NCBI RefSeq assembly: GCF_013267355.1
Contig: NZ_CP053985.1
Span: 1,550,001-1,614,000 of the forward strand
Direction of reading: 5' to 3'
Source of the DNA: Achromobacter pestifer
GTDB taxonomy: Bacteria; Pseudomonadota; Gammaproteobacteria; Burkholderiales; Burkholderiaceae_B
Length of the DNA: 64,000 nt
A program made the position numbers and the translations under genes. Shown here piece by piece: positions 1 through 64,000 of this stretch. A model generated the notes under the pieces. That model was given only the letters and a program-made list of their open reading frames with translations. It did no database searches and had not been told where the DNA came from. Position 1 is the stretch's first letter. Each line of letters opens with the position of its first letter.

Positions 1-372
1 GAAGCCGCGCGCCAGGTCGAACGCGTGGGGCTGGGCAAGCATCTGCACGATGAGGCGGGCTCCCTGGCCCTGGGACAGCAGCGCATCCTGGAAATTGCCC
101 GCGCGCTGGCGTCCGACCCCTGCATCCTGTTGCTGGACGAACCCGCGGCCGGCCTGCGCTACCAGGAAAAGCGCGAACTGGCCGAACTGCTGAAGAAGCT
201 GCGCGCCGAAGGCATGGCCATCCTGCTGGTGGAACACGACATGGACTTCGTGATGGGGCTGGTGGACCGCGTAGTGGTCATGGACTTCGGCGAGAAGATC
301 GCCGAAGGCCTGCCCGCCGAGATCCAGCACAACCCTGCGGTGCTTGAAGCCTATCTGGGCGGAGTGGAATGA
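1..372 (+). CDS. livG: Branched-chain amino acid ABC transporter ATP-binding protein LivG (3' part)
   Basis: Only the C-terminal 123 codons lie in the window; the reading frame is open from the first base. Visible are a LivG-style ABC signature ([14 protein letters not shown]), the Walker B segment ([11 protein letters not shown]) and the switch histidine ([10 protein letters not shown]). LivG is one of two cytoplasmic ATPases powering uptake of branched-chain amino acids or related amides and acids through a LivHM-type permease. The stop overlaps the start of the next ATPase by four bases (ATGA), the usual livG-livF arrangement. The true substrate cannot be told from the ATPase alone. Confidence 0.9.
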
Positions 373-1121
373 TGAGCGCGAATTTGCTGGAAGTGCGCGA
401 CCTGCGCGTGGCCTACGACAAGATCGAAGCCATTTCGGGCATCAGTCTGGCGGTGGGCGAAGGCCAGATCGTGACCGTGATCGGCCCCAACGGCGCCGGC
501 AAGACGACCTTGCTGTCCGCCATCATGGGCGTGCTGCCGTCCAGCGGCCGGATCGTCTTTGGCGGCAAGCCTCAGGAACACGCCGAAATCGAGGAAATGG
601 TGGCCGCAGGCATGAACCTGGTGCCCGAAAAACGCGAGCTGTTCGCCGAGATGACGGTGGAAGACAACCTGATGCTGGGCGCGTTCCATCGTTTCCGCTG
701 CGGCTTGCGCGACCAGGACCAGACGCTGGCCGAGGTCTACGAGCTGTTTCCGCGCCTGCGGGAACGGCGCGCCCAGCTGTCGGGCACGCTGTCGGGCGGC
801 GAACGCCAGATGCTGGCGGTGGGCCGCGCGCTGATGGCCAAGCCCAAGCTGCTGATGCTGGACGAGCCCAGCCTGGGCCTGGCGCCGCGCATCGTGCGCG
901 AAGTGTTCCGCATCGTCGCGCGCCTGCGGGAAATGGGCGTGTCGATCCTGCTGATCGAGCAGAACGCCCGCGCCGCGCTGCAGGTGGCCGATTACGCCTA
1001 TGTGCTGGAGACTGGCGCCGTCACGCTGGAAGGCCCGGCCGCCCAGGTGGCGCAGGACCCGCGCGTGGTCGAGGTGTATCTGGGACTGGGGCACGGGGCG
1101 TCCGCCGCGGCTCCTGCGTGA
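369..1121 (+). CDS. livF: Branched-chain amino acid ABC transporter ATP-binding protein LivF
   Basis: This 250-residue protein is a complete ABC ATPase of LivF length. Walker A ([10 protein letters not shown]) is at about residues 39-48, followed by the signature [16 protein letters not shown], Walker B ([11 protein letters not shown]) and the H-loop ([12 protein letters not shown]). It forms the second ATPase of a branched-chain amino acid type importer with the preceding gene, to which it is translationally coupled by an ATGA overlap. It is the last gene of that operon here; the next gene runs the other way and ends 33 bases downstream. Substrate specificity is not determined. Confidence 0.93.
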
Positions 1122-1154
1122 AACGGCCTGGGGAGCCTGCCCGCGCGGCAGGCC

Positions 1155-2090
1155 CTAGGCGACGCCGCGGCGCCTGTCGCGGCGGTACAGGGCATAGCCC
1201 AGCGGCCACATGGCCGCGACCATGAACTTCGCCGCCGGATTGGTCAGCTTATAGGCCTGCACCGCCGTCGCCACCCCGGAGTGCTTCAGATGCAGCCGGA
1301 AGCGGGTATAGCGCGCCGCGGCCATGATGAACTCGCGCGGCCGGTAGCGGAAGAATTCCAGATGGTGCTGCAGCATGTCCCAGGCCAGCAGGTACAGGCC
1401 CTGGGCATTGTTGCCTACCGAGACCGCGCCCTGGCTCAGGCCGCCGGGTGTGTCGTGATAGGTACGCACCACGCGGTTGATGAAGCGGCTGAGATAACCC
1501 GCGCGCGCGATCGCCCACCACACCAGGCTTTCGGGCACGAAGCCTGCGACATCCTCAGGGAAGGGATACTTCCTGAGGATGTCGGTGCGCATACAGCCGA
1601 ACTTCTCGCCCTTGATGCGATAGCGGAAATAGACGTCCACGGCCGTGCTGTCGAACACGTCTTGCGGATAACGGTCGCCGACGATGCTGCCGTCGGGGCG
1701 CGCGCACAGGCCCGTCACGGCCACGTAGGATTCGCGCCGTGCCGGCGGAATGCTGTCCCAGGCCTCCTTGAACGTGGCCAGGGCGTCGGGCGGCATCTCG
1801 TCGTCGCTGTCCAGGCCGACGATGAGTTCGCCGCGCGCCTCGCGCACGCCACGGTTGAAAGCGGTTTTCTTGTGGCGGTTGTTCTGCCAGAAATAGCGGA
1901 TCGGAAAATCGGCGCGCGCCTGCCAGTCCAGGATGGCTTCATGGGTGTTGTCGGTGGAACCGTCGTCCACCACGACCCATTCGAAATCCCGGAAAGTCTG
2001 CCGGGAAAGGGATTCATATACCCGATGCAGCGTGCCCGCCCGGTTGTAGGTGGGCGTTAAAACAGTGAAAAAAGTTGGTGTATCGGTCAT
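1155..2090 (-). CDS. Glycosyltransferase family 2 protein
   Basis: The 311-residue product begins with the GT-A nucleotide-sugar binding fold: TPTYNRAG near residue 11, VVVDDGSTDNT near 42-52 and the metal-binding GLDSDDE near 98. This marks a family 2 glycosyltransferase that moves a sugar from an activated donor to a surface polysaccharide, lipid or protein acceptor. The start at 2090 is preferred because AAAGGGG lies about 12 bases upstream and the conserved fold starts eight residues in. The open frame continues upstream to 2213, but that part has no family resemblance. No polysaccharide genes adjoin it, so the acceptor is unknown. Confidence 0.8.
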   Translation of the reverse strand: MTDTPTFFTVLTPTYNRAGTLHRVYESLSRQTFRDFEWVVVDDGSTDNTHEAILDWQARADFPIRYFWQNNRHKKTAFNRGVREARGELIVGLDSDDEMPPDALATFKEAWDSIPPARRESYVAVTGLCARPDGSIVGDRYPQDVFDSTAVDVYFRYRIKGEKFGCMRTDILRKYPFPEDVAGFVPESLVWWAIARAGYLSRFINRVVRTYHDTPGGLSQGAVSVGNNAQGLYLLAWDMLQHHLEFFRYRPREFIMAAARYTRFRLHLKHSGVATAVQAYKLTNPAAKFMVAAMWPLGYALYRRDRRRGVA

Positions 2091-2201
2091 GCCCACTGAG
2101 CCCCTTTGCGATGCGTCTTGCAAGCGCTGCGGTCTTGGTTTTGGTGTTTTCGCCTGAAGTTTAGGGGATATGTCTGCGCGAACCTGCCCTGCGCTGCTCA
2201 A

Positions 2202-2215
2202 ATTTGCAATCAAAT
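2202..2215. promoter_or_regulatory. Candidate LysR operator between glycosyltransferase and LysR gene
   Basis: A small perfect inverted repeat, ATTTG-CAAT-CAAAT, lies in the region between the divergent glycosyltransferase and LysR genes. Its size and position fit a LysR-type autoregulatory site, but a 5-bp arm can occur by chance, so this is only a candidate. Confidence 0.25.
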
Positions 2216-2308
2216 CTGACAGAAATGCCGGTTTGCAGGGTTTGCGACGGCCGCGCCGATCTTGGGACCCGTACCGTAGTGGCGTACACTCGGGCGGCCA
2301 AAACCGGA

Positions 2309-3277
2309 ATGCCTATGGAAGCTTCGACCGTCCAGCTCAATGACATCGCCTTGTTCGTGGAGGTTGCCAAGCGCAAGAGCTTCAGCCTGGCGGCGCGCGC
2401 GCTGGACATGCCAACCTCGACCTTGTCGCGCCGCATCAACGAATTGGAACGCGCCATCGGCCTGCGGCTGATCAACCGCAACACGCGCCGCCTGGATCTC
2501 ACCGAAGCGGGCGCGGCTTACATGCGCCGCTGCCAGGGCCTGATCGATGAAGCCCGCCTGGCGCATGAGCAGCTGCAATCGCTGTCCGGCGGCCCGTCAG
2601 GCAACCTGCGGGTATCCATGCCCTACAGCCTGGCGATCTGGCTGCTGCCGGAAACCATCAATGACTTCACCGACCGCTATCCGGAAGTGGAGTGCGAGTT
2701 CGACCTGAGCATGATGACGGCTTCCGACGCGCAGGGCACGCCGTTCGACATCGTGCTGCGCTTCGGCAGCAACGCCGACTACCCGCTGGCGACGACGGGC
2801 GCCGCCGACCTCAACGGCGGCCGCGGCCTGCATAGCGGCGCGGTGGTGCAGGAACTGGTCTCCCTGGACAACTACCTGTACGCCTCCGACCGCTACCTGG
2901 AACGCCATGGCGAACCCAAGACGCCGGCGGACCTCACCCAGCACCAATGCCTGCGCACCACCATCGACGAGGCGCATTCGCATTGGACGCTGCGGCGCGG
3001 CGCGGTCAGCGAACGGGTGCCGGTCAGCGGCCATCTGGCGGCCAACAATATGAGCATCGCAGGCACCCTGGCCGGCCTGGACCTGGCGATCACACGCATG
3101 CCGCACTGCCTGGCGCTGGAGCCCATCATCAAGCGCAATTCGCTCAAGCGAGTGCTGCCGGGCTGGTCGGTGGATCCGATCTCGATCTTCGTGGTGTACC
3201 CGTCCAGCATCCAGCCCGCCAAGACCCGGGCCTTCATGGACTTCATCCGGCCCAAGCTCGGTCCGCCCCAGGACTAG
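2309..3277 (+). CDS. LysR family transcriptional regulator
   Basis: The 322-residue product has an N-terminal winged helix-turn-helix typical of LysR (LNDIALFVEVAKRKSF...STLSRRINELE, about residues 8-55), then the conserved RLINRNTRRLDLTEAG, a linker helix and a two-lobed effector domain. The helix-turn-helix resembles the CrgA/AaeR-like group. The start at 2309 puts the DNA-binding domain at the usual distance from the N terminus; a second in-frame ATG at 2315 is equally possible, and the open frame extends upstream to 2204. It is divergent from the glycosyltransferase. Effector and targets are unknown. Confidence 0.85.
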   Translation: MPMEASTVQLNDIALFVEVAKRKSFSLAARALDMPTSTLSRRINELERAIGLRLINRNTRRLDLTEAGAAYMRRCQGLIDEARLAHEQLQSLSGGPSGNLRVSMPYSLAIWLLPETINDFTDRYPEVECEFDLSMMTASDAQGTPFDIVLRFGSNADYPLATTGAADLNGGRGLHSGAVVQELVSLDNYLYASDRYLERHGEPKTPADLTQHQCLRTTIDEAHSHWTLRRGAVSERVPVSGHLAANNMSIAGTLAGLDLAITRMPHCLALEPIIKRNSLKRVLPGWSVDPISIFVVYPSSIQPAKTRAFMDFIRPKLGPPQD

Positions 3278-3306
3278 AAGTAGGCCAGGCCCGCCGGCAC
3301 AAGACG

Positions 3307-3344
3307 AAAAAAAACCCGCTGGCTCGCGCCTTGCGGGTTTTTTT
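3307..3344. terminator. Bidirectional rho-independent terminator
   Basis: Eight A, then CCCGC, a 13-base loop, GCGGG and seven T form a hairpin with a poly-U tail on both strands. It lies between the convergent LysR gene, which ends 29 bases upstream, and the small basic-protein gene, which ends 36 bases away on the other strand, and can serve both. Confidence 0.85.
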
Positions 3345-3380
3345 GATCAGGCCGGGGCAAGCCCCGGCGCGACGCGTCGA

Positions 3381-3509
3381 TTAGACGCGCTTGATCTTTT
3401 CCAGCATCTTGAACACGCCCTTGGGCGACTTGACGAACAAGCGCTTGAAAGCCTTGCCCAGGCAACGGCGTTCCAGGGTGTTGCGACGCACGCGTTTGCG
3501 TTCAGCCAT
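3381..3509 (-). CDS. Small, highly basic 42-residue protein of unknown function
   Basis: The product is 42 residues with 16 Lys or Arg, beginning MAERKRVRRNTLERRCLG and ending KMLEKIKRV; it contains one Cys and no acidic patch. I do not recognise the family. It is not bL36, bL34, THX or ArfA by sequence. The gene is well supported: AGGAGA sits six bases before the ATG, a strong terminator follows, and codon use matches the genome. Its size and charge suggest a nucleic-acid or ribosome-associated protein, which is inference only. A longer in-frame start upstream (3620) lacks a ribosome binding site. A TAAAAT -10-like hexamer lies at 3590-3595 on its strand. Confidence 0.7.
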   Translation of the reverse strand: MAERKRVRRNTLERRCLGKAFKRLFVKSPKGVFKMLEKIKRV

Positions 3510-3589
3510 GTTGATTCTCCTGTTGAATTTGCGGAAATGTTGCCCGCACAACCGGATACTGGGCTGGCGGAAAATTCGGGTAACTTGGC

Positions 3590-3620
3590 ATTTTAGCCTA
3601 AAACCCCCTAACGACGCCAA
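3590..3620 (-). promoter_or_regulatory. Weak sigma-70-like promoter for the 42-residue protein
   Basis: Reading the minus strand, TTGGCG (3615-3620) is followed after 19 bases by TAAAAT (3590-3595), about 80 bases before the start codon of the small gene. The -10 is good but the spacing is long, so the assignment is tentative. Confidence 0.3.
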
Positions 3621-3692
3621 TAGCGTGGAAATGCGGCGTTTCCGCCACGTCCGCGCCCGGAACAGTCAAATGCGGGACGGAACATCGTCCAA

Positions 3693-4625
3693 TCAGCCGG
3701 AAAAGCTCTTCAGCCGTTCCAGCACCTGTTCCTTGCGCGGCAGCGGATCGACGGCCCCGTAACCCAGGGTGGACAAGGCCGCCGCGGCATTGGCGTAGCG
3801 CACCGCGTCTTCCCAGGAATCGCCCTGGCAGCGGCGCGCCAGCAAGCTGCCCGCGAAGCAGTCGCCCGCCCCGGTCGCGTCCACCGCTTCCACGCGCAGG
3901 GCGGCCACGGGTACGCGGCGGTGGCCGTCGTCGATGATGGAGCCATCCTTGCCCAGCTTCAGCACCACCACGCCGGTGGCGCCGGCGTCGCGGATCCAGT
4001 CCAGCGTGCGTTCCGGATCGTCGTTGCCGGTCAGATGCTGCATGTCGTCCATGCTGGGCAGGAACAGGTCGGCCGTGCGCATGGTTTCGCGCAGCACGGC
4101 GCGGGCGCGGTCCACCGGCCACAGGCGCAGCCGCAAGTTTGAATCCAGGCTGACCTGGACGCCGGCCGCGTGCGCGCGCTCGATGGCAGCGAACACGGTG
4201 TCGCAGGCGCTGGTGCTGATGGCCAGGCTGATGCCCGACACGTGCAGGTAGCGGGCGCGCTCGATCAGGCCCGAGCCCAGGCTGGCCGGCGTCATCAGAC
4301 TGGCGGCGGAGCCGCGGCGCAGGTAGCTGAAAGCGTGGCCGTCCGGCCCGTGCTGCACGAAATAAAGGCCGGTGTGCGCCTGCTCGTCCACCTGTACGCC
4401 CGAGGTGTCCACGCCCTCGGCCTGCCACAAGTCCAGGAACTGCTGGCCGAAAGCATCGTTGCCGACGCGCGTCAGATAAGCGCAGCTTGCGCCCTGCCTC
4501 GCCGCGGCGATGACGGCGTTGGACGTATCGCCGCCGAAGCCCTGCAGGTACTGGCGCTGGTCCTGGTGCGTCTGGTTCAGTTCGACCAGCGGCTCGCCCA
4601 GCGCGACGATATCGAAATCAGCCAT
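3693..4625 (-). CDS. kdgK: PfkB-family 2-keto-3-deoxygluconate kinase
   Basis: A 310-residue ribokinase/PfkB-fold sugar kinase. PfkB signature 1 is seen as GFGGDTSNAVIAAARQG near residues 29-45, and signature 2 as VDATGAGDCFAGSLLA near the C terminus, whose Asp in GAGD is the catalytic base. It likely phosphorylates 2-keto-3-deoxygluconate (or the galactonate epimer) with ATP. The substrate is inferred from the adjoining KDPG-type aldolase, whose 3' end overlaps this start by eight bases, making a kinase-aldolase pair in one operon under an IclR regulator. The start at 4625 directly precedes the first beta strand. Other PfkB substrates are possible. Confidence 0.8.
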   Translation of the reverse strand: MADFDIVALGEPLVELNQTHQDQRQYLQGFGGDTSNAVIAAARQGASCAYLTRVGNDAFGQQFLDLWQAEGVDTSGVQVDEQAHTGLYFVQHGPDGHAFSYLRRGSAASLMTPASLGSGLIERARYLHVSGISLAISTSACDTVFAAIERAHAAGVQVSLDSNLRLRLWPVDRARAVLRETMRTADLFLPSMDDMQHLTGNDDPERTLDWIRDAGATGVVVLKLGKDGSIIDDGHRRVPVAALRVEAVDATGAGDCFAGSLLARRCQGDSWEDAVRYANAAAALSTLGYGAVDPLPRKEQVLERLKSFSG

Positions 4626-5268
4626 GGGCGGCCTCCCGAGTGTGGACGATCTGCGCCACCAGCGCGGCGGTGTCGCGGGCGGCGAAGGCCGCCTTGTCAT
4701 AGAGATTGCTGCCGATGCCGACGATGGCGGCGCCAGCGGCGAAGTACGAACCCATATTGTCCTGGGTGACGCCGCCCGTGGGGCAGAAGATCGTGTCCGG
4801 GTACACCGACTTCAGCGCCGCCAGGTGCTTGGGGCCGCCCGTGTCCGCCGGGAAGATCTTCACCACGTCCACGCCCGCGCGGCGCGCCGCCAGCACTTCG
4901 GTGGGCGTGAACGCGCCCAGCAGGCAAAGCGCATCGGCCGCATGCGCCAGGTCGACGATGTCGGTGGCCAGCGCCGGCGACACCAGGAAATCCGCGCCCG
5001 CGACCAGGGCCTCGCGCGCCTGATGCTCGTCCAGCACCGTGCCCACACCCAGCAGCAGCGCGCTGCCGTGCTTGTCGCGCAGCGCCCGCAGCAGATCGGT
5101 GACGCCCGGGATGGTCCAGGTCAGTTCCAGCGTGGTGCAGCCGGCGGCCACGGCAACTTCAGCCGCATAGGCGGCGGTGGCCGCATCCGTGTAGCGCAGC
5201 ACGGGGACGACCCGGGCGGCCAGCAGGGCGGCAAGCTTGGAGGCACGAGGTGCGGCAGAGGCGGTCAT
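4618..5268 (-). CDS. KDPG/KDPGal-type aldolase (2-dehydro-3-deoxy-phosphogluconate or galactonate aldolase)
   Basis: A 216-residue class I aldolase of the Eda/DgoA family, which cleaves 2-keto-3-deoxy-6-phospho sugar acids to pyruvate and glyceraldehyde-3-phosphate. The Schiff-base lysine is in VDVVKIFPAD, the general acid/base Glu in TLELTW, and phosphate-binding glycines in CPTGGV and IVGIGSNL. In E. coli Eda the stretch after that Glu is VTLRT with a substrate-binding Arg; here it is LTWTI, so the Arg is missing, hinting at a different epimer or substrate. It precedes the PfkB kinase (8-base overlap) and follows the IclR gene by 22 bases, all on one strand. Confidence 0.8.
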   Translation of the reverse strand: MTASAAPRASKLAALLAARVVPVLRYTDAATAAYAAEVAVAAGCTTLELTWTIPGVTDLLRALRDKHGSALLLGVGTVLDEHQAREALVAGADFLVSPALATDIVDLAHAADALCLLGAFTPTEVLAARRAGVDVVKIFPADTGGPKHLAALKSVYPDTIFCPTGGVTQDNMGSYFAAGAAIVGIGSNLYDKAAFAARDTAALVAQIVHTREAAHG

Positions 5269-5290
5269 GGCATTCCTTGGAGGCAGAGGG

Positions 5291-6076
5291 TCAGGCGCCG
5301 CCGGGCGATACCGGCAGGACGGCGAGTTTGGCCGCGGCGGCATCGCGCAGCCGCAGCAAGGGTTCGATATAGGCGGCTTGCGGGTCGTCGCGCCGCCGGA
5401 ACAGCAGGGTACTGACGCTGACGCCAGCGACTGGCCGCCCGGCCGCGTCGCACAGGGCCACGCCGTAACAGACGATGCCGGCTTCGTTTTCTTCGTCGTC
5501 GGTGGCGTAACCGCGGGCGGCGGCCTCGTCCAGCACGGCGCGCAGTTCGGGCAGGCTGGTCACGGTGCCCGGCATGCGCGCGGTCAGCGGCAGCTCGTGC
5601 AGCACACGTTCGCGCGAGGCTGGATCCAGCGCTGCCAGGTAAGCCTTGCCGACCGCGCTGGAATGCAGCGCCACGGAGGCTCCGACGCGCGAGGCCATGC
5701 GCACCGGCCCGGGGCTTTCCAGCTTGTCGATATAGGTCATCTCGTGCCCGGCCGGCACGGCCAGGTGCACGGTTTCGCCGGTTTCATCGCGCAAGGCCTG
5801 CAGGTCAGGCGCCAGCGCCGCGCGCAGGTCGAACTGCGACCATGCCCGGCTGGCCAGCGACATCAGCCGCGGCCCCAGGCGGTAGGCGCCGCCGGTTTCG
5901 GCCACCATGCCCTGCTCGGCCAGGGCGGCGACGATGCGGTAGACGGTAGGCCGGGGATAGCCGCAGCTGCGCGCCAGCGACGCGGCCGTGGGCGGCTGAG
6001 GCGCATCCGCCACCGCCTGCAGCACCGTCATGAATTTGGCGAACGCCGCGGCGCCCGGGACCTTGGTTTCCAGCAA
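5291..6076 (-). CDS. IclR family transcriptional regulator of the keto-deoxy sugar acid operon
   Basis: A 261-residue IclR protein: an N-terminal winged helix (TAASLARSCGYPRPTVYRIVAALAEQG, about residues 31-56) and a C-terminal effector domain with GKAYLAAL and VAGVSVS motifs. The start is TTG at 6074-6076. An in-frame stop lies five codons upstream, and GGAG sits seven bases before the TTG, so a longer product is excluded and TTG is the likely start; the next ATG would cut into the N terminus. Same strand and 22 bases before the aldolase, it probably heads and regulates the aldolase-kinase operon, like KdgR-type regulators. The inducer is not known. Confidence 0.82.
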   Translation of the reverse strand: MLETKVPGAAAFAKFMTVLQAVADAPQPPTAASLARSCGYPRPTVYRIVAALAEQGMVAETGGAYRLGPRLMSLASRAWSQFDLRAALAPDLQALRDETGETVHLAVPAGHEMTYIDKLESPGPVRMASRVGASVALHSSAVGKAYLAALDPASRERVLHELPLTARMPGTVTSLPELRAVLDEAAARGYATDDEENEAGIVCYGVALCDAAGRPVAGVSVSTLLFRRRDDPQAAYIEPLLRLRDAAAAKLAVLPVSPGGA

Positions 6077-6167
6077 GAACGTCTCCAGCTAAGGGCAGCA
6101 TGCCTTTAGCAATGAATCAGCAGAATGTGCAACCCGGACAGCGCGGATGTCAGACGAATCTGCGATA

Positions 6168-6183
6168 CTGTTTATTTGTACAG
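6168..6183. promoter_or_regulatory. LexA (SOS) box upstream of the double uvrA
   Basis: The 16 bases are CTGT-N8-ACAG, exactly the LexA consensus core of E. coli and many beta- and gammaproteobacteria, with an AT-rich middle (TTATTTGT) and flanking TA on the left. It lies 134 bases before the uvrA-like ATG and 91 bases from the divergent iclR start. uvrA is a classical SOS gene, so LexA control is a natural reading. Binding is not proven. Confidence 0.65.
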
Positions 6184-6192
6184 CTAGTGAGC

Positions 6193-6208
6193 CTGTATTT
6201 GTCCACAT
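6193..6208. promoter_or_regulatory. Second, degenerate LexA-like box
   Basis: CTGT-N8-ACAT begins 25 bases after the first LexA box, matching seven of the eight core positions. Tandem SOS boxes spaced by whole helical turns occur in other LexA targets; 25 bases is about 2.4 turns, so cooperative binding is uncertain. Confidence 0.35.
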
Positions 6209-6317
6209 CATGGACCGATGACTCACAATATAGTCAATTATTCCATATCGCCGCGCTCGGAACCAGCGATGGGTTGTCGCTCGGGCAGGCCTCTCCCCTC
6301 AGGCTACGATACCGTCC

Positions 6318-9300
6318 ATGAGCTCCCAAATTCGCATCGTTGGCGCCCGCCAGAACAATCTCAAGAACCTGGACCTGACCATCGCCACTGGCGAACTGGT
6401 CGTCGTGACCGGCGTGTCGGGGTCAGGCAAAAGTTCGCTGGCCTTTGACACTCTCTACGCCGAGGGACAGCGGCGTTATGTGGAAACCTTCTCGCCCTAT
6501 GCGCGCCAGTTCCTGGACCGCATGGACAAGCCGCAGGTAGACCGCATCGAAGGCATCCTGCCCGCCATCGCCATCGACCAGACCAATCCGGTGCGCAGCT
6601 CGCGCAGCACGGTCGGCACGATGACGGAACTGAACGACCACCTGAAGCTGCTGTTCGCGCGCGGCGCCAAGCTGTATTGCCGCGGCTGCGGCAAGGTGGT
6701 GCGGCGCGACACGCCTGATTCCGTCTACCACTCGCTGGCCGAACGCGCCGCCGCTGCCGGCGACCCGCGCCTGGTGGTGACCTTCCCCATCGCCGTCCCG
6801 TCCAACTTCACTGAAGAAGAAGTGCGCGGCTTCCTGGAGCAGCAGGGCTACACCCGGGTGCACGCCGAGGAAACCGCCGCGCCGCGCGCGGCCGCCCCGG
6901 CCAAGGGCGCCAAGAAAACCAAGGCCGCAAAGGCCGGCACCGAATCGCGCCGCATCCTGCACGTGATCCAGGACCGCTTCCGTTTCGCCGGCACCGAACG
7001 CGAACGCATCATGGAAGCGCTGGACACCGCGCTGCGCATGGGCGCCGGCCACCTGGCCGTGTACGTCATGGACGCCGAGGGCGGCAACGCCCACATCTGG
7101 AAGTACAGCGACCGCCTGCATTGCGCGGATTGCGACATCGAGTACACCGATCCCCTGCCCAGCAGCTTCTCGTTCAACTCGCCCCTGGGCGCGTGCGAAG
7201 CCTGCCGCGGCTTCGGCCGCGTGATCGGCATCGATTTCGGCCTGGTCATCCCGGACGAGAACAAGACCCTGCTGGAAGGCGCCATCAAGCCCTGGACGAC
7301 TCCGTCGTACAAGGAATGCCAGGACGAACTGCAGAAGTACGCGCCCAAGGCCGGCGTGCCGCTGGGCGTGCCCTGGAAGAGCATGAGCGAGGAGCACAAG
7401 CGCTGGGTGCTCTACGGCACGCCCGACTGGAAGGGCGGCAACGACGCCTGGAAGCACCAGTGGTACGGCGTGCAGCGCTTCTTCGACTGGCTCGAAACCA
7501 AGGCCTACAAGATGCACGTGCGCGTGCTGCTGTCGAAGTACCGCAGCTACACGCCCTGCCCCACCTGCAACGGCGCGCGCCTCAAGCCCGACGCGCTGCT
7601 CTGGCGCTTGGGCACCCGGGAAGAGGCCGACACCGTGCTGCCGCCGGCAGACGGCCGCTACAAGCGCTTCATGCCCGTGAGCGCCAACTGGAGCCGCGAA
7701 CAGCTCGAAGGCCTGGGCGGCCTGTCCATCCACGACGTGATGCTGCTGCCCATCGAACGGGTGCGGATCTTCTTCGACGCGCTGTCGTTCTCCGGCGCGC
7801 TGGACGCCGCCACCGACCTGCTCATGACCGAAGTGCGGGCGCGGCTCAAGTTCCTGTGCGACGTGGGCCTGGGCTACCTGACGCTGGACCGCCAGAGCCG
7901 CACGCTGTCCGGCGGCGAAGTGCAGCGCATCAACCTGACCACGGCGCTGGGCACCTCGCTGGTGAACACTCTGTTCGTGCTCGACGAGCCGTCCATCGGC
8001 CTGCATCCGCGCGACATGCACCGCGTCGTCGAAGTCATGCACCGTCTGCGCAACGCCGGCAACACGCTGGTGGTCGTGGAGCACGACCCGCAGGTCATGG
8101 TGGCCGCGGACCGCATCATCGACATCGGCCCCGGCCCCGGCGAACGCGGCGGCCATATCGTCTTCGACGGCACGCCGGCCCAGCTGCGCGCCGCGCGCAC
8201 GCTGACGGGCGACTACCTGGGCGGCCGCCAGCGCGTGGAAGCGCCGCGCCCCATGCCGGTGGCGGCGAACACGCCGCGCCTGCTGCTGGAAGGCGTCAAC
8301 GCGCACAACCTGAAGAACGTTTCCGTCGAACTGCCGCTGGGCCGCCTGGTCTGCGTGACCGGCGTGTCCGGCTCGGGCAAGTCCACGCTGGTGCAGGACG
8401 TGCTGTTCCCTGCCCTGCTCAAGCAGAAGGGCAAGCCGTCGGAATCGCCCGGCGCGTTCGACCGCCTGCTGGGCGCGGAGCAGATCGCCGACGTGGTCAT
8501 GGTCGACCAGACCCCCATCGGCAAGACCGCGCGCTCCAACCCGGCCAGCTACGTGGGCGCGTTCGACGCGATCCGCAAGCTGTTTGCCCAGGCCCCGCTG
8601 GCGCGCGAACGCGCCTACACCGCGGGCACCTTCAGCTTCAACGGCGGCGACGGCCGCTGCCCGACTTGCGGCGGCACCGGCTTCGAGCACGTGGAGATGC
8701 AGTTCCTGTCCGACGTGTACCTGCGCTGCCCGGACTGCGACGGCAAGCGCTTCCGCCCCGAAGTGCTGGAGGTGCGCGTCGAGCACCTGGGCAAGAGCGC
8801 ATCCATCGACGAAGTGCTGGCGATGACCGTCAGCGAGGCGCTGGACTTCTTCAAGGGTCTGCGCGACGTGCAGACCGGCCTGGCGCCGCTGGCCGACGTG
8901 GGCCTGGAATACGTGCGGCTGGGCCAGCCCGTGCCTACCCTGTCGGGCGGCGAGGCGCAGCGCCTGAAGCTGGCCGGCCACCTGGCCGAAGCCGCGCGCA
9001 GTGGCATTTCGACCGCCAAGGTCGCCAAGAAGGGCAGCCTGTTCCTGTTCGACGAACCCACCACCGGCCTGCACTTCGACGACGTGGCGCGGCTGATGCG
9101 CGCATTCCGCAAGCTGCTGGCCGCCGGCCACACGCTGCTGGTGATCGAACACAACCTGGACGTGATCCGCGCGGCGGACTGGCTGATCGACCTGGGCCCC
9201 GAAGGCGGCGACGCCGGCGGCCTGGTCATCGGCACCGGCACGCCGCAGGACCTGATGGACAACCCCAAGTCGCATACGGGCGCCGCCCTGCGCGACTACG

Positions 9301-12080
9301 AAGTCAGCATCCTGCCAGCCGACGTGGTGGTAAGCACCGACGCCGACGCGCAGGAAGTCGAACAAGCCGGCCTGACCGCCCGCATTGCCGAGCCTGGCGA
9401 AGCCTACGGCGCGGACGTGGGCCGCCCACTGCAATCCCTCGTGCGCGAGCGCCGCCAGGCCAACATGGCGATCGAGATCCGCAACGCCCGCGAGCACAAC
9501 CTGAAGAACGTCAGCGTGGAAATCCCGCGCGACAAGTTCACCGTCATCACCGGCGTGTCCGGTTCCGGCAAGTCCACGCTGGCCTTCGACATCTTGTTCA
9601 ACGAGGGACAGCGCCGCTACCTGGAATCGCTCAACGCCTACGCCCGCGCCATCGTGCAGCCGGCCGGCAAACCGGACGTGGACGCCATCTTCGGCATTCC
9701 GCCCACGGTCGCCATCGAGCAGCGCACCAGCCGCGGCGGACGCAAGTCCACCGTGGCCACGATGACGGAAATCCACCACTTCCTGCGCCTGCTGTACGTC
9801 AAGCTGGGCACGCAATACTGCCCCGACTGCAACGTGGCGGTGGAGCCCCAGAACACGGACCAGATCGTGGCGCGGCTGCTGCGCGAGCACCGGGGCGTAC
9901 ACATCGGCCTGCTGGCGCCGCTGGTCACCGCCCGCAAGGGCTACTACACGGATCTGGCCAAGTGGGCCGGATCCAAGGGCCACTCGCACCTGCGCGTGGA
10001 CGGCGAGTTCATCCCCGTCGCCCCCTGGCCGCGCCTGGACCGCTACAAGGAACACACCATCGAGCTGCCGATCGCGGACGTGGTGGTGGATCCGGCCAAC
10101 GAGGCCGAGCTGCGCGCGGCGGTCAAGAACGCGCTCGAAAACGGCCAAGGCGTCATGTCGGTGGTCTGGCCGGTGAACAAGCTGCACGAGGCGCTGGACA
10201 GCGACCTGCAGCAGCAGCACTTCTCCGTCAAGCGCGCCTGCCCGTCCTGCGGCACCAGCTTCCCCGAGCCGGATCCGCGCCTGTTCTCGTACAACTCCAA
10301 GCACGGCTGGTGCACCGGCTGCTACGGCACCGGCCTGCAACTGCAAGGCTTCGACGAAGAACAGACCGGCGAGGAAACCGCCTGGAACGCCTGGTACGAA
10401 GGCGAGGCCAAGCCCTGCACGCAATGCGACGGACAGCGCCTGAACCGCGTGGCCCGCGCCGTGCGCTGGCGCGACAAGTCCATCGCGGAACTCGCCTCGC
10501 TGCCGGTGTCGGACGCGCATACCTTCTTCACCGGACTGGTGGCGCGCGGCCGCGAAGGCGAGATCGCCCGCGACATCCTCACGGAAATCCGCGGACGCCT
10601 GAACTTCATGCAGGAGGTGGGGCTGAACTACCTGGCGCTGGACCGGGCCGCGCCCACGCTGTCCGGCGGCGAAGCGCAGCGCATCCGTCTGGCCGCGCAG
10701 CTGGGTTCGAATCTGCAAGGCGTCTGCTACGTGCTGGACGAGCCGACCATCGGCCTGCATCCGCGCGACAACCGCATCCTGCTGGACGCGCTGGCGCGCC
10801 TGGAAGGCAACGGCAACACGCTGGTGGTGGTGGAACACGACGACGACACCATCCGCCGCGCCTCGCACATCATCGACATCGGACCGGGCGCGGGCATCCG
10901 CGGCGGCCGCGTGGTGGCCCAGGGCAGCGCGCAAGACCTGATCGACGCGCCCGAATCGGTCACCGGCCGTTATCTGGCCAAACCCTTGCAGCATCCGCTG
11001 CAAGGCCGCCGGCCGGTCGAGGCCGACACGCCCATGATCGAGATCAAGGGTGCGCGCCTGCACAACCTGCGCAGCGTGGACGCGCAGTTCCCGGTGGGCC
11101 GCCTGAGCGTGGTGACCGGCGTATCGGGCTCGGGCAAGTCCACGCTGGCGCGCGAAGTGCTGCTGGACAACCTGATGCAGGCCGTCTCGCAAGGCAAGGC
11201 GCCGGGCTGGGCGGGTTGCGAAAGCATCAAGGGCTGGGAAGCCATCGACCGCGTGCTGGAAGTGGACCAGACGCCCATCGGCAAGACGCCGCGCTCCTGC
11301 CCGGCCACCTACGTGGGCTTCTGGGACGACGTGCGCAAGCAATTCGCCGATACCCGCGAAGCGCGCATGCGCGGCTGGACCGCGGCGCGCTTCTCGTTCA
11401 ACACCGGCGACGGCCGCTGCCCGATCTGCGAAGGCCAGGGCATGCGCACCATCGAGATGAACTTCCTGCCGGACGTGAAGGTGCCCTGCGACGCCTGCAA
11501 CGGCGCGCGCTTCAACAACGACACGCTCAGCGTGCAGATGCGCGGCAAGAACGCCGGCGAACTTCTGTCCATGGAAGTGGACGACGCCATCGGCTACTTC
11601 GCGGCGCATCCCAAGATCCACCGCCCGCTGCAGCTGATGCAGGACGTGGGCCTGGGCTACCTGACGCTGGGACAGCCCTCGCCCACGCTGTCGGGCGGCG
11701 AAGCGCAGCGCATCAAGCTGGTGACCGAGCTGTCCAAGGCCCGCCTGACCGACGGTCTGATCAAGACCGGCCGCGCATCCCGCATCCCGCATACGCTGTA
11801 CGTGCTGGACGAGCCCACCGTCGGCCTGTCGATGGCCGACGTGGAAAAGCTGATCCATGTGCTGCATCGCCTGGTGGAAGCCGGCAATACGGTGGTGGTG
11901 ATCGAGCACAACCTGGACGTGATCGCCGAAGCCGACTGGCTGCTGGACCTGGGCCCCGAAGGCGGCACGGGCGGCGGCAAGCTGGTGGGCGAAGGCTCTC
12001 CCGAACACGTCATGACCCTGAGCGACCATTCCCATACCGGACGGGTCCTGAAGGAATTCCTGGCACATCAACAGCAGTAA
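6318..12080 (+). CDS. Tandem-duplicated UvrA (excinuclease ABC subunit A, 1920 residues)
   Basis: The protein is two UvrA units in one chain, about 1-1049 and 1050-1920. All four ABC ATPase sites look intact: Walker A GVSGSGKS near residues 33, 682, 1079 and 1601; LSGGE signatures near 533, 875, 1448 and 1791; Walker B as [24 protein letters not shown] and LDEPTVGL. Each unit has UvrA zinc-type cysteine clusters (for example CPTCGG/CPDCDG and CPICEG/CDACNG) and a region matching the UvrB-binding domain; in the first this carries an Ala/Lys-rich insert near 183-209. Usual UvrA is about 940 residues and works as a dimer, so this is a covalent dimer of a UvrA paralogue. Likely role: damage recognition in nucleotide excision repair, possibly SOS-controlled. 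pabB starts five bases after its stop. Confidence 0.9.
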
Positions 12081-12085
12081 GACGC

Positions 12086-13222
12086 ATGGAATGTCGTTTT
12101 GAAGACCGGCTGGCCGGCCGCGCGCTGCGGTTCGAGGGCTTGTGCTCGCGGATCGAGGCGCGCTGCGCCGCCGAGGTCGGCCCGGCCCTGGCCGCCATCG
12201 AGGCGCAGCGGCGGCAGGGGCGCTGGATCGCCCTGTTGCTGGACTACGAACTGGGCGAATGGCTATTGCCCGAAGCCGCCATGGCGCCGCCCGCCGGCCC
12301 CTGGACGCCGCCGCGCGACGACGGCAGGCCGCGCCTGACGGCGCTGGTGTTCGAACGCAAGCAGGACGAAGCGCCCTGGGACGCACCGGATGCAGGCAGC
12401 GCGCCGGCCGCCATCAGCCTGCCCGCGCCGCGCATGACCGAGGCGGAATACGTGCGCCAGATCGAGACCATCCGCGGCCTGATCGGCGACGGCGAGTTGT
12501 ATCAGGTGAACTACACCCAGCCGCTGGACCTGCAATCCCAGGGCGACCCCGCCACGCTGTACCGGCGCATCGCCGCCCGCAATCCGGTGGCGCACGGTGC
12601 GTTCATCCAGGACGGGGAACGCACCGTGCTGTCGTTTTCGCCGGAACTGTTCGTGCGCCGCGACGGCCCGCGCCTGACCACGCGCCCGATGAAGGGTACG
12701 GCCCCGCGCCATCCCGATCCGGCCGAGGACGAACGGCTGGGCCAGGCGCTCCTGGCCAGCGAGAAAAACCGCGCCGAAAACCTGATGATCGTGGACCTGC
12801 TGCGCAACGACCTGGGCCGGCTGGCCGAGCCGGGCTCGGTGCGGGTCGACGCCCTGTTTTCGCTGGAGCGCTATCCCACCGTCTGGACCATGACGTCCAC
12901 GGTGTCGGCGCTGGCGCCCGACGCCTCGCTGGAAGACGTGCTGCGCGCGCTGTTTCCCTGCGGCTCCATCACTGGCGCCCCCAAGGTGGCGGCCATGCGC
13001 CGCATCCGCCAGATGGAGGCGGCGCCGCGCGGCCTGTACTGCGGCAGCGTCGGCTGGCTGGCGCCCGACGGCGACTTCTCGCTGAACGTGGCGATCCGCA
13101 CCCTGGTGCTGGACCGGGCCGGACATGGCGTCTACAGCGTGGGCGGGGGCATCGTGCACGATTCAGACCCGGCCGACGAATGGCAGGAATGCCACTGGAA
13201 GGCCCGGATCCTGCGGGCCTGA
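12086..13222 (+). CDS. pabB: Aminodeoxychorismate synthase component I
   Basis: The 378-residue product makes 4-amino-4-deoxychorismate from chorismate and ammonia, the first step to p-aminobenzoate for folate. It has the chorismate-binding core in the last 270 residues: LIGDGELYQVNYTQ, the PabB-type MKGT motif, EKNRAENLMIVDLLRNDLG, and FPCGSITGAPK. The MKGT lysine is the residue that attacks chorismate in PabB and separates it from anthranilate synthase. The N-terminal 110 residues are less conserved. ATG at 12086 lies five bases after the uvrA stop, suggesting coupling; a pabC-like gene follows after 96 bases. Some relatives fuse PabB and the lyase; here they are separate. Confidence 0.88.
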   Translation: MECRFEDRLAGRALRFEGLCSRIEARCAAEVGPALAAIEAQRRQGRWIALLLDYELGEWLLPEAAMAPPAGPWTPPRDDGRPRLTALVFERKQDEAPWDAPDAGSAPAAISLPAPRMTEAEYVRQIETIRGLIGDGELYQVNYTQPLDLQSQGDPATLYRRIAARNPVAHGAFIQDGERTVLSFSPELFVRRDGPRLTTRPMKGTAPRHPDPAEDERLGQALLASEKNRAENLMIVDLLRNDLGRLAEPGSVRVDALFSLERYPTVWTMTSTVSALAPDASLEDVLRALFPCGSITGAPKVAAMRRIRQMEAAPRGLYCGSVGWLAPDGDFSLNVAIRTLVLDRAGHGVYSVGGGIVHDSDPADEWQECHWKARILRA

Positions 13223-13318
13223 GGCCGCTATCCAGGCGTCCGGCGCCCCTGCGCGCCGGCAGCCATCGGTAGTAGGATAGAGCGCGGCGGCAGCGCACCT
13301 TTACCCCAGGAGAGTCCC

Positions 13319-13951
13319 ATGCAACCCGAACTGATCGAGACCATCCTGGTCGACGCCGAACGACGCGTGCCGCTGCTGGCGCGCCACCTCAAGCGCCTGG
13401 AAGCGTCCTGCCAGGCCCTGGGCTATGGCTGGGGCGGCCGCGCCGTCGAGGCCGACATCATGATTACCGCGCTGGGCCTGGCCACGCCGGGGCCGCACCG
13501 GCTGCGCCTGCTGGTGGCGCGCGACGGCAGCCGCAACATCCAGACCGCGCCGCTGCCGCCCCTGCACCCCGCGCAGGAAGCCATGCTGGCGCCCGAAGCG
13601 CTGCGTTCATCCGAACCGCTGTTGCGCTACAAGACCACCTACCGCCCCTGGTACACCAAGACCATCGAATGGCTGCCCTCGCATCCGCACATCTTCGACC
13701 TGCTCTATCTGAATGAGCGCGGCGAACTCTGCGAAGGCAGCCGCAGCAACGTCTATCTGCGCCTGGATGGCGACTGGTACACGCCGCCCGTGGACAGCGG
13801 CTGCCTGCCCGGCGTGCAGCGCGCCGAACTGCTGGACACGGACCAAGTGGAAGAGCGCGTCCTGACCCTGGCCGACCTGCACGCCGCCGAGGAAATCCGC
13901 CTGTCCAACGCGCTGCGCGGCTGGTTTCCGGTCACGCTGCGCGACGCTTAA
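13319..13951 (+). CDS. pabC: Aminodeoxychorismate lyase-like class IV aminotransferase
   Basis: This 210-residue protein belongs to the PLP-dependent class IV aminotransferase/lyase family. RHLKRLEAS near residue 22 and LRYKTTYRPWY with the likely PLP lysine (about K105) are seen, as are the phosphate-cup segments NERGELCEGSRSNVYL and PPVDSGCLPGVQR. It is shorter than E. coli PabC (269), as are the C-terminal halves of PabB-PabC fusions. Placed right after pabB, it should eliminate pyruvate from aminodeoxychorismate to give p-aminobenzoate. AGGAGA lies six bases before the ATG. Its end overlaps the convergent regulator by three bases. A transaminase of unrelated substrate is the alternative. 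Confidence 0.75.
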   Translation: MQPELIETILVDAERRVPLLARHLKRLEASCQALGYGWGGRAVEADIMITALGLATPGPHRLRLLVARDGSRNIQTAPLPPLHPAQEAMLAPEALRSSEPLLRYKTTYRPWYTKTIEWLPSHPHIFDLLYLNERGELCEGSRSNVYLRLDGDWYTPPVDSGCLPGVQRAELLDTDQVEERVLTLADLHAAEEIRLSNALRGWFPVTLRDA

Positions 13952-14850
13952 TCCGCAAACTCGTCGACCACCACCTGCCGCAGCCACTGGTTGGCGGGCT
14001 CGCGGTGGTTGCGGGCGTGCCAGAACACATTGATGACCGACTCCGGGATCTTCACCGGACAGGGCGAGGTTGCCAGGCCGAACGGACCGCAGGCGCAGTC
14101 GGCGAAGCGCTGCGGCACCACCGCGATCATGTCGGTGGCGGCCAGCACCGGCCCCACCGCGATGAAGTGCGGCACAGTCAGGCGCAGGCGCCGCCGGATG
14201 CCGGCCAGCCCTATCACCTGGTCGACCACGCCGTGCCCCGTGCCCTCCGAGGCGATGGCCACGTGCTCGGCCGCGCGGAACTGCCGAGCCGACACGCCGG
14301 TGCGCGCCAGGGGATGGTCGCGGCGGAAGATGCACACATAAGGCTGGCGGAACAGCAGGCGCTGGAAGAAACCACTTTTCAGGTCGGGCAGAAAGCCCAT
14401 GGCCAAGTCGATGCGGCCGCGCTCCATCTCGTCTTTCACGTCGATCGAGGTCGTGCGCACGGTGCGCACCGTGACGCTGGGCGCGGCGCGGTCCAGCGCG
14501 CGCATCAGCCGCGGCAGGAAATAGGTCTCGCCCACGTCGTTCACGCCGATCACGAAGGCGCGCTCGCTGTGCGCGGGGTCGAACGCGGCGCGGGCGTTCA
14601 AGGTGCTGTGCAGCGCTTCCAGCGCCGCGGCGATGGGCTGCGCCAGGTCCTGCGCATAGGGCGTGGGTACCATGCCGCGGGAGGTGCGCAGAAAGAGTTC
14701 ATCGCCCAGCAGCTTGCGCAGCCGGCCCAGCGCATTGCTGACGCCGGGCTGCGAGATGCCCAGGCTCTCAGCCACGGCCGACACCCGGCCGTGCTTGCGC
14801 AGTTCATTGAAGACGACCAGCAGGTTCAGGTCCACGTCTTGCAGGTTCAT
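13948..14850 (-). CDS. nagR: LysR regulator of the NahR/NagR/DntR group
   Basis: The 300-residue product opens with DVDLNLLVVFNELRKHGRVS and GISQPGVSNALGRLRKLL, then FLRTSRGMVPTPYA, closely the NahR/NagR/DntR pattern as I recall it, including IGVNDVGETYFLPRLM and the C-terminal NVFWHARNH. Those regulators activate naphthalene/salicylate genes when salicylate binds. It is divergent from salicylate 5-hydroxylase-like genes, which fits a NagR role. The start at 14850 is followed immediately by the helix-turn-helix. Its 3' end overlaps the convergent pabC-like gene. The effector is inferred, not shown. Confidence 0.82.
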   Translation of the reverse strand: MNLQDVDLNLLVVFNELRKHGRVSAVAESLGISQPGVSNALGRLRKLLGDELFLRTSRGMVPTPYAQDLAQPIAAALEALHSTLNARAAFDPAHSERAFVIGVNDVGETYFLPRLMRALDRAAPSVTVRTVRTTSIDVKDEMERGRIDLAMGFLPDLKSGFFQRLLFRQPYVCIFRRDHPLARTGVSARQFRAAEHVAIASEGTGHGVVDQVIGLAGIRRRLRLTVPHFIAVGPVLAATDMIAVVPQRFADCACGPFGLATSPCPVKIPESVINVFWHARNHREPANQWLRQVVVDEFAD

Positions 14851-14878
14851 GGGCGGTCTCCACCAATATTGATTCTGG

Positions 14879-14893
14879 TGATTTATCTCATCA
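14879..14893. promoter_or_regulatory. Candidate NagR-type operator
   Basis: TGAT-N7-ATCA sits in an AT-rich patch between the divergent regulator and the oxygenase operon, 29 bases from the regulator start. It has the T-N11-A core of LysR sites and resembles the TGAT half-site of NahR/NagR boxes. A CATAAC -10-like hexamer follows at 14916-14921 with a poor -35, as expected for an activator-dependent promoter. Confidence 0.45.
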
Positions 14894-15010
14894 AGCAGAT
14901 TCTATTTATTTATTTCATAACCTGCCCGATGATGCGACAAACGCCAGCGCCCATGCCGCGCCGGCTCTGCCGGACCGCCCCCGCGGTCCGCCGAACCAAG
15001 GAGACTCGCC

Positions 15011-15064
15011 ATGCGTACCTGTACGCTGCCCGCCGCCGCGCCCTGTCGCCGGAGCGGATCATGA
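15011..15064 (+). CDS. Possible 17-residue leader peptide coupled to the oxygenase gene
   Basis: An ATG with a strong AAGGAG seven bases before it starts a 17-codon frame ([17 protein letters not shown]). Its stop TGA overlaps the oxygenase ATG at 15061 as ATGA. The oxygenase itself has only GGAG about eight bases upstream, inside this small frame. The layout is that of a translationally coupled leader. There is no run of regulatory codons and no attenuator hairpin that I can see, and 17 codons is too short for codon-usage support. Confidence 0.4.
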   Translation: MRTCTLPAAAPCRRSGS

Positions 15065-16320
15065 ACGCCCCCGAGCAACCCATCCAATTCGCCCCGCGCT
15101 GGCAGGACGACGGATCCCACCGCATTCCCTTCGGCGTCTACACCGATGCCGCCCTGCATCAGCGCGAGATGGAGCGGTTCTTCTACCGCGCGCACTGGAG
15201 CTACGTGGGCCTGGAAGCCGAGATTCCGAACCCGGGCGACTTCAAGCGCACCGCTGTCGGTGAACGCTCCGTCATCCTGCTGCGCGACAACGACGGCCAG
15301 GTGCGCGTGGTCGAGAACGTGTGCGCCCACCGCGGCGTGCAATTCTGCCGCGAGCGTTCCGGTAACCGCAGCGAATTCGTCTGTCCGTATCACCAGTGGA
15401 ACTACGATCTGCAGGGCAACCTGATCGGCGTGCCGTTCCGCCGCGGCGTCAAACAGGACGGCAAGGTCAACGGCGGCATGCCGCCCGACTTCAAGCCGGA
15501 AGAACACGGTCTGACCAAACTGGCGGTGGCCTGCCGCAATGGCGTGGTGTTCGCCTCGTTCGACCACGATGTCGAACCGCTGGCGGACTATCTGGGGCCG
15601 GACATCCTGCACTACTTCGACCGCGTCTTCGACGGCCGCGAACTGGTGATCCATGGCTACAGCCGCCAGCGCATCCCCGGCAACTGGAAGCTGATGCAGG
15701 AAAACATCAAGGATCCCTATCATCCGGGCCTGCTGCATACCTGGTTCGTCACCTTCGGCCTGTGGCGGGCCGACAACCGCTCCGAGCTGAAGATGGACCA
15801 GCACTTGCGCCACGCCGCCATGATCTCGACGCGCGGCCAGGGCGGCAAGGGCAGCGTGACCAGCGGCGTGTCCAGCTTCAAGGAGCAGATGTCGCTGAAT
15901 GACGACCGTTTTCTCGACATCGTGCCGGAACCCTGGTGGAACGGCCCCACCGCCGTGCTGATGACGCTGTTTCCCAGCGTCATCATCCAGCAGCAGGTGA
16001 ATTCGCTGTCCACCCGCCACATCCAGCCGGTGGGCCACGACGCCTTCGACTTCGTGTGGACGCATTTCGGCTTTGCCGACGACACGCCCGAAATGACGCG
16101 CCGCCGGCTGCGCCAAGCCAATCTGTTCGGCCCCGCGGGCTTCGTGTCGGCGGACGACGGCGAGGTCATCGAATTCTCGCAATCCGGTTTCGAACAAAAG
16201 CCCTGGCACCGCAGCGTGGCGGAACTGGGCGGCAAGACCGCCGAAAACACCGACCACATGGTCACGGAAACGCTGATCCGCGGCATGTACGCGTATTGGC
16301 GGCGGGTCATGGAGGCCTGA
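15061..16320 (+). CDS. nagG: Salicylate 5-hydroxylase-like ring-hydroxylating oxygenase, large subunit
   Basis: A 419-residue Rieske non-haem iron oxygenase alpha subunit. The Rieske cluster ligands are C88, H90, C108 and H111 (CAHRG and CPYHQW). The mononuclear iron ligands are in [12 protein letters not shown] (H221, H226), with the bridging D218. Sequence along the whole chain agrees well with recalled NagG of the naphthalene-salicylate pathway (for example [32 protein letters not shown]). The predicted reaction is salicylate to gentisate with O2 and NADH. It is followed after two bases by the small subunit and then a Rieske ferredoxin. A related anthranilate or substituted-salicylate substrate cannot be excluded. 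Confidence 0.85.
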
Positions 16321-16322
16321 CG

Positions 16323-16796
16323 ATGCTGGACTTTCCCCTCTACTACCAACTGACCTGCCTGTACAACGACTACGCCGCCGCGCTGGACGCGGAAGAATGG
16401 GAGAAGTGGCCCGAGTTCTTCCTGGAGGATTGCGTGTACAAGGTGCTGCCGCGCGAGAACCACGAGCGCGGCTATCCGCTGGCGACCATGGCGTTCGAAA
16501 GCCGCGGCATGCTGAAGGACCGCATCTACGGCGCCACCGACACCATCTTCCACGACCCCTACTACCAGCGCCATGTAGTGGGCGCGCCGCGCGTGCTGTC
16601 GGTGCAGGGCGACCGCATCGAGTCCGAGGCCAACTACGCCGTGTTCCGCACCAAGCCCAGCCAGCTGACCACGGTGTTCAACGTGGGGCGCTACCTGGAC
16701 GTGGTCCGCCACGGCCCGGACGGACTCAAGTTCGAATCCCGGCTGTGCATCTTCGACAGCGAACTGGTGCCGAATTCGCTTATCTACCCCATCTGA
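16323..16796 (+). CDS. nagH: Salicylate 5-hydroxylase-like oxygenase, small subunit
   Basis: A 157-residue ring-hydroxylating dioxygenase beta subunit with the NTF2-like cone fold typical of this family: [23 protein letters not shown] at the start and a C-terminal [20 protein letters not shown] end. It has no redox centre and supports the alpha-subunit hexamer. It begins two bases after the large-subunit stop and the ferredoxin follows after 17 bases, so the three form one operon. Length is normal. Assignment to NagH follows from the partner gene. Confidence 0.85.
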
Positions 16797-16813
16797 ACAA
16801 GGACACGACAACA

Positions 16814-17125
16814 ATGAGCACGCAATGGATCAAGGCCGTCGCGCGGGACGAGGTGCCTGAAGACGACGTCATCGCCGTGCAGGCCGGCGGCCGCGAGATC
16901 GCGCTGTATGGCGTGGACGGCGAGGTCTACGCCACCGCCAACCTCTGTACGCACGGCAATGCGCGGCTGTGCGACGGCTTTCTGATGGGACATGAGATCG
17001 AGTGTCCGCTGCATCAGGGGCGCTTCGACGTGCGCGACGGGCGCGCGCTCTGTTCGCCGCTGCGCGAGAACATTGCCACTTATCCGGTCAGGATCGAGGA
17101 CGGCGTGGTGTTCGTGGCCCTGTAG
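16814..17125 (+). CDS. nagAb: Rieske [2Fe-2S] ferredoxin of the oxygenase system
   Basis: The 103-residue protein carries a Rieske cluster motif, CTHG near residue 45 and CPLHQGRFD near 64, of the soluble dioxygenase ferredoxin type. It passes electrons from an NAD(P)H-dependent reductase to the NagGH-like oxygenase. It ends the three-gene operon; the next gene is convergent and ends 12 bases further on. No ferredoxin reductase gene is in the window, so the reductase must be encoded elsewhere or be shared with another system. Confidence 0.87.
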
Positions 17126-17137
17126 CGGCCCGGTGGT

Positions 17138-17980
17138 TCAGATTGCCAGGCGCAGGGCTTCGTTGGCCGCCGCCATGCCCATGGCGGCCGTGACGGTCAC
17201 GACCGAGCCGTAGCCGGCGCAGGACAAGCCTTGCGGCGCCAGGGCTGCTCCCGAGGCGCCCATGTCGTCCTCGCCTTCGGTGGGGCGGGTCCAGGCGTCG
17301 GGCAGGATGGCGGGCTGGTCGAACCACAGGGCATGGATGCCCATTTTGGGCACCCGCTTCAAGGCTTTTCCGTTCTGGTCGGAAGCCCGCGGAAAACCGT
17401 GTTCGCGGCGCAGCTTGTTGCGCAGCTTGGACAGCAGCGCATCGTTGACCGCGGCGGACAGGTCGCCGGCGCGCAAGGCCAGCGGATCGGTCTTGCCGCC
17501 CGCGCCACCGCACAACAGCATGGGCACGCCGATTTCCCGCGCATGCAGGATCATCGCGATCTTGGCGGTGGCCTGGTCGGTGCAGTCGATGATGACGGAG
17601 TACGGGCCGGGCAGGACCTCGGCGACGTTCTCGGGCGAAACGAAGTCATCCACCCGCGTCAGCCGGCATTCCGGATTGATCGCCAGCACGCGCTCGGCCA
17701 TGGCATCGACCTTGGATAGTCCCAGCGTCTGGGTCAGCGCGTGGATCTGGCGGTTGACGTTGGATTCGGCGATGTGGTCCAGGTCGATGAGGGTCAACGC
17801 GCCTACCCCGCAGCGCGCCAGGGCTTCGACGGTCCAGGAGCCTACGCCGCCCAGGCCGGCGATTGCCACGTGGGCGTTGCGCAGACGGGCGGGGGCTTCG
17901 GGGCCGTACAGGCGGGAAAGGCTGCCGAAGCGGCGGTCGAGGTCGGCGGCGGGTTCCGGGATGTGGTCGGGGGAGTTCAT
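17138..17980 (-). CDS. tcdA: tRNA threonylcarbamoyladenosine dehydratase
   Basis: A 280-residue E1-like ATPase of the ThiF/MoeB superfamily, TcdA (CsdL) branch. The nucleotide-binding GLGGVGSWTVEALARCGVG is at about residues 43-61, followed by LTLIDLDHI and NVNRQIHA. It adenylates and cyclises t6A37 in tRNAs to ct6A, helping ANN codon reading. Start at 17980 gives the usual length. It is convergent with the ferredoxin gene. Its upstream side holds one of the two structured repeats, so its promoter must lie in the 30 bases before the repeat, within the repeat, or beyond it. Confidence 0.9.
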   Translation of the reverse strand: MNSPDHIPEPAADLDRRFGSLSRLYGPEAPARLRNAHVAIAGLGGVGSWTVEALARCGVGALTLIDLDHIAESNVNRQIHALTQTLGLSKVDAMAERVLAINPECRLTRVDDFVSPENVAEVLPGPYSVIIDCTDQATAKIAMILHAREIGVPMLLCGGAGGKTDPLALRAGDLSAAVNDALLSKLRNKLRREHGFPRASDQNGKALKRVPKMGIHALWFDQPAILPDAWTRPTEGEDDMGASGAALAPQGLSCAGYGSVVTVTAAMGMAAANEALRLAI

Positions 17981-18009
17981 GGGGAGTATTTTATTGCAGG
18001 CGTTGTTGT

Positions 18010-18310
18010 GGTTCTTTAGACGCCCGGCACGGCGGCGCCCGGGGTGGCGCGGGGCAACGATTGCGGTCCGGAGCCTTCGCTCCGGACTGCCCCGTCGTCA
18101 TCGTCGTCCAGGCCTGCGGCCTTCCCTTCCGATTCCCTCGGGCTTATCGACGCCCCGCGCCACCCCGGGCGCCGCCGCGCCGGGCTCTTCCAGCTGAATC
18201 TTGCCGGCCGCTGGGCCGGGCGGTGTGCTTGGCGTTCTGCTTCCTGGGGAGGACGAGAGAAAGATCTTGCAGGGACGCCAAAGACGGCCGCGCGGGCGGC
18301 CTTCTTTGGC
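18010..18310 (+). repeat. Structured dispersed repeat, copy 1
   Basis: About 300 bases between tcdA and the enoyl-CoA hydratase gene match copy 2 at 22684-22989 in inverted orientation. Order: a 13-base lead (18010-18022), a left arm (18022-18055), a 96-base core, a right arm (18152-18185) complementary to the left at 33 of 34 positions, a 91-base linker with CTTGGCGTT and AGATCTTGC, and a hairpin (18277-18310). The core holds a 9-bp stem, GTCCGGAGC with loop CTTC (18066-18087). No protein or transposase is credible inside. The hairpin ends 63 bases beyond the hydratase stop and could terminate that operon. No gene lies in 17981-18373. Confidence 0.85.
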
Positions 18311-18373
18311 ATATGGGTGTTGGTGGATGTATGGAGGACGCTGCGCGCAGGCGTGGCATTCGAAGCTGATGGG

Positions 18374-19150
18374 TCAGCGTCCGCGGTATTGCGGCGCACG
18401 CTTCTCTTGAAAGGCTCGCCGGCCCTCGATGCGGTCTTCCGTGTCTCGAAGCAGACCGAAGGCGTAGCGTTCAAGTTCGAGCGCGCCTTCGAGCGGCATT
18501 TCCAGGCCTTCTCGTACCAAACGCTTGACCGCTCGAACAGCGAGCGGCGCGTTCGATGCGATGCGGCGCGCCATGGCCTGGGCCATGGGAAGAAGATCCT
18601 CGCGCGATGTGATGCGACTCACCAGCCCTATTCGTAGCGCTTCGTCGGCGTCGATCCGGTCACCCGTGAGCAGCAGGAGCATCGCGCTGGATAATCCTAT
18701 GGCCCGCGGCAGACGCTGCGTTCCACCGCCGCTGGGGATGCTGCCGATGCGGACCTCGGCCAATCCGAAGCTGGCGTCTCTTGAAGCGATGCGGATGTCG
18801 CAGGCGAGCGCGATCTCCAGCCCCCCGCCGATCGCATGACCATTGATGGCGCAGATGATCGGTTGAGCGATTTTCACGCTTCCCATGATGGAGTCGGATT
18901 GACTGCGACCGAAAGTGAGCTGGGCAAAGCTTTCCTTGGGCGGCATGGTCTTCTTGAGGTCGGAACCCGTACTGAAAGCCTGGTCACCCGCTCCGGTCAG
19001 GATCACCACGCGGATCGTGTCGTCACTGGAGATTCCTGCCAATGCCGAGCGGAGTTCTGCTCGCGTCTCCGGGTCAATGGCATTCATCGCCTCCGGGCGA
19101 TCCAGCGTGATGGTGGCCACGCCGTCGTCCACATGGATTCTTACGGTCAT
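18374..19150 (-). CDS. Enoyl-CoA hydratase/isomerase family protein
   Basis: A 258-residue crotonase-fold protein. It shows RPEAMNAI near residue 18, FSTGSDLKK, the oxyanion-hole segment INGHAIGGGLEIALACD, and AEVRIGSIPSGGGTQRL in the place of the catalytic-Glu loop; the first catalytic Glu position is not conserved as E-x2-G in the usual way, so exact chemistry is open. It is the third gene of an operon after two CoA-transferases (82 bases downstream), so it probably acts on the CoA thioester they make. Codon use has more A and T at third positions than neighbouring genes. The start is the first ATG of the fold. Confidence 0.85.
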   Translation of the reverse strand: MTVRIHVDDGVATITLDRPEAMNAIDPETRAELRSALAGISSDDTIRVVILTGAGDQAFSTGSDLKKTMPPKESFAQLTFGRSQSDSIMGSVKIAQPIICAINGHAIGGGLEIALACDIRIASRDASFGLAEVRIGSIPSGGGTQRLPRAIGLSSAMLLLLTGDRIDADEALRIGLVSRITSREDLLPMAQAMARRIASNAPLAVRAVKRLVREGLEMPLEGALELERYAFGLLRDTEDRIEGRRAFQEKRAPQYRGR

Positions 19151-19233
19151 GATGTTTCCCCTGTTTCTGCACTAGACGGCAAACGCTCTTGCAATGGCGT
19201 TCGCGGCGAAGGCTGGAGGTTTCTGTGTCACGG

Positions 19234-20469
19234 TCATCGAAGCGCGCCGATTCCGCGCAAGTCCGCAATCCTTGCGTCGCTCAGTTTGAGACGTTCTTTC
19301 AAGATCTCATCAGTGTGCTGTCCTAGCAACGGCGCTGGAAACCTCGCATCACCAGGAGTCCGAGAGAGCTTCATGGGTGGCGCGCTGTAGACCGACACGC
19401 CCATCTCGGGATGATCCAGCCAGCGCCAATGGTCTCGATGCGCCAGTTGTGGGTCATGGCGAAGAACGTCCGCCGCGTCTTGCACCAGTCCGGCTGGAAC
19501 CCCGAGAGTCTGCGCTCGCTCCATCAAGGCTTGAGCGGGCTCGTCTCGTGTCACGCAAGCGATGTCGTGATCCAGCCGCGTGCGATTGCGTAGGCGCAGG
19601 GCGGGAGTCCCGTACTCGGAATCGCGAAGAACGGCCGGATTGCCCAGCGCAGCCTGCAATCCATACCATTGATGATCTGTCTTGGCGGACAAGGCGATCC
19701 AGCGGTCTTGTCCTGCGCACGGATAGACGCCATGCGGAGAAAAAGGTTCGTGCACATTGCCCCGCGCCGCCCCGATCCGGCCATTGGCGGTGTAGTCGCA
19801 AACCGCAAGACCCAGTAATGCGATCATGGGTTCAATCTGCGCCAGGTCGATGTATTGTCCCTTTCCCGTACGTCGACGATGGCGCAATGCCGATAGAACG
19901 GCGATGGCGGCATGCGTCGGGTTGGGAATATGGTCGGGAAAATTGGTCCCGGTTCCCGCAGGGGGACGGCCAGGCAGGCCGCACAAGTGCTGCAGACCGG
20001 TCAAGGCGCCCATGGTCAATCCATAACCCAGATAGTTCGCGTGCGGCCCTTCATCCCCTTGCATGGACATTGCCAGGTAGACAATGGACGGATTGCAGTC
20101 CCTCACGGCAGGATATCCAAGACCCAAACGGTCCATGGCGCCAGGGGTGAAGTTGTTGGCGACGACATCGGCGCCCTTGATCAGATCCAGGGCCAACGAC
20201 AACGCCTCTGGAGACTTGAGGTTCAGGGTAATACTACGTTTGCTGGAGTTTCGGTCGGCGAAGTAGCCGCTGCGATTCACACCCGGACGGCCGTCCTTGA
20301 AGGGCCTGGCTTCCCGCAGCGAGTCCAGGCGATCGGCGCTCTCGATCTTGATGACATCGGCGCCGAAATCCGCAAACAGCTTGGTGGTGAAGGATCCGGC
20401 GCCAATCCACGTGAAATCGATGATGGTGATGCCGCTCAGCGGCCCTGCGGATTCGCGTTTGGTCGTCAT
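19234..20469 (-). CDS. CaiB/BaiF family III CoA-transferase subunit lacking the catalytic Asp
   Basis: A 411-residue family III CoA-transferase: GITIIDFTWIGAGSFTTKLFADFGADVIKIE at the N terminus, VVANNFTPGAMDRLGLGY, and LLGQHTDEIL near the end. At the position of the catalytic Asp, which normally reads GYD, it has GYG (Gly150). It overlaps the preceding CoA-transferase by four bases (ATGA), so the two are probably made in equal amounts and form a heteromer, as in two-subunit enzymes such as benzylsuccinate CoA-transferase. Start at 20469 is set by the overlap; the frame stays open upstream. Substrate unknown. Confidence 0.85.
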   Translation of the reverse strand: MTTKRESAGPLSGITIIDFTWIGAGSFTTKLFADFGADVIKIESADRLDSLREARPFKDGRPGVNRSGYFADRNSSKRSITLNLKSPEALSLALDLIKGADVVANNFTPGAMDRLGLGYPAVRDCNPSIVYLAMSMQGDEGPHANYLGYGLTMGALTGLQHLCGLPGRPPAGTGTNFPDHIPNPTHAAIAVLSALRHRRRTGKGQYIDLAQIEPMIALLGLAVCDYTANGRIGAARGNVHEPFSPHGVYPCAGQDRWIALSAKTDHQWYGLQAALGNPAVLRDSEYGTPALRLRNRTRLDHDIACVTRDEPAQALMERAQTLGVPAGLVQDAADVLRHDPQLAHRDHWRWLDHPEMGVSVYSAPPMKLSRTPGDARFPAPLLGQHTDEILKERLKLSDARIADLRGIGALR

Positions 20470-21725
20470 GCCGTACCCCCCGAAAGCAGCAGCAATTCCT
20501 GGTCCATGAAGCCTATGCCGAGTTCGCTCAGAATCGATGCCGTGTGCTCTCCGAGCCGGGGGGCCGGAGCGCCCAAGCGCCATGGCGTTTCAGTCAGGCG
20601 GTAGGGAGCCCCCGGTACCGCGAAGGACATGCCGGTGTACGGGTGATCGGTCTCCTGGAAGAACTGTCGATGCCGCAGCTGCGGGTTGACCAATAGGTCT
20701 GCGCTGGTACTGACGGGGCAAATAGGAATACGCCTGCGCTGTCCCTCGGCATAAAGCTGCGCCTTTGTTCTGGTCGAGGCGTATGGCAGGAAAACGCCTT
20801 CGAATTGTGCTTTGGCGTCATCGCTCGCGAGGAACTCAGGATCTTGCCACTGGGGCTCCAGGAGCGAGGCGGCGCCGGGAGCGCCGACATCCTGGAGCCA
20901 GCTTGCCGTGGCATTCCAAAAGCGATTGCCGGCGATCCCGCCTGCCATCAGGTAGACCATGCCGTCGCCGCACGAAAATACGCCGGTACCCGCCTGGCGC
21001 TGTTGACCGCCATTGCGGCGCCGCACCGTAGCCTCGAGATCCACGAACTGCGCCGCATTCTCCAGGGCCATCGACACGCACTCTTGTATCGACACGTCGA
21101 CCAATTGCCCGCTTCCGCTAGCGGTTTCGCATTCCCATAGCGCGATCAAGGAACCCACCGCGGCGAACTGCGCCGCCGCCAGGTAGGCTTGTTGCCCGTA
21201 TGCCGCCAACGGCGCGGTATCAGGATAGCCGCCCAGGTACAGCAATCCTCCCATGGCCAAGGTGGTGAGGTCGTCCGCCACGTACGTGGAATAGGGTCCC
21301 GTCTGGCCGTAAGGACTGATGCGAGTCAGAACCACGCTGGAGCGCGCCGCGCATAGATCCGCATAGCCCAGACCGAAACGTTCCAATACGCCTACGCCCC
21401 AATCCTCGATCACGATGTCGGCTGTCCGAGCCAATTTCAGCACGAGATCGCGACCTTCCGGCGTGGAGGCATCAAGGCAAGCGCCTTTCTTGCCTTGGTT
21501 GAGATAGGCGTATGACAGGCTCCGTTCCATGTGAGGCTGGTCGCCGACGAACGGCCCGGTTCGCCGGGTCGCGGATCCGGCCGGAGGTTCCACGAGTATG
21601 ACTTCCGCCCCGAGTTGCGCCAACAGCTTGCCGCAGTACTGCGTGGCATGCGTGCACAAGTCCAGGACACGCAATCCCTGCAAGGCAGTTCGCCTGGCAA
21701 TCTCATGTTCCATATAGTGAACCAT
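20466..21725 (-). CDS. CaiB/BaiF family III CoA-transferase subunit with catalytic Asp
   Basis: A 419-residue family III CoA-transferase, first gene of the three-gene minus-strand operon. It has LRVLDLCTHATQYCGKLLAQLGAEVILVEPP, DIVIEDWGVGVLERFGLGY, and SPYGQTGPY followed by ADDL, where Asp152 aligns with the catalytic residue. A close C-terminal LGEHTASIL is typical. Two starts are possible, 21725 and 21713. With the next gene it should swap CoA from a donor such as succinyl-CoA onto an organic acid, which the crotonase then processes. A divergent IclR gene starts about 85 bases away and is the likely regulator. Confidence 0.85.
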   Translation of the reverse strand: MVHYMEHEIARRTALQGLRVLDLCTHATQYCGKLLAQLGAEVILVEPPAGSATRRTGPFVGDQPHMERSLSYAYLNQGKKGACLDASTPEGRDLVLKLARTADIVIEDWGVGVLERFGLGYADLCAARSSVVLTRISPYGQTGPYSTYVADDLTTLAMGGLLYLGGYPDTAPLAAYGQQAYLAAAQFAAVGSLIALWECETASGSGQLVDVSIQECVSMALENAAQFVDLEATVRRRNGGQQRQAGTGVFSCGDGMVYLMAGGIAGNRFWNATASWLQDVGAPGAASLLEPQWQDPEFLASDDAKAQFEGVFLPYASTRTKAQLYAEGQRRRIPICPVSTSADLLVNPQLRHRQFFQETDHPYTGMSFAVPGAPYRLTETPWRLGAPAPRLGEHTASILSELGIGFMDQELLLLSGGTA

Positions 21726-21734
21726 CAGTATGAA
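21711..21734. promoter_or_regulatory. Candidate IclR operator in the CoA-transferase/IclR divergent region
   Basis: An imperfect palindrome with core ATAGTG-N6-CAGTAT spans the start codons of the first CoA-transferase gene. A further half-site, CATATACTG, occurs at 21800-21808 near the iclR-like start. IclR proteins often bind such sites in divergent promoters and act as repressors. This is pattern-based only. Confidence 0.35.
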
Positions 21735-21810
21735 TTGAATGACTGAACTCTAAATAAACTCGCTTTAAATGGGTATGCTTGGGTTTTGGAATTTGGTCCA
21801 TATACTGAAA

Positions 21811-22617
21811 ATGCCAAAACCAGCCGCTACTGATCGCGAGTCGAATTCAGGCACCCAAGCCCTGCGACGAGCCATGGCGCTGCTGCGCCTGATTACGACG
21901 CATAACCGAACAGGCCTGCGATTGACCGATCTGCACAGGATGAGTGAGATCGAGAAGCCCACTGTCCACCGCATCTTGCAAGGCTTGTTGGGTGAGGGAA
22001 TGCTGCGGCAGGATGTGAATAGCAAACGCTATTTTTTGGGCGCGGCCATGTACGAGATGGGGCTGGCCGCAGCGCCGCGATTGGCCGTTCGGGATGTGTG
22101 CCATCCGTACTTGAGAATACTGGCGGAGCAGACCGGCGATACGGTCTTTCTCATCGAACGCTCCAAGTTTGACGGCGTCTGCATGGACCGGGCGGAAGGA
22201 AGCTTCCCGATCAAGGCCCTGGTCCTGGATGTCGGTCGCCGCAGGCCGCTTACTGTCGGCGGCGGCAGCTTGGCGATCCTGTCGGCGTTATCCGAGCCGG
22301 AAGTGCAAAGGATCTGCGCCATCAACGACGCTCGCAGCAAAGAGCGATTTCCCCGATACAGCGCCGAAGAGCTGCAGCAGGATCTCATCGATGCGCGTAC
22401 GCGAGGCTACGTCATCAAGGATGCGCTTGAGATTCCGGGCGTCAGAACCGTTGCCGTCCCCATTCGCCAAACGGATGGGACGCCAGCCGGAGCAATCAGC
22501 GTCACCGCGATCGCAGCCCGTTTGGACCACAACCGCAGCGCGTTGATCGCCGGCTACATCAGCGACGCGGTCGCGCAGATAGAGGCAGAACTGAGCGGCC
22601 GAGGCACCCCCGCCTGA
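21811..22617 (+). CDS. IclR family transcriptional regulator of the CoA-transferase operon
   Basis: A 268-residue IclR protein. The winged helix spans about residues 16-65 (QALRRAMALLRLI, GLRLTDLHRMSEIEKPTVHRILQGLL), followed by an effector domain with DTVFLIERSKFDGVCMDR and AGAISVTAIAARL. It is divergent from the two CoA-transferases and hydratase, so it is the probable local regulator. The start at 21811 gives a normal IclR N terminus; an in-frame ATG at 21769 would add 14 residues. Neither has a clear ribosome binding site. Codon use is less GC-rich than the genome around it, like its divergent neighbours. The inducer is unknown. Confidence 0.83.
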   Translation: MPKPAATDRESNSGTQALRRAMALLRLITTHNRTGLRLTDLHRMSEIEKPTVHRILQGLLGEGMLRQDVNSKRYFLGAAMYEMGLAAAPRLAVRDVCHPYLRILAEQTGDTVFLIERSKFDGVCMDRAEGSFPIKALVLDVGRRRPLTVGGGSLAILSALSEPEVQRICAINDARSKERFPRYSAEELQQDLIDARTRGYVIKDALEIPGVRTVAVPIRQTDGTPAGAISVTAIAARLDHNRSALIAGYISDAVAQIEAELSGRGTPA

Positions 22618-22683
22618 CAGCCAAACGAACACCGCCTCCCCTAAGCGCGCAGCGCCACCACCACCCGCAAGACACCGCGTAAG

Positions 22684-22989
22684 CCCCAACAGGCCGCCCG
22701 GGCGGCCTGTTGGGGCGGGCACCGCAAGATCTTCGCCCACCACCACAGTCGGCAAGAACCCTACGAAGATCAGCCCTACCCAGCTAACGCCAAGTTTCGA
22801 AAGCGGAGTCTGGCGCGTCGGTGCGCTGGGGCGCGCGGGGCGTCGATAAGCCCGAGGGAATCCGAAGGGAGCCGAAGGGAGCCGAAGGCGTACGAGGATG
22901 ACGACGGGGAAGTCCGGAGCGTAGGCTCCGGACCGCAATCGTTGCCCCGCGCGCCCCAGCGCACCGACGCGCCAGACGTCTTAAGAACC
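22684..22989 (-). repeat. Structured dispersed repeat, copy 2 (inverted)
   Basis: This is the mirror copy of 18010-18310. Read on the minus strand: a 13-base lead that includes the efflux gene stop codon, a left arm (22944-22977), a 102-base core with the 9-bp stem GTCCGGAGC and loop CTAC (22912-22933), a right arm (22808-22841) complementary to the left at all 34 positions, a 90-base linker with CTTGGCGTT and AGATCTTGC, and a perfect 34-base palindromic hairpin (22684-22717). The core is near-identical to copy 1, but the arms differ at nine positions, eight compensated on the partner strand. Two tandem CGAAGGGAGC units lie in the core. No gene lies in 22618-22980. Confidence 0.85.
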
Positions 22990-24432
22990 CACCGCCGCGC
23001 CAGCAGCAGACTCAGCAGCAGCAGCCCCGCCACCCACATCATCCCCACCGAGCGCCTGATAAACCGTCACCTGATTCACCAACCGATTCAACATATTCTC
23101 ATCCCGGGAAACCTCAGCCACCCGCCGCTTCTCCTGCGCGTCCAGCCAGTCCTTCAACGGCACCGCCCCCGCCCGATAGCGCACTTCGTACAGCCGCTCG
23201 GCCTCGCGCGCCGCGCGCAGAGACGCATCCAGCTGCGCCGCCTGCAAGCGCAGTTGCGTGCGCTTGGACAGCGCGTTCTCCACGTCCGCCATCGCCTGGT
23301 ACAACGCCTGCCGGAAGTTCACCACGCGCTCTTCGTAGTCAGCCTTGGAGATCTTGATGTTGAGCTGCATCTGGTTCCATTGCAGGAACGGCAGCGTCAG
23401 CGCCGCGCCCAGGGAACCGACCGGGTTCTGCAGGACATCGGACAGCGTGGGGCTCGAGCTTCCCAAAGCGCCAGTCAGGGTCACCGGCGGATAGAAGCTG
23501 GCGCGGGTTGCGTCGACGGTGGACAGGGACTGGCGCAGGCGCAGCTCGGCGGCGCGCAGGTCCGGGCGGCGGCCCAACAGTTCGGCGGGCACGCCGGCGC
23601 GGGCTTGCGGCAGCGGATAGCCCGGCAGCCGCGCGGGGTCGGCCATCATGCGGTCCGGCGGGCCATCGAACAGAATGGTCAGCGCGTTGGCGTATTCCAC
23701 GCGCTGCTGCACCAGCAGCGTGTAAGCGGCTTCCTGGCTGGCCACGGTCTGTTCGGCCTCGGCCATTTCCAGCGCCGACGCGCCGCCCGCCGCGTACTGC
23801 GCCCGCACCAGGTCCTGCGTCTTGCGCGCGTAGGCGATGCTCTCGGCGCTGCTGGCGAGGCGCTGGTTGATGAAGGCGGTCTGCCAGTACAGCGTGGCGG
23901 TGGTGCCCACCAGGGACAGCGCGGCACTCTGGCGGTCCTGCTCGGTCGCCAGCGCATCCCATTGCGCCGCGTCGCGCTGGCTGGAAAGTTTGCCCCACAG
24001 GTCTACTTCGTAGCTGACGGTCAGCTGCGCCGCATTGGTCCGGGAGATGGCGCGATCGCCGTACAGATTGCGGTTGCGCGTCACATTGGCGTTGCCGCCC
24101 AGTTGCGGCAGCAGCTTGTCCTCGGTGATGCCAGCCTGGTACTGCGCCCGGCGCACGCGGATCGCGGCCGCGGCCAGGTTGTTGTTGCGCGCCAGCGCGG
24201 CGTCGACCAGGCCGTTGAGCGTCGGGTCGTTGAAGTTTTGCCACCACTCGCCGCCGTCGGCCAGCGGCCCGGCCTGGAAGTCGCCGGCGGGCGCATGGGT
24301 CCAGGCCGCGGGGATGGACGTCAGCGGCCGCTCGTAGTCGGTATGCAGCAGGCTGCCGCAGCCGGCCAGGGCCAGCAGCAGCGCCAGGACGCCGGGTTTG
24401 CAGATCAGGGAAACCACTTTCATCTTCCTCAT
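22981..24432 (-). CDS. NodT-family outer membrane efflux lipoprotein
   Basis: A 483-residue RND/ABC efflux outer membrane channel of the TolC/NodT family. The N terminus is a lipoprotein signal with lipobox LAGC near residues 22-25, then two repeated outer-membrane-efflux domains; [15 protein letters not shown] and the [16 protein letters not shown] segments are typical. It should carry substrate from MacAB across the outer membrane. The start at 24432 overlaps the macB stop as ATGA, so it is the third gene of the macA-macB-nodT operon. The C terminus is Gly/Ala-rich, and its stop codon falls inside repeat copy 2, which may have supplied it. Confidence 0.9.
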
Positions 24433-26387
24433 TCCCGGGCCAGCGCCTCGACGGGATCCAGGCGTGCAGCATTGCGCGCCGGCAAATAACCAAACAGCAC
24501 ACCGATCAAGGTCGAGCAGCTGAACGCCGCCACCATCGATGCCGTGGAGTAGATCATCTGGAACGAACCGCGCGTGGCCTTGGACACCAGCACGCCCAGC
24601 CCCAGGGACAGGACGATGCCGATCGCGCCGCCTATCAGGCACACCAGCACCGCCTCGATCAGGAACTGCTGCATGATGTCGCTGCGCCGCGCCCCCACCG
24701 CCATGCGTACGCCGATCTCGCGGGTGCGCTCGGTCACCGACACCAGCATGATGTTCATGACGCCGATGCCGCCCACCATCAGCGAGATCAGCGCGATCAT
24801 GGACACCAGCAGCGTCATGGTGGCGGTGGTGCGTTCGATGGTCTTGCGGATTGCGTCCGTGTTGAACACGAAGAAATCCTTGGTCACGTGGCGCCGCGTC
24901 AGCACGCGCACGATGGCCTGCTCGGCCGCGGCGGGTGGCGTGGCGTCATTGACGCGCACCGTGATGCTCTTCAGATGCTGCTGCCCCAGCACGCGCGACA
25001 GCGCCGTGGTGTAGGGGACCCACACGTTCAGCGTGTCGTTGCTGCCGAAGACGGTATCCTTCTTCTGCGTCACCCCGATCACGCGCGCAGGCATGGATCC
25101 CAGGAACACCACCTGCCCAATGGGTTCGGTATGCAAGCCGAACAGCTTGCGCCGGGTGGCGTCGTCGATCACGACTTCCTGCGCGCGCCGCGTCACGCTG
25201 GTGTCGTCGAAGAACTTGCCCTGCGCCAGCTTGATGGCGCGCACGCGGAAATATTGCTCGCCCACGCCCTGGATCGTGCCGGTCACCGACACGTTGCGAA
25301 AGCGCAGCGTGTTGTTGGTGGAGACCTCTGGCGTGACGCTGTCCACGTAGGATTCGCGCGCCAGCGCGTCCGCGTCGGCCGGCACCAGGGTGCGGATATT
25401 GACGGCCTTCTCGTCGCCGAAGTCCTTGCCCGGGAAGATCTCCACCGTGTTGGTGCCGATTTCGCTGATGTCGTCCAGGATCTTGCGGCGCGAACCCTCG
25501 CCCAACGCCACCACCGACACCACGGCCGCGATGCCGATGATGATGCCCAGCATCGTCAGTGCGGTACGCAGCCGGTGCGCGTTCATGGCCAGCAGCGCCA
25601 TGCGCAAAGCCTCGCGGCACCGGTCCAGGTAAGCCTGCCAGACGGGCCGCGCGGCCAGCGCCGGCGCGTCTTCCTTGATGCGCTCGGTCCGCGGCGCATC
25701 GGGATTGCGCTTGTCGGCGACGATCTCGCCGTCGCTGATCTCGATGATGCGCTGGGCATGGCGGGCCACGTTCATATCGTGCGTGACGATGATGATGGTG
25801 TGGCCGGCCGCGTTAAGTTCTTCCAGGATGCGCAATACTTCCTGGCCAGTGTGCGTGTCCAGCGCACCGGTCGGCTCGTCGGCCAGGATGATGTCGCCGC
25901 CGTTCATCAATGCGCGCGCGATGCTGACACGCTGCTGTTGGCCGCCGGACAGCTGGCCGGGCCGGTGCCCGGTCCTGTCGCCCAGGCCCAGCCGCCGCAG
26001 CAATTCGTCGGCGCGCGCCAGGCGCGCCTCGCGCCGCTTGCCGGCATAGACGGCCGGCACCTCGACGTTGCCCTGTGCGGTCAGGTCGGACAGCAGGTGG
26101 TAGCGCTGGAAAATAAAGCCGAAGTGCTCGCGGCGCAGCTCGGCCAGTTCGTCCGGGTCCAGCTCCCCCGTGCTGCGCCCGTCGACCCGGTACTCGCCGC
26201 GGGTCGGACGGTCCAGGCAGCCCAAGATGTTCATGAGCGTGGACTTGCCCGACCCGGACGCGCCCACGATCGCCACCATCTCTCCGGCCTCGATGGTCAG
26301 GTCGATGTCCTTCAGGACCGCGATGGTCTGCTCGCCCGCGGGAAACTCGCGGCGCACGCCCGTAAGCGAGATCAGAGGCCCGCTCAT
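24429..26387 (-). CDS. macB: MacB-type macrolide/peptide export ATPase-permease
   Basis: The 652-residue product joins an N-terminal ABC ATPase (Walker A GASGSGKS near residue 43; [28 protein letters not shown]) to a four-helix membrane part with a large periplasmic domain. The first helix is near residue 285 ([21 protein letters not shown]) and three more lie at the C terminus ([21 protein letters not shown] onward). This is the MacB layout and length (E. coli 648). It drives efflux of macrolides, siderophores or lipopeptides with MacA and an outer membrane channel; both partners flank it in one operon, with a one-base gap from macA. Confidence 0.93.
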
Positions 26388-26388
26388 G

Positions 26389-27573
26389 TCAGGCTCCCGG
26401 CGCGGCGGCCGGCGCGGCATCCGCCGACACGACGCGCTCGCCCACCTCCAGCCCCTCCAGCACTTGCGCCTGGACGTTGTTGTTCATGCCTATCCTGACC
26501 TGGCGCGTTTCGGTCTTGTTGTCCTTCAGGACCACGCGCACGGCGTAGCGGCCGTCCTCGCCGCGCTTGCCGAGCGCCGAGGCCGGCACCACCACCGTGT
26601 CCTTGGCCTCGCCCAGCACGATGAAGACCTGGGCGGTCATGGAGATGCGCAGCTTCTCGTCCGGGTTGGGCACGTCGAACAGGCCGTTGTAGTAGACGGC
26701 GGCGGTGGTGGAGCTGCCGCTGGCCGATCCGGTCAGGGAAGACGTCGCGTCGTCCTTCTGCACGGAATCCGGCGCCGGTTCCACCGCGCGCAACTGGGCA
26801 CGGTAGCGCTCGTCGGGCTCGCCCAGGATGGTGAAGTACACCGGCAGGCCCGGCTTCACGCGGGTGACGTCGGCCTCCGAGATCTGCGCCTTGATGGTCA
26901 TGGTGTCGACCTGGGCCACCTTGATGATGGTGGGCGCGCTCTGGATCGCGTTGACGGTCTGGCCTTCCTTGGTGACCACCGCGACCACCATGCCGTCGAT
27001 GGGCGAGACGATACGGGTGTAGCCCAGGTTGACGCGGGCGGTGTCGACCTGGATCTCGGCCTGCGCGATCTGCGCGTCCAGCGAAGCGATCTCGGCGCGG
27101 GTCACGCCCAGCGTGGCCTCGGCGGTCTCATAAGCTTCGCGCGAGCTGGCGTCGGCCGCCAGCATCTGCCGCTGGCGGCGGAAGGCGAGTTCGGCCTGCT
27201 TCAGCGTGGCGACCTTGGCGGCCCGCTCAGCGCGGCGGGTCTGCAGGGCGGCTTCGGCGTTGCGCAGCTCGTTCTGCTGGGTCATGTCGTCGATCTCGGC
27301 CACCAGTTGGCCCTTCTTGACCCGATCGCCCAGCGCCACCTTCAGGGATTTCAGCTGGCCGGTGGCCTGGGCGCCCACGCTGACGCGCTCGATGGCGTCG
27401 ATGGTGCCGCTGGCCAGCACGCTGTCTTCAAGATTGGCGCGGGTGACCTCGGCCACCGCGAAAGTGAGCGGCGGCGGCGCGGAGAAGAACGCGGCGCGCA
27501 CGCCGAACACGGCTAACAGGAGCAAAACGGCGATCAGGGAGTAGCGCTTGAACTTGCTGCGGGACTTTTTCAT
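26389..27573 (-). CDS. macA: MacA-type periplasmic adaptor (membrane fusion protein)
   Basis: The 394-residue product has an N-terminal membrane anchor ([15 protein letters not shown], residues 11-25), a lipoyl half-motif around [23 protein letters not shown], a long helical hairpin of about 95 residues rich in Ala, Glu and Gln, the second lipoyl half ([10 protein letters not shown]), and a beta-barrel domain. It links MacB to the outer membrane channel and stimulates its ATPase. It is the first gene of the operon. A GC-rich hairpin lies 17 bases before its ATG. An insert of Ser/Thr/Gly residues near 285-300 looks like a flexible loop. Confidence 0.92.
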
Positions 27574-27590
27574 TGAACCTGCCGGATGTA

Positions 27591-27612
27591 GCGCCGGCTA
27601 TCGGGCCGGCGC
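27591..27612 (-). promoter_or_regulatory. Hairpin in the macA leader
   Basis: GCGCCGGC-TATCGG-GCCGGCGC forms a perfect 8-bp GC stem ending 17 bases upstream of the macA ATG. With no T tract it is not a terminator. It sits just before the weak ribosome binding site (GGCAGG) and could limit or set ribosome loading. Function is inference. Confidence 0.35.
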
Positions 27613-27762
27613 CGGTATTGCGAATTGCGGACCAGGCAAGCGACCTTGCCCACGATGCCTGCTCATCCTAAACGTGTCGTCCGCCGGAACCATCGACGAT
27701 CTGTGGCAAAACGGTGAAAAACAGTAAAGCGGGTCGGTACGTCAAGGTCCGCGTGATTGTTC

Positions 27763-27783
27763 CGTTGCATGAACGATACAACG
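27763..27783. promoter_or_regulatory. Inverted repeat, possible operator
   Basis: CGTTG-N11-CAACG is a 21-base palindrome about 190 bases upstream of macA and 200 upstream of the MFS gene. Spacing suits a dimeric repressor, but no regulator gene adjoins, and five-base arms are weak evidence. Confidence 0.25.
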
Positions 27784-27982
27784 CTTTGTCCCTCACTCAC
27801 GAAAGCCCTTGCCCGCAGATGCGGCGAACGTGCCGCCATCTTGCGCCATAAGCACGCGAGTTCGCCCTTAGATAGCCGCCATCATGCGATTGGCGCCAAT
27901 ATACGTTTGCGGCGCTGCAAAACAACCACGCCTCGACATAGGGCGACGATATGGCCAGAATGAACGCAGTTAAGCCGTATCC

Positions 27983-29191
27983 GTGTCCACTTCTCATAGA
28001 TCCCCCTCTTCGTCACCCAGTTCCCCAGAGTTTTCCGGGGCGGTGCTTTTGTGTCTGCTGGCCATGATGAATCACGTGGCGCTCACAGGGGGACGGATTA
28101 CCGTTTCGCTCACCGCGCTGCAAATGGGGCTGTCGACCTTCAAGGTCGGCACGCTGGTCGCGGTGTTCGCGGTGCTGCCCATGCTGTTTTCGGTGCGCGC
28201 CGGCCGCTGGGTCGACCGCGTGGGCATCGTGCGGCCGCTGGCCATCGGCACGGCCCTGGTCGCCTCTGGCACCGCGCTACCTTTCATCTCGCAAACCCAG
28301 TTCGCCTTGCTGATTGCCTCCTGTTGCATCGGCATCGGCTTCATGTTGCACCAGGTCGCCACGCAGGACCTGCTGGGCCACGCGGAACCGGCTCAGCGGC
28401 TGCGCAATTTCTCCTTCATGTCGCTGGCGCTGGCGGGGTCCGGATTCTCGGGTCCGCTGATCGCCGGGCTGGCCATCGACCATTTGGGCACACGCCTGGC
28501 CTTCGGCCTGCTGACCCTGGGTCCGCTGCTGTCGACGGGCGGCCTTTATGCCTTGCGTCACCAATTGAAGGCAGTGGATTCGCAGTTGTCAGGCAAAAAA
28601 GAGGCTGAAAAGCGGCGCGTTACTGAATTGCTGGAAGTGCCGGCGTTGCGCCGCATCTTGATGGTCAACACCATTTTGTCCGGCGCGTGGGACACCCATT
28701 TGTTCGTTGTGCCGATTTTCGGCGTCGCCATTGGCCTGTCGGCCACCACCATCGGCATCATTCTTGCGTCCTTCGCGGCGGCAACTTTCGTTATCCGCCT
28801 GATATTGCCCTTGATCCAGCGCCGCGTGCGGTCCTGGACGCTAGTGCGGGTAGCGATGGCGACGGCCGCCATCGATTTCATGCTTTACCCGCTGTTCACC
28901 GACGTTACCGTCCTGATCGTGCTGTCGTTCATCCTCGGCCTGGCCCTGGGCTGCTGCCAGCCGAGCATGCTCTCCCTGCTGCACCAGCATTCGCCGCCGG
29001 GCCGCGCCGCCGAGGCCGTGGGCCTGCGGATGGCCTTGATCAACGGCTCGCAGGTGTCCCTGCCGTTGACCTTCGGCGCGCTCGGTGCGGTAATTGGCGT
29101 TGCCCCCCTCTTTTGGGCTTATTCCGTGGCCCTGATGGCCGGAGGCTGGGCCAACCGCAATCCCCCGATCGAATCCGAACGCAAAGCGTAG
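27983..29191 (+). CDS. Major facilitator superfamily transporter
   Basis: A 402-residue MFS protein with about 12 hydrophobic segments; the loop RAGRWVDRVGIVRPL between helices 2 and 3 is the MFS signature-like region, and a central polar loop (residues about 200-215) separates the halves. The start is GTG at 27983; the next ATG codons lie inside the first helix, so the GTG is preferred although its ribosome binding site is poor. It is probably an inner membrane drug or metabolite exporter. The ChaC-like gene follows after eight bases. The substrate cannot be told. Confidence 0.83.
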   Translation: MSTSHRSPSSSPSSPEFSGAVLLCLLAMMNHVALTGGRITVSLTALQMGLSTFKVGTLVAVFAVLPMLFSVRAGRWVDRVGIVRPLAIGTALVASGTALPFISQTQFALLIASCCIGIGFMLHQVATQDLLGHAEPAQRLRNFSFMSLALAGSGFSGPLIAGLAIDHLGTRLAFGLLTLGPLLSTGGLYALRHQLKAVDSQLSGKKEAEKRRVTELLEVPALRRILMVNTILSGAWDTHLFVVPIFGVAIGLSATTIGIILASFAAATFVIRLILPLIQRRVRSWTLVRVAMATAAIDFMLYPLFTDVTVLIVLSFILGLALGCCQPSMLSLLHQHSPPGRAAEAVGLRMALINGSQVSLPLTFGALGAVIGVAPLFWAYSVALMAGGWANRNPPIESERKA

Positions 29192-29199
29192 CCGTGAAC

Positions 29200-29856
29200 A
29201 TGCAGTCCTCTCCTCCCGCCGCCGGCAACTCCGGCGCCAGCCTGCCTTTTCGCCTCTGGACTCCACAAGAGCGGCAGGAATCGCTGGACGAGGCCCTGCG
29301 CCACTGGCAATCGGGCGAGGACGTGTGGGTGTACGGCTATGGCTCCCTGATCTGGCGGCCCGACTTCGATTTCGTCGAACGCCGGCTGGCGACCCTGCGC
29401 GGCCACCACCGGGCGCTGTGCCTGTGGTCGCGGGTCAACCGCGGCACCCCGGAATGCCCGGGTTTGGTATTCGGCCTGGACCGGGGCGGTTCCTGCCGCG
29501 GGGTGGTCTACCGTCTGGCGGGCGGCCAGGTGCCGACCTATTTCCCCGCGCTATGGGAGCGCGAGATGTCCACCGGCGCCTATCTGCCCCGCTGGATCAA
29601 CTGCACCACCGATACCGGCACCGTGCGGGCGCTGGTCTTCATCATGAACCGGGACAATCCGGCCTACATCCGCGCCCTGCCCGAGCCCGAGCTGCTGGCC
29701 ATCGTGCGCAGGGCCGCCGGCCGCTACGGCCCCTGCACCGATTACGTGGTGCAGACCGCCCAGGCGCTGCGCGCCGCCGGCATCCATGACGCCCGCCTGG
29801 ACGCCATCGCGCGCCGGCTGGAGCTGGACGGGCACACCCTGCCGGAAAGCGCCTGA
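29200..29856 (+). CDS. ChaC-like gamma-glutamylcyclotransferase
   Basis: The 218-residue product has VYGYGSLIWRPDFDFVERR near residues 44-62, the BtrG/ChaC-type nucleophile-free substrate loop, and AGGQVPTYFPALWEREM with the likely catalytic Glu in WERE. ChaC enzymes cleave glutathione to 5-oxoproline and Cys-Gly. ATG at 29200 is used; a GTG six bases earlier is an alternative. It begins eight bases after the MFS stop, so the two may be co-transcribed. A link to thiol or cation stress is family knowledge, not shown here. Confidence 0.85.
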   Translation: MQSSPPAAGNSGASLPFRLWTPQERQESLDEALRHWQSGEDVWVYGYGSLIWRPDFDFVERRLATLRGHHRALCLWSRVNRGTPECPGLVFGLDRGGSCRGVVYRLAGGQVPTYFPALWEREMSTGAYLPRWINCTTDTGTVRALVFIMNRDNPAYIRALPEPELLAIVRRAAGRYGPCTDYVVQTAQALRAAGIHDARLDAIARRLELDGHTLPESA

Positions 29857-29906
29857 GGCCGCGCCTCGGGAAATCTTGCCTGCGCCCTGAGCGGGGTCAA
29901 TAAGGG

Positions 29907-29929
29907 TACCGCCTTCCAGGCGGTATAAA
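29907..29929 (+). promoter_or_regulatory. Hairpin overlapping a pdxH -10-like element
   Basis: TACCGCCT-TCC-AGGCGGTA is a perfect 8-bp stem just before pdxH, and its last bases run into TATAAA (29924-29929), a good -10 match, 32 bases from the ATG. No good -35 is seen. It may be the end of the ChaC transcript, lacking a T tract, or a protein site on the pdxH promoter. Confidence 0.35.
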
Positions 29930-29961
29930 CTCCTTGTTATCAACGCTGAACTACTAGCCCC

Positions 29962-30591
29962 ATGTCCGTCTCTGATCTGCGTCAAAGCTACGACAAGAAC
30001 GTGCTGCTCGAAGGCCAGGCCGCGGCCTCCCCGTTCGAGCAATTCACCCGCTGGTTCGACGAGGCCCAGGCCGCCAAGGTCCCCGAACCCAACGCCATGA
30101 CCCTGGCCACGGTGGACGCCAGCGGCCAGCCCAGCGCGCGCATCGTCCTGATCAAGGGCTTTGACGAGCGCGGTTTCACGTTCTTCACCAATTACGAATC
30201 CCGCAAGGGCCTGGACCTGCAGGCCGAGCCGCGCGCCAGCCTGCTGTTCTTCTGGCAGCCGCTGGAGCGCCAGGTCCGCATCGAAGGCGTGGTCGAAAAG
30301 GTGGCCGGCGACGAGTCGGACGCCTACTATCACAGCCGGCCCGCCGGTTCGCGCATCGGCGCCTGGGCCTCGCGCCAGAGCCAGCCCATCACCCGTGCAG
30401 AACTGGAAGCCCGCGAACAGGAGTTCCGCGAGCGCTTCGGCGAACAGCCGCCGCGCCCGCCGCACTGGGGCGGCTACCGCCTGAAGCCCACCGCCTTCGA
30501 ATTCTGGCAAGGCCGGCCTTCGCGCCTGCATGACCGCCTGCGCTATGTCGCCGACGGCCAGGCCTGGAAGATCGAACGCCTGTCGCCTTGA
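29962..30591 (+). CDS. pdxH: Pyridoxamine 5'-phosphate oxidase
   Basis: A 209-residue FMN enzyme that oxidises pyridoxamine- and pyridoxine-5'-phosphate to pyridoxal-5'-phosphate. Conserved features: [56 protein letters not shown] for [20 protein letters not shown], and the C-terminal [11 protein letters not shown] and WKIERLSP end. Length and motifs match the family. The next gene, a flavin reductase-like protein, starts 38 bases later and may share its transcript. Start at 29962 lacks a strong Shine-Dalgarno sequence. Confidence 0.95.
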
Positions 30592-30629
30592 TGCCGGGCG
30601 CGTCGCGCCCGCCCCCAATTAACGATTGC

Positions 30630-32260
<1,631 letters not shown>

Positions 32261-32333
32261 CCCCCGCGGGCGCCTGATACCGCCGACGGGCTGTCCCTCC
32301 CCCTTTTCCTCTTTCTTCTCCTGTCCCCGCACC

Positions 32334-33188
32334 ATGCAGCACAACGACTACATCCTGACCCTGTCCTGCCCCGACCGCACGGGCATCGTGTACCGCGTCA
32401 GCGGCCTGTTGTTCGAATTGGGCTGCAACATCCTGGATTCGCAGCAGTTCGGCGATGAAGAGACCGGCCGCTTCTTCCTGCGCGTGCACTTCGACGTGCC
32501 GGCGGGCGTGGCCGCCAGCGACCTGCGGGCACGGCTGGACGGCATGTCCGCCGAGTACGGCATGGAGCTGAAGCTGCATGACGCGCGCCGCAAGGAACGC
32601 CTGTTGATCATGGTCAGCAAGCAGGGCCACTGCCTGAACGACCTGCTGTTCCGCGTGCACAGCGGCCATTTGCACGCCGAAGTGGCCGCCATCGTGTCGA
32701 ACCACAACGACTACGCCAGCCTGGCCGCGTCCTACGGCATCCCGTTCCACTACCTGCCGGTCACGGCCGACACCAAGGCGGAACAGGAAAAGCAGGTGCT
32801 GGCCCTGGTCGACCAGGAAGGCATCGACCTGGTGGTGCTGGCCCGCTACATGCAGATCCTGTCGGAAGACATGTGCCGCGCGCTGAACGGCCGCGCCATC
32901 AACATCCACCACAGCTTCCTGCCCAGCTTCAAGGGCGCGCGCCCCTACCACCAGGCGCATGCGCGCGGCGTCAAGATCATCGGCGCCACCGCCCACTACG
33001 TGACCTCGGACCTGGACGAAGGCCCCATCATCGACCAGGACATCGAGCGCGTGGACCACACCATGACCGCCCAGGACCTGACCCAGGTCGGCAGTGATAT
33101 CGAGTCCCTGGTGCTGTCGCGCGCCGTGCGCAGCCACGTCGAGCACCGCATCCTGCTCAACCGCAGCAAGACCGTCGTATTCCGCTAG
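32334..33188 (+). CDS. purU: Formyltetrahydrofolate deformylase
   Basis: A 284-residue protein with an N-terminal ACT domain (YILTLSCPDRTGIVYRVSGLL, residues 6-26 onward) and a C-terminal formyltransferase fold: LARYMQILSEDMC, the catalytic INIHHSFLPSFKGARPY, and IGATAHYVTSDLDEGPII. It hydrolyses 10-formyl-THF to formate and THF, balancing one-carbon pools and feeding PurT-type purine synthesis. Length matches E. coli PurU (280). It is convergent with the SulP gene; a G/C-rich hairpin without a T tract lies between them at about 33194-33216. Confidence 0.95.
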   Translation: MQHNDYILTLSCPDRTGIVYRVSGLLFELGCNILDSQQFGDEETGRFFLRVHFDVPAGVAASDLRARLDGMSAEYGMELKLHDARRKERLLIMVSKQGHCLNDLLFRVHSGHLHAEVAAIVSNHNDYASLAASYGIPFHYLPVTADTKAEQEKQVLALVDQEGIDLVVLARYMQILSEDMCRALNGRAINIHHSFLPSFKGARPYHQAHARGVKIIGATAHYVTSDLDEGPIIDQDIERVDHTMTAQDLTQVGSDIESLVLSRAVRSHVEHRILLNRSKTVVFR

Positions 33189-33222
33189 GGAGATGGGGGG
33201 GCCGCCCAAGCCCCCCAACCGT

Positions 33223-34890
33223 CTAGCCGCCCTCGGCCGCCAGCGCCAGGGCGGCGGCCGTGGCGCTCGCCACGTCGGGCTGCAGATGGCCCTGCAGCCG
33301 CTTGTACAGGCCGATGCGGCGCACGATGTCCTGCGGCTGGCCCATCAGGCCCGAGACGATCAGCGCCACTCCTCGCGTCTCGCATGCCTTGCTCAGTGCT
33401 TCGAGCGCCTCGGCGCCGGTCGAATCCACGTAGATCACGTTCTTCAGGTCCAGCACCAGCGCCCGGGCAGGCAGGCGGTCTTCCAGCGACTCCACCAGCT
33501 TGGTGGCGCCGAAGAAGACGGTGCCGTACAGGCGCCAGACCTCGATCCTCCCTTCCATGCCGGCCAGCAGGGGCTGTTCCGCGGCCGTGATGCGTTCGGC
33601 GCGCGACAGGCTGGAAATGCGGTAAATGAAGGTCAGGCAGGCGGCAAAAATGCCGAATTCGACCGCGACCGTCAGATCGAAGACCACCGTCAGCAGGAAC
33701 ACCGACACCAGCGTGATCCGGTACGGCAGCCGGTAGCTCTTGAGCCGCGCGAACTCGCGCCATTCGCCCATGTTCCAGGCCACGAACATCAGGATGGCCG
33801 CCAGGGTGGCCAGCGGTATCGAGGCCGCCAGGGGCGCTGCCGCCAGCATCACCACGAGCAGCACCAGCGCGTGCACCATGCCCGCGACGGGGCTGGTGGC
33901 GCCGCTTTTCACGTTGGTCACGGTGCGCGCAATGGTGCCCGTGGCCGGCATGCCGCCGAAGAATGGCGTGACGAAGTTGGCGACGCCCTGGGCCATCAGC
34001 TCCTGGTTGGGATCGTGCCGGTCGCCTATCATGCCGTCGGCCACCCGCGCGCACAGCAGCGACTCGATGGCGCCCAGCGCCGCCAGCGTGACGGTGGGCA
34101 TGAGCAGGAAGCGGGCCGATTCCCAACTGAAGGCCGGCAAGGTGAAGTCCGGCAGCGCCGCCGGTATGCCGCCGAAGCGGCTGCCTATGGTTTCCACGGG
34201 CAGGCCGAATACAGCCACCGCCGCGGTCGCCAGCACCAGCGCGATGATCGAGCCCGGCACGCGGGCCAGCCTGGCCGCCCGCTGGCCGCCCCATGCCGGC
34301 AACCAGCGCTGCCAGCCGACGATCACCGCCAGCGACAGCAGCGCAACGCCGGCGGCCCAGGGATTCAGCGACGACAGATGGCTGCCCAGCGCGCCCAGGA
34401 TGCCAAAGAAGTCGCCCGGCATCTTGGGAATCGCCAGGCCCAGGAAATCCTTGACCTGCGACAACGCGATCAGCACCGCGATGCCATTGGTGAAGCCGAT
34501 GATCACCGCCACCGGAATGAAGCGCACCAGCGTGCCCAGCCTGAGCAGCCCCATCACGAACAGCAACACACCCGACAGCGCCGTGGCGATGATCAGATTG
34601 GCCACGCCGTACTGCTGCACAATGTCGTAGACGATGACGATGAAGGCGCCCGCCGGCCCGCCGATCTGCACCCGGCTGCCGCCGAGCAGGGCGATCAGGA
34701 AGCCCGCGATGATGGACGTGAACAGCCCGGCCTCGGGCTTGAGGCCCGAGCCGATGGCGAAGGCCATGGCCAGCGGCAGCGCGACCACGGCCACGGTAAG
34801 GCCCGCGCCCAGGTCCTGGGCGAAGCGGACACGGTCGTAGCCGCGCATCGCGTCGAAAAGACGCGGACGAAACGAAAAAGGAATTTCCAC
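33223..34890 (-). CDS. SulP family anion transporter with STAS domain
   Basis: A 555-residue SulP permease: about 11-12 membrane segments (GAGLTVAVVALPLAMAFAIGSGL, a signature-like stretch near residue 30) and a cytoplasmic C-terminal STAS domain (ALVLDLKNVIYVDSTGAEAL, near residues 450-470). It carries sulfate, bicarbonate or a dicarboxylate across the inner membrane; there is no linked carbonic anhydrase or cys gene to decide. The start is GTG at 34890, chosen because CCGGAG stands six bases before it; an upstream ATG at 34959 has no such site. It has no operon partner. Confidence 0.87.
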   Translation of the reverse strand: MEIPFSFRPRLFDAMRGYDRVRFAQDLGAGLTVAVVALPLAMAFAIGSGLKPEAGLFTSIIAGFLIALLGGSRVQIGGPAGAFIVIVYDIVQQYGVANLIIATALSGVLLFVMGLLRLGTLVRFIPVAVIIGFTNGIAVLIALSQVKDFLGLAIPKMPGDFFGILGALGSHLSSLNPWAAGVALLSLAVIVGWQRWLPAWGGQRAARLARVPGSIIALVLATAAVAVFGLPVETIGSRFGGIPAALPDFTLPAFSWESARFLLMPTVTLAALGAIESLLCARVADGMIGDRHDPNQELMAQGVANFVTPFFGGMPATGTIARTVTNVKSGATSPVAGMVHALVLLVVMLAAAPLAASIPLATLAAILMFVAWNMGEWREFARLKSYRLPYRITLVSVFLLTVVFDLTVAVEFGIFAACLTFIYRISSLSRAERITAAEQPLLAGMEGRIEVWRLYGTVFFGATKLVESLEDRLPARALVLDLKNVIYVDSTGAEALEALSKACETRGVALIVSGLMGQPQDIVRRIGLYKRLQGHLQPDVASATAAALALAAEGG

Positions 34891-35144
34891 GAAAGACTCC
34901 GGAGAAGTGGAACCGAAACACCCTGCAGTGGGGTTCAGTACTTCGCCGGAGGGCCGCAATGGCGCAGCCTGGTGATGAAACGCCTGCGGCGCGTGAGCGG
35001 CAGGACTGGACGGTAGGACATGGCTAAAACCCGGAATTCGCGTTCATATGCAAACGGTTCCCTCCCTGGCCGCCGGACTGACGGCGCGGGGATACCGCTA
35101 ACGATAAGCCTTCGGGCGGGTTCTGCCTACCCGGATGGCGGATT

Positions 35145-36047
35145 TCACGAGGTTTCCGGGGGCTCCCAGCCATGCCGCGCCGCCATCTCCACCGCTTTTT
35201 CCTGCAGCGGCGAGCGCGCGGCCTCGCGCCAGATCATCTGGCTTAGCGAACGGGCTGCGTGCTCGAAGGCGATGAACCGCGTCCCCGCCAGCCCGCTGCG
35301 CGACAGGCAGGCCGGCACGATGGACACGCCCAACCCCTGCGACACCAGCGAGGCCACGCTCAGCCAATGCCGGACCTCGTGCCGGATCACCGGCATGAAG
35401 CCGGCCGACACGCACATGGACAGCACCGTCTCGTAATAGCTGGGCGAAGCGGCCCGGGCGAAGAAGACGAAATCGTCCGCCGCCAGTTCCGCCAGCCGTA
35501 GCGAGTCGCGGCCGGCCAGCGGATGCGCCTGCGGCAGGCACACCACGAAAGGCTCGGCCATCAGGTCGCGCGCCAGCACGCCGTTGGGCACCGGATTGGC
35601 GTGGATGAAGCCCAGGTCCTGTTCGCCGCGGCGCACGGCCTCGATCTGGTCGTGCGAGTTCAGCTCGGTCAGCACGTGTTCCACGTCCGGCAGCTCGGCG
35701 CGCATGGCGTTGAGCAGCGCGGGCAGGCCGCGGTACAGCATGGAGCCCACGAAGCCGATGCGCAGCCGGCCGCGCAGGCCGGCGTCCACGCGCTGCACCA
35801 GTGTGCGCACCTCTTCCGCCTGGCGCAGCAGCGTCAGGGCTTCGCGGTACAGCACCTGGCCGGCGTCGGTCAGTTCGACGTGGCGGCTGGTGCGCGTCAG
35901 CAGGCGCGCGCCGACGTTCTCCTCCAGCTGCCGGATGGCGTAGCTGAGCGGGGGCTGGGAAATGTGCAGCCGCGTGGCCGCGCGGCTGAAATGACGCTCT
36001 TCGGCCACGGCGATGAAATAGCGCAACAGGCGCGGATCCAGGTCCAT
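35145..36047 (-). CDS. LysR family transcriptional regulator
   Basis: The 300-residue product has the LysR helix-turn-helix (LLRYFIAVAEERHFSRAATRLHISQPPLSYAIRQLEENV, about residues 6-43) of the CatM/BenM-like kind and a periplasmic-binding-protein-like effector domain. ATG at 36047 is preceded by GGGGGAGA, a strong ribosome binding site. It is divergent from an acyl-CoA dehydrogenase, Bug receptor and CoA-transferase operon that it probably regulates. The effector is unknown; BenM relatives respond to aromatic-derived acids, which would be compatible. Confidence 0.87.
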   Translation of the reverse strand: MDLDPRLLRYFIAVAEERHFSRAATRLHISQPPLSYAIRQLEENVGARLLTRTSRHVELTDAGQVLYREALTLLRQAEEVRTLVQRVDAGLRGRLRIGFVGSMLYRGLPALLNAMRAELPDVEHVLTELNSHDQIEAVRRGEQDLGFIHANPVPNGVLARDLMAEPFVVCLPQAHPLAGRDSLRLAELAADDFVFFARAASPSYYETVLSMCVSAGFMPVIRHEVRHWLSVASLVSQGLGVSIVPACLSRSGLAGTRFIAFEHAARSLSQMIWREAARSPLQEKAVEMAARHGWEPPETS

Positions 36048-36066
36048 CTGTCTCCCCCGGGACGGC

Positions 36067-36087
36067 AATCCATACTTTTTTTGGATT
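36067..36087. promoter_or_regulatory. Inverted repeat, likely LysR site
   Basis: AATCC-N11-GGATT, a 21-base repeat with an AT-rich centre, lies 19 bases from the LysR start in the divergent region. The arm spacing is that of LysR-type recognition sites. A TATAGA -10-like element for the acyl-CoA dehydrogenase operon is at 36111-36116. Confidence 0.45.
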
Positions 36088-36172
36088 GTTCTACACACAA
36101 ACAGTATTTGTATAGATTAATCCATGCAAGCACCATCACAGGCATCGTTCCCGTCTTCAGCAGGATGCCGCC

Positions 36173-37873
36173 ATGGATACCCCCGTCAAGACCGCGCCCC
36201 CCGCCGCCACGCCTGTTCCGGATTCCCGCGGGCAGAACCTGTTCAGCGCGGACCCTTACGCCGAGGCGCTGAGCCGGCGCTACCTGCCGCCCGCGCTGCA
36301 CGCCCACCTGCTGCCCCACCTGGAACGCCTGGGCGCGCTGGCCGGCGGCGTCATGGACGAACTGGCCGCCACCGCCGACAAGCACCCGCCCACGCTGTCC
36401 GTACGCAGCCGCGCCGGCACCGACGAGTCGCGCATCGACAAGCATCCGGCCTATGTCGAGCTGGAGCGCCTGGCCTACAGCGAATTCGGCCTGGCGGCGC
36501 TGTCGCACCGCGGCGGCGTGCTGGGCTGGCCCGAGCCCATGCCCGCCGCCGCCAAGTACGCGCTCAGCCATCTGTTCGTGCAGGCGGAGTTCGGCCTGTG
36601 CTGCCCGGTCAGCATGACGGATTCGCTGGCGCGTACCCTGCGCAAGTTCGGCGACCCCGAACTGGTCGAACGGGTCTTGCCGCAGGTGACCTCGCAGGAT
36701 TTCGACGCGCTGCGCCAGGGCGCCATGTTCATGACCGAACAGGGCGCGGGTTCGGACGTCAGCGCCACCGAAGTCACCGCCACCGCGCAGGATGACGGCA
36801 CCTGGCTCATCCACGGCGACAAGTGGTTCTGCTCCAACCCGGACGCGGGCTACGCCATGGTGCTGGCGCGCAGCGAATCGCAGCCCGGCCTGAAGGGCGT
36901 ATCGCTGTTCCTGCTGCCGCGCGACCTGGCCGACGGCACGCACAACCACTACCGCATCCTGCGCCTGAAGGACAAGCTGGGCACGCGCTCGATGGCCAGC
37001 GGGGAGATCCGCCTGGAAGGCGCGGTGGCCTGGCTGGTGGGCGAGCGCGGCCGCGGCTTCAAGCACATGGCCGACATGATCAACAACTCGCGCCTGTCCA
37101 ACGGCATGCGCGCCGCCGGCCTGATGCGCCGCGCCGTGACCGAGGCGGTCTATGTCTCGCAGCACCGGCGCGCCTTCGGCAAGCGCCTGATTGACATGCC
37201 GCTGATGCAACGCCAGCTGGTCAAGATGACGGTGTGGGCCGAACAGGCCCGCAGCCTGATGTTCCAGACCGCGCGCGCCCTGGCCGGCGCGGACCAGGGC
37301 GCGGCCGATCCGGCGCTGGCGCGCATTCTCACGCCGCTGATCAAGTTCCGCGCCTGCCGCGATGCCCGCAAGGTGACCGGAGACGCCATGGAAGTACGCG
37401 GCGGCTGCGGCTACATCGAGGAATGGACCGAACCCCGGCTGGTGCGCGACGCCCACCTGGGCTCCATCTGGGAAGGCACCAGCAACATCGTGGCGCTGGA
37501 TGTGCTGCGCGCCATCAACAAGGAAAACTCGCTGCCGGCCCTGCGCAGCCATATCGACGGCCTGCTGGCCGCGGGCCGCCCCTGCCCGCCCGAACTGGCC
37601 GAGATGCAGGCGCGCGCGCTGGAGCAGACCTATGCGCTGGCCGAACACGCCGCGCAGGCCGACCGTCCCGAGCTGGCGCGCCAGGCCGCCTCGCTGCTGT
37701 ACCACGCGGTGTCCATGGCCGCCCTGCGCTGGGAAGCGACCGAACCCGGCCTGGAAAGCCGCGCGCTGCTGGCCGACCAGGTGCTGCTGCACCGTCTGGG
37801 TCCACGCGACCCATACGCCATCCCGGCCGATGAAAGCGCGGCGTGCCGGGCCATCCTGCACTACGCGCTGTAA
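36173..37873 (+). CDS. AidB-like acyl-CoA dehydrogenase
   Basis: A 566-residue flavoprotein of the acyl-CoA dehydrogenase superfamily, longer than classical members (about 380) and with the AidB-like C-terminal extension. Seen are FMTEQGAGSDVSATEV and WFCSNPDAGYAMVLAR in the FAD-binding sheet domain, RRAFGKRLIDMPLMQ, RGGCGYIEEW and IWEGTSNIVALDVLRA, where the Glu of WEGT is the usual base. It heads an operon with a Bug receptor (45 bases on) and a CoA-transferase, so acyl-CoA oxidation rather than DNA protection is the likelier role. Substrate unknown. Confidence 0.85.
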   Translation: MDTPVKTAPPAATPVPDSRGQNLFSADPYAEALSRRYLPPALHAHLLPHLERLGALAGGVMDELAATADKHPPTLSVRSRAGTDESRIDKHPAYVELERLAYSEFGLAALSHRGGVLGWPEPMPAAAKYALSHLFVQAEFGLCCPVSMTDSLARTLRKFGDPELVERVLPQVTSQDFDALRQGAMFMTEQGAGSDVSATEVTATAQDDGTWLIHGDKWFCSNPDAGYAMVLARSESQPGLKGVSLFLLPRDLADGTHNHYRILRLKDKLGTRSMASGEIRLEGAVAWLVGERGRGFKHMADMINNSRLSNGMRAAGLMRRAVTEAVYVSQHRRAFGKRLIDMPLMQRQLVKMTVWAEQARSLMFQTARALAGADQGAADPALARILTPLIKFRACRDARKVTGDAMEVRGGCGYIEEWTEPRLVRDAHLGSIWEGTSNIVALDVLRAINKENSLPALRSHIDGLLAAGRPCPPELAEMQARALEQTYALAEHAAQADRPELARQAASLLYHAVSMAALRWEATEPGLESRALLADQVLLHRLGPRDPYAIPADESAACRAILHYAL

Positions 37874-37918
37874 ACCGACGCCGGCGGCACAGCCGGCGCG
37901 CAACCACTGGAGACAAAC

Positions 37919-38902
37919 ATGAACCGAACCCTCGCCCCCTTGCTGCTGGCGGCCGCCACGGCCATCGCCCCCGCCGCGCCCGCGCTGGCCGCGGACGCCT
38001 ATCCCTCGGCCCGGCCCGTGACGCTGATCGTGCCGTTCCCGCCCGGCGGCCCCACCGACGCCCTGGCTCGCAGACTGGCCGACAAGCTGCGGCAGCCGCT
38101 GAACCAGAACGTCATCGTCGAAAACCGCGCCGGCGCCGGCGGCAACATCGGCTCGGAATACGTGGCGACGGCCAAGCCCGACGGCTACACCCTGCTGTTC
38201 GGCACCTCCGGCCCGCTGGCGATCAACGTCAGCCTGTACAAGAAGCAAGGCTACAACCCCGAGACCAGCTTCGCGCCCATCATCCGCATCGGCCACCTGC
38301 CCAACATCCTGGTGGTGAACCCGTCCGTACCGGCCAACAATGCGCAGGAACTCATCGCCTATGCCAAGAAAAATCCGGAAAAGCTGAGCTACGCCTCATC
38401 AGGCAACGGCGCCTCGTCGCACCTGGCCGGCATCCTCTTCAACAACATGGCCGGCACCCAGATCATGCACATCCCCTACAAGGGCACGGGTCCGGCGCTC
38501 AATGACCTGCTGGGCGGGCAGGTGTCGATGTCGTTCACCGACATCCTGACCGCGCTGCCCTACATCAAGGCGGGCAAGCTGCGCGCCATCGGCCTGGCCA
38601 GCGCCCAGCGCTCGGACGCGCTGCCTGACCTGGCCACGCTTTCCGAGCAGGGGCTCAAGGGTTATGACGTCAGCGTGTTCTTCGGCATCGTGGCGCCCAA
38701 GGGTACGCCGGCCGATGTGGTGGACACCCTGAACCGCGCCTTCAAGACCGCGCTGTCCGATCCCGAGGTCGCGCAGACGCTGCGCAGCCAGGGCATCGTC
38801 GAAGCCCGGGACCAGACGCCGCAGGGCCTGGCCACCTTCATCTCGGCCGAAGTGCCCAAATGGCGCGATCTCATCAAGAGCGCCCACGTTTCCATCGACT
38901 GA
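37919..38902 (+). CDS. Bug family (TctC-like) periplasmic solute receptor
   Basis: The 327-residue product has a Sec signal peptide (LLLAAATAIAPAAPALAAD, cleavage near residue 25) and Bug hallmarks: PVTLIVPFPPGGPTDALAR, NRAGAGGNIGSEYVA, and SYASSGNGASSHLAG. Bug proteins bind small carboxylates or other solutes; expanded families are typical of Bordetella and relatives, most without a linked TctAB permease, as here. It lies between the acyl-CoA dehydrogenase and a CoA-transferase and may bind the acid they degrade. A TGGAGA ribosome site precedes the ATG. Confidence 0.9.
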   Translation: MNRTLAPLLLAAATAIAPAAPALAADAYPSARPVTLIVPFPPGGPTDALARRLADKLRQPLNQNVIVENRAGAGGNIGSEYVATAKPDGYTLLFGTSGPLAINVSLYKKQGYNPETSFAPIIRIGHLPNILVVNPSVPANNAQELIAYAKKNPEKLSYASSGNGASSHLAGILFNNMAGTQIMHIPYKGTGPALNDLLGGQVSMSFTDILTALPYIKAGKLRAIGLASAQRSDALPDLATLSEQGLKGYDVSVFFGIVAPKGTPADVVDTLNRAFKTALSDPEVAQTLRSQGIVEARDQTPQGLATFISAEVPKWRDLIKSAHVSID

Positions 38903-38913
38903 ACGGACCCCAC

Positions 38914-40041
38914 ATGGCTGCAACCCTGCCCAATGCCGGCGCCCTCGCCGGCTGCAAAGTGATAGACCTGTCGCGCGTGCTGGGCGGCCCCTATTGCACG
39001 CAGATCCTGGCGGATCACGGCGCCGACGTGCTGAAGATCGAGCCGCCCGGCGGCGACGAAACGCGGGGCTGGGGGCCGCCTTTCCTGGGCGATACGGCGT
39101 CCTATTTCATCGGCGTCAACCGCAACAAGGACGGCATGACGCTGGACCTGTCACAGGCAGCGGGCCAGGAGCTGCTGCGCCATCTGCTCGCCGACGCCGA
39201 CGTGCTGGTCGAGAACTTCAAGCCCGGTACGCTGGAAAAATGGGGCCTGGGGTACGACATGCTGAGCCGTGACTTCCCGGCACTGATCCATTGCCGGGTC
39301 AGCGGTTTCGGCGCGGACGGGCCGCTGGGCGGCCTGCCCGGCTACGACGCCTGCGCCCAGGCCATGTGCGGCCTGATGAGCGTGAACGGCGACGCGGACG
39401 GCGAAGCCACCCGCGTCGGCCTGCCGGTGGTGGACATGGTGACCGGCCTGAACGCGGCCGTGGCCATCCTGCTGGCGCTCAACGAGCGTACGCACAGCGG
39501 CCTGGGGCAATTCCTGGACATCACGCTGTACGACTGCGCTCTGTCGTTGCTGCACCCGCACGCGCCCAACTACTTCTACAGCGGCAAGGTGCCCGCGCGC
39601 AGCGGCAACGCGCATCCGAACATCGCGCCCTACGAAACGCTGCCCACGGCCAGCGGCCCGATCTTCCTGGCGGTCGGCAACAACCGCCAGTTCGCGCAGC
39701 TGGCGCAGACGCTGGACGCGCCGGCGCTGGCCGAGGACAGGCGTTACGCCACCAACGCCGACCGCCTGCACAACCGCCAGGCCTTGCGCAACGACCTGAC
39801 CGCGCTGCTGGCGGACCATGAGGCCGCCGCACTGGCCGACCGCCTGCTGCGCTGCGGCGTGCCCGCGGCCGCCGTGCAGAGCGTGGATCAGGCGTTGGCG
39901 CACCCGCACACCCGTCATCGCGGCATGGTGCTGGAGCAAGGCGACTATCGCGGCGTGGGTTCCCCGATCAAGCTGTCGCGCACCCCCGCGACGCTGCGCA
40001 AGCTGCCACCGGATCTGCGTTCCGCCGACACCGGCGAGTAA
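38914..40041 (+). CDS. CaiB/BaiF family III CoA-transferase
   Basis: A 375-residue family III CoA-transferase, complete, with LAGCKVIDLSRVLGGPYCTQILADHGADVLKIEPPGGDE near residues 10-50, VLVENFKPGTLEKWGLGYD, and GFGADGPLGGLPGYDACAQAM, whose Asp is the catalytic residue. It likely activates the acid imported through the Bug receptor for oxidation by the acyl-CoA dehydrogenase. The start at 38914 lies 11 bases after the Bug stop. Unlike the pair at 19-22 kb it stands alone and so should be a homodimer. Confidence 0.88.
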   Translation: MAATLPNAGALAGCKVIDLSRVLGGPYCTQILADHGADVLKIEPPGGDETRGWGPPFLGDTASYFIGVNRNKDGMTLDLSQAAGQELLRHLLADADVLVENFKPGTLEKWGLGYDMLSRDFPALIHCRVSGFGADGPLGGLPGYDACAQAMCGLMSVNGDADGEATRVGLPVVDMVTGLNAAVAILLALNERTHSGLGQFLDITLYDCALSLLHPHAPNYFYSGKVPARSGNAHPNIAPYETLPTASGPIFLAVGNNRQFAQLAQTLDAPALAEDRRYATNADRLHNRQALRNDLTALLADHEAAALADRLLRCGVPAAAVQSVDQALAHPHTRHRGMVLEQGDYRGVGSPIKLSRTPATLRKLPPDLRSADTGE

Positions 40042-40055
40042 GCCTGCGCGGGGCC

Positions 40056-41813
40056 TCAGCCGCCCTGGGCGACGCCTTCGCGGCGCGGGTCGGCGCCGCC
40101 CTGCAGGCCGTCGGCGTCGATCACGATGCCGTGGATGCCGCTGGGAAATTCGAGTATCCGCACCGGGTGCCCCATGCGCTCAAGCTCGGGCGCCAGCGCC
40201 TCCAGCGCGGTGCCCTTCTCCAGTTCGGTTTCCTTGTTGCGGCTGCCCATGTTGGGCAGGTCGATGGCCGCCTGGATATCCAGGCGCCAGTCCAGCACGC
40301 CCACGATGGTCTTGGCCACGTAGTTGATGATGGCGCTGCCGCCCGGCGACCCCACCAGCAGATAGGGCTTGCCATCGCGCAGCACGATCATCGGCGCCAT
40401 CGAGCTGCGCGGGCGCTTGCCCGGCTCGATGCGGTTGGCGACGAGGCGGCCCTCGGGATCCTTGTGGGACGAGGAAAAATCCGTCATCTCGTTGTTCAGC
40501 AGGAAGCCGCGCACGAAGATCTTGCTGCCGAATTCGTTTTCGATGGTGGTCGTCATGCTCAAGGCATTGCCTTGCGCGTCCACCGCCACCAGATGGCTGG
40601 TCGAGGGCAGCGCCAGTGCGTCGTCCTTGCCCAGCGACAGGAGCTTGCCTTCCGGATCGCCGGGCAGCGCCACCTTCATGCTGCGGTCCGGCTGGATCAG
40701 GGCGCCGCGCGCGCGCAGATAGGCGGGGTCCAGCATGGCGCGCACCGGCACCCGCACGAAGTCCGGATCGGCCACATAAAAATCGCGGTCGGCGAATGCC
40801 AGCCGGCCGGCTTCGGAGAAGTAATGCACCGCCTCCACGCTGCCCGGCGCAAAGATGGGCAGGGGAAACTGCTCCAGTTCGCCCAGCATCTGCAGCACCG
40901 CGATCGGGCCGCTGCTGGGCGGCCCCATGCCGCATAGCTGATAGCCGCGATAGGCGCCGCAGACGGGGTCTCGCGTCTTGGCGCGATAGCCGGCCAGGTC
41001 GGCCAGCGTCAGGTCGCCGGGCACGGCATGGCCGCGCACCGCGGCGACGATGTCCTGGGCGATGTCGCCCTGGTAGAACGCGTCGGCGCCTTGCTCCGCC
41101 ACCGCGCGCAGCGTGCGCGCGAATTCGGGGTTCTTCAGTACATGGCCCACGGGCCAGGGCGCGCCATCGGGCGCATAGAAATAGGCCGCTGCCGCGGCTT
41201 GCGTGCGCAGCTCCTTGTTGCCGGCCAGCAGTTTGTGCAGGCGGGGCGACACGGCGAAACCCTGCTCGGCCAGCCGGATCGCGGGCTGAAACAAATCGGC
41301 CCAGGGCAGCGCGCCCTGCTCCTTGTGCGCCAGCTCCAGGCCGCGCAGCAGGCCCGGCACGCCTACGGCCAGGCCGCTATTCACCGCGCGGGCGAAGGGC
41401 ACCGGCTTGCCGTCCGAGTCCAGGAAACGCTGCGGCTGGGCCGCGGCGGGCGCGGTCTCGCGGCTGTCGTAGGTCTGGATGCGGCCGCTCTTGGCCGAAT
41501 ACGCCACCATGAAGGCGCCGCCGCCTATGCCTGACGATTGCGGCTCCACCAGGTTCAGCACCAACTGGGCGGCGATGGCGGCGTCCACCGCGCTGCCGCC
41601 CCGGCGCAGCATCTCGTCGCCGGCTTGCGTCGCCAGCGGATTGGCCGAGGCCATCATGAAATGCGGCGCCCGCGCCAATAATCGCGTCTGCGTGCCGCTG
41701 GCGGCTTCGGGGTTCAGGTCTTCGACGGCCTGTGGCGTACGCGCCCACGCGGCAGGCATGGCCGCAAGCGCGGCGGCAAGCATGAAGGCAACGGCATGAC
41801 GGGGTGCGCGCAT
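40056..41813 (-). CDS. ggt: Gamma-glutamyltranspeptidase
   Basis: A 585-residue periplasmic Ntn-hydrolase (E. coli 580) with a signal peptide (MLAAALAAMPAAWA, cleavage near residue 24). Motifs include QSSGIGGGAFMVAY, GPPSSGPIAVLQML, and LPSTSHLVAVD, where autocleavage should expose Thr405 as nucleophile; SMAPMIV and GSPGGSAIINY form the substrate site. It transfers or hydrolyses the gamma-glutamyl group of glutathione. It ends 15 bases from the convergent CoA-transferase and starts 127 bases from a divergent LysR gene. No terminator hairpin is obvious between the convergent pair. Confidence 0.93.
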   Translation of the reverse strand: MRAPRHAVAFMLAAALAAMPAAWARTPQAVEDLNPEAASGTQTRLLARAPHFMMASANPLATQAGDEMLRRGGSAVDAAIAAQLVLNLVEPQSSGIGGGAFMVAYSAKSGRIQTYDSRETAPAAAQPQRFLDSDGKPVPFARAVNSGLAVGVPGLLRGLELAHKEQGALPWADLFQPAIRLAEQGFAVSPRLHKLLAGNKELRTQAAAAAYFYAPDGAPWPVGHVLKNPEFARTLRAVAEQGADAFYQGDIAQDIVAAVRGHAVPGDLTLADLAGYRAKTRDPVCGAYRGYQLCGMGPPSSGPIAVLQMLGELEQFPLPIFAPGSVEAVHYFSEAGRLAFADRDFYVADPDFVRVPVRAMLDPAYLRARGALIQPDRSMKVALPGDPEGKLLSLGKDDALALPSTSHLVAVDAQGNALSMTTTIENEFGSKIFVRGFLLNNEMTDFSSSHKDPEGRLVANRIEPGKRPRSSMAPMIVLRDGKPYLLVGSPGGSAIINYVAKTIVGVLDWRLDIQAAIDLPNMGSRNKETELEKGTALEALAPELERMGHPVRILEFPSGIHGIVIDADGLQGGADPRREGVAQGG

Positions 41814-41940
41814 GGGGAGGCTCCGGTGTGCGCCGGCGTTCCGGCAGGGGTTCATGATAGTCAAGGCGCCGGCGGCTGTCGCGACGCCGGCCGCATCCGG
41901 CTTAGAATCGCGGTTTCCGCCCACCGTCCCCCACCGTGCC

Positions 41941-42846
41941 ATGCGTTTGCGCCACATCGAGATTTTCGAAGCGATCCGCCGTACCGGATCCCTGACCGAG
42001 GCCGCGGCCGCGCTGCATATCTCGCAGCCCGCGGCCAGCAAGCTCCTGGCGCATGCCGAGGCGCAGCTGGGTTTCAAGCTGTTCGAGCGCGTGAAAGGAC
42101 GGCTGGTCGCGACCCGCGAGGCCGAGATCCTCACGCCCGAGGTCGCGCGCCTGAACCAGGACCTCAACAGCGTGCGCAGGCTGGCCGCCAGCCTGCGCGA
42201 CCATCCCAACGGCCACCTGCGCCTGGGCTGCGCGCCGGCGCTGGGCCTGGGACTGCTGCCCGGCGTGGTGCGCGACAGCCGCGCGGCGCAGCCTGGCATT
42301 ACTTTCGACATCCATACGCATCACAGCACTGAACTGGTGCAGGGGCTGCTGACGCGCGAGCTGGATCTGGCCATCACCTTCGACACCAACGACTATCCGG
42401 GCCTGACCCGCATCGGACTGGGCCACACGGAACTGGTGCACCTGAGCCGCAAGGAAGGCTTGGGCCCGCTGCCGCTGGCGGATCTGACGGCCATGGCGGG
42501 CGATACGCTGATCGTGCTGGACGCGGCCGACGCCTCCGGCGCCCTGCTGCAGATGGCGCTGGACGCGCAGGGCCTGGATCCGCAGGTGGCGATCCAGGTG
42601 CAGACGCATTACGTGGCCTGCGCCCTGGTCGACGCGGGTTGCGGCGACGCCATCGTGGACGCGATCACCGCGCAGGCGATGCTGCGGCCCGGCATGAACC
42701 TGCGCCGGCTGGACCCCGCCCTGCGCGTGCCGATCAGCATCATGGTGCGCAACCAGGATCCGCTGTCGGCGCTGCACCGCGACTTCATCGAACGCCTGCG
42801 CGCCGCTTGCGAGGCGCTGCAGGCCGGACTCGACGCCACGGCCTGA
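41941..42846 (+). CDS. LysR family transcriptional regulator
   Basis: The 301-residue product has the LysR DNA-binding domain at its very start (RLRHIEIFEAIRRTGSLTEAAAALHISQPAASKLL, residues 2-36), like regulators that begin MRLRHIE, and an effector domain with LRLGCAPALGLGLLPGVV. It is divergent from ggt and could regulate it, though the Bug receptor gene downstream (convergent) is another candidate target. The open frame extends upstream to 41812, but the start at 41941 fits the family N terminus exactly. Confidence 0.87.
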   Translation: MRLRHIEIFEAIRRTGSLTEAAAALHISQPAASKLLAHAEAQLGFKLFERVKGRLVATREAEILTPEVARLNQDLNSVRRLAASLRDHPNGHLRLGCAPALGLGLLPGVVRDSRAAQPGITFDIHTHHSTELVQGLLTRELDLAITFDTNDYPGLTRIGLGHTELVHLSRKEGLGPLPLADLTAMAGDTLIVLDAADASGALLQMALDAQGLDPQVAIQVQTHYVACALVDAGCGDAIVDAITAQAMLRPGMNLRRLDPALRVPISIMVRNQDPLSALHRDFIERLRAACEALQAGLDATA

Positions 42847-42867
42847 GCGGCCTACGCGCAAAAAAAA

Positions 42868-42891
42868 GACGGGCGCCCAAAGGCGCCCGTC
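42868..42891 (-). terminator. Rho-independent terminator of the Bug receptor gene
   Basis: GACGGGCGCC-CAAA-GGCGCCCGTC is a perfect 10-bp stem followed on the minus strand by a run of seven or eight T. It ends the convergent Bug gene, 43 bases beyond its stop. Confidence 0.85.
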
Positions 42892-42934
42892 ATTGCTTGC
42901 AGACGGGGGCAGGCGGCGCCCGCCCCGCGCGGCA

Positions 42935-43927
42935 TCAGTCCAGCTTGATGTTCTGCTTCTTCACGACGTCCTTCGCCCAGTCATACTGCTCTTTGATTTC
43001 CTTGGCGAATTCTTCCGGCGTGTTGCCCGACGGCGCCGAGCCCTGGTCGTCCAGCGCCTTGATGACCTTGGGGTCCTTCAGGGCCACGACGGCAGCGTCG
43101 CGCAGCTTGTTCACGACTTCCATCGGCGTGCCCTTGGGCGCCAGCAGACCGTACCAGACCGGCTGGTTCAGCACCGGGAAACCGGCGTCCTTGAAGGTCG
43201 GCACGTCCTTGATGGCTTCGATGTTGGTCGGCCACGCGATGGCCATGGCGCGCAGCTTGCCCGCCTGGATCTGCGGCATCGACGACGGCAGGTTGTCGAA
43301 CAGGATTTCGATCTGGCCGCCGACGGCGTCAGCCACGGCCGGGCCCGAACCCTTGTACGGCACGTGCACGATGTCCGTGCCCGTGGCCATCTTGAACGAT
43401 TCGCCCATCAGGTGCAGCACGCCGCAGGTGCCCGAGCTGCCGTACGAGTACTTGCCCGGGTTCTTCTTCAGCTCTTCCAGGAAGCCCTTGAAGTCCTTGG
43501 CGGGGAACTTCGGGTTCACGGCCACCACGTTGGCGGTGTTGGCGAAGTTGGTGACCGGCTGGAAATCCTTGATCGGATCGTAGGGCAGGTCGTTGGGGCG
43601 GCAAGCCGGGTTTACGGCCATGGTCGACACGGTGGCGATGGACAGCGTGTAGCCGTCGGCATCGGCGCGCGCGGCTTCGGATGCGCCGATGGCGCCACCG
43701 GCGCCGCCCTTGTTTTCCACAACCATGGGCTGGCCCAGTTCCTGGCTCATGCGCTGCGTCACCAGACGCGCGATGATGTCGGTGGAACCGCCGGGCGCGA
43801 ACGGAACGATGACGCGGATCGGCTTGCTCGGGTACTTGTCGGCAGCGTGAGCGGCGGAGGCGCCAAGGGTGCCGGCAGCGCCGGTGGCCAGGGCGATAGC
43901 CACGGCCAGGGAGCGGACTTTATTCAT
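42935..43927 (-). CDS. Bug family (TctC-like) periplasmic solute receptor
   Basis: A 330-residue receptor with a Sec signal peptide (AVAIALATGAAGTLGASAAHAAD, cleavage near residue 28) and the Bug pattern IRVIVPFAPGGSTDIIAR, NKGGAGGAIGA, and YSYGSSGTCGVLHL, where the usual SGNG loop is replaced by SGTC. GGAGGAAA stands eight to nine bases before the ATG. It has its own terminator and no operon partner. A divergent AEC transporter starts 240 bases away and might use the same acid; that is speculation. Confidence 0.9.
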   Translation of the reverse strand: MNKVRSLAVAIALATGAAGTLGASAAHAADKYPSKPIRVIVPFAPGGSTDIIARLVTQRMSQELGQPMVVENKGGAGGAIGASEAARADADGYTLSIATVSTMAVNPACRPNDLPYDPIKDFQPVTNFANTANVVAVNPKFPAKDFKGFLEELKKNPGKYSYGSSGTCGVLHLMGESFKMATGTDIVHVPYKGSGPAVADAVGGQIEILFDNLPSSMPQIQAGKLRAMAIAWPTNIEAIKDVPTFKDAGFPVLNQPVWYGLLAPKGTPMEVVNKLRDAAVVALKDPKVIKALDDQGSAPSGNTPEEFAKEIKEQYDWAKDVVKKQNIKLD

Positions 43928-44167
43928 AGGTGTGTTTCCTCCAATATGCGAGCCCGTGTGTGTACGGACCGTTGTGTGATGCGCCTGCCTGTGGACAGGT
44001 CCGCAATTAACGGCGGTGGGCGCATGCTCTGTGCGCAGGGTGAGCACTGCTTTTATACGTTGCTTGTGGCACACGCGCCCGCCAGAATGACGGAGAATAG
44101 CAGCAAATACTTACAGACGCCTAGCGTATGGATCCCCGTCTGACGCGCATCAAATACATACTTGCCC

Positions 44168-45067
44168 ATGTCGGTTGCCCTTCTGGTTTTCCCTGATTTC
44201 ATGCTGGTCGCGCTGGGCTGGGCGCTGCATCACAAACTGAATTTCTCGCGCGAATTCTTCGCCGGCACCGAGCGGCTGGTCTACTTCGTCCTGCTGCCCG
44301 CGCTGTTGTTCCAGTCCATCCTGCGCACCCCCATCACCGCCGGCAACGCCGCCATGCTGCTGCAGGCCAGCGCGGCCGTCATCGCGGCCGGTGTCGCGCT
44401 GACCTGGCTGGCGCGCTGGGTGCTGCGGCCGTCCTCGCTGAGCCTGGCCTCGTCCGCGCAATGCGGCTACCGCTTCAATACCTATCTCGGGCTGGCTTTG
44501 TCGGCCAGCCTGGGCGGCGCGCAAGGCCAGACGGTCATGGCGCTGATCGTCGGCTTCGCCGTGCCCATGGCCAACATGGCCGCGGTCTACGGCCTGGCCC
44601 GCCATAGCGGCGGCAACCTGCTGCGCGAACTGGCCCGCAATCCTCTGGTCATTTCCACGCTGGCCGGCCTGGCCTGCAATCTGGCCGGCGTGCACCTGCC
44701 CGGCCCGCTGGACACGGTGCTGGCGCGTTTGGGCGCGGCGGCCCTCGCGCTGGGCATCATCTGCGTGGGCGCCAGCCTGGCCTGGGAAGGCGGCAAGGGC
44801 CATGGCGCGCTGATCGCCTGGATGCTTGCGGTCAAGCTGGTGGCACTGCCCGCCGTGGCCTTGCTGGTCGCGCATCTGCTGGCGCTGCCGCCGCTGGAAT
44901 CGCGGATGCTGCTGCTGTTCGCGGCCCTGCCCACCGCATCCGCGGCCTACGTGCTGGCCATGCGCATGGGCGGCGACGGGCGCATGGTGGCGGTGCTGAT
45001 ATCGCTGGGCACGCTGCTTTCGGCGCTGACGATTCCGTTGTGGCTGATGCTCACCGGCGCGGCCTGA
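44168..45067 (+). CDS. AEC family (auxin efflux carrier-like) transporter
   Basis: The 299-residue product is almost wholly hydrophobic with about ten membrane segments, beginning FPDFMLVALGWALHH, then ERLVYFVLLPALLFQSI near residue 36 and GYRFNTYLGLALSASLGG near 102, which are AEC family features. Bacterial members carry malonate, malate or other organic acids. ATG at 44168 is used; a TTG two codons earlier is possible. A bidirectional terminator follows, shared with fumC. The substrate is unknown. Confidence 0.82.
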   Translation: MSVALLVFPDFMLVALGWALHHKLNFSREFFAGTERLVYFVLLPALLFQSILRTPITAGNAAMLLQASAAVIAAGVALTWLARWVLRPSSLSLASSAQCGYRFNTYLGLALSASLGGAQGQTVMALIVGFAVPMANMAAVYGLARHSGGNLLRELARNPLVISTLAGLACNLAGVHLPGPLDTVLARLGAAALALGIICVGASLAWEGGKGHGALIAWMLAVKLVALPAVALLVAHLLALPPLESRMLLLFAALPTASAAYVLAMRMGGDGRMVAVLISLGTLLSALTIPLWLMLTGAA

Positions 45068-45087
45068 GAGGCGCTGCGCCGCCAACG

Positions 45088-45115
45088 AAAAAAGACCGCA
45101 GCAGCGGTCTTTTTT
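45088..45115. terminator. Bidirectional rho-independent terminator
   Basis: AAAAAAGACCGC-AGCA-GCGGTCTTTTTT lies between the convergent AEC transporter and fumC genes, 20 and 22 bases from their stops, and has a poly-U tail on both strands. Confidence 0.9.
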
Positions 45116-45137
45116 CATGCGCGCGGCAGTCGTCTTA

Positions 45138-46532
45138 CTAGGACTTGTGCGCGTTGGTCATGGAGGCCGGCACCACCCATTCGGCGAACTGCGCCTCGGT
45201 CACGTAGCCCAGCGCCAGCGCCGACTCCTTCAGCGACAGGCCTTCCTTGTGCGCCTTCTTGGCGATCTGCGCGGCCTTGTCGTAGCCGATGTGGGGATTC
45301 AGCGCCGTCACCAGCATCAAGGAACGGTCGACCAGTTCGGCGATGCGCTCGCGGTTGGGCTCGATGCCGGCGGCGCAATGCTCGTTGAAGCTGGCCATGC
45401 CGTCGGTCAAGAGGCGCACCGATTGCAGGAAGTTGTGGATCACCAGCGGCTTGAACACGTTGAGTTCGAAATTGCCGCTGGCGCCGCCGATATTGATGGC
45501 CACGTCGTTGCCCAGCACCTGCGCGGCCAGCATCGTGATGGCTTCGCACTGCGTCGGATTGACCTTGCCCGGCATGATGGAGCTGCCCGGTTCGTTCTCG
45601 GGAATGCTGATCTCGCCCAGGCCCGAACGGGGGCCGCTGGACAGCCAGCGCACGTCGTTGGCGATCTTCATCAGGCCGGCGGCCAACGACTTCAGCGCGC
45701 CGTGCGCGAACAACAGCGCTTCGTGCGAAGCCAGGCCCTGGAACTTGTTGGGCGCCGACACGAAAGCGGTGCCGGTGGCGTGCGCCAGTTCGGCCGAGAC
45801 CTTGGCGCTGAATTGCGGGTGCGCATTCAGGCCCGTGCCCACCGCCGTGCCGCCGATGGCCAGCTGGTGCAGGCCCGGCAAGGTGGCGCGGATCTGCTGT
45901 TCGGACAGGTCCAGCTGGGCCACATAGCCCGACAGTTCCTGGCCCAGGGTCAGCGGCGTGGCGTCCTGCAGGTGGGTGCGGCCGATCTTGACGATGTCGT
46001 AGAACTCGGCGCTCTTGGCCGCCAGCGTGGCGCGCAGCGCCTTCAGCGACGGCAGCAGATGGTGTTCGACCTGGACCGCGGCCGCCACGTGCATGGCGGT
46101 CGGGAAGGTGTCGTTGGACGACTGCCCGCGGTTGACGTGATCGTTCGGGTGCACCTTGCGCTCTTCGCCGCGCACGCCGCCCAGCAGTTCCGAGGCGCGG
46201 TTGGCCAGCACCTCGTTCATGTTCATGTTGCTTTGGGTGCCGGAGCCGGTCTGCCAGACCGACAGCGGGAATTCGTTGGGCCACTTGCCGGCGATCACCT
46301 CATCGGCGGCGCGGACGATGCCATCGGCGATCTTCGGATCCAGTTCGCCCAGATCGGCATTGACCTTGGCGGCCGCGCGCTTGAGCCGCGCCATCGCTTC
46401 GACCAGCGGGACCGGCATCTTTTCGGTGGAAATCGCGAAAAAATGCAGCGAACGCTGCGTCTGGGCGCCCCAGAGATGATCTTCCGGGACTTCGATGGGA
46501 CCAAACGTGTCTTTTTCAATGCGGGTCTTCAT
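45138..46532 (-). CDS. fumC: Class II fumarate hydratase
   Basis: A 464-residue class II fumarase that interconverts fumarate and malate in the TCA cycle without an iron-sulfur cluster. It has [31 protein letters not shown] and the signature [13 protein letters not shown]. Length matches E. coli FumC (467). In several bacteria this iron-free enzyme is made when iron is scarce; a Fur-like site 65 bases upstream fits such control. It is divergent from tsaE. No other TCA or sod gene adjoins it. Confidence 0.95.
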
Positions 46533-46596
46533 GGCGCGTGCTACTCCGTGGCGACGTCGATTGCGGCTGGCGGCGGCGCGCCAGCCACGAGAATAT

Positions 46597-46611
46597 TGAG
46601 AATGAAAATCA
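46597..46611. promoter_or_regulatory. Candidate Fur box between fumC and tsaE
   Basis: TGAGAAT-G-AAAATCA matches 11 of 14 arm positions of the 7-1-7 Fur consensus (TGATAAT-N-ATTATCA) and extends into a further GAATAT on the left. It stands 65 bases before fumC in a GC-rich genome where such an AT-rich run is rare. Iron-repressed fumC is known in Pseudomonas aeruginosa, which supports the reading. Confidence 0.5.
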
Positions 46612-46639
46612 GTTCTAGGTTAGCAGAAACCCGCATTCC

Positions 46640-46645
46640 TATAAT
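46640..46645 (+). promoter_or_regulatory. -10 element of tsaE
   Basis: A perfect TATAAT lies 51 bases before the tsaE ATG. The matching -35 position (about 46617-46622) is poor. The Fur-like site begins about 43 bases upstream of this -10. Confidence 0.45.
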
Positions 46646-46695
46646 TGCGCAAACATCCGTGCTCCCTTCACCGTTTTTACCACTCGCCCCGCGCC

Positions 46696-47196
46696 ATGTC
46701 CGCCCCTCTTTGCAGCCTGACCTTGAACCTGCCCGACGAAGCCGCCACGGAGTCGCTGGCGCGGCAGCTCGCGCCCCTGGTTTCCGGCGGTCAGACCGGT
46801 CCGGCGGGGGGACACATCCATCTCCAGGGAGATCTGGGCGCGGGTAAAACGGCCTTCACACGGGCCTTGTTGCGGGAATGCGGCATCACCGGGCGAATCA
46901 AAAGTCCTAGCTACGCGCTGCTTGAATCCTATAAAGTTTCTAACTTATACTTCTATCATCTTGATTTTTATAGATTTAGTGATTCGCGCGAATGGTTGGA
47001 CGCAGGATTCCGGGATTTACTGCGTAACGATGCGGTCGTTTTGATCGAATGGCCAGAGCGGGCCGGGGGCCTTTTGCCCCCTCCCGACCTGCTGATTTCC
47101 CTAGCCTATGCAGGCGAAGGACGCGACGCCACCCTGACCGCGTACACCGCTCGAGGACAAACATGGTTGAACGCGATTGTCCCCCCGCCCAAGTAG
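46696..47196 (+). CDS. tsaE: tRNA threonylcarbamoyladenosine biosynthesis ATPase
   Basis: A 166-residue P-loop ATPase that works with TsaB and TsaD to make t6A37 in tRNA. Seen are the Walker A GDLGAGKTAFTRALL near residues 48-62, SPSYALLESY, YHLDFYRF and the C-terminal VLIEWPERA. ATG at 46696 gives the usual length. The stretch 46921-46980 inside the gene has only about 23% GC, with clustered rare codons (TTA, AGA, AGT), yet encodes the conserved YHLDFYRF motif. amiC starts 34 bases before the tsaE stop in another frame, as in many proteobacteria that pair tsaE and an amidase. Confidence 0.93.
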   Translation: MSAPLCSLTLNLPDEAATESLARQLAPLVSGGQTGPAGGHIHLQGDLGAGKTAFTRALLRECGITGRIKSPSYALLESYKVSNLYFYHLDFYRFSDSREWLDAGFRDLLRNDAVVLIEWPERAGGLLPPPDLLISLAYAGEGRDATLTAYTARGQTWLNAIVPPPK

Positions 47197-48548
47197 GCGC
47201 CCTCCCCTCGGCAGGCGCCACTCGGCGTCGCCTGATCAGCGTCGCCGCCACCCTGCTCGTCCTGCCGGTCCTGCCGCGCCTGGCGCAGGCGGCGACCATC
47301 CTGGCCGTGCGCACCTGGCCGGCCGACGAATACACCCGCGTCACGCTGGAGCTCGACAGCGAGCTCAAGGCTGAACAGTTCACGCTTGAAAATCCCCACC
47401 GCCTGGTGGTGGACATTGAGGGACTGACCATCAGCGCGGCCCTGAACGACCTGGTTTCCAAGGTCCGTCCGGACGACCCCTACATCCAGAGCCTGCGGGT
47501 GGCGCAGAACCGCCCCAATGTGGTGCGCCTGGTGTTCGACCTGAAGCAGCCCGTGGCGCCCCAGGTGTTCACGCTCAAGCCCGTGGCCGACTACCAGTAC
47601 CGCCTGGTGCTGGACCTGTATCCGAAGATCGCCCAGGACCCGCTGATCGCGATCCTGAACAAGCAAAGCGGCCCCGACGTCGACGACCCGCTGGCGCGCA
47701 TCCTGGAAGACATCCAGCGCAATCCGGTGACCCGCGCCGATCCGCCCGAGCCGCCGCGCGTGCGCGGCCAGCAGCCGGCGCCCCCGCTGCCCACCGCGCC
47801 CAAGCCCCCGCCCGCGACCGCCAGCCGCGGCAAGCAGCGCATGCTTACCATCGCGCTGGACCCCGGCCATGGCGGCGAGGATCCGGGCGCCATCGGCAGC
47901 AGCGGCCTGCGCGAGAAGGACGTGGTGCTGCGCATCGCCCGGCGCCTAAAGGCGCTGATCGACAGCCAGCCCTACATGCGCGCCTACCTCACGCGTGACG
48001 ACGACTACTTCGTGCCTCTGCACGTGCGCGTGCAGAAGGCGCGCCGCGTGCATGCGGATCTGTTCATCTCGATCCACGCGGACGCCTGGGTCAAGCCCTC
48101 GGCCAACGGCTCGTCGGTGTTCGCGCTGTCGCAACGCGGCGCCACCAGCGCCCAGGCGCGCTGGATGGCGGACAAGGAAAACGCGGCCGACCTGATCGGC
48201 GGCGTCAACCTCGGCAGCCACGACCGCCAGGTGGCCAAGGTGCTGCTGGACCTGTCCACCACCGCGCAGATCAATGATTCGCTCAAGGTCGGCAACGCCT
48301 TCCTGGACGAAATCAAGAAGATCAACCGCCTGCACAAGAACAGCGTCGAGCAGGCCGGCTTCGCGGTCCTGAAGGCGCCGGACATTCCCTCGGTGCTGGT
48401 CGAAACCGCCTTCATCAGCAACCCCCAGGAAGAGGCCCTGCTCAAGAGCACCTCGCACCAGGACAAGCTGGCGCAGGCCATGATGACGGGCATCCAGCGC
48501 TACTTCACCGCCAATCCGCCGCTGGCGCGGCTGGGCGACCTGAGCTGA
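47163..48548 (+). CDS. amiC: N-acetylmuramoyl-L-alanine amidase AmiC
   Basis: The 461-residue product has a Tat-type signal (ATRRRLISVAATLLVLPVL, twin Arg near residues 20-22), an AMIN domain (about 45-150) for septal targeting, a Pro-rich linker (about 205-235), and a zinc amidase_3 domain with LDPGHGGEDPGAIG (His and Glu ligands), FISIHADAW, and VLVETAFISNPQEE. It cleaves peptidoglycan stem peptides to split daughter cells. E. coli AmiC is also Tat-exported. ATG at 47163 overlaps tsaE. A strong terminator follows. Confidence 0.92.
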   Translation: MVERDCPPAQVGALPSAGATRRRLISVAATLLVLPVLPRLAQAATILAVRTWPADEYTRVTLELDSELKAEQFTLENPHRLVVDIEGLTISAALNDLVSKVRPDDPYIQSLRVAQNRPNVVRLVFDLKQPVAPQVFTLKPVADYQYRLVLDLYPKIAQDPLIAILNKQSGPDVDDPLARILEDIQRNPVTRADPPEPPRVRGQQPAPPLPTAPKPPPATASRGKQRMLTIALDPGHGGEDPGAIGSSGLREKDVVLRIARRLKALIDSQPYMRAYLTRDDDYFVPLHVRVQKARRVHADLFISIHADAWVKPSANGSSVFALSQRGATSAQARWMADKENAADLIGGVNLGSHDRQVAKVLLDLSTTAQINDSLKVGNAFLDEIKKINRLHKNSVEQAGFAVLKAPDIPSVLVETAFISNPQEEALLKSTSHQDKLAQAMMTGIQRYFTANPPLARLGDLS

Positions 48549-48571
48549 CGGCAACGGCTGCCGGCCTCATG

Positions 48572-48608
48572 AAAAAGGGCGTTGCGCTTTTCGGCGCAAC
48601 GCCCTTTT
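48572..48608. terminator. Bidirectional rho-independent terminator
   Basis: A 15-bp stem beginning AAAAGGGCG and ending CGCCCTTTT, with a TTTTCG loop, stands between the convergent amiC and dedA-family genes. Both strands have a short T tail. Confidence 0.88.
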
Positions 48609-48649
48609 CACTGCCTGGCGCTTGTGCGGCAACTCGCAGCGCCGTCCTC

Positions 48650-49288
48650 TCACGCGCCGCGTTTGGCCTTGATCAGCTTGAACACGCCCGCCCCGATCAC
48701 CGGCACGATGGCCGCGGCCAGGCCCAGCAGCACGATGGTATTCAGGTGTTCGCGCACCAGCGGGATGTTGCCGAAGAAATAGCCCGCAGCCACCAGACTC
48801 ACCACCCACAGCAGGGCGCCCAGGATGTTGAACAGCTGAAAGCGGGACTGCGGCATATCGGCCACGCCCGCGACAAAAGGCGCGAAAGTGCGCACGACCG
48901 GAATGAAGCGCGACATCACGATGGTCTTGCCGCCGTGCTTTTCATAGAACGCGTGCGTGCGCATCAAGGCGCCTCGGTCCAGGAAGCGCAGATTCATCGA
49001 AAACACGCGCGGCCCGATATAGCGTCCGATGAAGTAGTTCAGCGTATTGCCGGAGATGGCCGCGACGATCAGCAGCCCCCCCATCAGAATCGGGTCGATA
49101 TGTCCGGTAGCGCCGAACGCGCCCGCGATGAACAGCAGCGAATCCCCCGGCAAGAACGGCAGCACGACCAGCCCCGTCTCCGCGAACACAATCAGGAACA
49201 GCACCAGGTACACCCACACGCCATATTGCGCGACCCAGACGCCGAGCGTCTTGTCGATGTGGAGCACCATATTGAAAAATTCGAGCAT
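48650..49288 (-). CDS. DedA family membrane protein
   Basis: The 212-residue product has the DedA/SNARE-associated pattern: LIVFAETGLVVLPFLPGDSLLFIAGAF near residues 35-61, SGNTLNYFIGRYIG, and RFIPVVRTFAPFVAGVADM with the conserved Arg, then a C-terminal helix pair. DedA proteins are thought to flip undecaprenyl phosphate or phospholipids and support membrane energetics. Start at 49288 gives the normal length; the frame stays open to 49339. It is divergent from mutL, 102 bases away. Confidence 0.9.
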   Translation of the reverse strand: MLEFFNMVLHIDKTLGVWVAQYGVWVYLVLFLIVFAETGLVVLPFLPGDSLLFIAGAFGATGHIDPILMGGLLIVAAISGNTLNYFIGRYIGPRVFSMNLRFLDRGALMRTHAFYEKHGGKTIVMSRFIPVVRTFAPFVAGVADMPQSRFQLFNILGALLWVVSLVAAGYFFGNIPLVREHLNTIVLLGLAAAIVPVIGAGVFKLIKAKRGA

Positions 49289-49390
49289 TGAAGCAACCCT
49301 GCCGGCGGAATGGGATATCAGTCCGCGACTATAGCCCACCCGCCCATGACGCTAAAATCATCCACATAGCCATACCTGAACGCCAGCCAC

Positions 49391-51346
49391 ATGACCGAAC
49401 GCCGCTCCATTCTTGCGCTTCCCGACCTGCTGATCAGCCAGATCGCCGCCGGCGAGGTGATCGAGCGGCCAGCGTCCGTGCTCAAGGAAATCCTTGAAAA
49501 CGCCATCGACGCGGGCGGACGCGCCATCGAAGTGCGCCTGGAAGGCGGCGGCATACGCCGCATCGCCGTGACCGATGACGGCGGCGGCATCCCACCCGAG
49601 GAGCTGCCGCTGGCGCTGGCGCGCCACGCCACCAGCAAGATCCGCTCCCTGAACGAGCTGGAGTCGGTGGCGTCCATGGGGTTCCGCGGCGAAGCCCTGG
49701 CCTCCATCGCCTCCGTGGCCCAGGTCACCATCATTTCCCGCACCCGCGACGGCGAGCACGCCTGGCAGATCGATGCCGGCAGCATGCAGGTCAGCCCCGC
49801 CTCCGGCCCACCGGGCACCACGGTGGACGTGCGCCAGCTGTTCGACGCGGTGCCGGCCCGCCGCAAGTTCCTGCGCTCCGAAGCCACCGAGTTCGGCCAT
49901 TGCGTCGACGCCATGGAGCGCATCGCGCTGGCGCATCCGCAGATCGCCTTCCGCCTGTTCCACCATGACCGCGCGCAGCGCCAATGGCTGCCCGCCGAAC
50001 CGCCGCAGCGCATTCGCGACGTGCTGGGCGCGGAATTCGCCGAGCACGGCCTGCTGCTGTCGCACTCGGTCGGCACGGTCAGCCTGGCGGGCATGATCAC
50101 GCGCCCCACCGCGGCGCGCGCCCGCGCCGACCGCCAGTATCTCTACGTGAACGGCCGTTACGTGCGCGACCGCACCGTCAGCCACGCCCTGCGCGCCGCC
50201 TACGCGGACGTGCTGCACGGCGACCGTCAGCCCGCCTACGTGCTGTTCCTGGACATCGACCCGGCCGCCGTGGACGTGAACGTGCATCCGGCCAAGCACG
50301 AGGTCCGCTTCCGCGACAGCGGCGCGGTGCATCGCTTCGTCTCGCATGCGGTCGGCCAGACGCTGGCGCAGACCGGCGGCGCGTCGGCGGTGACGCCGGC
50401 TGCGCAAGCCGATGACGCGGACGACGCGGGCTTCGAAACCGTGGCCCGCCCCGCCGCCGCCGCGGCCGGCGCTAATCCGCAGGCCGAGCCCCATGCACCC
50501 GCCACCAGCCCCCGGCCAGTGATGATGGATACGCCCCGGCCCGGCTACAGCGGCGGCAACGCATCGCCGTCCTACGGCTTGCGCCCTTCGCCCGCACCTC
50601 AGCGCCCGCATACCCAGGTCCCGTTCCGCCTGCACGCCGAACCCGCGGGCATCCCGGCCGCCGACTGGCAATCGCTCTACCGTCCGCTCGATGACGACTC
50701 GGCCGCCAAGACGGCGCCGCTGCGCGAGCCCGCTCCCGCCGCCGCCCTGCCCGCGGACGAGGAACATCCGCTGGGCATGGCGCTGGCGCAGCTGCACGGC
50801 ATCTACATCCTGGCGCAGACCCGCCGCGGCATCGTGCTGGTGGACATGCATGCCGCCCATGAACGGGTGGTCTACGAGCAGCTCAAGCAGGCCCTGGACG
50901 CGCGCAGCCTGCCGCGCCAGGACCTGCTGGTGCCCGTGGTGTTCCATGCCCAGGAAAAGGACGTGGCGCTGGTCGAGGAATACCAAGAGCAGCTGAACGA
51001 ACTCGGCTTCGAAATGCGTCCGTCCGGCCCCACCTCGATCGCCGTACGCTCCGTGCCGGCCATCCTGGCCCGCGGCGACATCGAGACGCTGGCCCGCGCC
51101 GTGCTGCGCGACCTCGGCGCCGTGGGCGTTTCGCGCCTGCTGACGGAACAGCGCAACGAACTGCTGTCCACCATGGCCTGCCACGGCTCCGTGCGCGCCA
51201 ACCGCAAGCTGACCATCGAAGAAATGAACGGGCTGCTGCGCCAGATGGAAGCCACCGAACGCGCCGACCAGTGCAATCACGGCCGTCCCACCTGGATCCA
51301 GTGGTCGGTGTCCGACCTGGACAAGCTCTTCCTGCGCGGGCAATAA
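49391..51346 (+). CDS. mutL: DNA mismatch repair protein MutL
   Basis: A 651-residue GHKL ATPase: [23 protein letters not shown], and [11 protein letters not shown] in the N-terminal 100 residues form the ATP site, and a Pro/Ala-rich linker spans about 340-450. The C-terminal dimer domain contains DMHA-x2-E-x4-E (Asp485), a variant of the DQHA endonuclease metal motif found in MutL of bacteria without MutH, so this MutL probably nicks DNA itself. A possible clamp-binding site is not obvious. miaA starts two bases after the stop, a common arrangement. Confidence 0.95.
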
Positions 51347-51348
51347 GC

Positions 51349-52317
51349 TTGTCGCCGTCCGCCCCCCCCAACGCGGCGCCGCCGGTCATCTGCCTGGCCG
51401 GCCCCACCGCGGCCGGCAAGAGCGCCTCCACCCTGGCGCTGGCCGAACGCTGGCCGCTGGAAATCGTCAACGTCGATTCGGCCACGATCTATCGCGGCAT
51501 GGACATCGGCACGGCCAAGCCCTCGCCCGAGGAACAGGCGCAGGTGCCGCAGCATCTGCTGGACATCCTCGATCCCAGCCAGTCGTATTCCGCCGCCGAC
51601 TTCGTGGCCGACGCGCTGCGCCTGATAGACGAGATCCGCGCGCGCGGGCGCATCCCGCTGCTGGCGGGCGGCACCATGATGTACTACAAGGCGCTGCGCG
51701 ATGGCCTGGACGATCTGCCCCAGGCCGATCCGGCGCTGCGCGCCGAGCTGGAAGCGCGCGCCGCCATCCAGGGCTGGCCCGCGCTGCACGCCGAGCTGGC
51801 GCAACGGGATCCCGTCACCGCCGCTCGCCTGGCGCCCAACGACAGTCAACGCATCCAGCGCGCGCTGGAGATCTGCATGCTGTCCGGCCAGCCCATGTCC
51901 GCCCTGCTGCTGCGCGGCCAGCGGCCGCGCGACGACACGGGCAATCAGTACCTCACCATCAGCCTGGAGCCCTCCGACCGCGCCGCCCTGCATGCCCGCA
52001 TCGAGCAGCGCTTCGACGCCATGCTGGCCAAAGGGCTGCTCGACGAGGTCCGCACTCTGCGCGCCCGGGGCGACCTGCACACCGGCCTGCCCTCTGTCCG
52101 TTGCGTGGGCTACCGGCAGATGTGGGCGCACCTGGACGGCGAGGTCGACCTGGCCACCGCCCGCGAACAGGGCATCGCCGCCACCCGCCAGCTGGCCAAG
52201 CGCCAGATCACCTGGCTGCGCGCGCAGCCCGAACGCGTCATCGTGGACTGCCTGGCCGCGGATGCCGTGGCGCAGACCATAGACGCGATGGCCGTCGCCC
52301 TGGCGGGACGCGCCTAA
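51349..52317 (+). CDS. miaA: tRNA dimethylallyltransferase
   Basis: A 322-residue prenyltransferase with P-loop [16 protein letters not shown] near residues 18-33, [36 protein letters not shown] and [11 protein letters not shown]. It adds dimethylallyl to A37 of tRNAs reading UNN codons. The start is probably TTG at 51349, two bases after the mutL stop; no ATG exists between there and the P-loop, and the earlier ATG at 51271 would overlap mutL by 76 bases. Size at the TTG (322) is close to the family norm. A terminator follows. Confidence 0.92.
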
Positions 52318-52332
52318 CCAGGCGCCGGGCAC

Positions 52333-52360
52333 AAAAAAACCGCGCCGTGGCGCGGTTTTT
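52333..52360. terminator. Bidirectional rho-independent terminator
   Basis: AAAAACCGCGCC-GT-GGCGCGGTTTTT lies between the convergent miaA and purM genes, 15 bases after the miaA stop and 18 bases from the purM stop. Confidence 0.9.
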
Positions 52361-52378
52361 CGTTGTGGACAGCCGGGC

Positions 52379-53428
52379 TTACACCACGAAGGTCTGCGCC
52401 ATGCCTTCCTTCTGCTCGACGATTTCGCCCAGCGTGCTGACGGTCTCGCCCTGCTCGCGCAGCGTGGCGGCGATGGCTTCGGCCTGCGCCGGATCCACCA
52501 CCAGCACCATGCCGATGCCGCAGTTGAAGACGCGGTACATCTCGGTGTCTTCGACCTGGCCTTGCTGTTGCAGCCACTGGAACAGCTTGGGCATTTCCCA
52601 GTTGGCGCGGTGCAGTTGGGCCGACAGGCCGGGCTGCAGGATGCGCGGCACGTTGTCCAGCAGGCCGCCGCCCGTGATGTGGGCCAGGCCCTTGATGCTG
52701 GCGCCGTGCTTGGCCAGCGCGGCCAGCACCTGCTTCACATAGATGCGCGTCGGCGCCATGACCACGTCGACCAGCGGCTGGCCGTGGAAATCGTCGTCGG
52801 GCTTGGCATTGGCGCGTTCAAGGATCTTGCGCAGCAGCGAATAGCCGTTGGAGTGCGCGCCGCTGGAAGCCAGGCCCAGCACCACGTCGCCGGTCTTGAT
52901 CGACTGGCCGGTGATGATGGCGGACTTTTCCACCGCGCCCACCGCGAAACCGGCCAGGTCGTACTCGCCGTCCGGGTACATGCCCGGCATTTCCGCGGTT
53001 TCACCGCCGATCAGCGCGCAACCCGACAGCTCGCAGCCCTTGGCGATGCCGCCCACCACGGCCGCCGCCGTATCCACCGACAGCTTGCCGCAGCCGAAAT
53101 AATCCAGGAAAAACAGCGGTTCCGCGCCCTGCACCAGGATGTCGTTGACGCTCATGGCGACCAGGTCGATACCCACGGTGTCATGGCGGTTCCAGTCGAA
53201 CGCCAGGCGCAGCTTGGTGCCCACGCCGTCGGTGCCCGAGACCAGCACGGGTTCCTTGTACGACTTCGGCACTTCGAACAGGCCGCCAAAGCCGCCGATA
53301 CCGGCCAGCACCCCGGGGCGCATGGTGCGCGCCGCAAGCGGTTTGATACGGTCGACCAGGGCGTCGCCTGCGTCGATGTCGACACCGGCATCGCGGTAGG
53401 TCAGAGGGGCGGTAGGTTGATTCGTCAT
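52379..53428 (-). CDS. purM: Phosphoribosylformylglycinamidine cyclo-ligase (AIR synthetase)
   Basis: A 349-residue ATP-dependent enzyme making AIR from FGAM in purine synthesis. It has [20 protein letters not shown] at the start, [52 protein letters not shown] and [15 protein letters not shown]. Length matches E. coli PurM (345). Its minus-strand upstream region has TAAAAT at 53483-53488, a possible -10. It is divergent from hda, a linkage common in Burkholderiales. Confidence 0.96.
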
Positions 53429-53795
53429 GAGAAATGCCGTGGGGTATGTAACAATTGCTGGGATTTTGGTGGAACGCCCTGCATTTTACGATGTTGCGGG
53501 CGCAAGCAGGGATCCTCCCCGCCACGGCGCCGCGAAAGCGGTTCGGACAGGGACGGACCCGGTGCGCCGGGCCAGGGCGCGGCAAAGAGGGCCGGATCGG
53601 TGCAAACCCAAGCCAATTCAGGGCCTTGCACGCGACACCTTGGCCCCAGGTGGTTTAAAGTGTAGGGTTGGCCGGTATTGATTTTGCCAGTTTCTGGCGA
53701 CCAAAACCCGGGCAGGCCAGTTTTGACCGGCCGCATTGATCCATAGCTGTATTGACCTGTACTACCCGCCTCGTTTCGGCACCCTGTAAGCTCCC
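53429..53795. other. 367-base intergenic region between purM and hda
   Basis: No gene is supported here. It holds the divergent purM and hda promoters. On the plus strand TTGGCC (53640-53645) and TAGGGT (53663-53668) are spaced by 17 bases and TTTAAA lies between them, a moderate sigma-70 candidate for hda, 130 bases from its ATG. No strong hairpin or repeat is evident. Confidence 0.6.
53640..53668 (+). promoter_or_regulatory. Candidate sigma-70 promoter for hda
   Basis: TTGGCC, a 17-base spacer and TAGGGT. Four of six positions fit the -35 consensus and three or four the -10. The spacing is optimal, but the matches are only moderate. Confidence 0.3.
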
Positions 53796-54497
53796 ATGAA
53801 CCGCCAGCTGCTGCTCGACGTTCTCCCCGCGCCAGCGCCATCGCTGAACAACTATATCGCCGGCCCCAACGGGGAAGCGCTGGCGGCCGTGCGTGCGCTG
53901 CTTCCGGGCCGCGCCCTGTACATCTGGGGCGCCGCCGGCTGCGGCCGCAGCCATCTGCTGCGCGCGCTGACCGCCCGCCCCGACGCCGTCTACATCGACG
54001 CCTCCAATGGCGAGAACATGCTGCGCCGCCTGGCCGAAGCCGATTCCAAGTCGCCCATGCCCAAGTTCGTGGCGGTCGACGACGTTCACCGCATGAACGA
54101 CAGCCGCCAGGCCGCCCTGTTCGCGCTCTACAACCGCTGGCGCGAATCCGCCGCCACCGGGCGCGCCTTCGCGCTGGCGCTGGCCGGCGACCGCGCGCCG
54201 CTGTCGATGCCGCTGCGCGAGGACCTGCGCACGCGCCTGGGCTGGGACCTGGTGTTCCGCCTGGACCCGCTCTCCGACGCCGACAAGCTGGCCGCTTTGT
54301 CGGCCCAGGCGGCCGAGCGCGGCATGCACCTGGCGCCCGAAATCATCAACTGGATGCTCACGCACCACGAGCGCGATATCCGCAAGCTGGCGGAACTGAT
54401 CGACGCGCTGGACCGTTATTCCCTGGCCACTGGCCGTCCCATCACCCTGCCTCTGTTGCGGGCCATGCTCGCAGACCCTGATTCACAACGCACATGA
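53796..54497 (+). CDS. hda: DnaA regulatory inactivator Hda
   Basis: A 233-residue AAA+ protein without the DnaA DNA-binding domain. The N terminus MNRQLLLDVLPAP holds a beta-clamp binding peptide (QLLLDV); the P-loop reads GAAGCGRSHLL with Arg in the Lys position, as in E. coli Hda; Walker B is FVAVDDVHRM, followed by a C-terminal lid helix (HHERDIRKLAELIDALD). With the clamp it triggers DnaA-ATP hydrolysis and prevents over-initiation. It is coupled to the HAD phosphatase by an ATGA overlap. Confidence 0.92.
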   Translation: MNRQLLLDVLPAPAPSLNNYIAGPNGEALAAVRALLPGRALYIWGAAGCGRSHLLRALTARPDAVYIDASNGENMLRRLAEADSKSPMPKFVAVDDVHRMNDSRQAALFALYNRWRESAATGRAFALALAGDRAPLSMPLREDLRTRLGWDLVFRLDPLSDADKLAALSAQAAERGMHLAPEIINWMLTHHERDIRKLAELIDALDRYSLATGRPITLPLLRAMLADPDSQRT

Positions 54498-55192
54498 CCT
54501 CCCGACGTCTCGCCCTGTTCGACCTGGATCACACCCTGTTGCCGCTGGATAGCGACTACCAATGGGCCGACTATCTGGCGCGCACCGGCCGCGCCGGGGA
54601 TCCCGCCGAAGCCCGCCGCCAGAACGACGATCTGATGGATCGCTACAACCGCGGCGAACTCACCGCCGAGCAAGCCGCCGAGTTCATGCTCGGCCTGCTG
54701 GCCGCGCACACGCCCTACGACCTGGCGGCCTGGCACGAGGACTTCATGGAAGAAGTGATCCGCCCGTCCATGACGCCCGCCGCGCGCGACCTGGTGCAAT
54801 CGCACCTGGAAGCCGGCGACCTGTGCGCGGTGGTCACGGCCACCAACAGCTTCGTCACCGCCCCCATCGCGCGCGCCTTCGGCGTGCCCCACCTCGTGGC
54901 CACCGACGCGGAATACCTGCGCGGCCGCTACACCGGCCGCATCCTGGGCACGCCCAGCTTCAAGGAAGGCAAGGTGGTGCGTGTCAACGATTGGCTGGCC
55001 GGCATGGGATTGGGGCTTGCGGATTTCTCGGAATCGTTTTTCTATAGCGATTCGGTCAACGATGTGCCCCTGCTCGAGAAAGTGACCCGCCCGATCGCAG
55101 CCAACCCCAGCCCCACCCTGCGCGGCATCGCCCAGGAACGCGGCTGGCAAGTGATCGACTTGTTCGACCACATGGAAGATTCGAAGTCCTAA
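54494..55192 (+). CDS. HAD-IB family phosphatase (SerB-like)
   Basis: A 232-residue HAD hydrolase of subfamily IB. Motif I is LALFDLDHTLLPLDSD (nucleophile Asp9 or so), motif II is VVTATNSF, motif III Lys is in SFKEGKVV, and motif IV is FYSDSVNDVPLL. Relatives include phosphoserine phosphatase and histidinol or glycerol phosphate phosphatases; the pcnB-linked gene in Burkholderiales is usually annotated only as HAD-IB. It sits between hda (4-base overlap) and pcnB (no gap), all in one operon. The substrate is open. Confidence 0.88.
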   Translation: MTSRRLALFDLDHTLLPLDSDYQWADYLARTGRAGDPAEARRQNDDLMDRYNRGELTAEQAAEFMLGLLAAHTPYDLAAWHEDFMEEVIRPSMTPAARDLVQSHLEAGDLCAVVTATNSFVTAPIARAFGVPHLVATDAEYLRGRYTGRILGTPSFKEGKVVRVNDWLAGMGLGLADFSESFFYSDSVNDVPLLEKVTRPIAANPSPTLRGIAQERGWQVIDLFDHMEDSKS

Positions 55193-56554
55193 ATGATCAC
55201 TGAAACCATAAAAAAATTCGTCGGCCGACTGTTCGCGCCGGCACCCCGGGGGCCGTTGCGCATCGCGCGCGACAAGCACGGCATCGACCGCCGCAACGTA
55301 TCGCGCCACGCGATCAAGGTCTGCGAGGTGTTGCGCCAGCATGGCTATGACGCCTACATCGTCGGCGGCGCCGTGCGCGACCTGATCGTGGGCCTGGAGC
55401 CCAAGGACTTCGACGTGGCCACCAACGCCACGCCCGAACAGATCCGTCCGCTGTTCCGCCGCGCCCGCATCATCGGCCGCCGCTTCCAGCTGGTGCACGT
55501 GGTCTTCGGCCAGGAAATCATCGAAACCTCCACCTTCCGCGCCCCCGCCTCGGAAGACCAGGAGACCGACGAACACGGCCGCATCCTGCGCGACAACGTG
55601 TTCGGCTCGCACGAAGAAGACGCGGCGCGCCGCGACTTCACCATGAATGCGCTCTATTACGACCCGCACAACGAGGAAGTCATCGACTTCCACAACGGCG
55701 TGGCCGACCTGAAAAAGCGCCAGGTCCGCATCATCGGCGACCCGGCCAAGCGCTACCGCGAAGATCCGGTGCGCATGCTGCGCGCCGTGCGCTTCGCCGC
55801 CAAGCTCAACGGCACCATAGACCCGGCCACGCGCCAGCCCATCAGCACCATGGCCGAGCTCATCGAAAACGTGCCGGCCTCGCGCCTGTTCGATGAAATG
55901 CTCAAGCTGCTGACCTGCGGCCATGCCATGGACTGCCTGCGCCAGCTGCGCGCCGACGGCCTGCACAAGGGCCTGCTGCCCCTGCTGGACGTGGTGCTGG
56001 AACAGCCCGGCGGCGAGCATTTCGTGGAACTGGCGCTGGAACGCACCGATGCGCGCGTGCGCTCGGGCAAGACCATCAGCCCCAGCTTCCTGTTCGCCGC
56101 ACTGCTGTGGCAGCAGGTGGAAGCGCGCTGGAAGCAACTGCGCGCCCAGGGCGAACACACCATCCCCGCGCTGTCGCAGGCCGCCGACTCGGTGCTGGAC
56201 GAACAAACCGAAAAGCTCGCCATCCAGCGCCGCTTCTCGTCGGACATGCGCGAGATCTGGTTCATGCAGCCGCGCTTCGAGCGCCGCATGGGCAAGACCA
56301 TCTACCGCATGATCGAACAGCCGCGCTTCCGCGCCGCCTGCGACTTCCTGCAGCTGCGCGCCGCCGCCGGCGAGTTCGACAGCGTGCTGGCGCAATGGTG
56401 GATGGACCTGGCCAACGCCGACGACGTCAGCCGCGGCGAGATGATCGAAGAGGTGGCCCGCCAGCCGCGCGAGGCCGGCGACGCGCCCGCCGCCCCGCGC
56501 AAGCGCCGCCGCCCGCGCCGTTCGCCCTCGCGCGGCACGCCCAGCGCCGACTAA
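55193..56554 (+). CDS. pcnB: Poly(A) polymerase I
   Basis: A 453-residue nucleotidyltransferase that adds 3' poly(A) tails and so promotes RNA decay and controls plasmid copy. The catalytic head has YIVGGAVRDLIVGLEPKDFDVATNATPEQIRPLF (residues about 55-88), with the DFD metal pair, then RRDFTMNALYYDP and GDPAKRYREDPVRMLRAVRFAAKL. The C terminus ends in a very basic Arg/Lys tail (KRRRPRRSPSRG) as in other PcnB proteins. It starts directly after the HAD stop, and folK follows after three bases. Confidence 0.94.
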   Translation: MITETIKKFVGRLFAPAPRGPLRIARDKHGIDRRNVSRHAIKVCEVLRQHGYDAYIVGGAVRDLIVGLEPKDFDVATNATPEQIRPLFRRARIIGRRFQLVHVVFGQEIIETSTFRAPASEDQETDEHGRILRDNVFGSHEEDAARRDFTMNALYYDPHNEEVIDFHNGVADLKKRQVRIIGDPAKRYREDPVRMLRAVRFAAKLNGTIDPATRQPISTMAELIENVPASRLFDEMLKLLTCGHAMDCLRQLRADGLHKGLLPLLDVVLEQPGGEHFVELALERTDARVRSGKTISPSFLFAALLWQQVEARWKQLRAQGEHTIPALSQAADSVLDEQTEKLAIQRRFSSDMREIWFMQPRFERRMGKTIYRMIEQPRFRAACDFLQLRAAAGEFDSVLAQWWMDLANADDVSRGEMIEEVARQPREAGDAPAAPRKRRRPRRSPSRGTPSAD

Positions 56555-56557
56555 GCC

Positions 56558-57046
56558 ATGCTTCCCTCTCCCGTGCGCGCCTACATCGGCCTGGGCGCCA
56601 ATCTGGGCGACGGCGCAGCCACGCTGCGCCGTGTTCTGGCGGAACTGCGGGGAATCGATGGCATCGTGGCGGTAACGGCCTCGCCGTTCTACCGCAGTGC
56701 GCCGGTGGAAGCCGCCGGCCCGGACTTCGTCAACGCGGTGGCGGCGCTGGACACGCAGCTCGCCCCGCTGGCCCTGCTGGATGCGCTGCAGGCGCTGGAA
56801 AACCTGCATGGCCGCGAACGTCCCTACAAGAACGCGCCGCGCACACTGGACCTGGACATGCTGCTGTACGGCGACACCGTGCTGGACCATGAGCGGCTGG
56901 CGCTGCCCCACCCCCGCATGCACCTGCGCGCCTTCGTGCTGCTGCCCCTGCGCGACCTGGCTCCCGCCCTGACGCTGCAAGGCAAGCCCATCGGCGACTG
57001 GATAGCCGCGATCCACGGCCAGCCGATAGCGCGCATCGCCAGCTAG
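56558..57046 (+). CDS. folK: 2-amino-4-hydroxy-6-hydroxymethyldihydropteridine pyrophosphokinase
   Basis: A 162-residue HPPK, which transfers pyrophosphate from ATP to 6-hydroxymethyl-dihydropterin in folate synthesis. It has AYIGLGANLGDG at the start, SPFYRSAPVE, NAVAALDT and the signature RPYKNAPRTLDLDMLLYG. Length matches E. coli FolK (159). It ends the hda-HAD-pcnB-folK operon; the pcnB-folK pairing is widespread. It is convergent with the kinase gene four bases away, without a terminator between them. Confidence 0.95.
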   Translation: MLPSPVRAYIGLGANLGDGAATLRRVLAELRGIDGIVAVTASPFYRSAPVEAAGPDFVNAVAALDTQLAPLALLDALQALENLHGRERPYKNAPRTLDLDMLLYGDTVLDHERLALPHPRMHLRAFVLLPLRDLAPALTLQGKPIGDWIAAIHGQPIARIAS

Positions 57047-57050
57047 GCGC

Positions 57051-57947
57051 TCACTCCTTGGGCGCGTAGGCCATCATCGCGCGCTCCACGTCCTCGACCT
57101 GCGGCAGGCCCGCTTCATTGCCCAGATGCTGGATCTTGTGCGCCGAAGCCGCGCGCGCGAACGTGAAATGTTCCACCCAAGGCAGGTCCGGACGATTCAG
57201 ATAGGACCAGACGTAGGCGCCATGGAACACGTCCCCGGCGCCCGAGGTATCGACGATGCGGGACGCCGGCACATCCAACGAAGGCAGGACATCCACCGTT
57301 CCCGACTCGTCGTACCAGAGCATGCCGCGCTCGCCCATGGTGACCGCGCCGATGCGGCAGCCGCGCGCCTTCAGCAATTCCAGCAGGCTCTCCGGAGCCA
57401 GCCCCAGCTGCTCGCACATGCGCTCCGCGCAGACCGCCACGTCGATGTGGCGCAGCAGCTCATCAGTGTTCTCGCGCACGCCGCCGCCGTCCAGCGAAGT
57501 CAGCACGCCCGCCTGCCGGCAGGCCTGCGCGTAATGCAGGGCGGCGTCGGGTTGATGGCCGTCCAGGTGCAGGGCGCGGTAGCCGCCGATGTCCAGCCGC
57601 GGAAAGTCGTTCAGGTAGTCCACGTCGCGCGCACGTACGATGGCGCGCTTGCCGTGATTGGGCATGATGAAGGACAGGGACGAACGGCCCACCTTGCGCG
57701 CATGCAGGGACACCCCGTGCGCCGCCGCCATGTCCGTGTACATATGGCCCAGCCAGTCCGATGCCAGCGAGCAGATCAGGTCTGGCGGCGTGCCCAGCCG
57801 CGCGCAGGCGAACGCGGCTGTCACCGCATTGCCGCCGAAGGACACGGCGTAGTCGCGCGCCACGCTTTTCTCATCGCCCGTGGGCCACTCGTCCGCCAGC
57901 ACGGTGACGTCGATATAGGTGTGTCCAATGAAGAGCGCTTCGCCCAT
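57051..57947 (-). CDS. PfkB/ribokinase family sugar kinase
   Basis: A 298-residue ribokinase-fold protein: FIGHTYIDVTVLADEWPTGDEK at the start, SFGGNAVTAAFACARLG as signature 1 near residues 36-52, and RIVDTSGAGDVFHGAYVWS as signature 2 with the catalytic Asp in GAGD. Substrate is unknown. It follows the citramalyl-CoA lyase-like gene by 32 bases on the same strand and may be the last gene of that operon, although a sugar kinase has no clear place in C5-dicarboxylate degradation. Confidence 0.82.
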   Translation of the reverse strand: MGEALFIGHTYIDVTVLADEWPTGDEKSVARDYAVSFGGNAVTAAFACARLGTPPDLICSLASDWLGHMYTDMAAAHGVSLHARKVGRSSLSFIMPNHGKRAIVRARDVDYLNDFPRLDIGGYRALHLDGHQPDAALHYAQACRQAGVLTSLDGGGVRENTDELLRHIDVAVCAERMCEQLGLAPESLLELLKARGCRIGAVTMGERGMLWYDESGTVDVLPSLDVPASRIVDTSGAGDVFHGAYVWSYLNRPDLPWVEHFTFARAASAHKIQHLGNEAGLPQVEDVERAMMAYAPKE

Positions 57948-57979
57948 AGACCTGCCGGAAAGTAGTGAACGGAACCGGC

Positions 57980-58813
57980 CTAGAAGCCGGTGGTTTCGCC
58001 CGCCTGGGCCAGTACCAGCCGGGCTCGCGCGATGACGGGCGCGTCGACCATCTTGCCGTCCAGCATGAAGGTGCCGGCCGCGGTGTCGCGGTGCGTGGCG
58101 ATGACGCGGCGCGCCCATGCCAGCTCTTGCGCCGCGGGCACGAAGGCCGCATGGATCACCGGGACCTGCGTGGGATGGATGCACAGCATGCCGCCAAAAC
58201 CCATCTGCTGCGCGCGGCCGGCGGCATGCGCCAGCCCGGCCTGGTCCTGCACGCCCGGAAACACGCCGTCCAGCGCGGGCGCCAGTCCGGCGGCACGGCT
58301 GTGCAGCAGCACCTGCACGCGCGCCTGGTCCAGCACGGTTTGCGCACCCGGCGTATCGGGCGTCAACCCCATGTCCAGGCCATAGTCCAGGCTGCCGAAC
58401 GCCAGGCGCTCCACGCCGGGCGTGGCGGCGACCTCGGCGGCGTTGAGCATGCCCTGGGCGGTTTCCAGGATGGGAATCACCCGCAGGCCCGCCTGGACCA
58501 CATGGCGCACCTGCGCCAGGCTCTCGGCCTTGGGCAGCAGCACGCCGGCCACCCCTGGCTTGCCGCGGCAGGCCTTCAGGTCGTCGTCATGCCAGGAGGT
58601 GGAGGCATCGTTGATCCGCACCCACAGCCGCGCGCCGGGATGCGTCCCCAGGAAATCGCACAGCGCTTCCCGGGCGGACGCCTTGGCCAGATGCTCCACC
58701 GCGTCTTCCAGATCGACGATGACGGCGTCGGCGCCGGCCGCCAGCGCCTTGGGTATGCGCTCGGGACGTGACGCCGGCACAAACAGCGCGCTACGGACAA
58801 CGGGATGCGTCAC
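57980..58813 (-). CDS. CitE-like CoA lyase, probably (S)-citramalyl-CoA lyase
   Basis: A 277-residue HpcH/HpaI-CitE fold protein: SALFVPASRPERIPKALAAGADAVIVDLEDAV near residues 8-39, the substrate Arg in WVRIND, the metal Glu in PILETAQGM, FGSLDYGLDMG and CIHPTQVPVIH. It should cleave citramalyl-CoA to pyruvate and acetyl-CoA. The start is GTG at 58813, overlapping the CoA-transferase stop as GTGA. The neighbours, a CoA-transferase and a MaoC-type hydratase, give the three steps of itaconate degradation (Ict, Ich, Ccl). Malyl-CoA or other CitE-like activity is the alternative. Confidence 0.78.
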   Translation of the reverse strand: MTHPVVRSALFVPASRPERIPKALAAGADAVIVDLEDAVEHLAKASAREALCDFLGTHPGARLWVRINDASTSWHDDDLKACRGKPGVAGVLLPKAESLAQVRHVVQAGLRVIPILETAQGMLNAAEVAATPGVERLAFGSLDYGLDMGLTPDTPGAQTVLDQARVQVLLHSRAAGLAPALDGVFPGVQDQAGLAHAAGRAQQMGFGGMLCIHPTQVPVIHAAFVPAAQELAWARRVIATHRDTAAGTFMLDGKMVDAPVIARARLVLAQAGETTGF

Positions 58814-60003
58814 ACGACCTCCGATACATGGAACTGCGCCACCTTATCGGGCGCGTATCCCAATGATGCTAGCACCGCATCGGTGTTTTGGCCCACCGCG
58901 GGCACCGCCGCCATGCGCGGGGCAAAAGCGTTGCTGCTGGCCGGGGGCAGCAGCGCAGGCAGAACGCCAGCGGGGCTGTCCACCTGGCTCCAGCGGCCGC
59001 GGGCCTGCAGCTGCGGGTGCGCCCAGACGCCGGCCATGTCGTTGACGCGCGCATTGGCGATCTGCGCGTCCTCCAGCCGCTGCGTCACCTGCTCGATGGA
59101 CAGGTCGGCGAAGGCGGCCACGATCAGCGCGCGCAGGTCGTCGCGGTTGGCGGTGCGCAGCGAATTGGAGATGAAGCGCGGGTCTTCCGCGAGTTCGGCC
59201 TGGCGCAGCACCTGGGCGCAGAACACGCGCCATTCGCGCTCGTTCTGCAGGCCCAGCATGATGGTGGCGCCGCCGGCCACGGGGAACGGGCCGTAGGGAT
59301 AGATGGACGCATGGGCCGCGCCCGCCCGCGCTGGCGGCGTGGCGCCGTCGAAGGCGTAGTACATGGGGAAGCCCATCCACTCCACCATGCTCTCCAGCAT
59401 GGAGACGTCCAGGCGGCTGCCCAGGCCTGTCTTCTGCCGCAGCAGCAAGGCGTTCAGGATGGCCGAATAGGCGTACATGCCGGCGGCGATGTCGGCGATG
59501 GAGCAGCCGGCCTTGACCGGATCGTCCTTGGTGCCGGTCACCGACAGGAAGCCGCTTTCGCTCTGGATCAGCAGGTCGTAGGCCTTCTTGTCCTGATAGG
59601 GCCCGCCTTCGCCGTAGCCCGAGATGTCGCAGACGATCAGTCGCGGGTACTTCTTGTGCAGGGCATCAAAAGACAGGCCCAGACGCGCGGCGGCGCCGGG
59701 CGCCAGGTTCTGCACCAGCACGTCGGCCGTTTCCAGCAGGCGTTCCATGATGCCGCCCGCCTCCTCGCGCTTGAGGTCCAGCGTCAGGCTTTCCTTCGAC
59801 CGGTTGGTCCAGACGAAATGCGAGGACAGGCCGCGCACGCGCTCGTCGTAGCCGCGGGCAAAATCTCCGCCGCCGGGGCGCTCGATCTTGATGACGCGTG
59901 CGCCCATGTCCGCCAGCTGGCGGGTGCAGAACGGCGCGGCGATGGCGTGTTCCAGGCTGACGACGGTGATGCCGTCCAGGGGACGGGGGGCCTCTATGCT
60001 CAT
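58810..60003 (-). CDS. CaiB/BaiF family III CoA-transferase, probably itaconate/mesaconate CoA-transferase
   Basis: A 397-residue family III CoA-transferase: ITVVSLEHAIAAPFCTRQLADMGARVIKIERPGGGDFARGYD near residues 11-52, VLVQNLAPGAAARLGLSFD, and GYGEGGPYQDKKAYDLLIQSESG with the catalytic Asp. It shares four-base overlaps with both neighbours, a MaoC-type hydratase upstream and a CitE-like lyase downstream. That trio is the known itaconate route, so it probably moves CoA from succinyl-CoA onto itaconate or mesaconate. Specificity among C5 acids is inferred from context alone. Confidence 0.82.
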   Translation of the reverse strand: MSIEAPRPLDGITVVSLEHAIAAPFCTRQLADMGARVIKIERPGGGDFARGYDERVRGLSSHFVWTNRSKESLTLDLKREEAGGIMERLLETADVLVQNLAPGAAARLGLSFDALHKKYPRLIVCDISGYGEGGPYQDKKAYDLLIQSESGFLSVTGTKDDPVKAGCSIADIAAGMYAYSAILNALLLRQKTGLGSRLDVSMLESMVEWMGFPMYYAFDGATPPARAGAAHASIYPYGPFPVAGGATIMLGLQNEREWRVFCAQVLRQAELAEDPRFISNSLRTANRDDLRALIVAAFADLSIEQVTQRLEDAQIANARVNDMAGVWAHPQLQARGRWSQVDSPAGVLPALLPPASSNAFAPRMAAVPAVGQNTDAVLASLGYAPDKVAQFHVSEVV

Positions 60004-60830
60004 TCGGTAAACCTCAGTTCGGCTTGGTGGGCCAGCGTGCCGTCCTGCTCGGCCCAGAGCTGGGCCACGCCCGGCTCGGTCAAGCGGCCAGCCACCTGGA
60101 AGGGGGTGGGCGCGATCAGCGGCCGCAGGCCGCGATACGACAGATGGGTCAGGCGCGCCTGCGGATGGGCGCGGGTAAAGGCGGCGACCATCTCCGTGGC
60201 GATGAGCGGACCGTGCACCACCAGCCCGGGGTAGCCCTCGGTGCCGGTCACGTAGGGATGGTCGTAATGGATGCGGTGGCCGTTGAAGGTCACCGCCGAA
60301 TAGCGGAACAGCAGCACCGGCGACGGCTCGACGGTATCGCGCCACTGCGCCTGCGGCGCGGGTTCGCTGCCCGTGAGCTTGGGCGGGGTCGGCTGGCGGT
60401 AGACGATGTCCTGCTCTTCGTGGATGGCGACTTCGCCTTCCTGGCGGAACTCGTGGCGCACGGTCACGAACAGCAGCGCGCCGGTGCGCCCCGTCTTTTC
60501 CTTGACGTCGATCACGGTGGATTCGCGCTCAGCCGGCACGCCGACCCTCAGCGGCCGGCGGAATTCGACCCGGCCGCCGGCCCACATGCGATTGCGGTCC
60601 TGGGCCGGCGGCAGGAAGCCGCCGCGCGCCGGATGGCCATCCGTCCCCAGCCCGTCCATGTCCACCGTGGAAATGAAAAACGCCCATTGCCACAGCGGCG
60701 GCAAGGCATCGCCCTGCGCCGGCGCGGGGCCGCCCAGGGTAGCCGCGATGCGCGCGGCGTGGCCCGGGTCCATGGCGTCCGCCTTGCGTTCGCCGCTGCC
60801 GATCCACGCGGCCGGATCTGTAGATGTCAT
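60000..60830 (-). CDS. MaoC/FAS1-type dehydratase, probably itaconyl-CoA or mesaconyl-C4-CoA hydratase
   Basis: A 276-residue double hot-dog hydratase of the mesaconyl-C4-CoA hydratase family. Its N-terminal half has LPPLWQWAFFISTVDMDGLGTDGHPARGGFLPP, and the C-terminal half has the hydratase motif FRYSAVTFNGHRIHYDHPYV with catalytic Asp/His positions (YDHPY), then YPGLVVHGPLIATEM. It likely hydrates itaconyl-CoA or mesaconyl-C4-CoA to citramalyl-CoA. Start at 60830 is preferred to 60869 because the family N terminus fits there. It is the first gene of the operon, divergent from a LysR gene. Confidence 0.8.
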   Translation of the reverse strand: MTSTDPAAWIGSGERKADAMDPGHAARIAATLGGPAPAQGDALPPLWQWAFFISTVDMDGLGTDGHPARGGFLPPAQDRNRMWAGGRVEFRRPLRVGVPAERESTVIDVKEKTGRTGALLFVTVRHEFRQEGEVAIHEEQDIVYRQPTPPKLTGSEPAPQAQWRDTVEPSPVLLFRYSAVTFNGHRIHYDHPYVTGTEGYPGLVVHGPLIATEMVAAFTRAHPQARLTHLSYRGLRPLIAPTPFQVAGRLTEPGVAQLWAEQDGTLAHQAELRFTE

Positions 60831-60980
60831 GCCGATATCCTCTGCTGGGGTTTTTACAGCCTGAAGCATGCCCGCAAGCCGTCCCGCTTGTGAATTCGTT
60901 TTTGCTCAAGGAGGGGTTTGCGGCGCCTGAATCGGGCGCCCGCCTCCCAGCCCGCCACCTCGCGCCGTAATATATGGGCC

Positions 60981-61874
60981 ATGCACTTCGACCTCGCCGA
61001 CCTACGCCTGTTCATCCACATCGCCGAATCCCCCAGCCTGACCCAGGCTGCCAAGCGGGCGCACCTGTCCCTGGCGGCCGTCAGCGTGCGCATCAAGGCG
61101 CTGGAGAACCAGCTCGGCACCCGCCTGCTGTACCGCGACAGCCGCGGCGTGGAAATCACGCCCGCGGGCCAGAAGCTGTTGCAGCACGCGCGGGTCATCA
61201 TGCGCCAGGTGGACCACCTGAAACATGACTTCCAGGAGCAGGCCGACGGCGACGCCGGCCACATCCGCATCTTCGCCAACACCACGGCGGTCACGGAATT
61301 CATGCCGGACATCCTGGCGCAGTTCCTGTCCGGCCACCCCGGCGTCACGGTGGACCTGCAGGAACGCCTGACCCGCGACATCGTGCGCGGCGTGCTGGAC
61401 GGCACCACCGACCTGGGCATCGTGGCCGGTCCGGTGGACGCGCCCGAATTGCAGACCATCCACTTCAGCACCGACAAGCTGGTGCTGGTGGTGCCCAACG
61501 GCCATCCGCTGCAAGACCAGGAAAAGATCAAGCTGGCCGAGGCGGTGCGCTATCCCTTCATCACCATGCACGAAGGCTCCACCCTGGTCGCCTTCCTGCG
61601 CGACCAGCTGGAACAGGTCGGCCAGCGCCTGCCCCAGCGCATCCAGCTCTACAGCTTCGATTCCATCTGCCGGATGGTGCAGGCGGGCGTGGGCATCGGC
61701 GTCATCCCCGACTCCGCGGCGCGGCGCTATGGCGCCGACATGAAGCTGCGCGTAGTCGAGCTGGACGAGCCCTGGGTGGTGCGCGAACGCAAGCTGCTGG
61801 TGCGCGACATCGACGCCCTGCCAGGCTGCGCGCGCGAACTCATCCAACAGATCCAGGCGACGCGGACGCCCTGA
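60981..61874 (+). CDS. LysR family regulator divergent from the C5-dicarboxylate operon
   Basis: A 297-residue LysR protein with its helix-turn-helix at residues 5-40 (LADLRLFIHIAESPSLTQAAKRAHLSLAAVSVRIKALENQL), followed by LLYRDSRGVEITPAGQ and an effector domain with GVGIGVIPDSAARRYG. It is divergent from the hydratase-transferase-lyase operon (150 bases apart), the position of RipR-type regulators beside itaconate genes. The effector, possibly itaconate, is inferred. ATG at 60981 fits the family start although the frame opens at 60918. The ribosome site is weak. Confidence 0.85.
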   Translation: MHFDLADLRLFIHIAESPSLTQAAKRAHLSLAAVSVRIKALENQLGTRLLYRDSRGVEITPAGQKLLQHARVIMRQVDHLKHDFQEQADGDAGHIRIFANTTAVTEFMPDILAQFLSGHPGVTVDLQERLTRDIVRGVLDGTTDLGIVAGPVDAPELQTIHFSTDKLVLVVPNGHPLQDQEKIKLAEAVRYPFITMHEGSTLVAFLRDQLEQVGQRLPQRIQLYSFDSICRMVQAGVGIGVIPDSAARRYGADMKLRVVELDEPWVVRERKLLVRDIDALPGCARELIQQIQATRTP

Positions 61875-61889
61875 CGGCGCACCGCCCGC

Positions 61890-62711
61890 TCAGGTACCGG
61901 TGAATGCCGGCGGGCGCTTCTGCGCGAACGCCCGCATGCCTTCCAGGTAATCATCGGTATAGCCGAGTTCACGCTGCAAGCGGCACTCCAGGTCGAACTG
62001 CTGCGCCAGCGTATTGCCGCTGGACGCGTGCAGCGCGGCCTTGGTGGCCCCATACGCGCGGGTAGGACCCGCCGCCAGCGTATCGGCGACTTCGGCCAGC
62101 GTGTCCGCCAGCGCCTCGTCCGGCACCACGCGCCAGATCAGCCCCCACGCTTCCGCCTGCCTGGCGCTGAGCGCTTCACCGAACAGCGCGGCGCCCATGG
62201 CCCGGGCGGAACCCACCAGCCGCGGCAGAAACCAGGTGCCGCCGGCGTCCGGCAGCAGGCCTATCTTGCTGAAGGCCTGGATGAAGCGCGCCGACTCCAC
62301 CGCGAACACCACGTCGCAAGCCAGCGCCAGGCTGGCGCCCGCGCCGGCCGCGACGCCGTTCATCACGCACACCACCGGCACCGGCAACGCACGCAGCCGA
62401 GTGATCAGCGGCCTGTAGCATTGCTCCAGGATCAGGCTCAGGTCGCGGCGCGCGCCGTCTTCGGCGGGCTTGCGCTCGCCGAGATCCTGGCCCGCGCAAA
62501 AGCCCCGCCCCGCGCCGGTGATGATCAGCCCGCGCAGGCTGCTGTCGGCCTCCATGGCGTCCAGCGCCCGCGCCAGCTCGGCGTGCATGACTTCCGTGAA
62601 GCTGTTCAGCCGGTCCGGCCGGTTCAGCGTGATGAGGCCCACGCCCCGCTCCAGCGTGAAGCGGATCTGGGTGTAGCCGCCATCGGCCTGGGTCGCCGCC
62701 GCCGCGCTCAT
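61890..62711 (-). CDS. Enoyl-CoA hydratase/isomerase (PaaG-like)
   Basis: A 273-residue crotonase with RPDRLNSFTEVMHAELARAL near residues 31-50, GRGFCAGQDLGERK, the oxyanion segment MNGVAAGAGASLALACD, and KIGLLPDAGGTWFLPRLVG with the catalytic-loop Asp typical of PaaG-type isomerases. PaaG isomerises epoxy-phenylacetyl-CoA; here the neighbours are acyl-CoA dehydrogenases and no paa genes are present, so a general or unrelated acyl-CoA role is as likely. Its start overlaps the dehydrogenase stop as ATGA, making one operon. Convergent with the LysR gene 15 bases away. Confidence 0.85.
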   Translation of the reverse strand: MSAAAATQADGGYTQIRFTLERGVGLITLNRPDRLNSFTEVMHAELARALDAMEADSSLRGLIITGAGRGFCAGQDLGERKPAEDGARRDLSLILEQCYRPLITRLRALPVPVVCVMNGVAAGAGASLALACDVVFAVESARFIQAFSKIGLLPDAGGTWFLPRLVGSARAMGAALFGEALSARQAEAWGLIWRVVPDEALADTLAEVADTLAAGPTRAYGATKAALHASSGNTLAQQFDLECRLQRELGYTDDYLEGMRAFAQKRPPAFTGT

Positions 62712-63820
62712 GCCAGTTCCTCCAGCACGGCCAGTTGTTCGGCCGTATCGCCCAGCAGCTGGTCGACGACAGTCAGCCGCTTGAAGTAGTCGCCCACGTC
62801 CAGCTCGTCGGTCATGCCCATGCCGCCATGCAGCTGCACCGCCAGTTGCGCCACCAGGCGTCCGGCGCGCGCGGCTTCCAGCTTGGCCGAGGCGATCATG
62901 CGGCGGCGCTGCGCGGCGTCGGTTTCGGACAGGCCGGCCACCGCCACATAGGCCATGGACAAGGCCAACTCCTTGGCCACCAGCATCTCCGCCAGGCGAT
63001 GCTGCAAGGCCTGGAACGAAGCCAGCGGCTGGCCGAACTGCTTGCGCGCCTTCAGGTAGTCGACGGTGATCTCCAGCAGCCGCTCCATCGCGCCGGCGGC
63101 ATGCGCGCAGAGCGCGGCCGTGCCCCACTGCAAGGACTGCGCCAGGGCCTGGTCGGCGGCGGCGCCTTCGGCCAGCAAGGCCTCGGGCGGCAGGCTGACC
63201 GCGTCCAGGTCCAACCGGGCGCAGCGCGCGCCGTCCAGCGTGGGCGTATCGGTGATCCGCAGCCCCGCCGTATCGGCCGGCACTGCCAGCAACAGCGTCT
63301 GGCCCTCATCGCCGCGCGCGCTGACCAGCCAGGCCGTGGCCGCCGCGCCATGCCAGACCAGATGCTTGACGCCCTCCAGCCGCCAGCCTTCGGCCGTCCT
63401 GCTGGCGCGGCAATCGCGCGGATCGGCGTCGTAGCGGCGGCCAGGTTCCTGGTAGGCCACACTGACGATGGCGTCGCCCGAGGCGATGGCCGGCAGCCAC
63501 AGGCCCGGCGCCTCGCCGCCGCAAGCCTCGATCAGCGCGGCGCCCATGACCGCGCTGGGGATGACCGGCTCGGACACCAGTCCGCGTCCCAGCTCCACGT
63601 GCACGGGCAGCAGGCTGGCGGGCACTTCGCCAAAACCGCCGAAATCCTGCGGGATGGTCAGGCCCAGCACGCCCAATTCGGCCAGAGCGGCCCAGGCATC
63701 GGCATCCAGCTTGCCCGCGGCCTGCCGGGCGCGGCGGCGCGGGTGCGTCCATTCCTGGTCCACCAGGCGCCGCAAGCTGTCGGCCAGCATGCGTTGTTCT
63801 TCGGTATAGATGAAATCCAT
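62708..63820 (-). CDS. Acyl-CoA dehydrogenase family protein
   Basis: A 370-residue acyl-CoA dehydrogenase of the divergent, CaiA/pimeloyl-type small subunit kind: FIYTEEQRMLADSLRRLVD at the start, LTIPQDFGGFGEVPASLLPV, RKQFGQPLASFQALQHRLAEMLV and LHGGMGMTDELDVGDYFKRL. In the middle domain the usual ...TEPxxGSD segment reads YQEPGRRYDAD, so this may be the non-catalytic member of a heteromer with the next dehydrogenase, as in PimC/PimD-type pairs. It precedes the crotonase (4-base overlap). The second dehydrogenase lies 34 bases upstream. Confidence 0.83.
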   Translation of the reverse strand: MDFIYTEEQRMLADSLRRLVDQEWTHPRRRARQAAGKLDADAWAALAELGVLGLTIPQDFGGFGEVPASLLPVHVELGRGLVSEPVIPSAVMGAALIEACGGEAPGLWLPAIASGDAIVSVAYQEPGRRYDADPRDCRASRTAEGWRLEGVKHLVWHGAAATAWLVSARGDEGQTLLLAVPADTAGLRITDTPTLDGARCARLDLDAVSLPPEALLAEGAAADQALAQSLQWGTAALCAHAAGAMERLLEITVDYLKARKQFGQPLASFQALQHRLAEMLVAKELALSMAYVAVAGLSETDAAQRRRMIASAKLEAARAGRLVAQLAVQLHGGMGMTDELDVGDYFKRLTVVDQLLGDTAEQLAVLEELA

Positions 63821-63854
63821 GCGTCGTCTTCCTGTCGGATTGCGCGAGGCCGGG

Positions 63855-64000
63855 CTACAGGCCCAGCACCAGGCGGGCGATGATGCCCTTCTGCACTTCG
63901 GTGGTGCCGCCGTAGATCGAGGTCTTGCGCATGTCGGCATAGCCCGCGCCGGCCGCGGCCGCAAGTTCAGGCCCCGGACCGCTGTATCCCTGGTCTGCCT
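63855..64000 (-). CDS. Acyl-CoA dehydrogenase (C-terminal end, cut by window)
   Basis: Only the last 48 codons are in the window. They include ADMRKTSIYGGTTEVQKG and end in ARLVLGL, the acyl-CoA dehydrogenase C-terminal motif in which YGGT replaces the YEGT of classical enzymes and ends the FAD site. The gene continues beyond base 64000. It lies 34 bases upstream of the second dehydrogenase on the same strand and is probably its partner subunit. Confidence 0.85.
   Translation of the reverse strand, partial: ADQGYSGPGPELAAAAGAGYADMRKTSIYGGTTEVQKGIIARLVLGL

What the first reader, a model, noticed from the sequence alone, without database searches (positions are those of the whole stretch)
18010..22989. 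Two inverted copies of a ~300-bp structured repeat with covarying hairpin arms
Seen directly: 18010-18310 and the reverse complement of 22684-22989 share a layout of outer stem, core, linker and end hairpin, with linkers of 91 and 90 bases and end hairpins of exactly 34 bases. The cores are near-identical, but the 34-base arms differ at nine positions; eight changes are matched on the opposite arm, so each copy stays self-complementary (33/34 and 34/34). The end hairpins also differ and are each paired. Conserved structure with changing sequence points to selection on folding, as RNA or cruciform DNA, rather than on a protein. I do not know a name for this family. An alternative is palindrome correction during replication, which would also keep arms paired.
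Basis: partly seen in the sequence, partly recalled or inferred. Interest (0 to 1): 0.85.

Follow-up and report, generated by a model that had tools for sequence, protein, structure and literature searches.

The report
Mobile element with mirrored RNA ends
The two mirrored repeats look like the two ends of a gene-less jumping DNA element that I found described nowhere, and each end appears to encode a precisely folded RNA whose shape has been kept by evolution while its letters changed.

Summary
In detail: arms pair 33/34 and 34/34, and eight of nine arm changes are compensated. The copies belong to a family with 36 copies in this genome, present in 42 of 43 genomes of the genus, with diverged relatives in Bordetella and other genera. 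On 123 distinct copies, 45 of 56 base pairs show both-side changes.

Three results change the reading. (1) The unit is the inverted pair: in Bordetella genomosp. 4 whole composites of 0.78-0.89 kb recur, 88-96% alike, at unrelated sites with sharp ends. (2) The constrained fold lies on the strand opposite to the one described: A-C mismatches outnumber G-T 95 to 14. With RNA energies the covarying P3 folds on the complement in 105 of 123 copies, on the named strand in 53; with DNA energies 87 and 86. (3) Element ends face gene 3' ends (32 of 36; 37 of 41 with a gene call).

Best reading: a non-autonomous mobile element whose ends encode outward-facing copies of a structured RNA. Expression and the mobilising enzyme are unknown.

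The parts
18011..18024 (-). Terminal box of the left end (GTTCTTTAGACGCC on the + strand); 3' end of the outward-reading module
   Evidence: aligned across own copies
18022..18055 (-). P1 outer stem, arm next to the boundary
   Evidence: 33/34 pairs with 18152-18185; covariation
18056..18151 (-). Core: three-way junction with P2 hairpin and irregular P3 hairpin; the covarying fold is the minimum-energy RNA fold on the - strand and not on the + strand
18152..18185 (-). P1 outer stem, arm next to the linker
18186..18276 (-). 91-nt linker; part of it (...GTGCTTGGCGTTCT... on the + strand) recurs in other genera
18277..18310 (-). P4 end hairpin (34 nt) with locus-specific arms
18311..18348 (-). 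Inner tail of the left half, to GACGCTGCGCGC
18374..22617 (.). Four-gene cassette between the two ends: enoyl-CoA hydratase (PF00378), two CoA-transferases family III (PF02515), IclR regulator (PF09339, PF01614); at this site seen only in own and G057
22683..22716 (+). P4 end hairpin of the right half (34 nt)
22717..22807 (+). 91-nt linker of the right half
22808..22841 (+). P1 outer stem of the right half, arm next to the linker
   Evidence: 34/34 pairs with 22944-22977
22842..22943 (+). Core of the right half (P3, P2, three-way junction)
22944..22977 (+). P1 outer stem of the right half, arm next to the boundary
22976..22989 (+). Terminal box of the right end; it contains the stop codon of the neighbouring TolC-like (OEP, PF02321) gene on the - strand

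Best explanation
The two copies are the two ends of one gene-less, non-autonomous mobile element of about 0.7-1 kb, here split by a four-gene cassette. Each end encodes the same structured RNA module, read outward from the centre: end hairpin (P4), ~90-nt linker, long stem (P1), three-way junction with P2 and an irregular P3, then a terminal box at the element's boundary. SHOWN: whole pairs recur at unrelated sites with sharp ends; the core covaries; the fold is constrained on the outward-reading strand and in the way expected of RNA; the ends sit next to gene 3' ends; cores are lost from kept sites while outer boxes remain. INFERRED: the module is transcribed, and a protein supplied in trans recognises the folded RNA (or, less likely, the folded single DNA strand) at both ends and spreads the element into gaps between gene ends. 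P1 and P4 need only be paired, so their letters drift. NOT SHOWN: transcription, excision or insertion in the laboratory, and the identity of the enzyme.
For: Mobility: eight elements of 884-890 bp and five of 780-816 bp in Bordetella genomosp. 4, 88.5-94.5% and 90.5-96.2% identical inside, about 40% in the aligned flanks. Structure: 45 of 56 pairs with both-side changes in 123 distinct copies, score 0.42 against 0.09 in shuffles; 34 of 56 on an alignment made without structure; 45 of 56 in 52 distinct Bordetella copies. Strand: A-C 95 against G-T 14; 56 copies against 9 with 58 ties (p 2e-9), 60 distinct events against 14 (p 6e-8), non-hairpin control only 30 against 19. RNA rather than DNA: 105 against 53 of 123 copies with RNA parameters, 87 against 86 with DNA parameters; Bordetella P3 pairs 85% against 52% with RNA, 67% against 59% with DNA. 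Targets: 32 of 36 own copies and 37 of 41 Bordetella ends with a gene call face a gene 3' end. Decay.
Against: No transcript has been seen; a sigma-70/terminator scan of one Bordetella element found 0 promoters and 0 terminators. No enzyme is known; no clear target-site duplication was seen by eye. The module is antisense to the neighbouring gene end at most sites. P4 shows no strand asymmetry (7 A-C against 5 G-T in 47 near-perfect hairpins). Nine of the 10 A-C cells in the Bordetella core come from one pair. A 91-nt fragment of a Bordetella core folds no better than shuffles on either strand (z -1.2 and -1.4). P3 and P4 arms change as whole blocks between close copies, pointing to conversion or templated rewriting as well. 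The non-hairpin control leans in the same direction as the asymmetry (30 against 19).
Confidence: 0.58

Rival explanations
1. DNA-level foldback or REPIN-like element: only the single-stranded or cruciform DNA hairpins matter, as binding sites for a transposase or a chromosome protein. The arms stay paired through templated palindrome correction during replication.
For: Symmetric inverted ends; near-perfect long stems (44 of 123 copies with 0 non-Watson-Crick pairs of 27); end-hairpin arms replaced as a block; cores lost from hairpins in relatives.
Against: Strand asymmetry of mismatches; the covarying core is favoured on one strand with RNA energies and hardly so with DNA energies; internal loops have stayed unpaired while flanking pairs covaried; no Y1 transposase in own genome or in G113.
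Confidence: 0.22
2. Host-serving 3' UTR or antisense element: the module acts at convergent gene ends to stop or separate converging transcription or to stabilise mRNA 3' ends, and is kept for that reason.
For: Location at gene 3' ends; sites that could be aligned are occupied in relatives at 88-94% mean identity (three each in G057 and G017, one in G015).
Against: At one orthologous site 15 of 35 genomes have no core and the rest have A or B, either orientation, or both; recent spread in Bordetella; no U-tract terminator or promoter found in the element scanned; window copy 1 lies upstream of ThiF.
Confidence: 0.12
3. Ordinary miniature inverted-repeat element (MITE) of a conventional DDE insertion sequence; the covariation is incidental.
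For: Imperfect terminal inverted repeat (AGTTCTATTGGACGTCGA), sharp ends, no shared coding frame, many copies.
Against: No clear target duplication by eye; the terminal 13-mer gave 39 places in G113, and the four extra ones that I opened held half elements or end remnants and no longer relative; incidental folding does not explain covariation and strand asymmetry.
Confidence: 0.08

Closest known systems
REPINs / REP-BIME elements with RAYT (Y1) transposases (abstracts PMC3116915, PMC2817692 in search listings; passages of PMC3733652)
   Same: Inverted doublets that spread as units; intergenic, between convergent or tandem genes, downstream of coding regions; palindromic.
   Different: REPs are 20-40 bp; here each half is ~300 nt with a three-way junction, linker and second hairpin. 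No Y1_Tnp in own genome or in the copy-rich G113.
Structured intergenic repeat families Bor-1 / Bor-2 of Bordetella bronchiseptica (Cozzuto et al. 2008, PMC2267715; passages read)
   Same: Bor-2 is listed as 167 nt, 17(6) copies, intergenic, structured: length, place and genus fit this module.
   Different: Sequences are not in the text I could read, so identity is untested; the passages I saw mention no pair unit, mobility or strand.
MITEs and foldback elements (recalled)
   Same: Short, gene-less, inverted ends, many copies.
   Different: Ends are structured, covarying modules; no parent transposon and no target duplication found.
omega-RNA / reRNA of IS200/IS605 and IscB elements (recalled)
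   Same: A structured RNA whose 3' side ends at the element boundary, so that read-through RNA would carry flanking sequence.
   Different: Here the module lies at both ends, and no gene is shared by the elements. TnpB/IscB was not searched for.

Membership tests
REPIN / RAYT system | inverted doublet that spreads as one unit | tested here: met
   whole pairs recur at unrelated sites in Bordetella genomosp. 4
REPIN / RAYT system | Y1 (RAYT) transposase in the genome | tested here: not met
   PF01797 absent from own genome and from G113; present in 10 of 43 genus genomes and 3 of 9 genomes
REPIN / RAYT system | simple 20-40 bp REP palindrome | tested here: not met
   163-nt three-way junction plus linker and end hairpin
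MITE of a DDE insertion sequence | terminal inverted repeats | tested here: met
   imperfect terminal repeat in both element families
MITE of a DDE insertion sequence | target-site duplication | tested here: inconclusive
   none seen by eye at 13 aligned elements; no matched empty site at close range
MITE of a DDE insertion sequence | autonomous parent with the same ends | tested here: inconclusive
   one 13-base pattern in one draft genome; four extra sites opened, no longer relative
Any Rfam family | match to a covariance model | tested here: not met
   0 matches over gathering score in the window; 0 matches at E <= 5 in L018 and L012
Bor-2 (B. bronchiseptica) | sequence identity with the published family | not testable with these tools
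   supplement not available; only tables seen
omega-RNA / TnpB-IscB systems | TnpB or IscB in the genome | not tested

The most novel reading that the evidence does not exclude
A new class of bacterial mobile element that spreads through structured RNA at both of its ends: outward RNAs whose fold is the recognition or catalytic unit, ending at the element boundary so that each transcript also samples the flanking DNA. It would be mobilised in trans by an unknown enzyme and aimed at the gaps between gene ends.
Probability: 0.13. Interest if true: 0.88.

Novelty: new variant of a known kind. Interest (0 to 1): 0.64.

Why it matters
The best-known intergenic mobile repeats of bacteria are short DNA hairpins tied to a known transposase. 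This family couples mobility, absence of any gene, and a large conserved RNA-like fold present at both ends, over nine genera of one family by model. It matches no Rfam family. It gives a natural test of how hairpin arms keep pairing while changing, with dozens of aligned paralogues and orthologues. If the RNA proves to be part of how the element moves, a new RNA-protein system is waiting to be found. It may also explain spurious small reading frames and contig ends in these genomes.

Tried and rejected
Rejected: protein coding (overlapping ORFs in several frames, none convincing). A known RNA family. RAYT mobilisation. Carriage on plasmids or phages: no match to the 311-nt copy-1 sequence. 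Purely mutational origin of the strand asymmetry (control: 30 against 19, same direction but much milder). Rolling-hairpin termini of the parvovirus type (recalled): in the 36 own copies the core keeps one orientation to box and linker, so no flip-flop. Transcription of the named strand as an ordinary 3' UTR: it fits the position but not the strand evidence.

Led nowhere: the lax pattern gave likely false B copies inside genes in the synteny blocks. The TolC-site states used here were checked with the model: copies, empty sites (0 matches in 18 loci: the 15 of the 35 counted genomes that lack a core and the 3 without ThiF). The centre of a Bordetella pair with ~1.9 kb between its ends shows only short ORFs. 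P4 hairpins show no strand asymmetry. A Bordetella core fragment did not fold better than shuffles.

Rows dropped: A1 holds 32 of 34 copies picked for diversity out of 115 (two with insertions left out). One search left out sources that repeat the same copies and raised the cut-off to 1e-10, which drops the antisense palindromic matches at the foot. For the TolC-ThiF site, 37 of 41 other genus genomes with an orthologue were fetched (four at contig edges left out), and 3 of the 37 had no ThiF next door, leaving 34 plus own. In some searches mismatches were counted on stem columns 7-33 only, because the three innermost pairs carry fixed subtype differences (one has 44 G-U cells). In one search the two innermost Bordetella columns must likewise be set aside (48 of 50 G-T cells), leaving 2 against 7.
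Full report
CHECK. Both copies fold far better than shuffles. The window's genome holds 36 copies of the module by BLAST and by a covariance model (the model's further hits there are antisense matches to the same palindromes). In 43 genomes of the genus 42 carry it; G002 does not.

ANATOMY. Two main subtypes differ at the foot of the core and in the 3' module (A: GTTCTTAAGACG..., B: CTTCGTAGGCC...); a third foot was seen in 10 of 115 copies. In own genome 22 of 36 copies form 11 convergent pairs 0.6-0.94 kb apart, and the window pair is 4.9 kb apart. The window pair is A/A with a four-gene cassette in the middle. At the orthologous gap between ThiF and the TolC-like gene, 35 genomes have both flanks (own plus 34 of 37 fetched): 20 carry at least one core, 15 none; 7 have the convergent pair, and only own and G057 have the cassette. 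Several single or empty sites carry remnants in which the hairpin has been lost and outer boxes remain (G003, G015, G045, G009, G043). In a 92-kb block the sites that could be aligned (three each in G057 and G017, one in G015) are occupied there too, often with one core missing.

COVARIATION. On 32 diverse copies aligned without structure, 34 of 56 pairs change on both sides. On 123 distinct copies aligned with the model, 45 of 56 do; covariation score 0.42 against 0.09 in shuffles and 0.03-0.07 when slid. Pairs inside the core, between conserved internal loops, switch type without a mismatch: UA/CG/GC in 63/42/18 copies, GC/CG in 102/21.

WHICH STRAND. The reverse is seen: 14 against 95 in the outer stem, columns 7-33, 3295 cells; 9 copies against 56 with 58 ties (p = 2e-9), or 14 against 60 distinct events (p = 6e-8). 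On the complement these A-C cells are G-U wobbles. In Bordetella genomosp. 4 the stem gives 2 against 7 once the two fixed innermost columns are set aside, and the core 1 against 10, of which nine lie at one pair. Outside the hairpins the same mutational classes are 19 against 30 in two Bordetella element families, milder but in the same direction. P4 shows no asymmetry (5 against 7). Energies agree: with RNA parameters the covarying P3 is complete, or all but one pair, in the minimum-energy fold of 105 of 123 copies on the complement and 53 on the named strand; with DNA parameters 87 and 86. In Bordetella, P3 pairs are 85% against 52% with RNA and 67% against 59% with DNA. The window's own core gives the covarying structure on the - strand only; a 91-nt Bordetella fragment in the same call showed nothing on either strand. 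On the complement the conserved internal loops read GA/GGA and GA/GAN, which I take (inference) as tandem G-A motifs. I conclude that a structured RNA read outward from the centre is the selected form, without having seen a transcript.

MOBILITY. A divergent relative was first found by the model in G116 and led by BLAST to 35 of 268 genomes in 11 of 43 genera of the family (weak and short hits included, two candidates scored per genome). The model matches loci of nine genera, own included, at E <= 0.01, and all ten genomes of other genera given to it. A pattern scan names Bordetella genomosp. 2 and 4, B. petrii, Bordetella sp. 02P26C-1, Allopusillimonas ginsengisoli and an Alcaligenaceae strain, plus a MAG and one Rubellimicrobium hit not examined. 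In a sample of 399 genomes of the order, no genome outside the family was hit by either model, under strict filters. G113 has contig lengths equal to those of Bordetella genomosp. 4 AU9919 and 57 matches, some cut by contig ends. Aligning whole pairs there shows eight elements of 884-890 bp and five of 780-816 bp, 88.5-94.5% and 90.5-96.2% identical inside and about 40% in the aligned flanks, with ends AGTTCTATTGG(A/T)CGTCGA. So the pair is the mobile unit. Within these, P3 and P4 arms differ by whole compensated blocks: L226 and L227 are 95.0% identical outside one end hairpin and 69.7% in it, which suggests conversion between copies or templated rewriting on top of selection.

WHERE. In own genome 32 of 36 copies have the 3' end of the neighbouring gene facing their outer end. 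In G113, 37 of 41 ends with a gene call do, 19 further ends had no call, and all 7 of 20 pairs with both neighbours called lie between convergent genes. Gene calls are by a codon score trained on the window. Window copy 1 is one of the four exceptions: it lies upstream of ThiF.

KNOWN OR NEW. No Rfam family matches. REPINs resemble it in behaviour, but the defining Y1 transposase is missing from own genome and G113, and the repeat is of another size and make. A 2008 survey lists a 167-nt structured intergenic family, Bor-2, in B. bronchiseptica (PMC2267715, passages only), possibly the same; it could not be compared. The searches listed no paper whose title or abstract describes the element; most subscription journals are not held, and the papers listed were not read in full.

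LIMITS. No expression data, no enzyme, no insertion caught in the act. Alignments A3 and A4 are fitted to the model and lean towards it; the unfitted A1 agrees. Copies are related, so cell counts are not independent events.

Noticed in passing
18374-22617: A four-gene cassette (enoyl-CoA hydratase, two family III CoA-transferases, IclR regulator) lies between the two ends; at this site it is seen in own and G057 but not in G058, whose TolC-like gene is closer to own's. It may be cargo taken up between the ends.
   Followed up: partly
6318-12080: A 1920-aa reading frame with UvrA domains that by eye looks like two UvrA-like halves fused.
   Followed up: no
L083 441-618; L075 912-1085: Two genomes of the genus (G003, G023) carry the same short G/C-rich insertion after P2 in the core.
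   Followed up: no
A3 columns 35 and 174 (feet of P1): About half the copies change G-C/C-G to a symmetric T-C/C-T double mismatch (GGGTC / ACTCCC): a correlated change that is not Watson-Crick compensation.
   Followed up: no
G113 contigs C21, C11, C3, C10, C14, C9: Several contigs of the Bordetella genomosp. 4 draft end within a few hundred bases of a copy, so the assembly probably breaks at the element and its copy number is a lower bound.
   Followed up: no
L289; L286: Solitary remnants of the terminal repeat in G113 with no core, perhaps traces of near-complete loss.
   Followed up: partly
L187 1295-1326: The divergent core pattern also hit a Rubellimicrobium contig: transfer, contamination or chance.
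   Followed up: no
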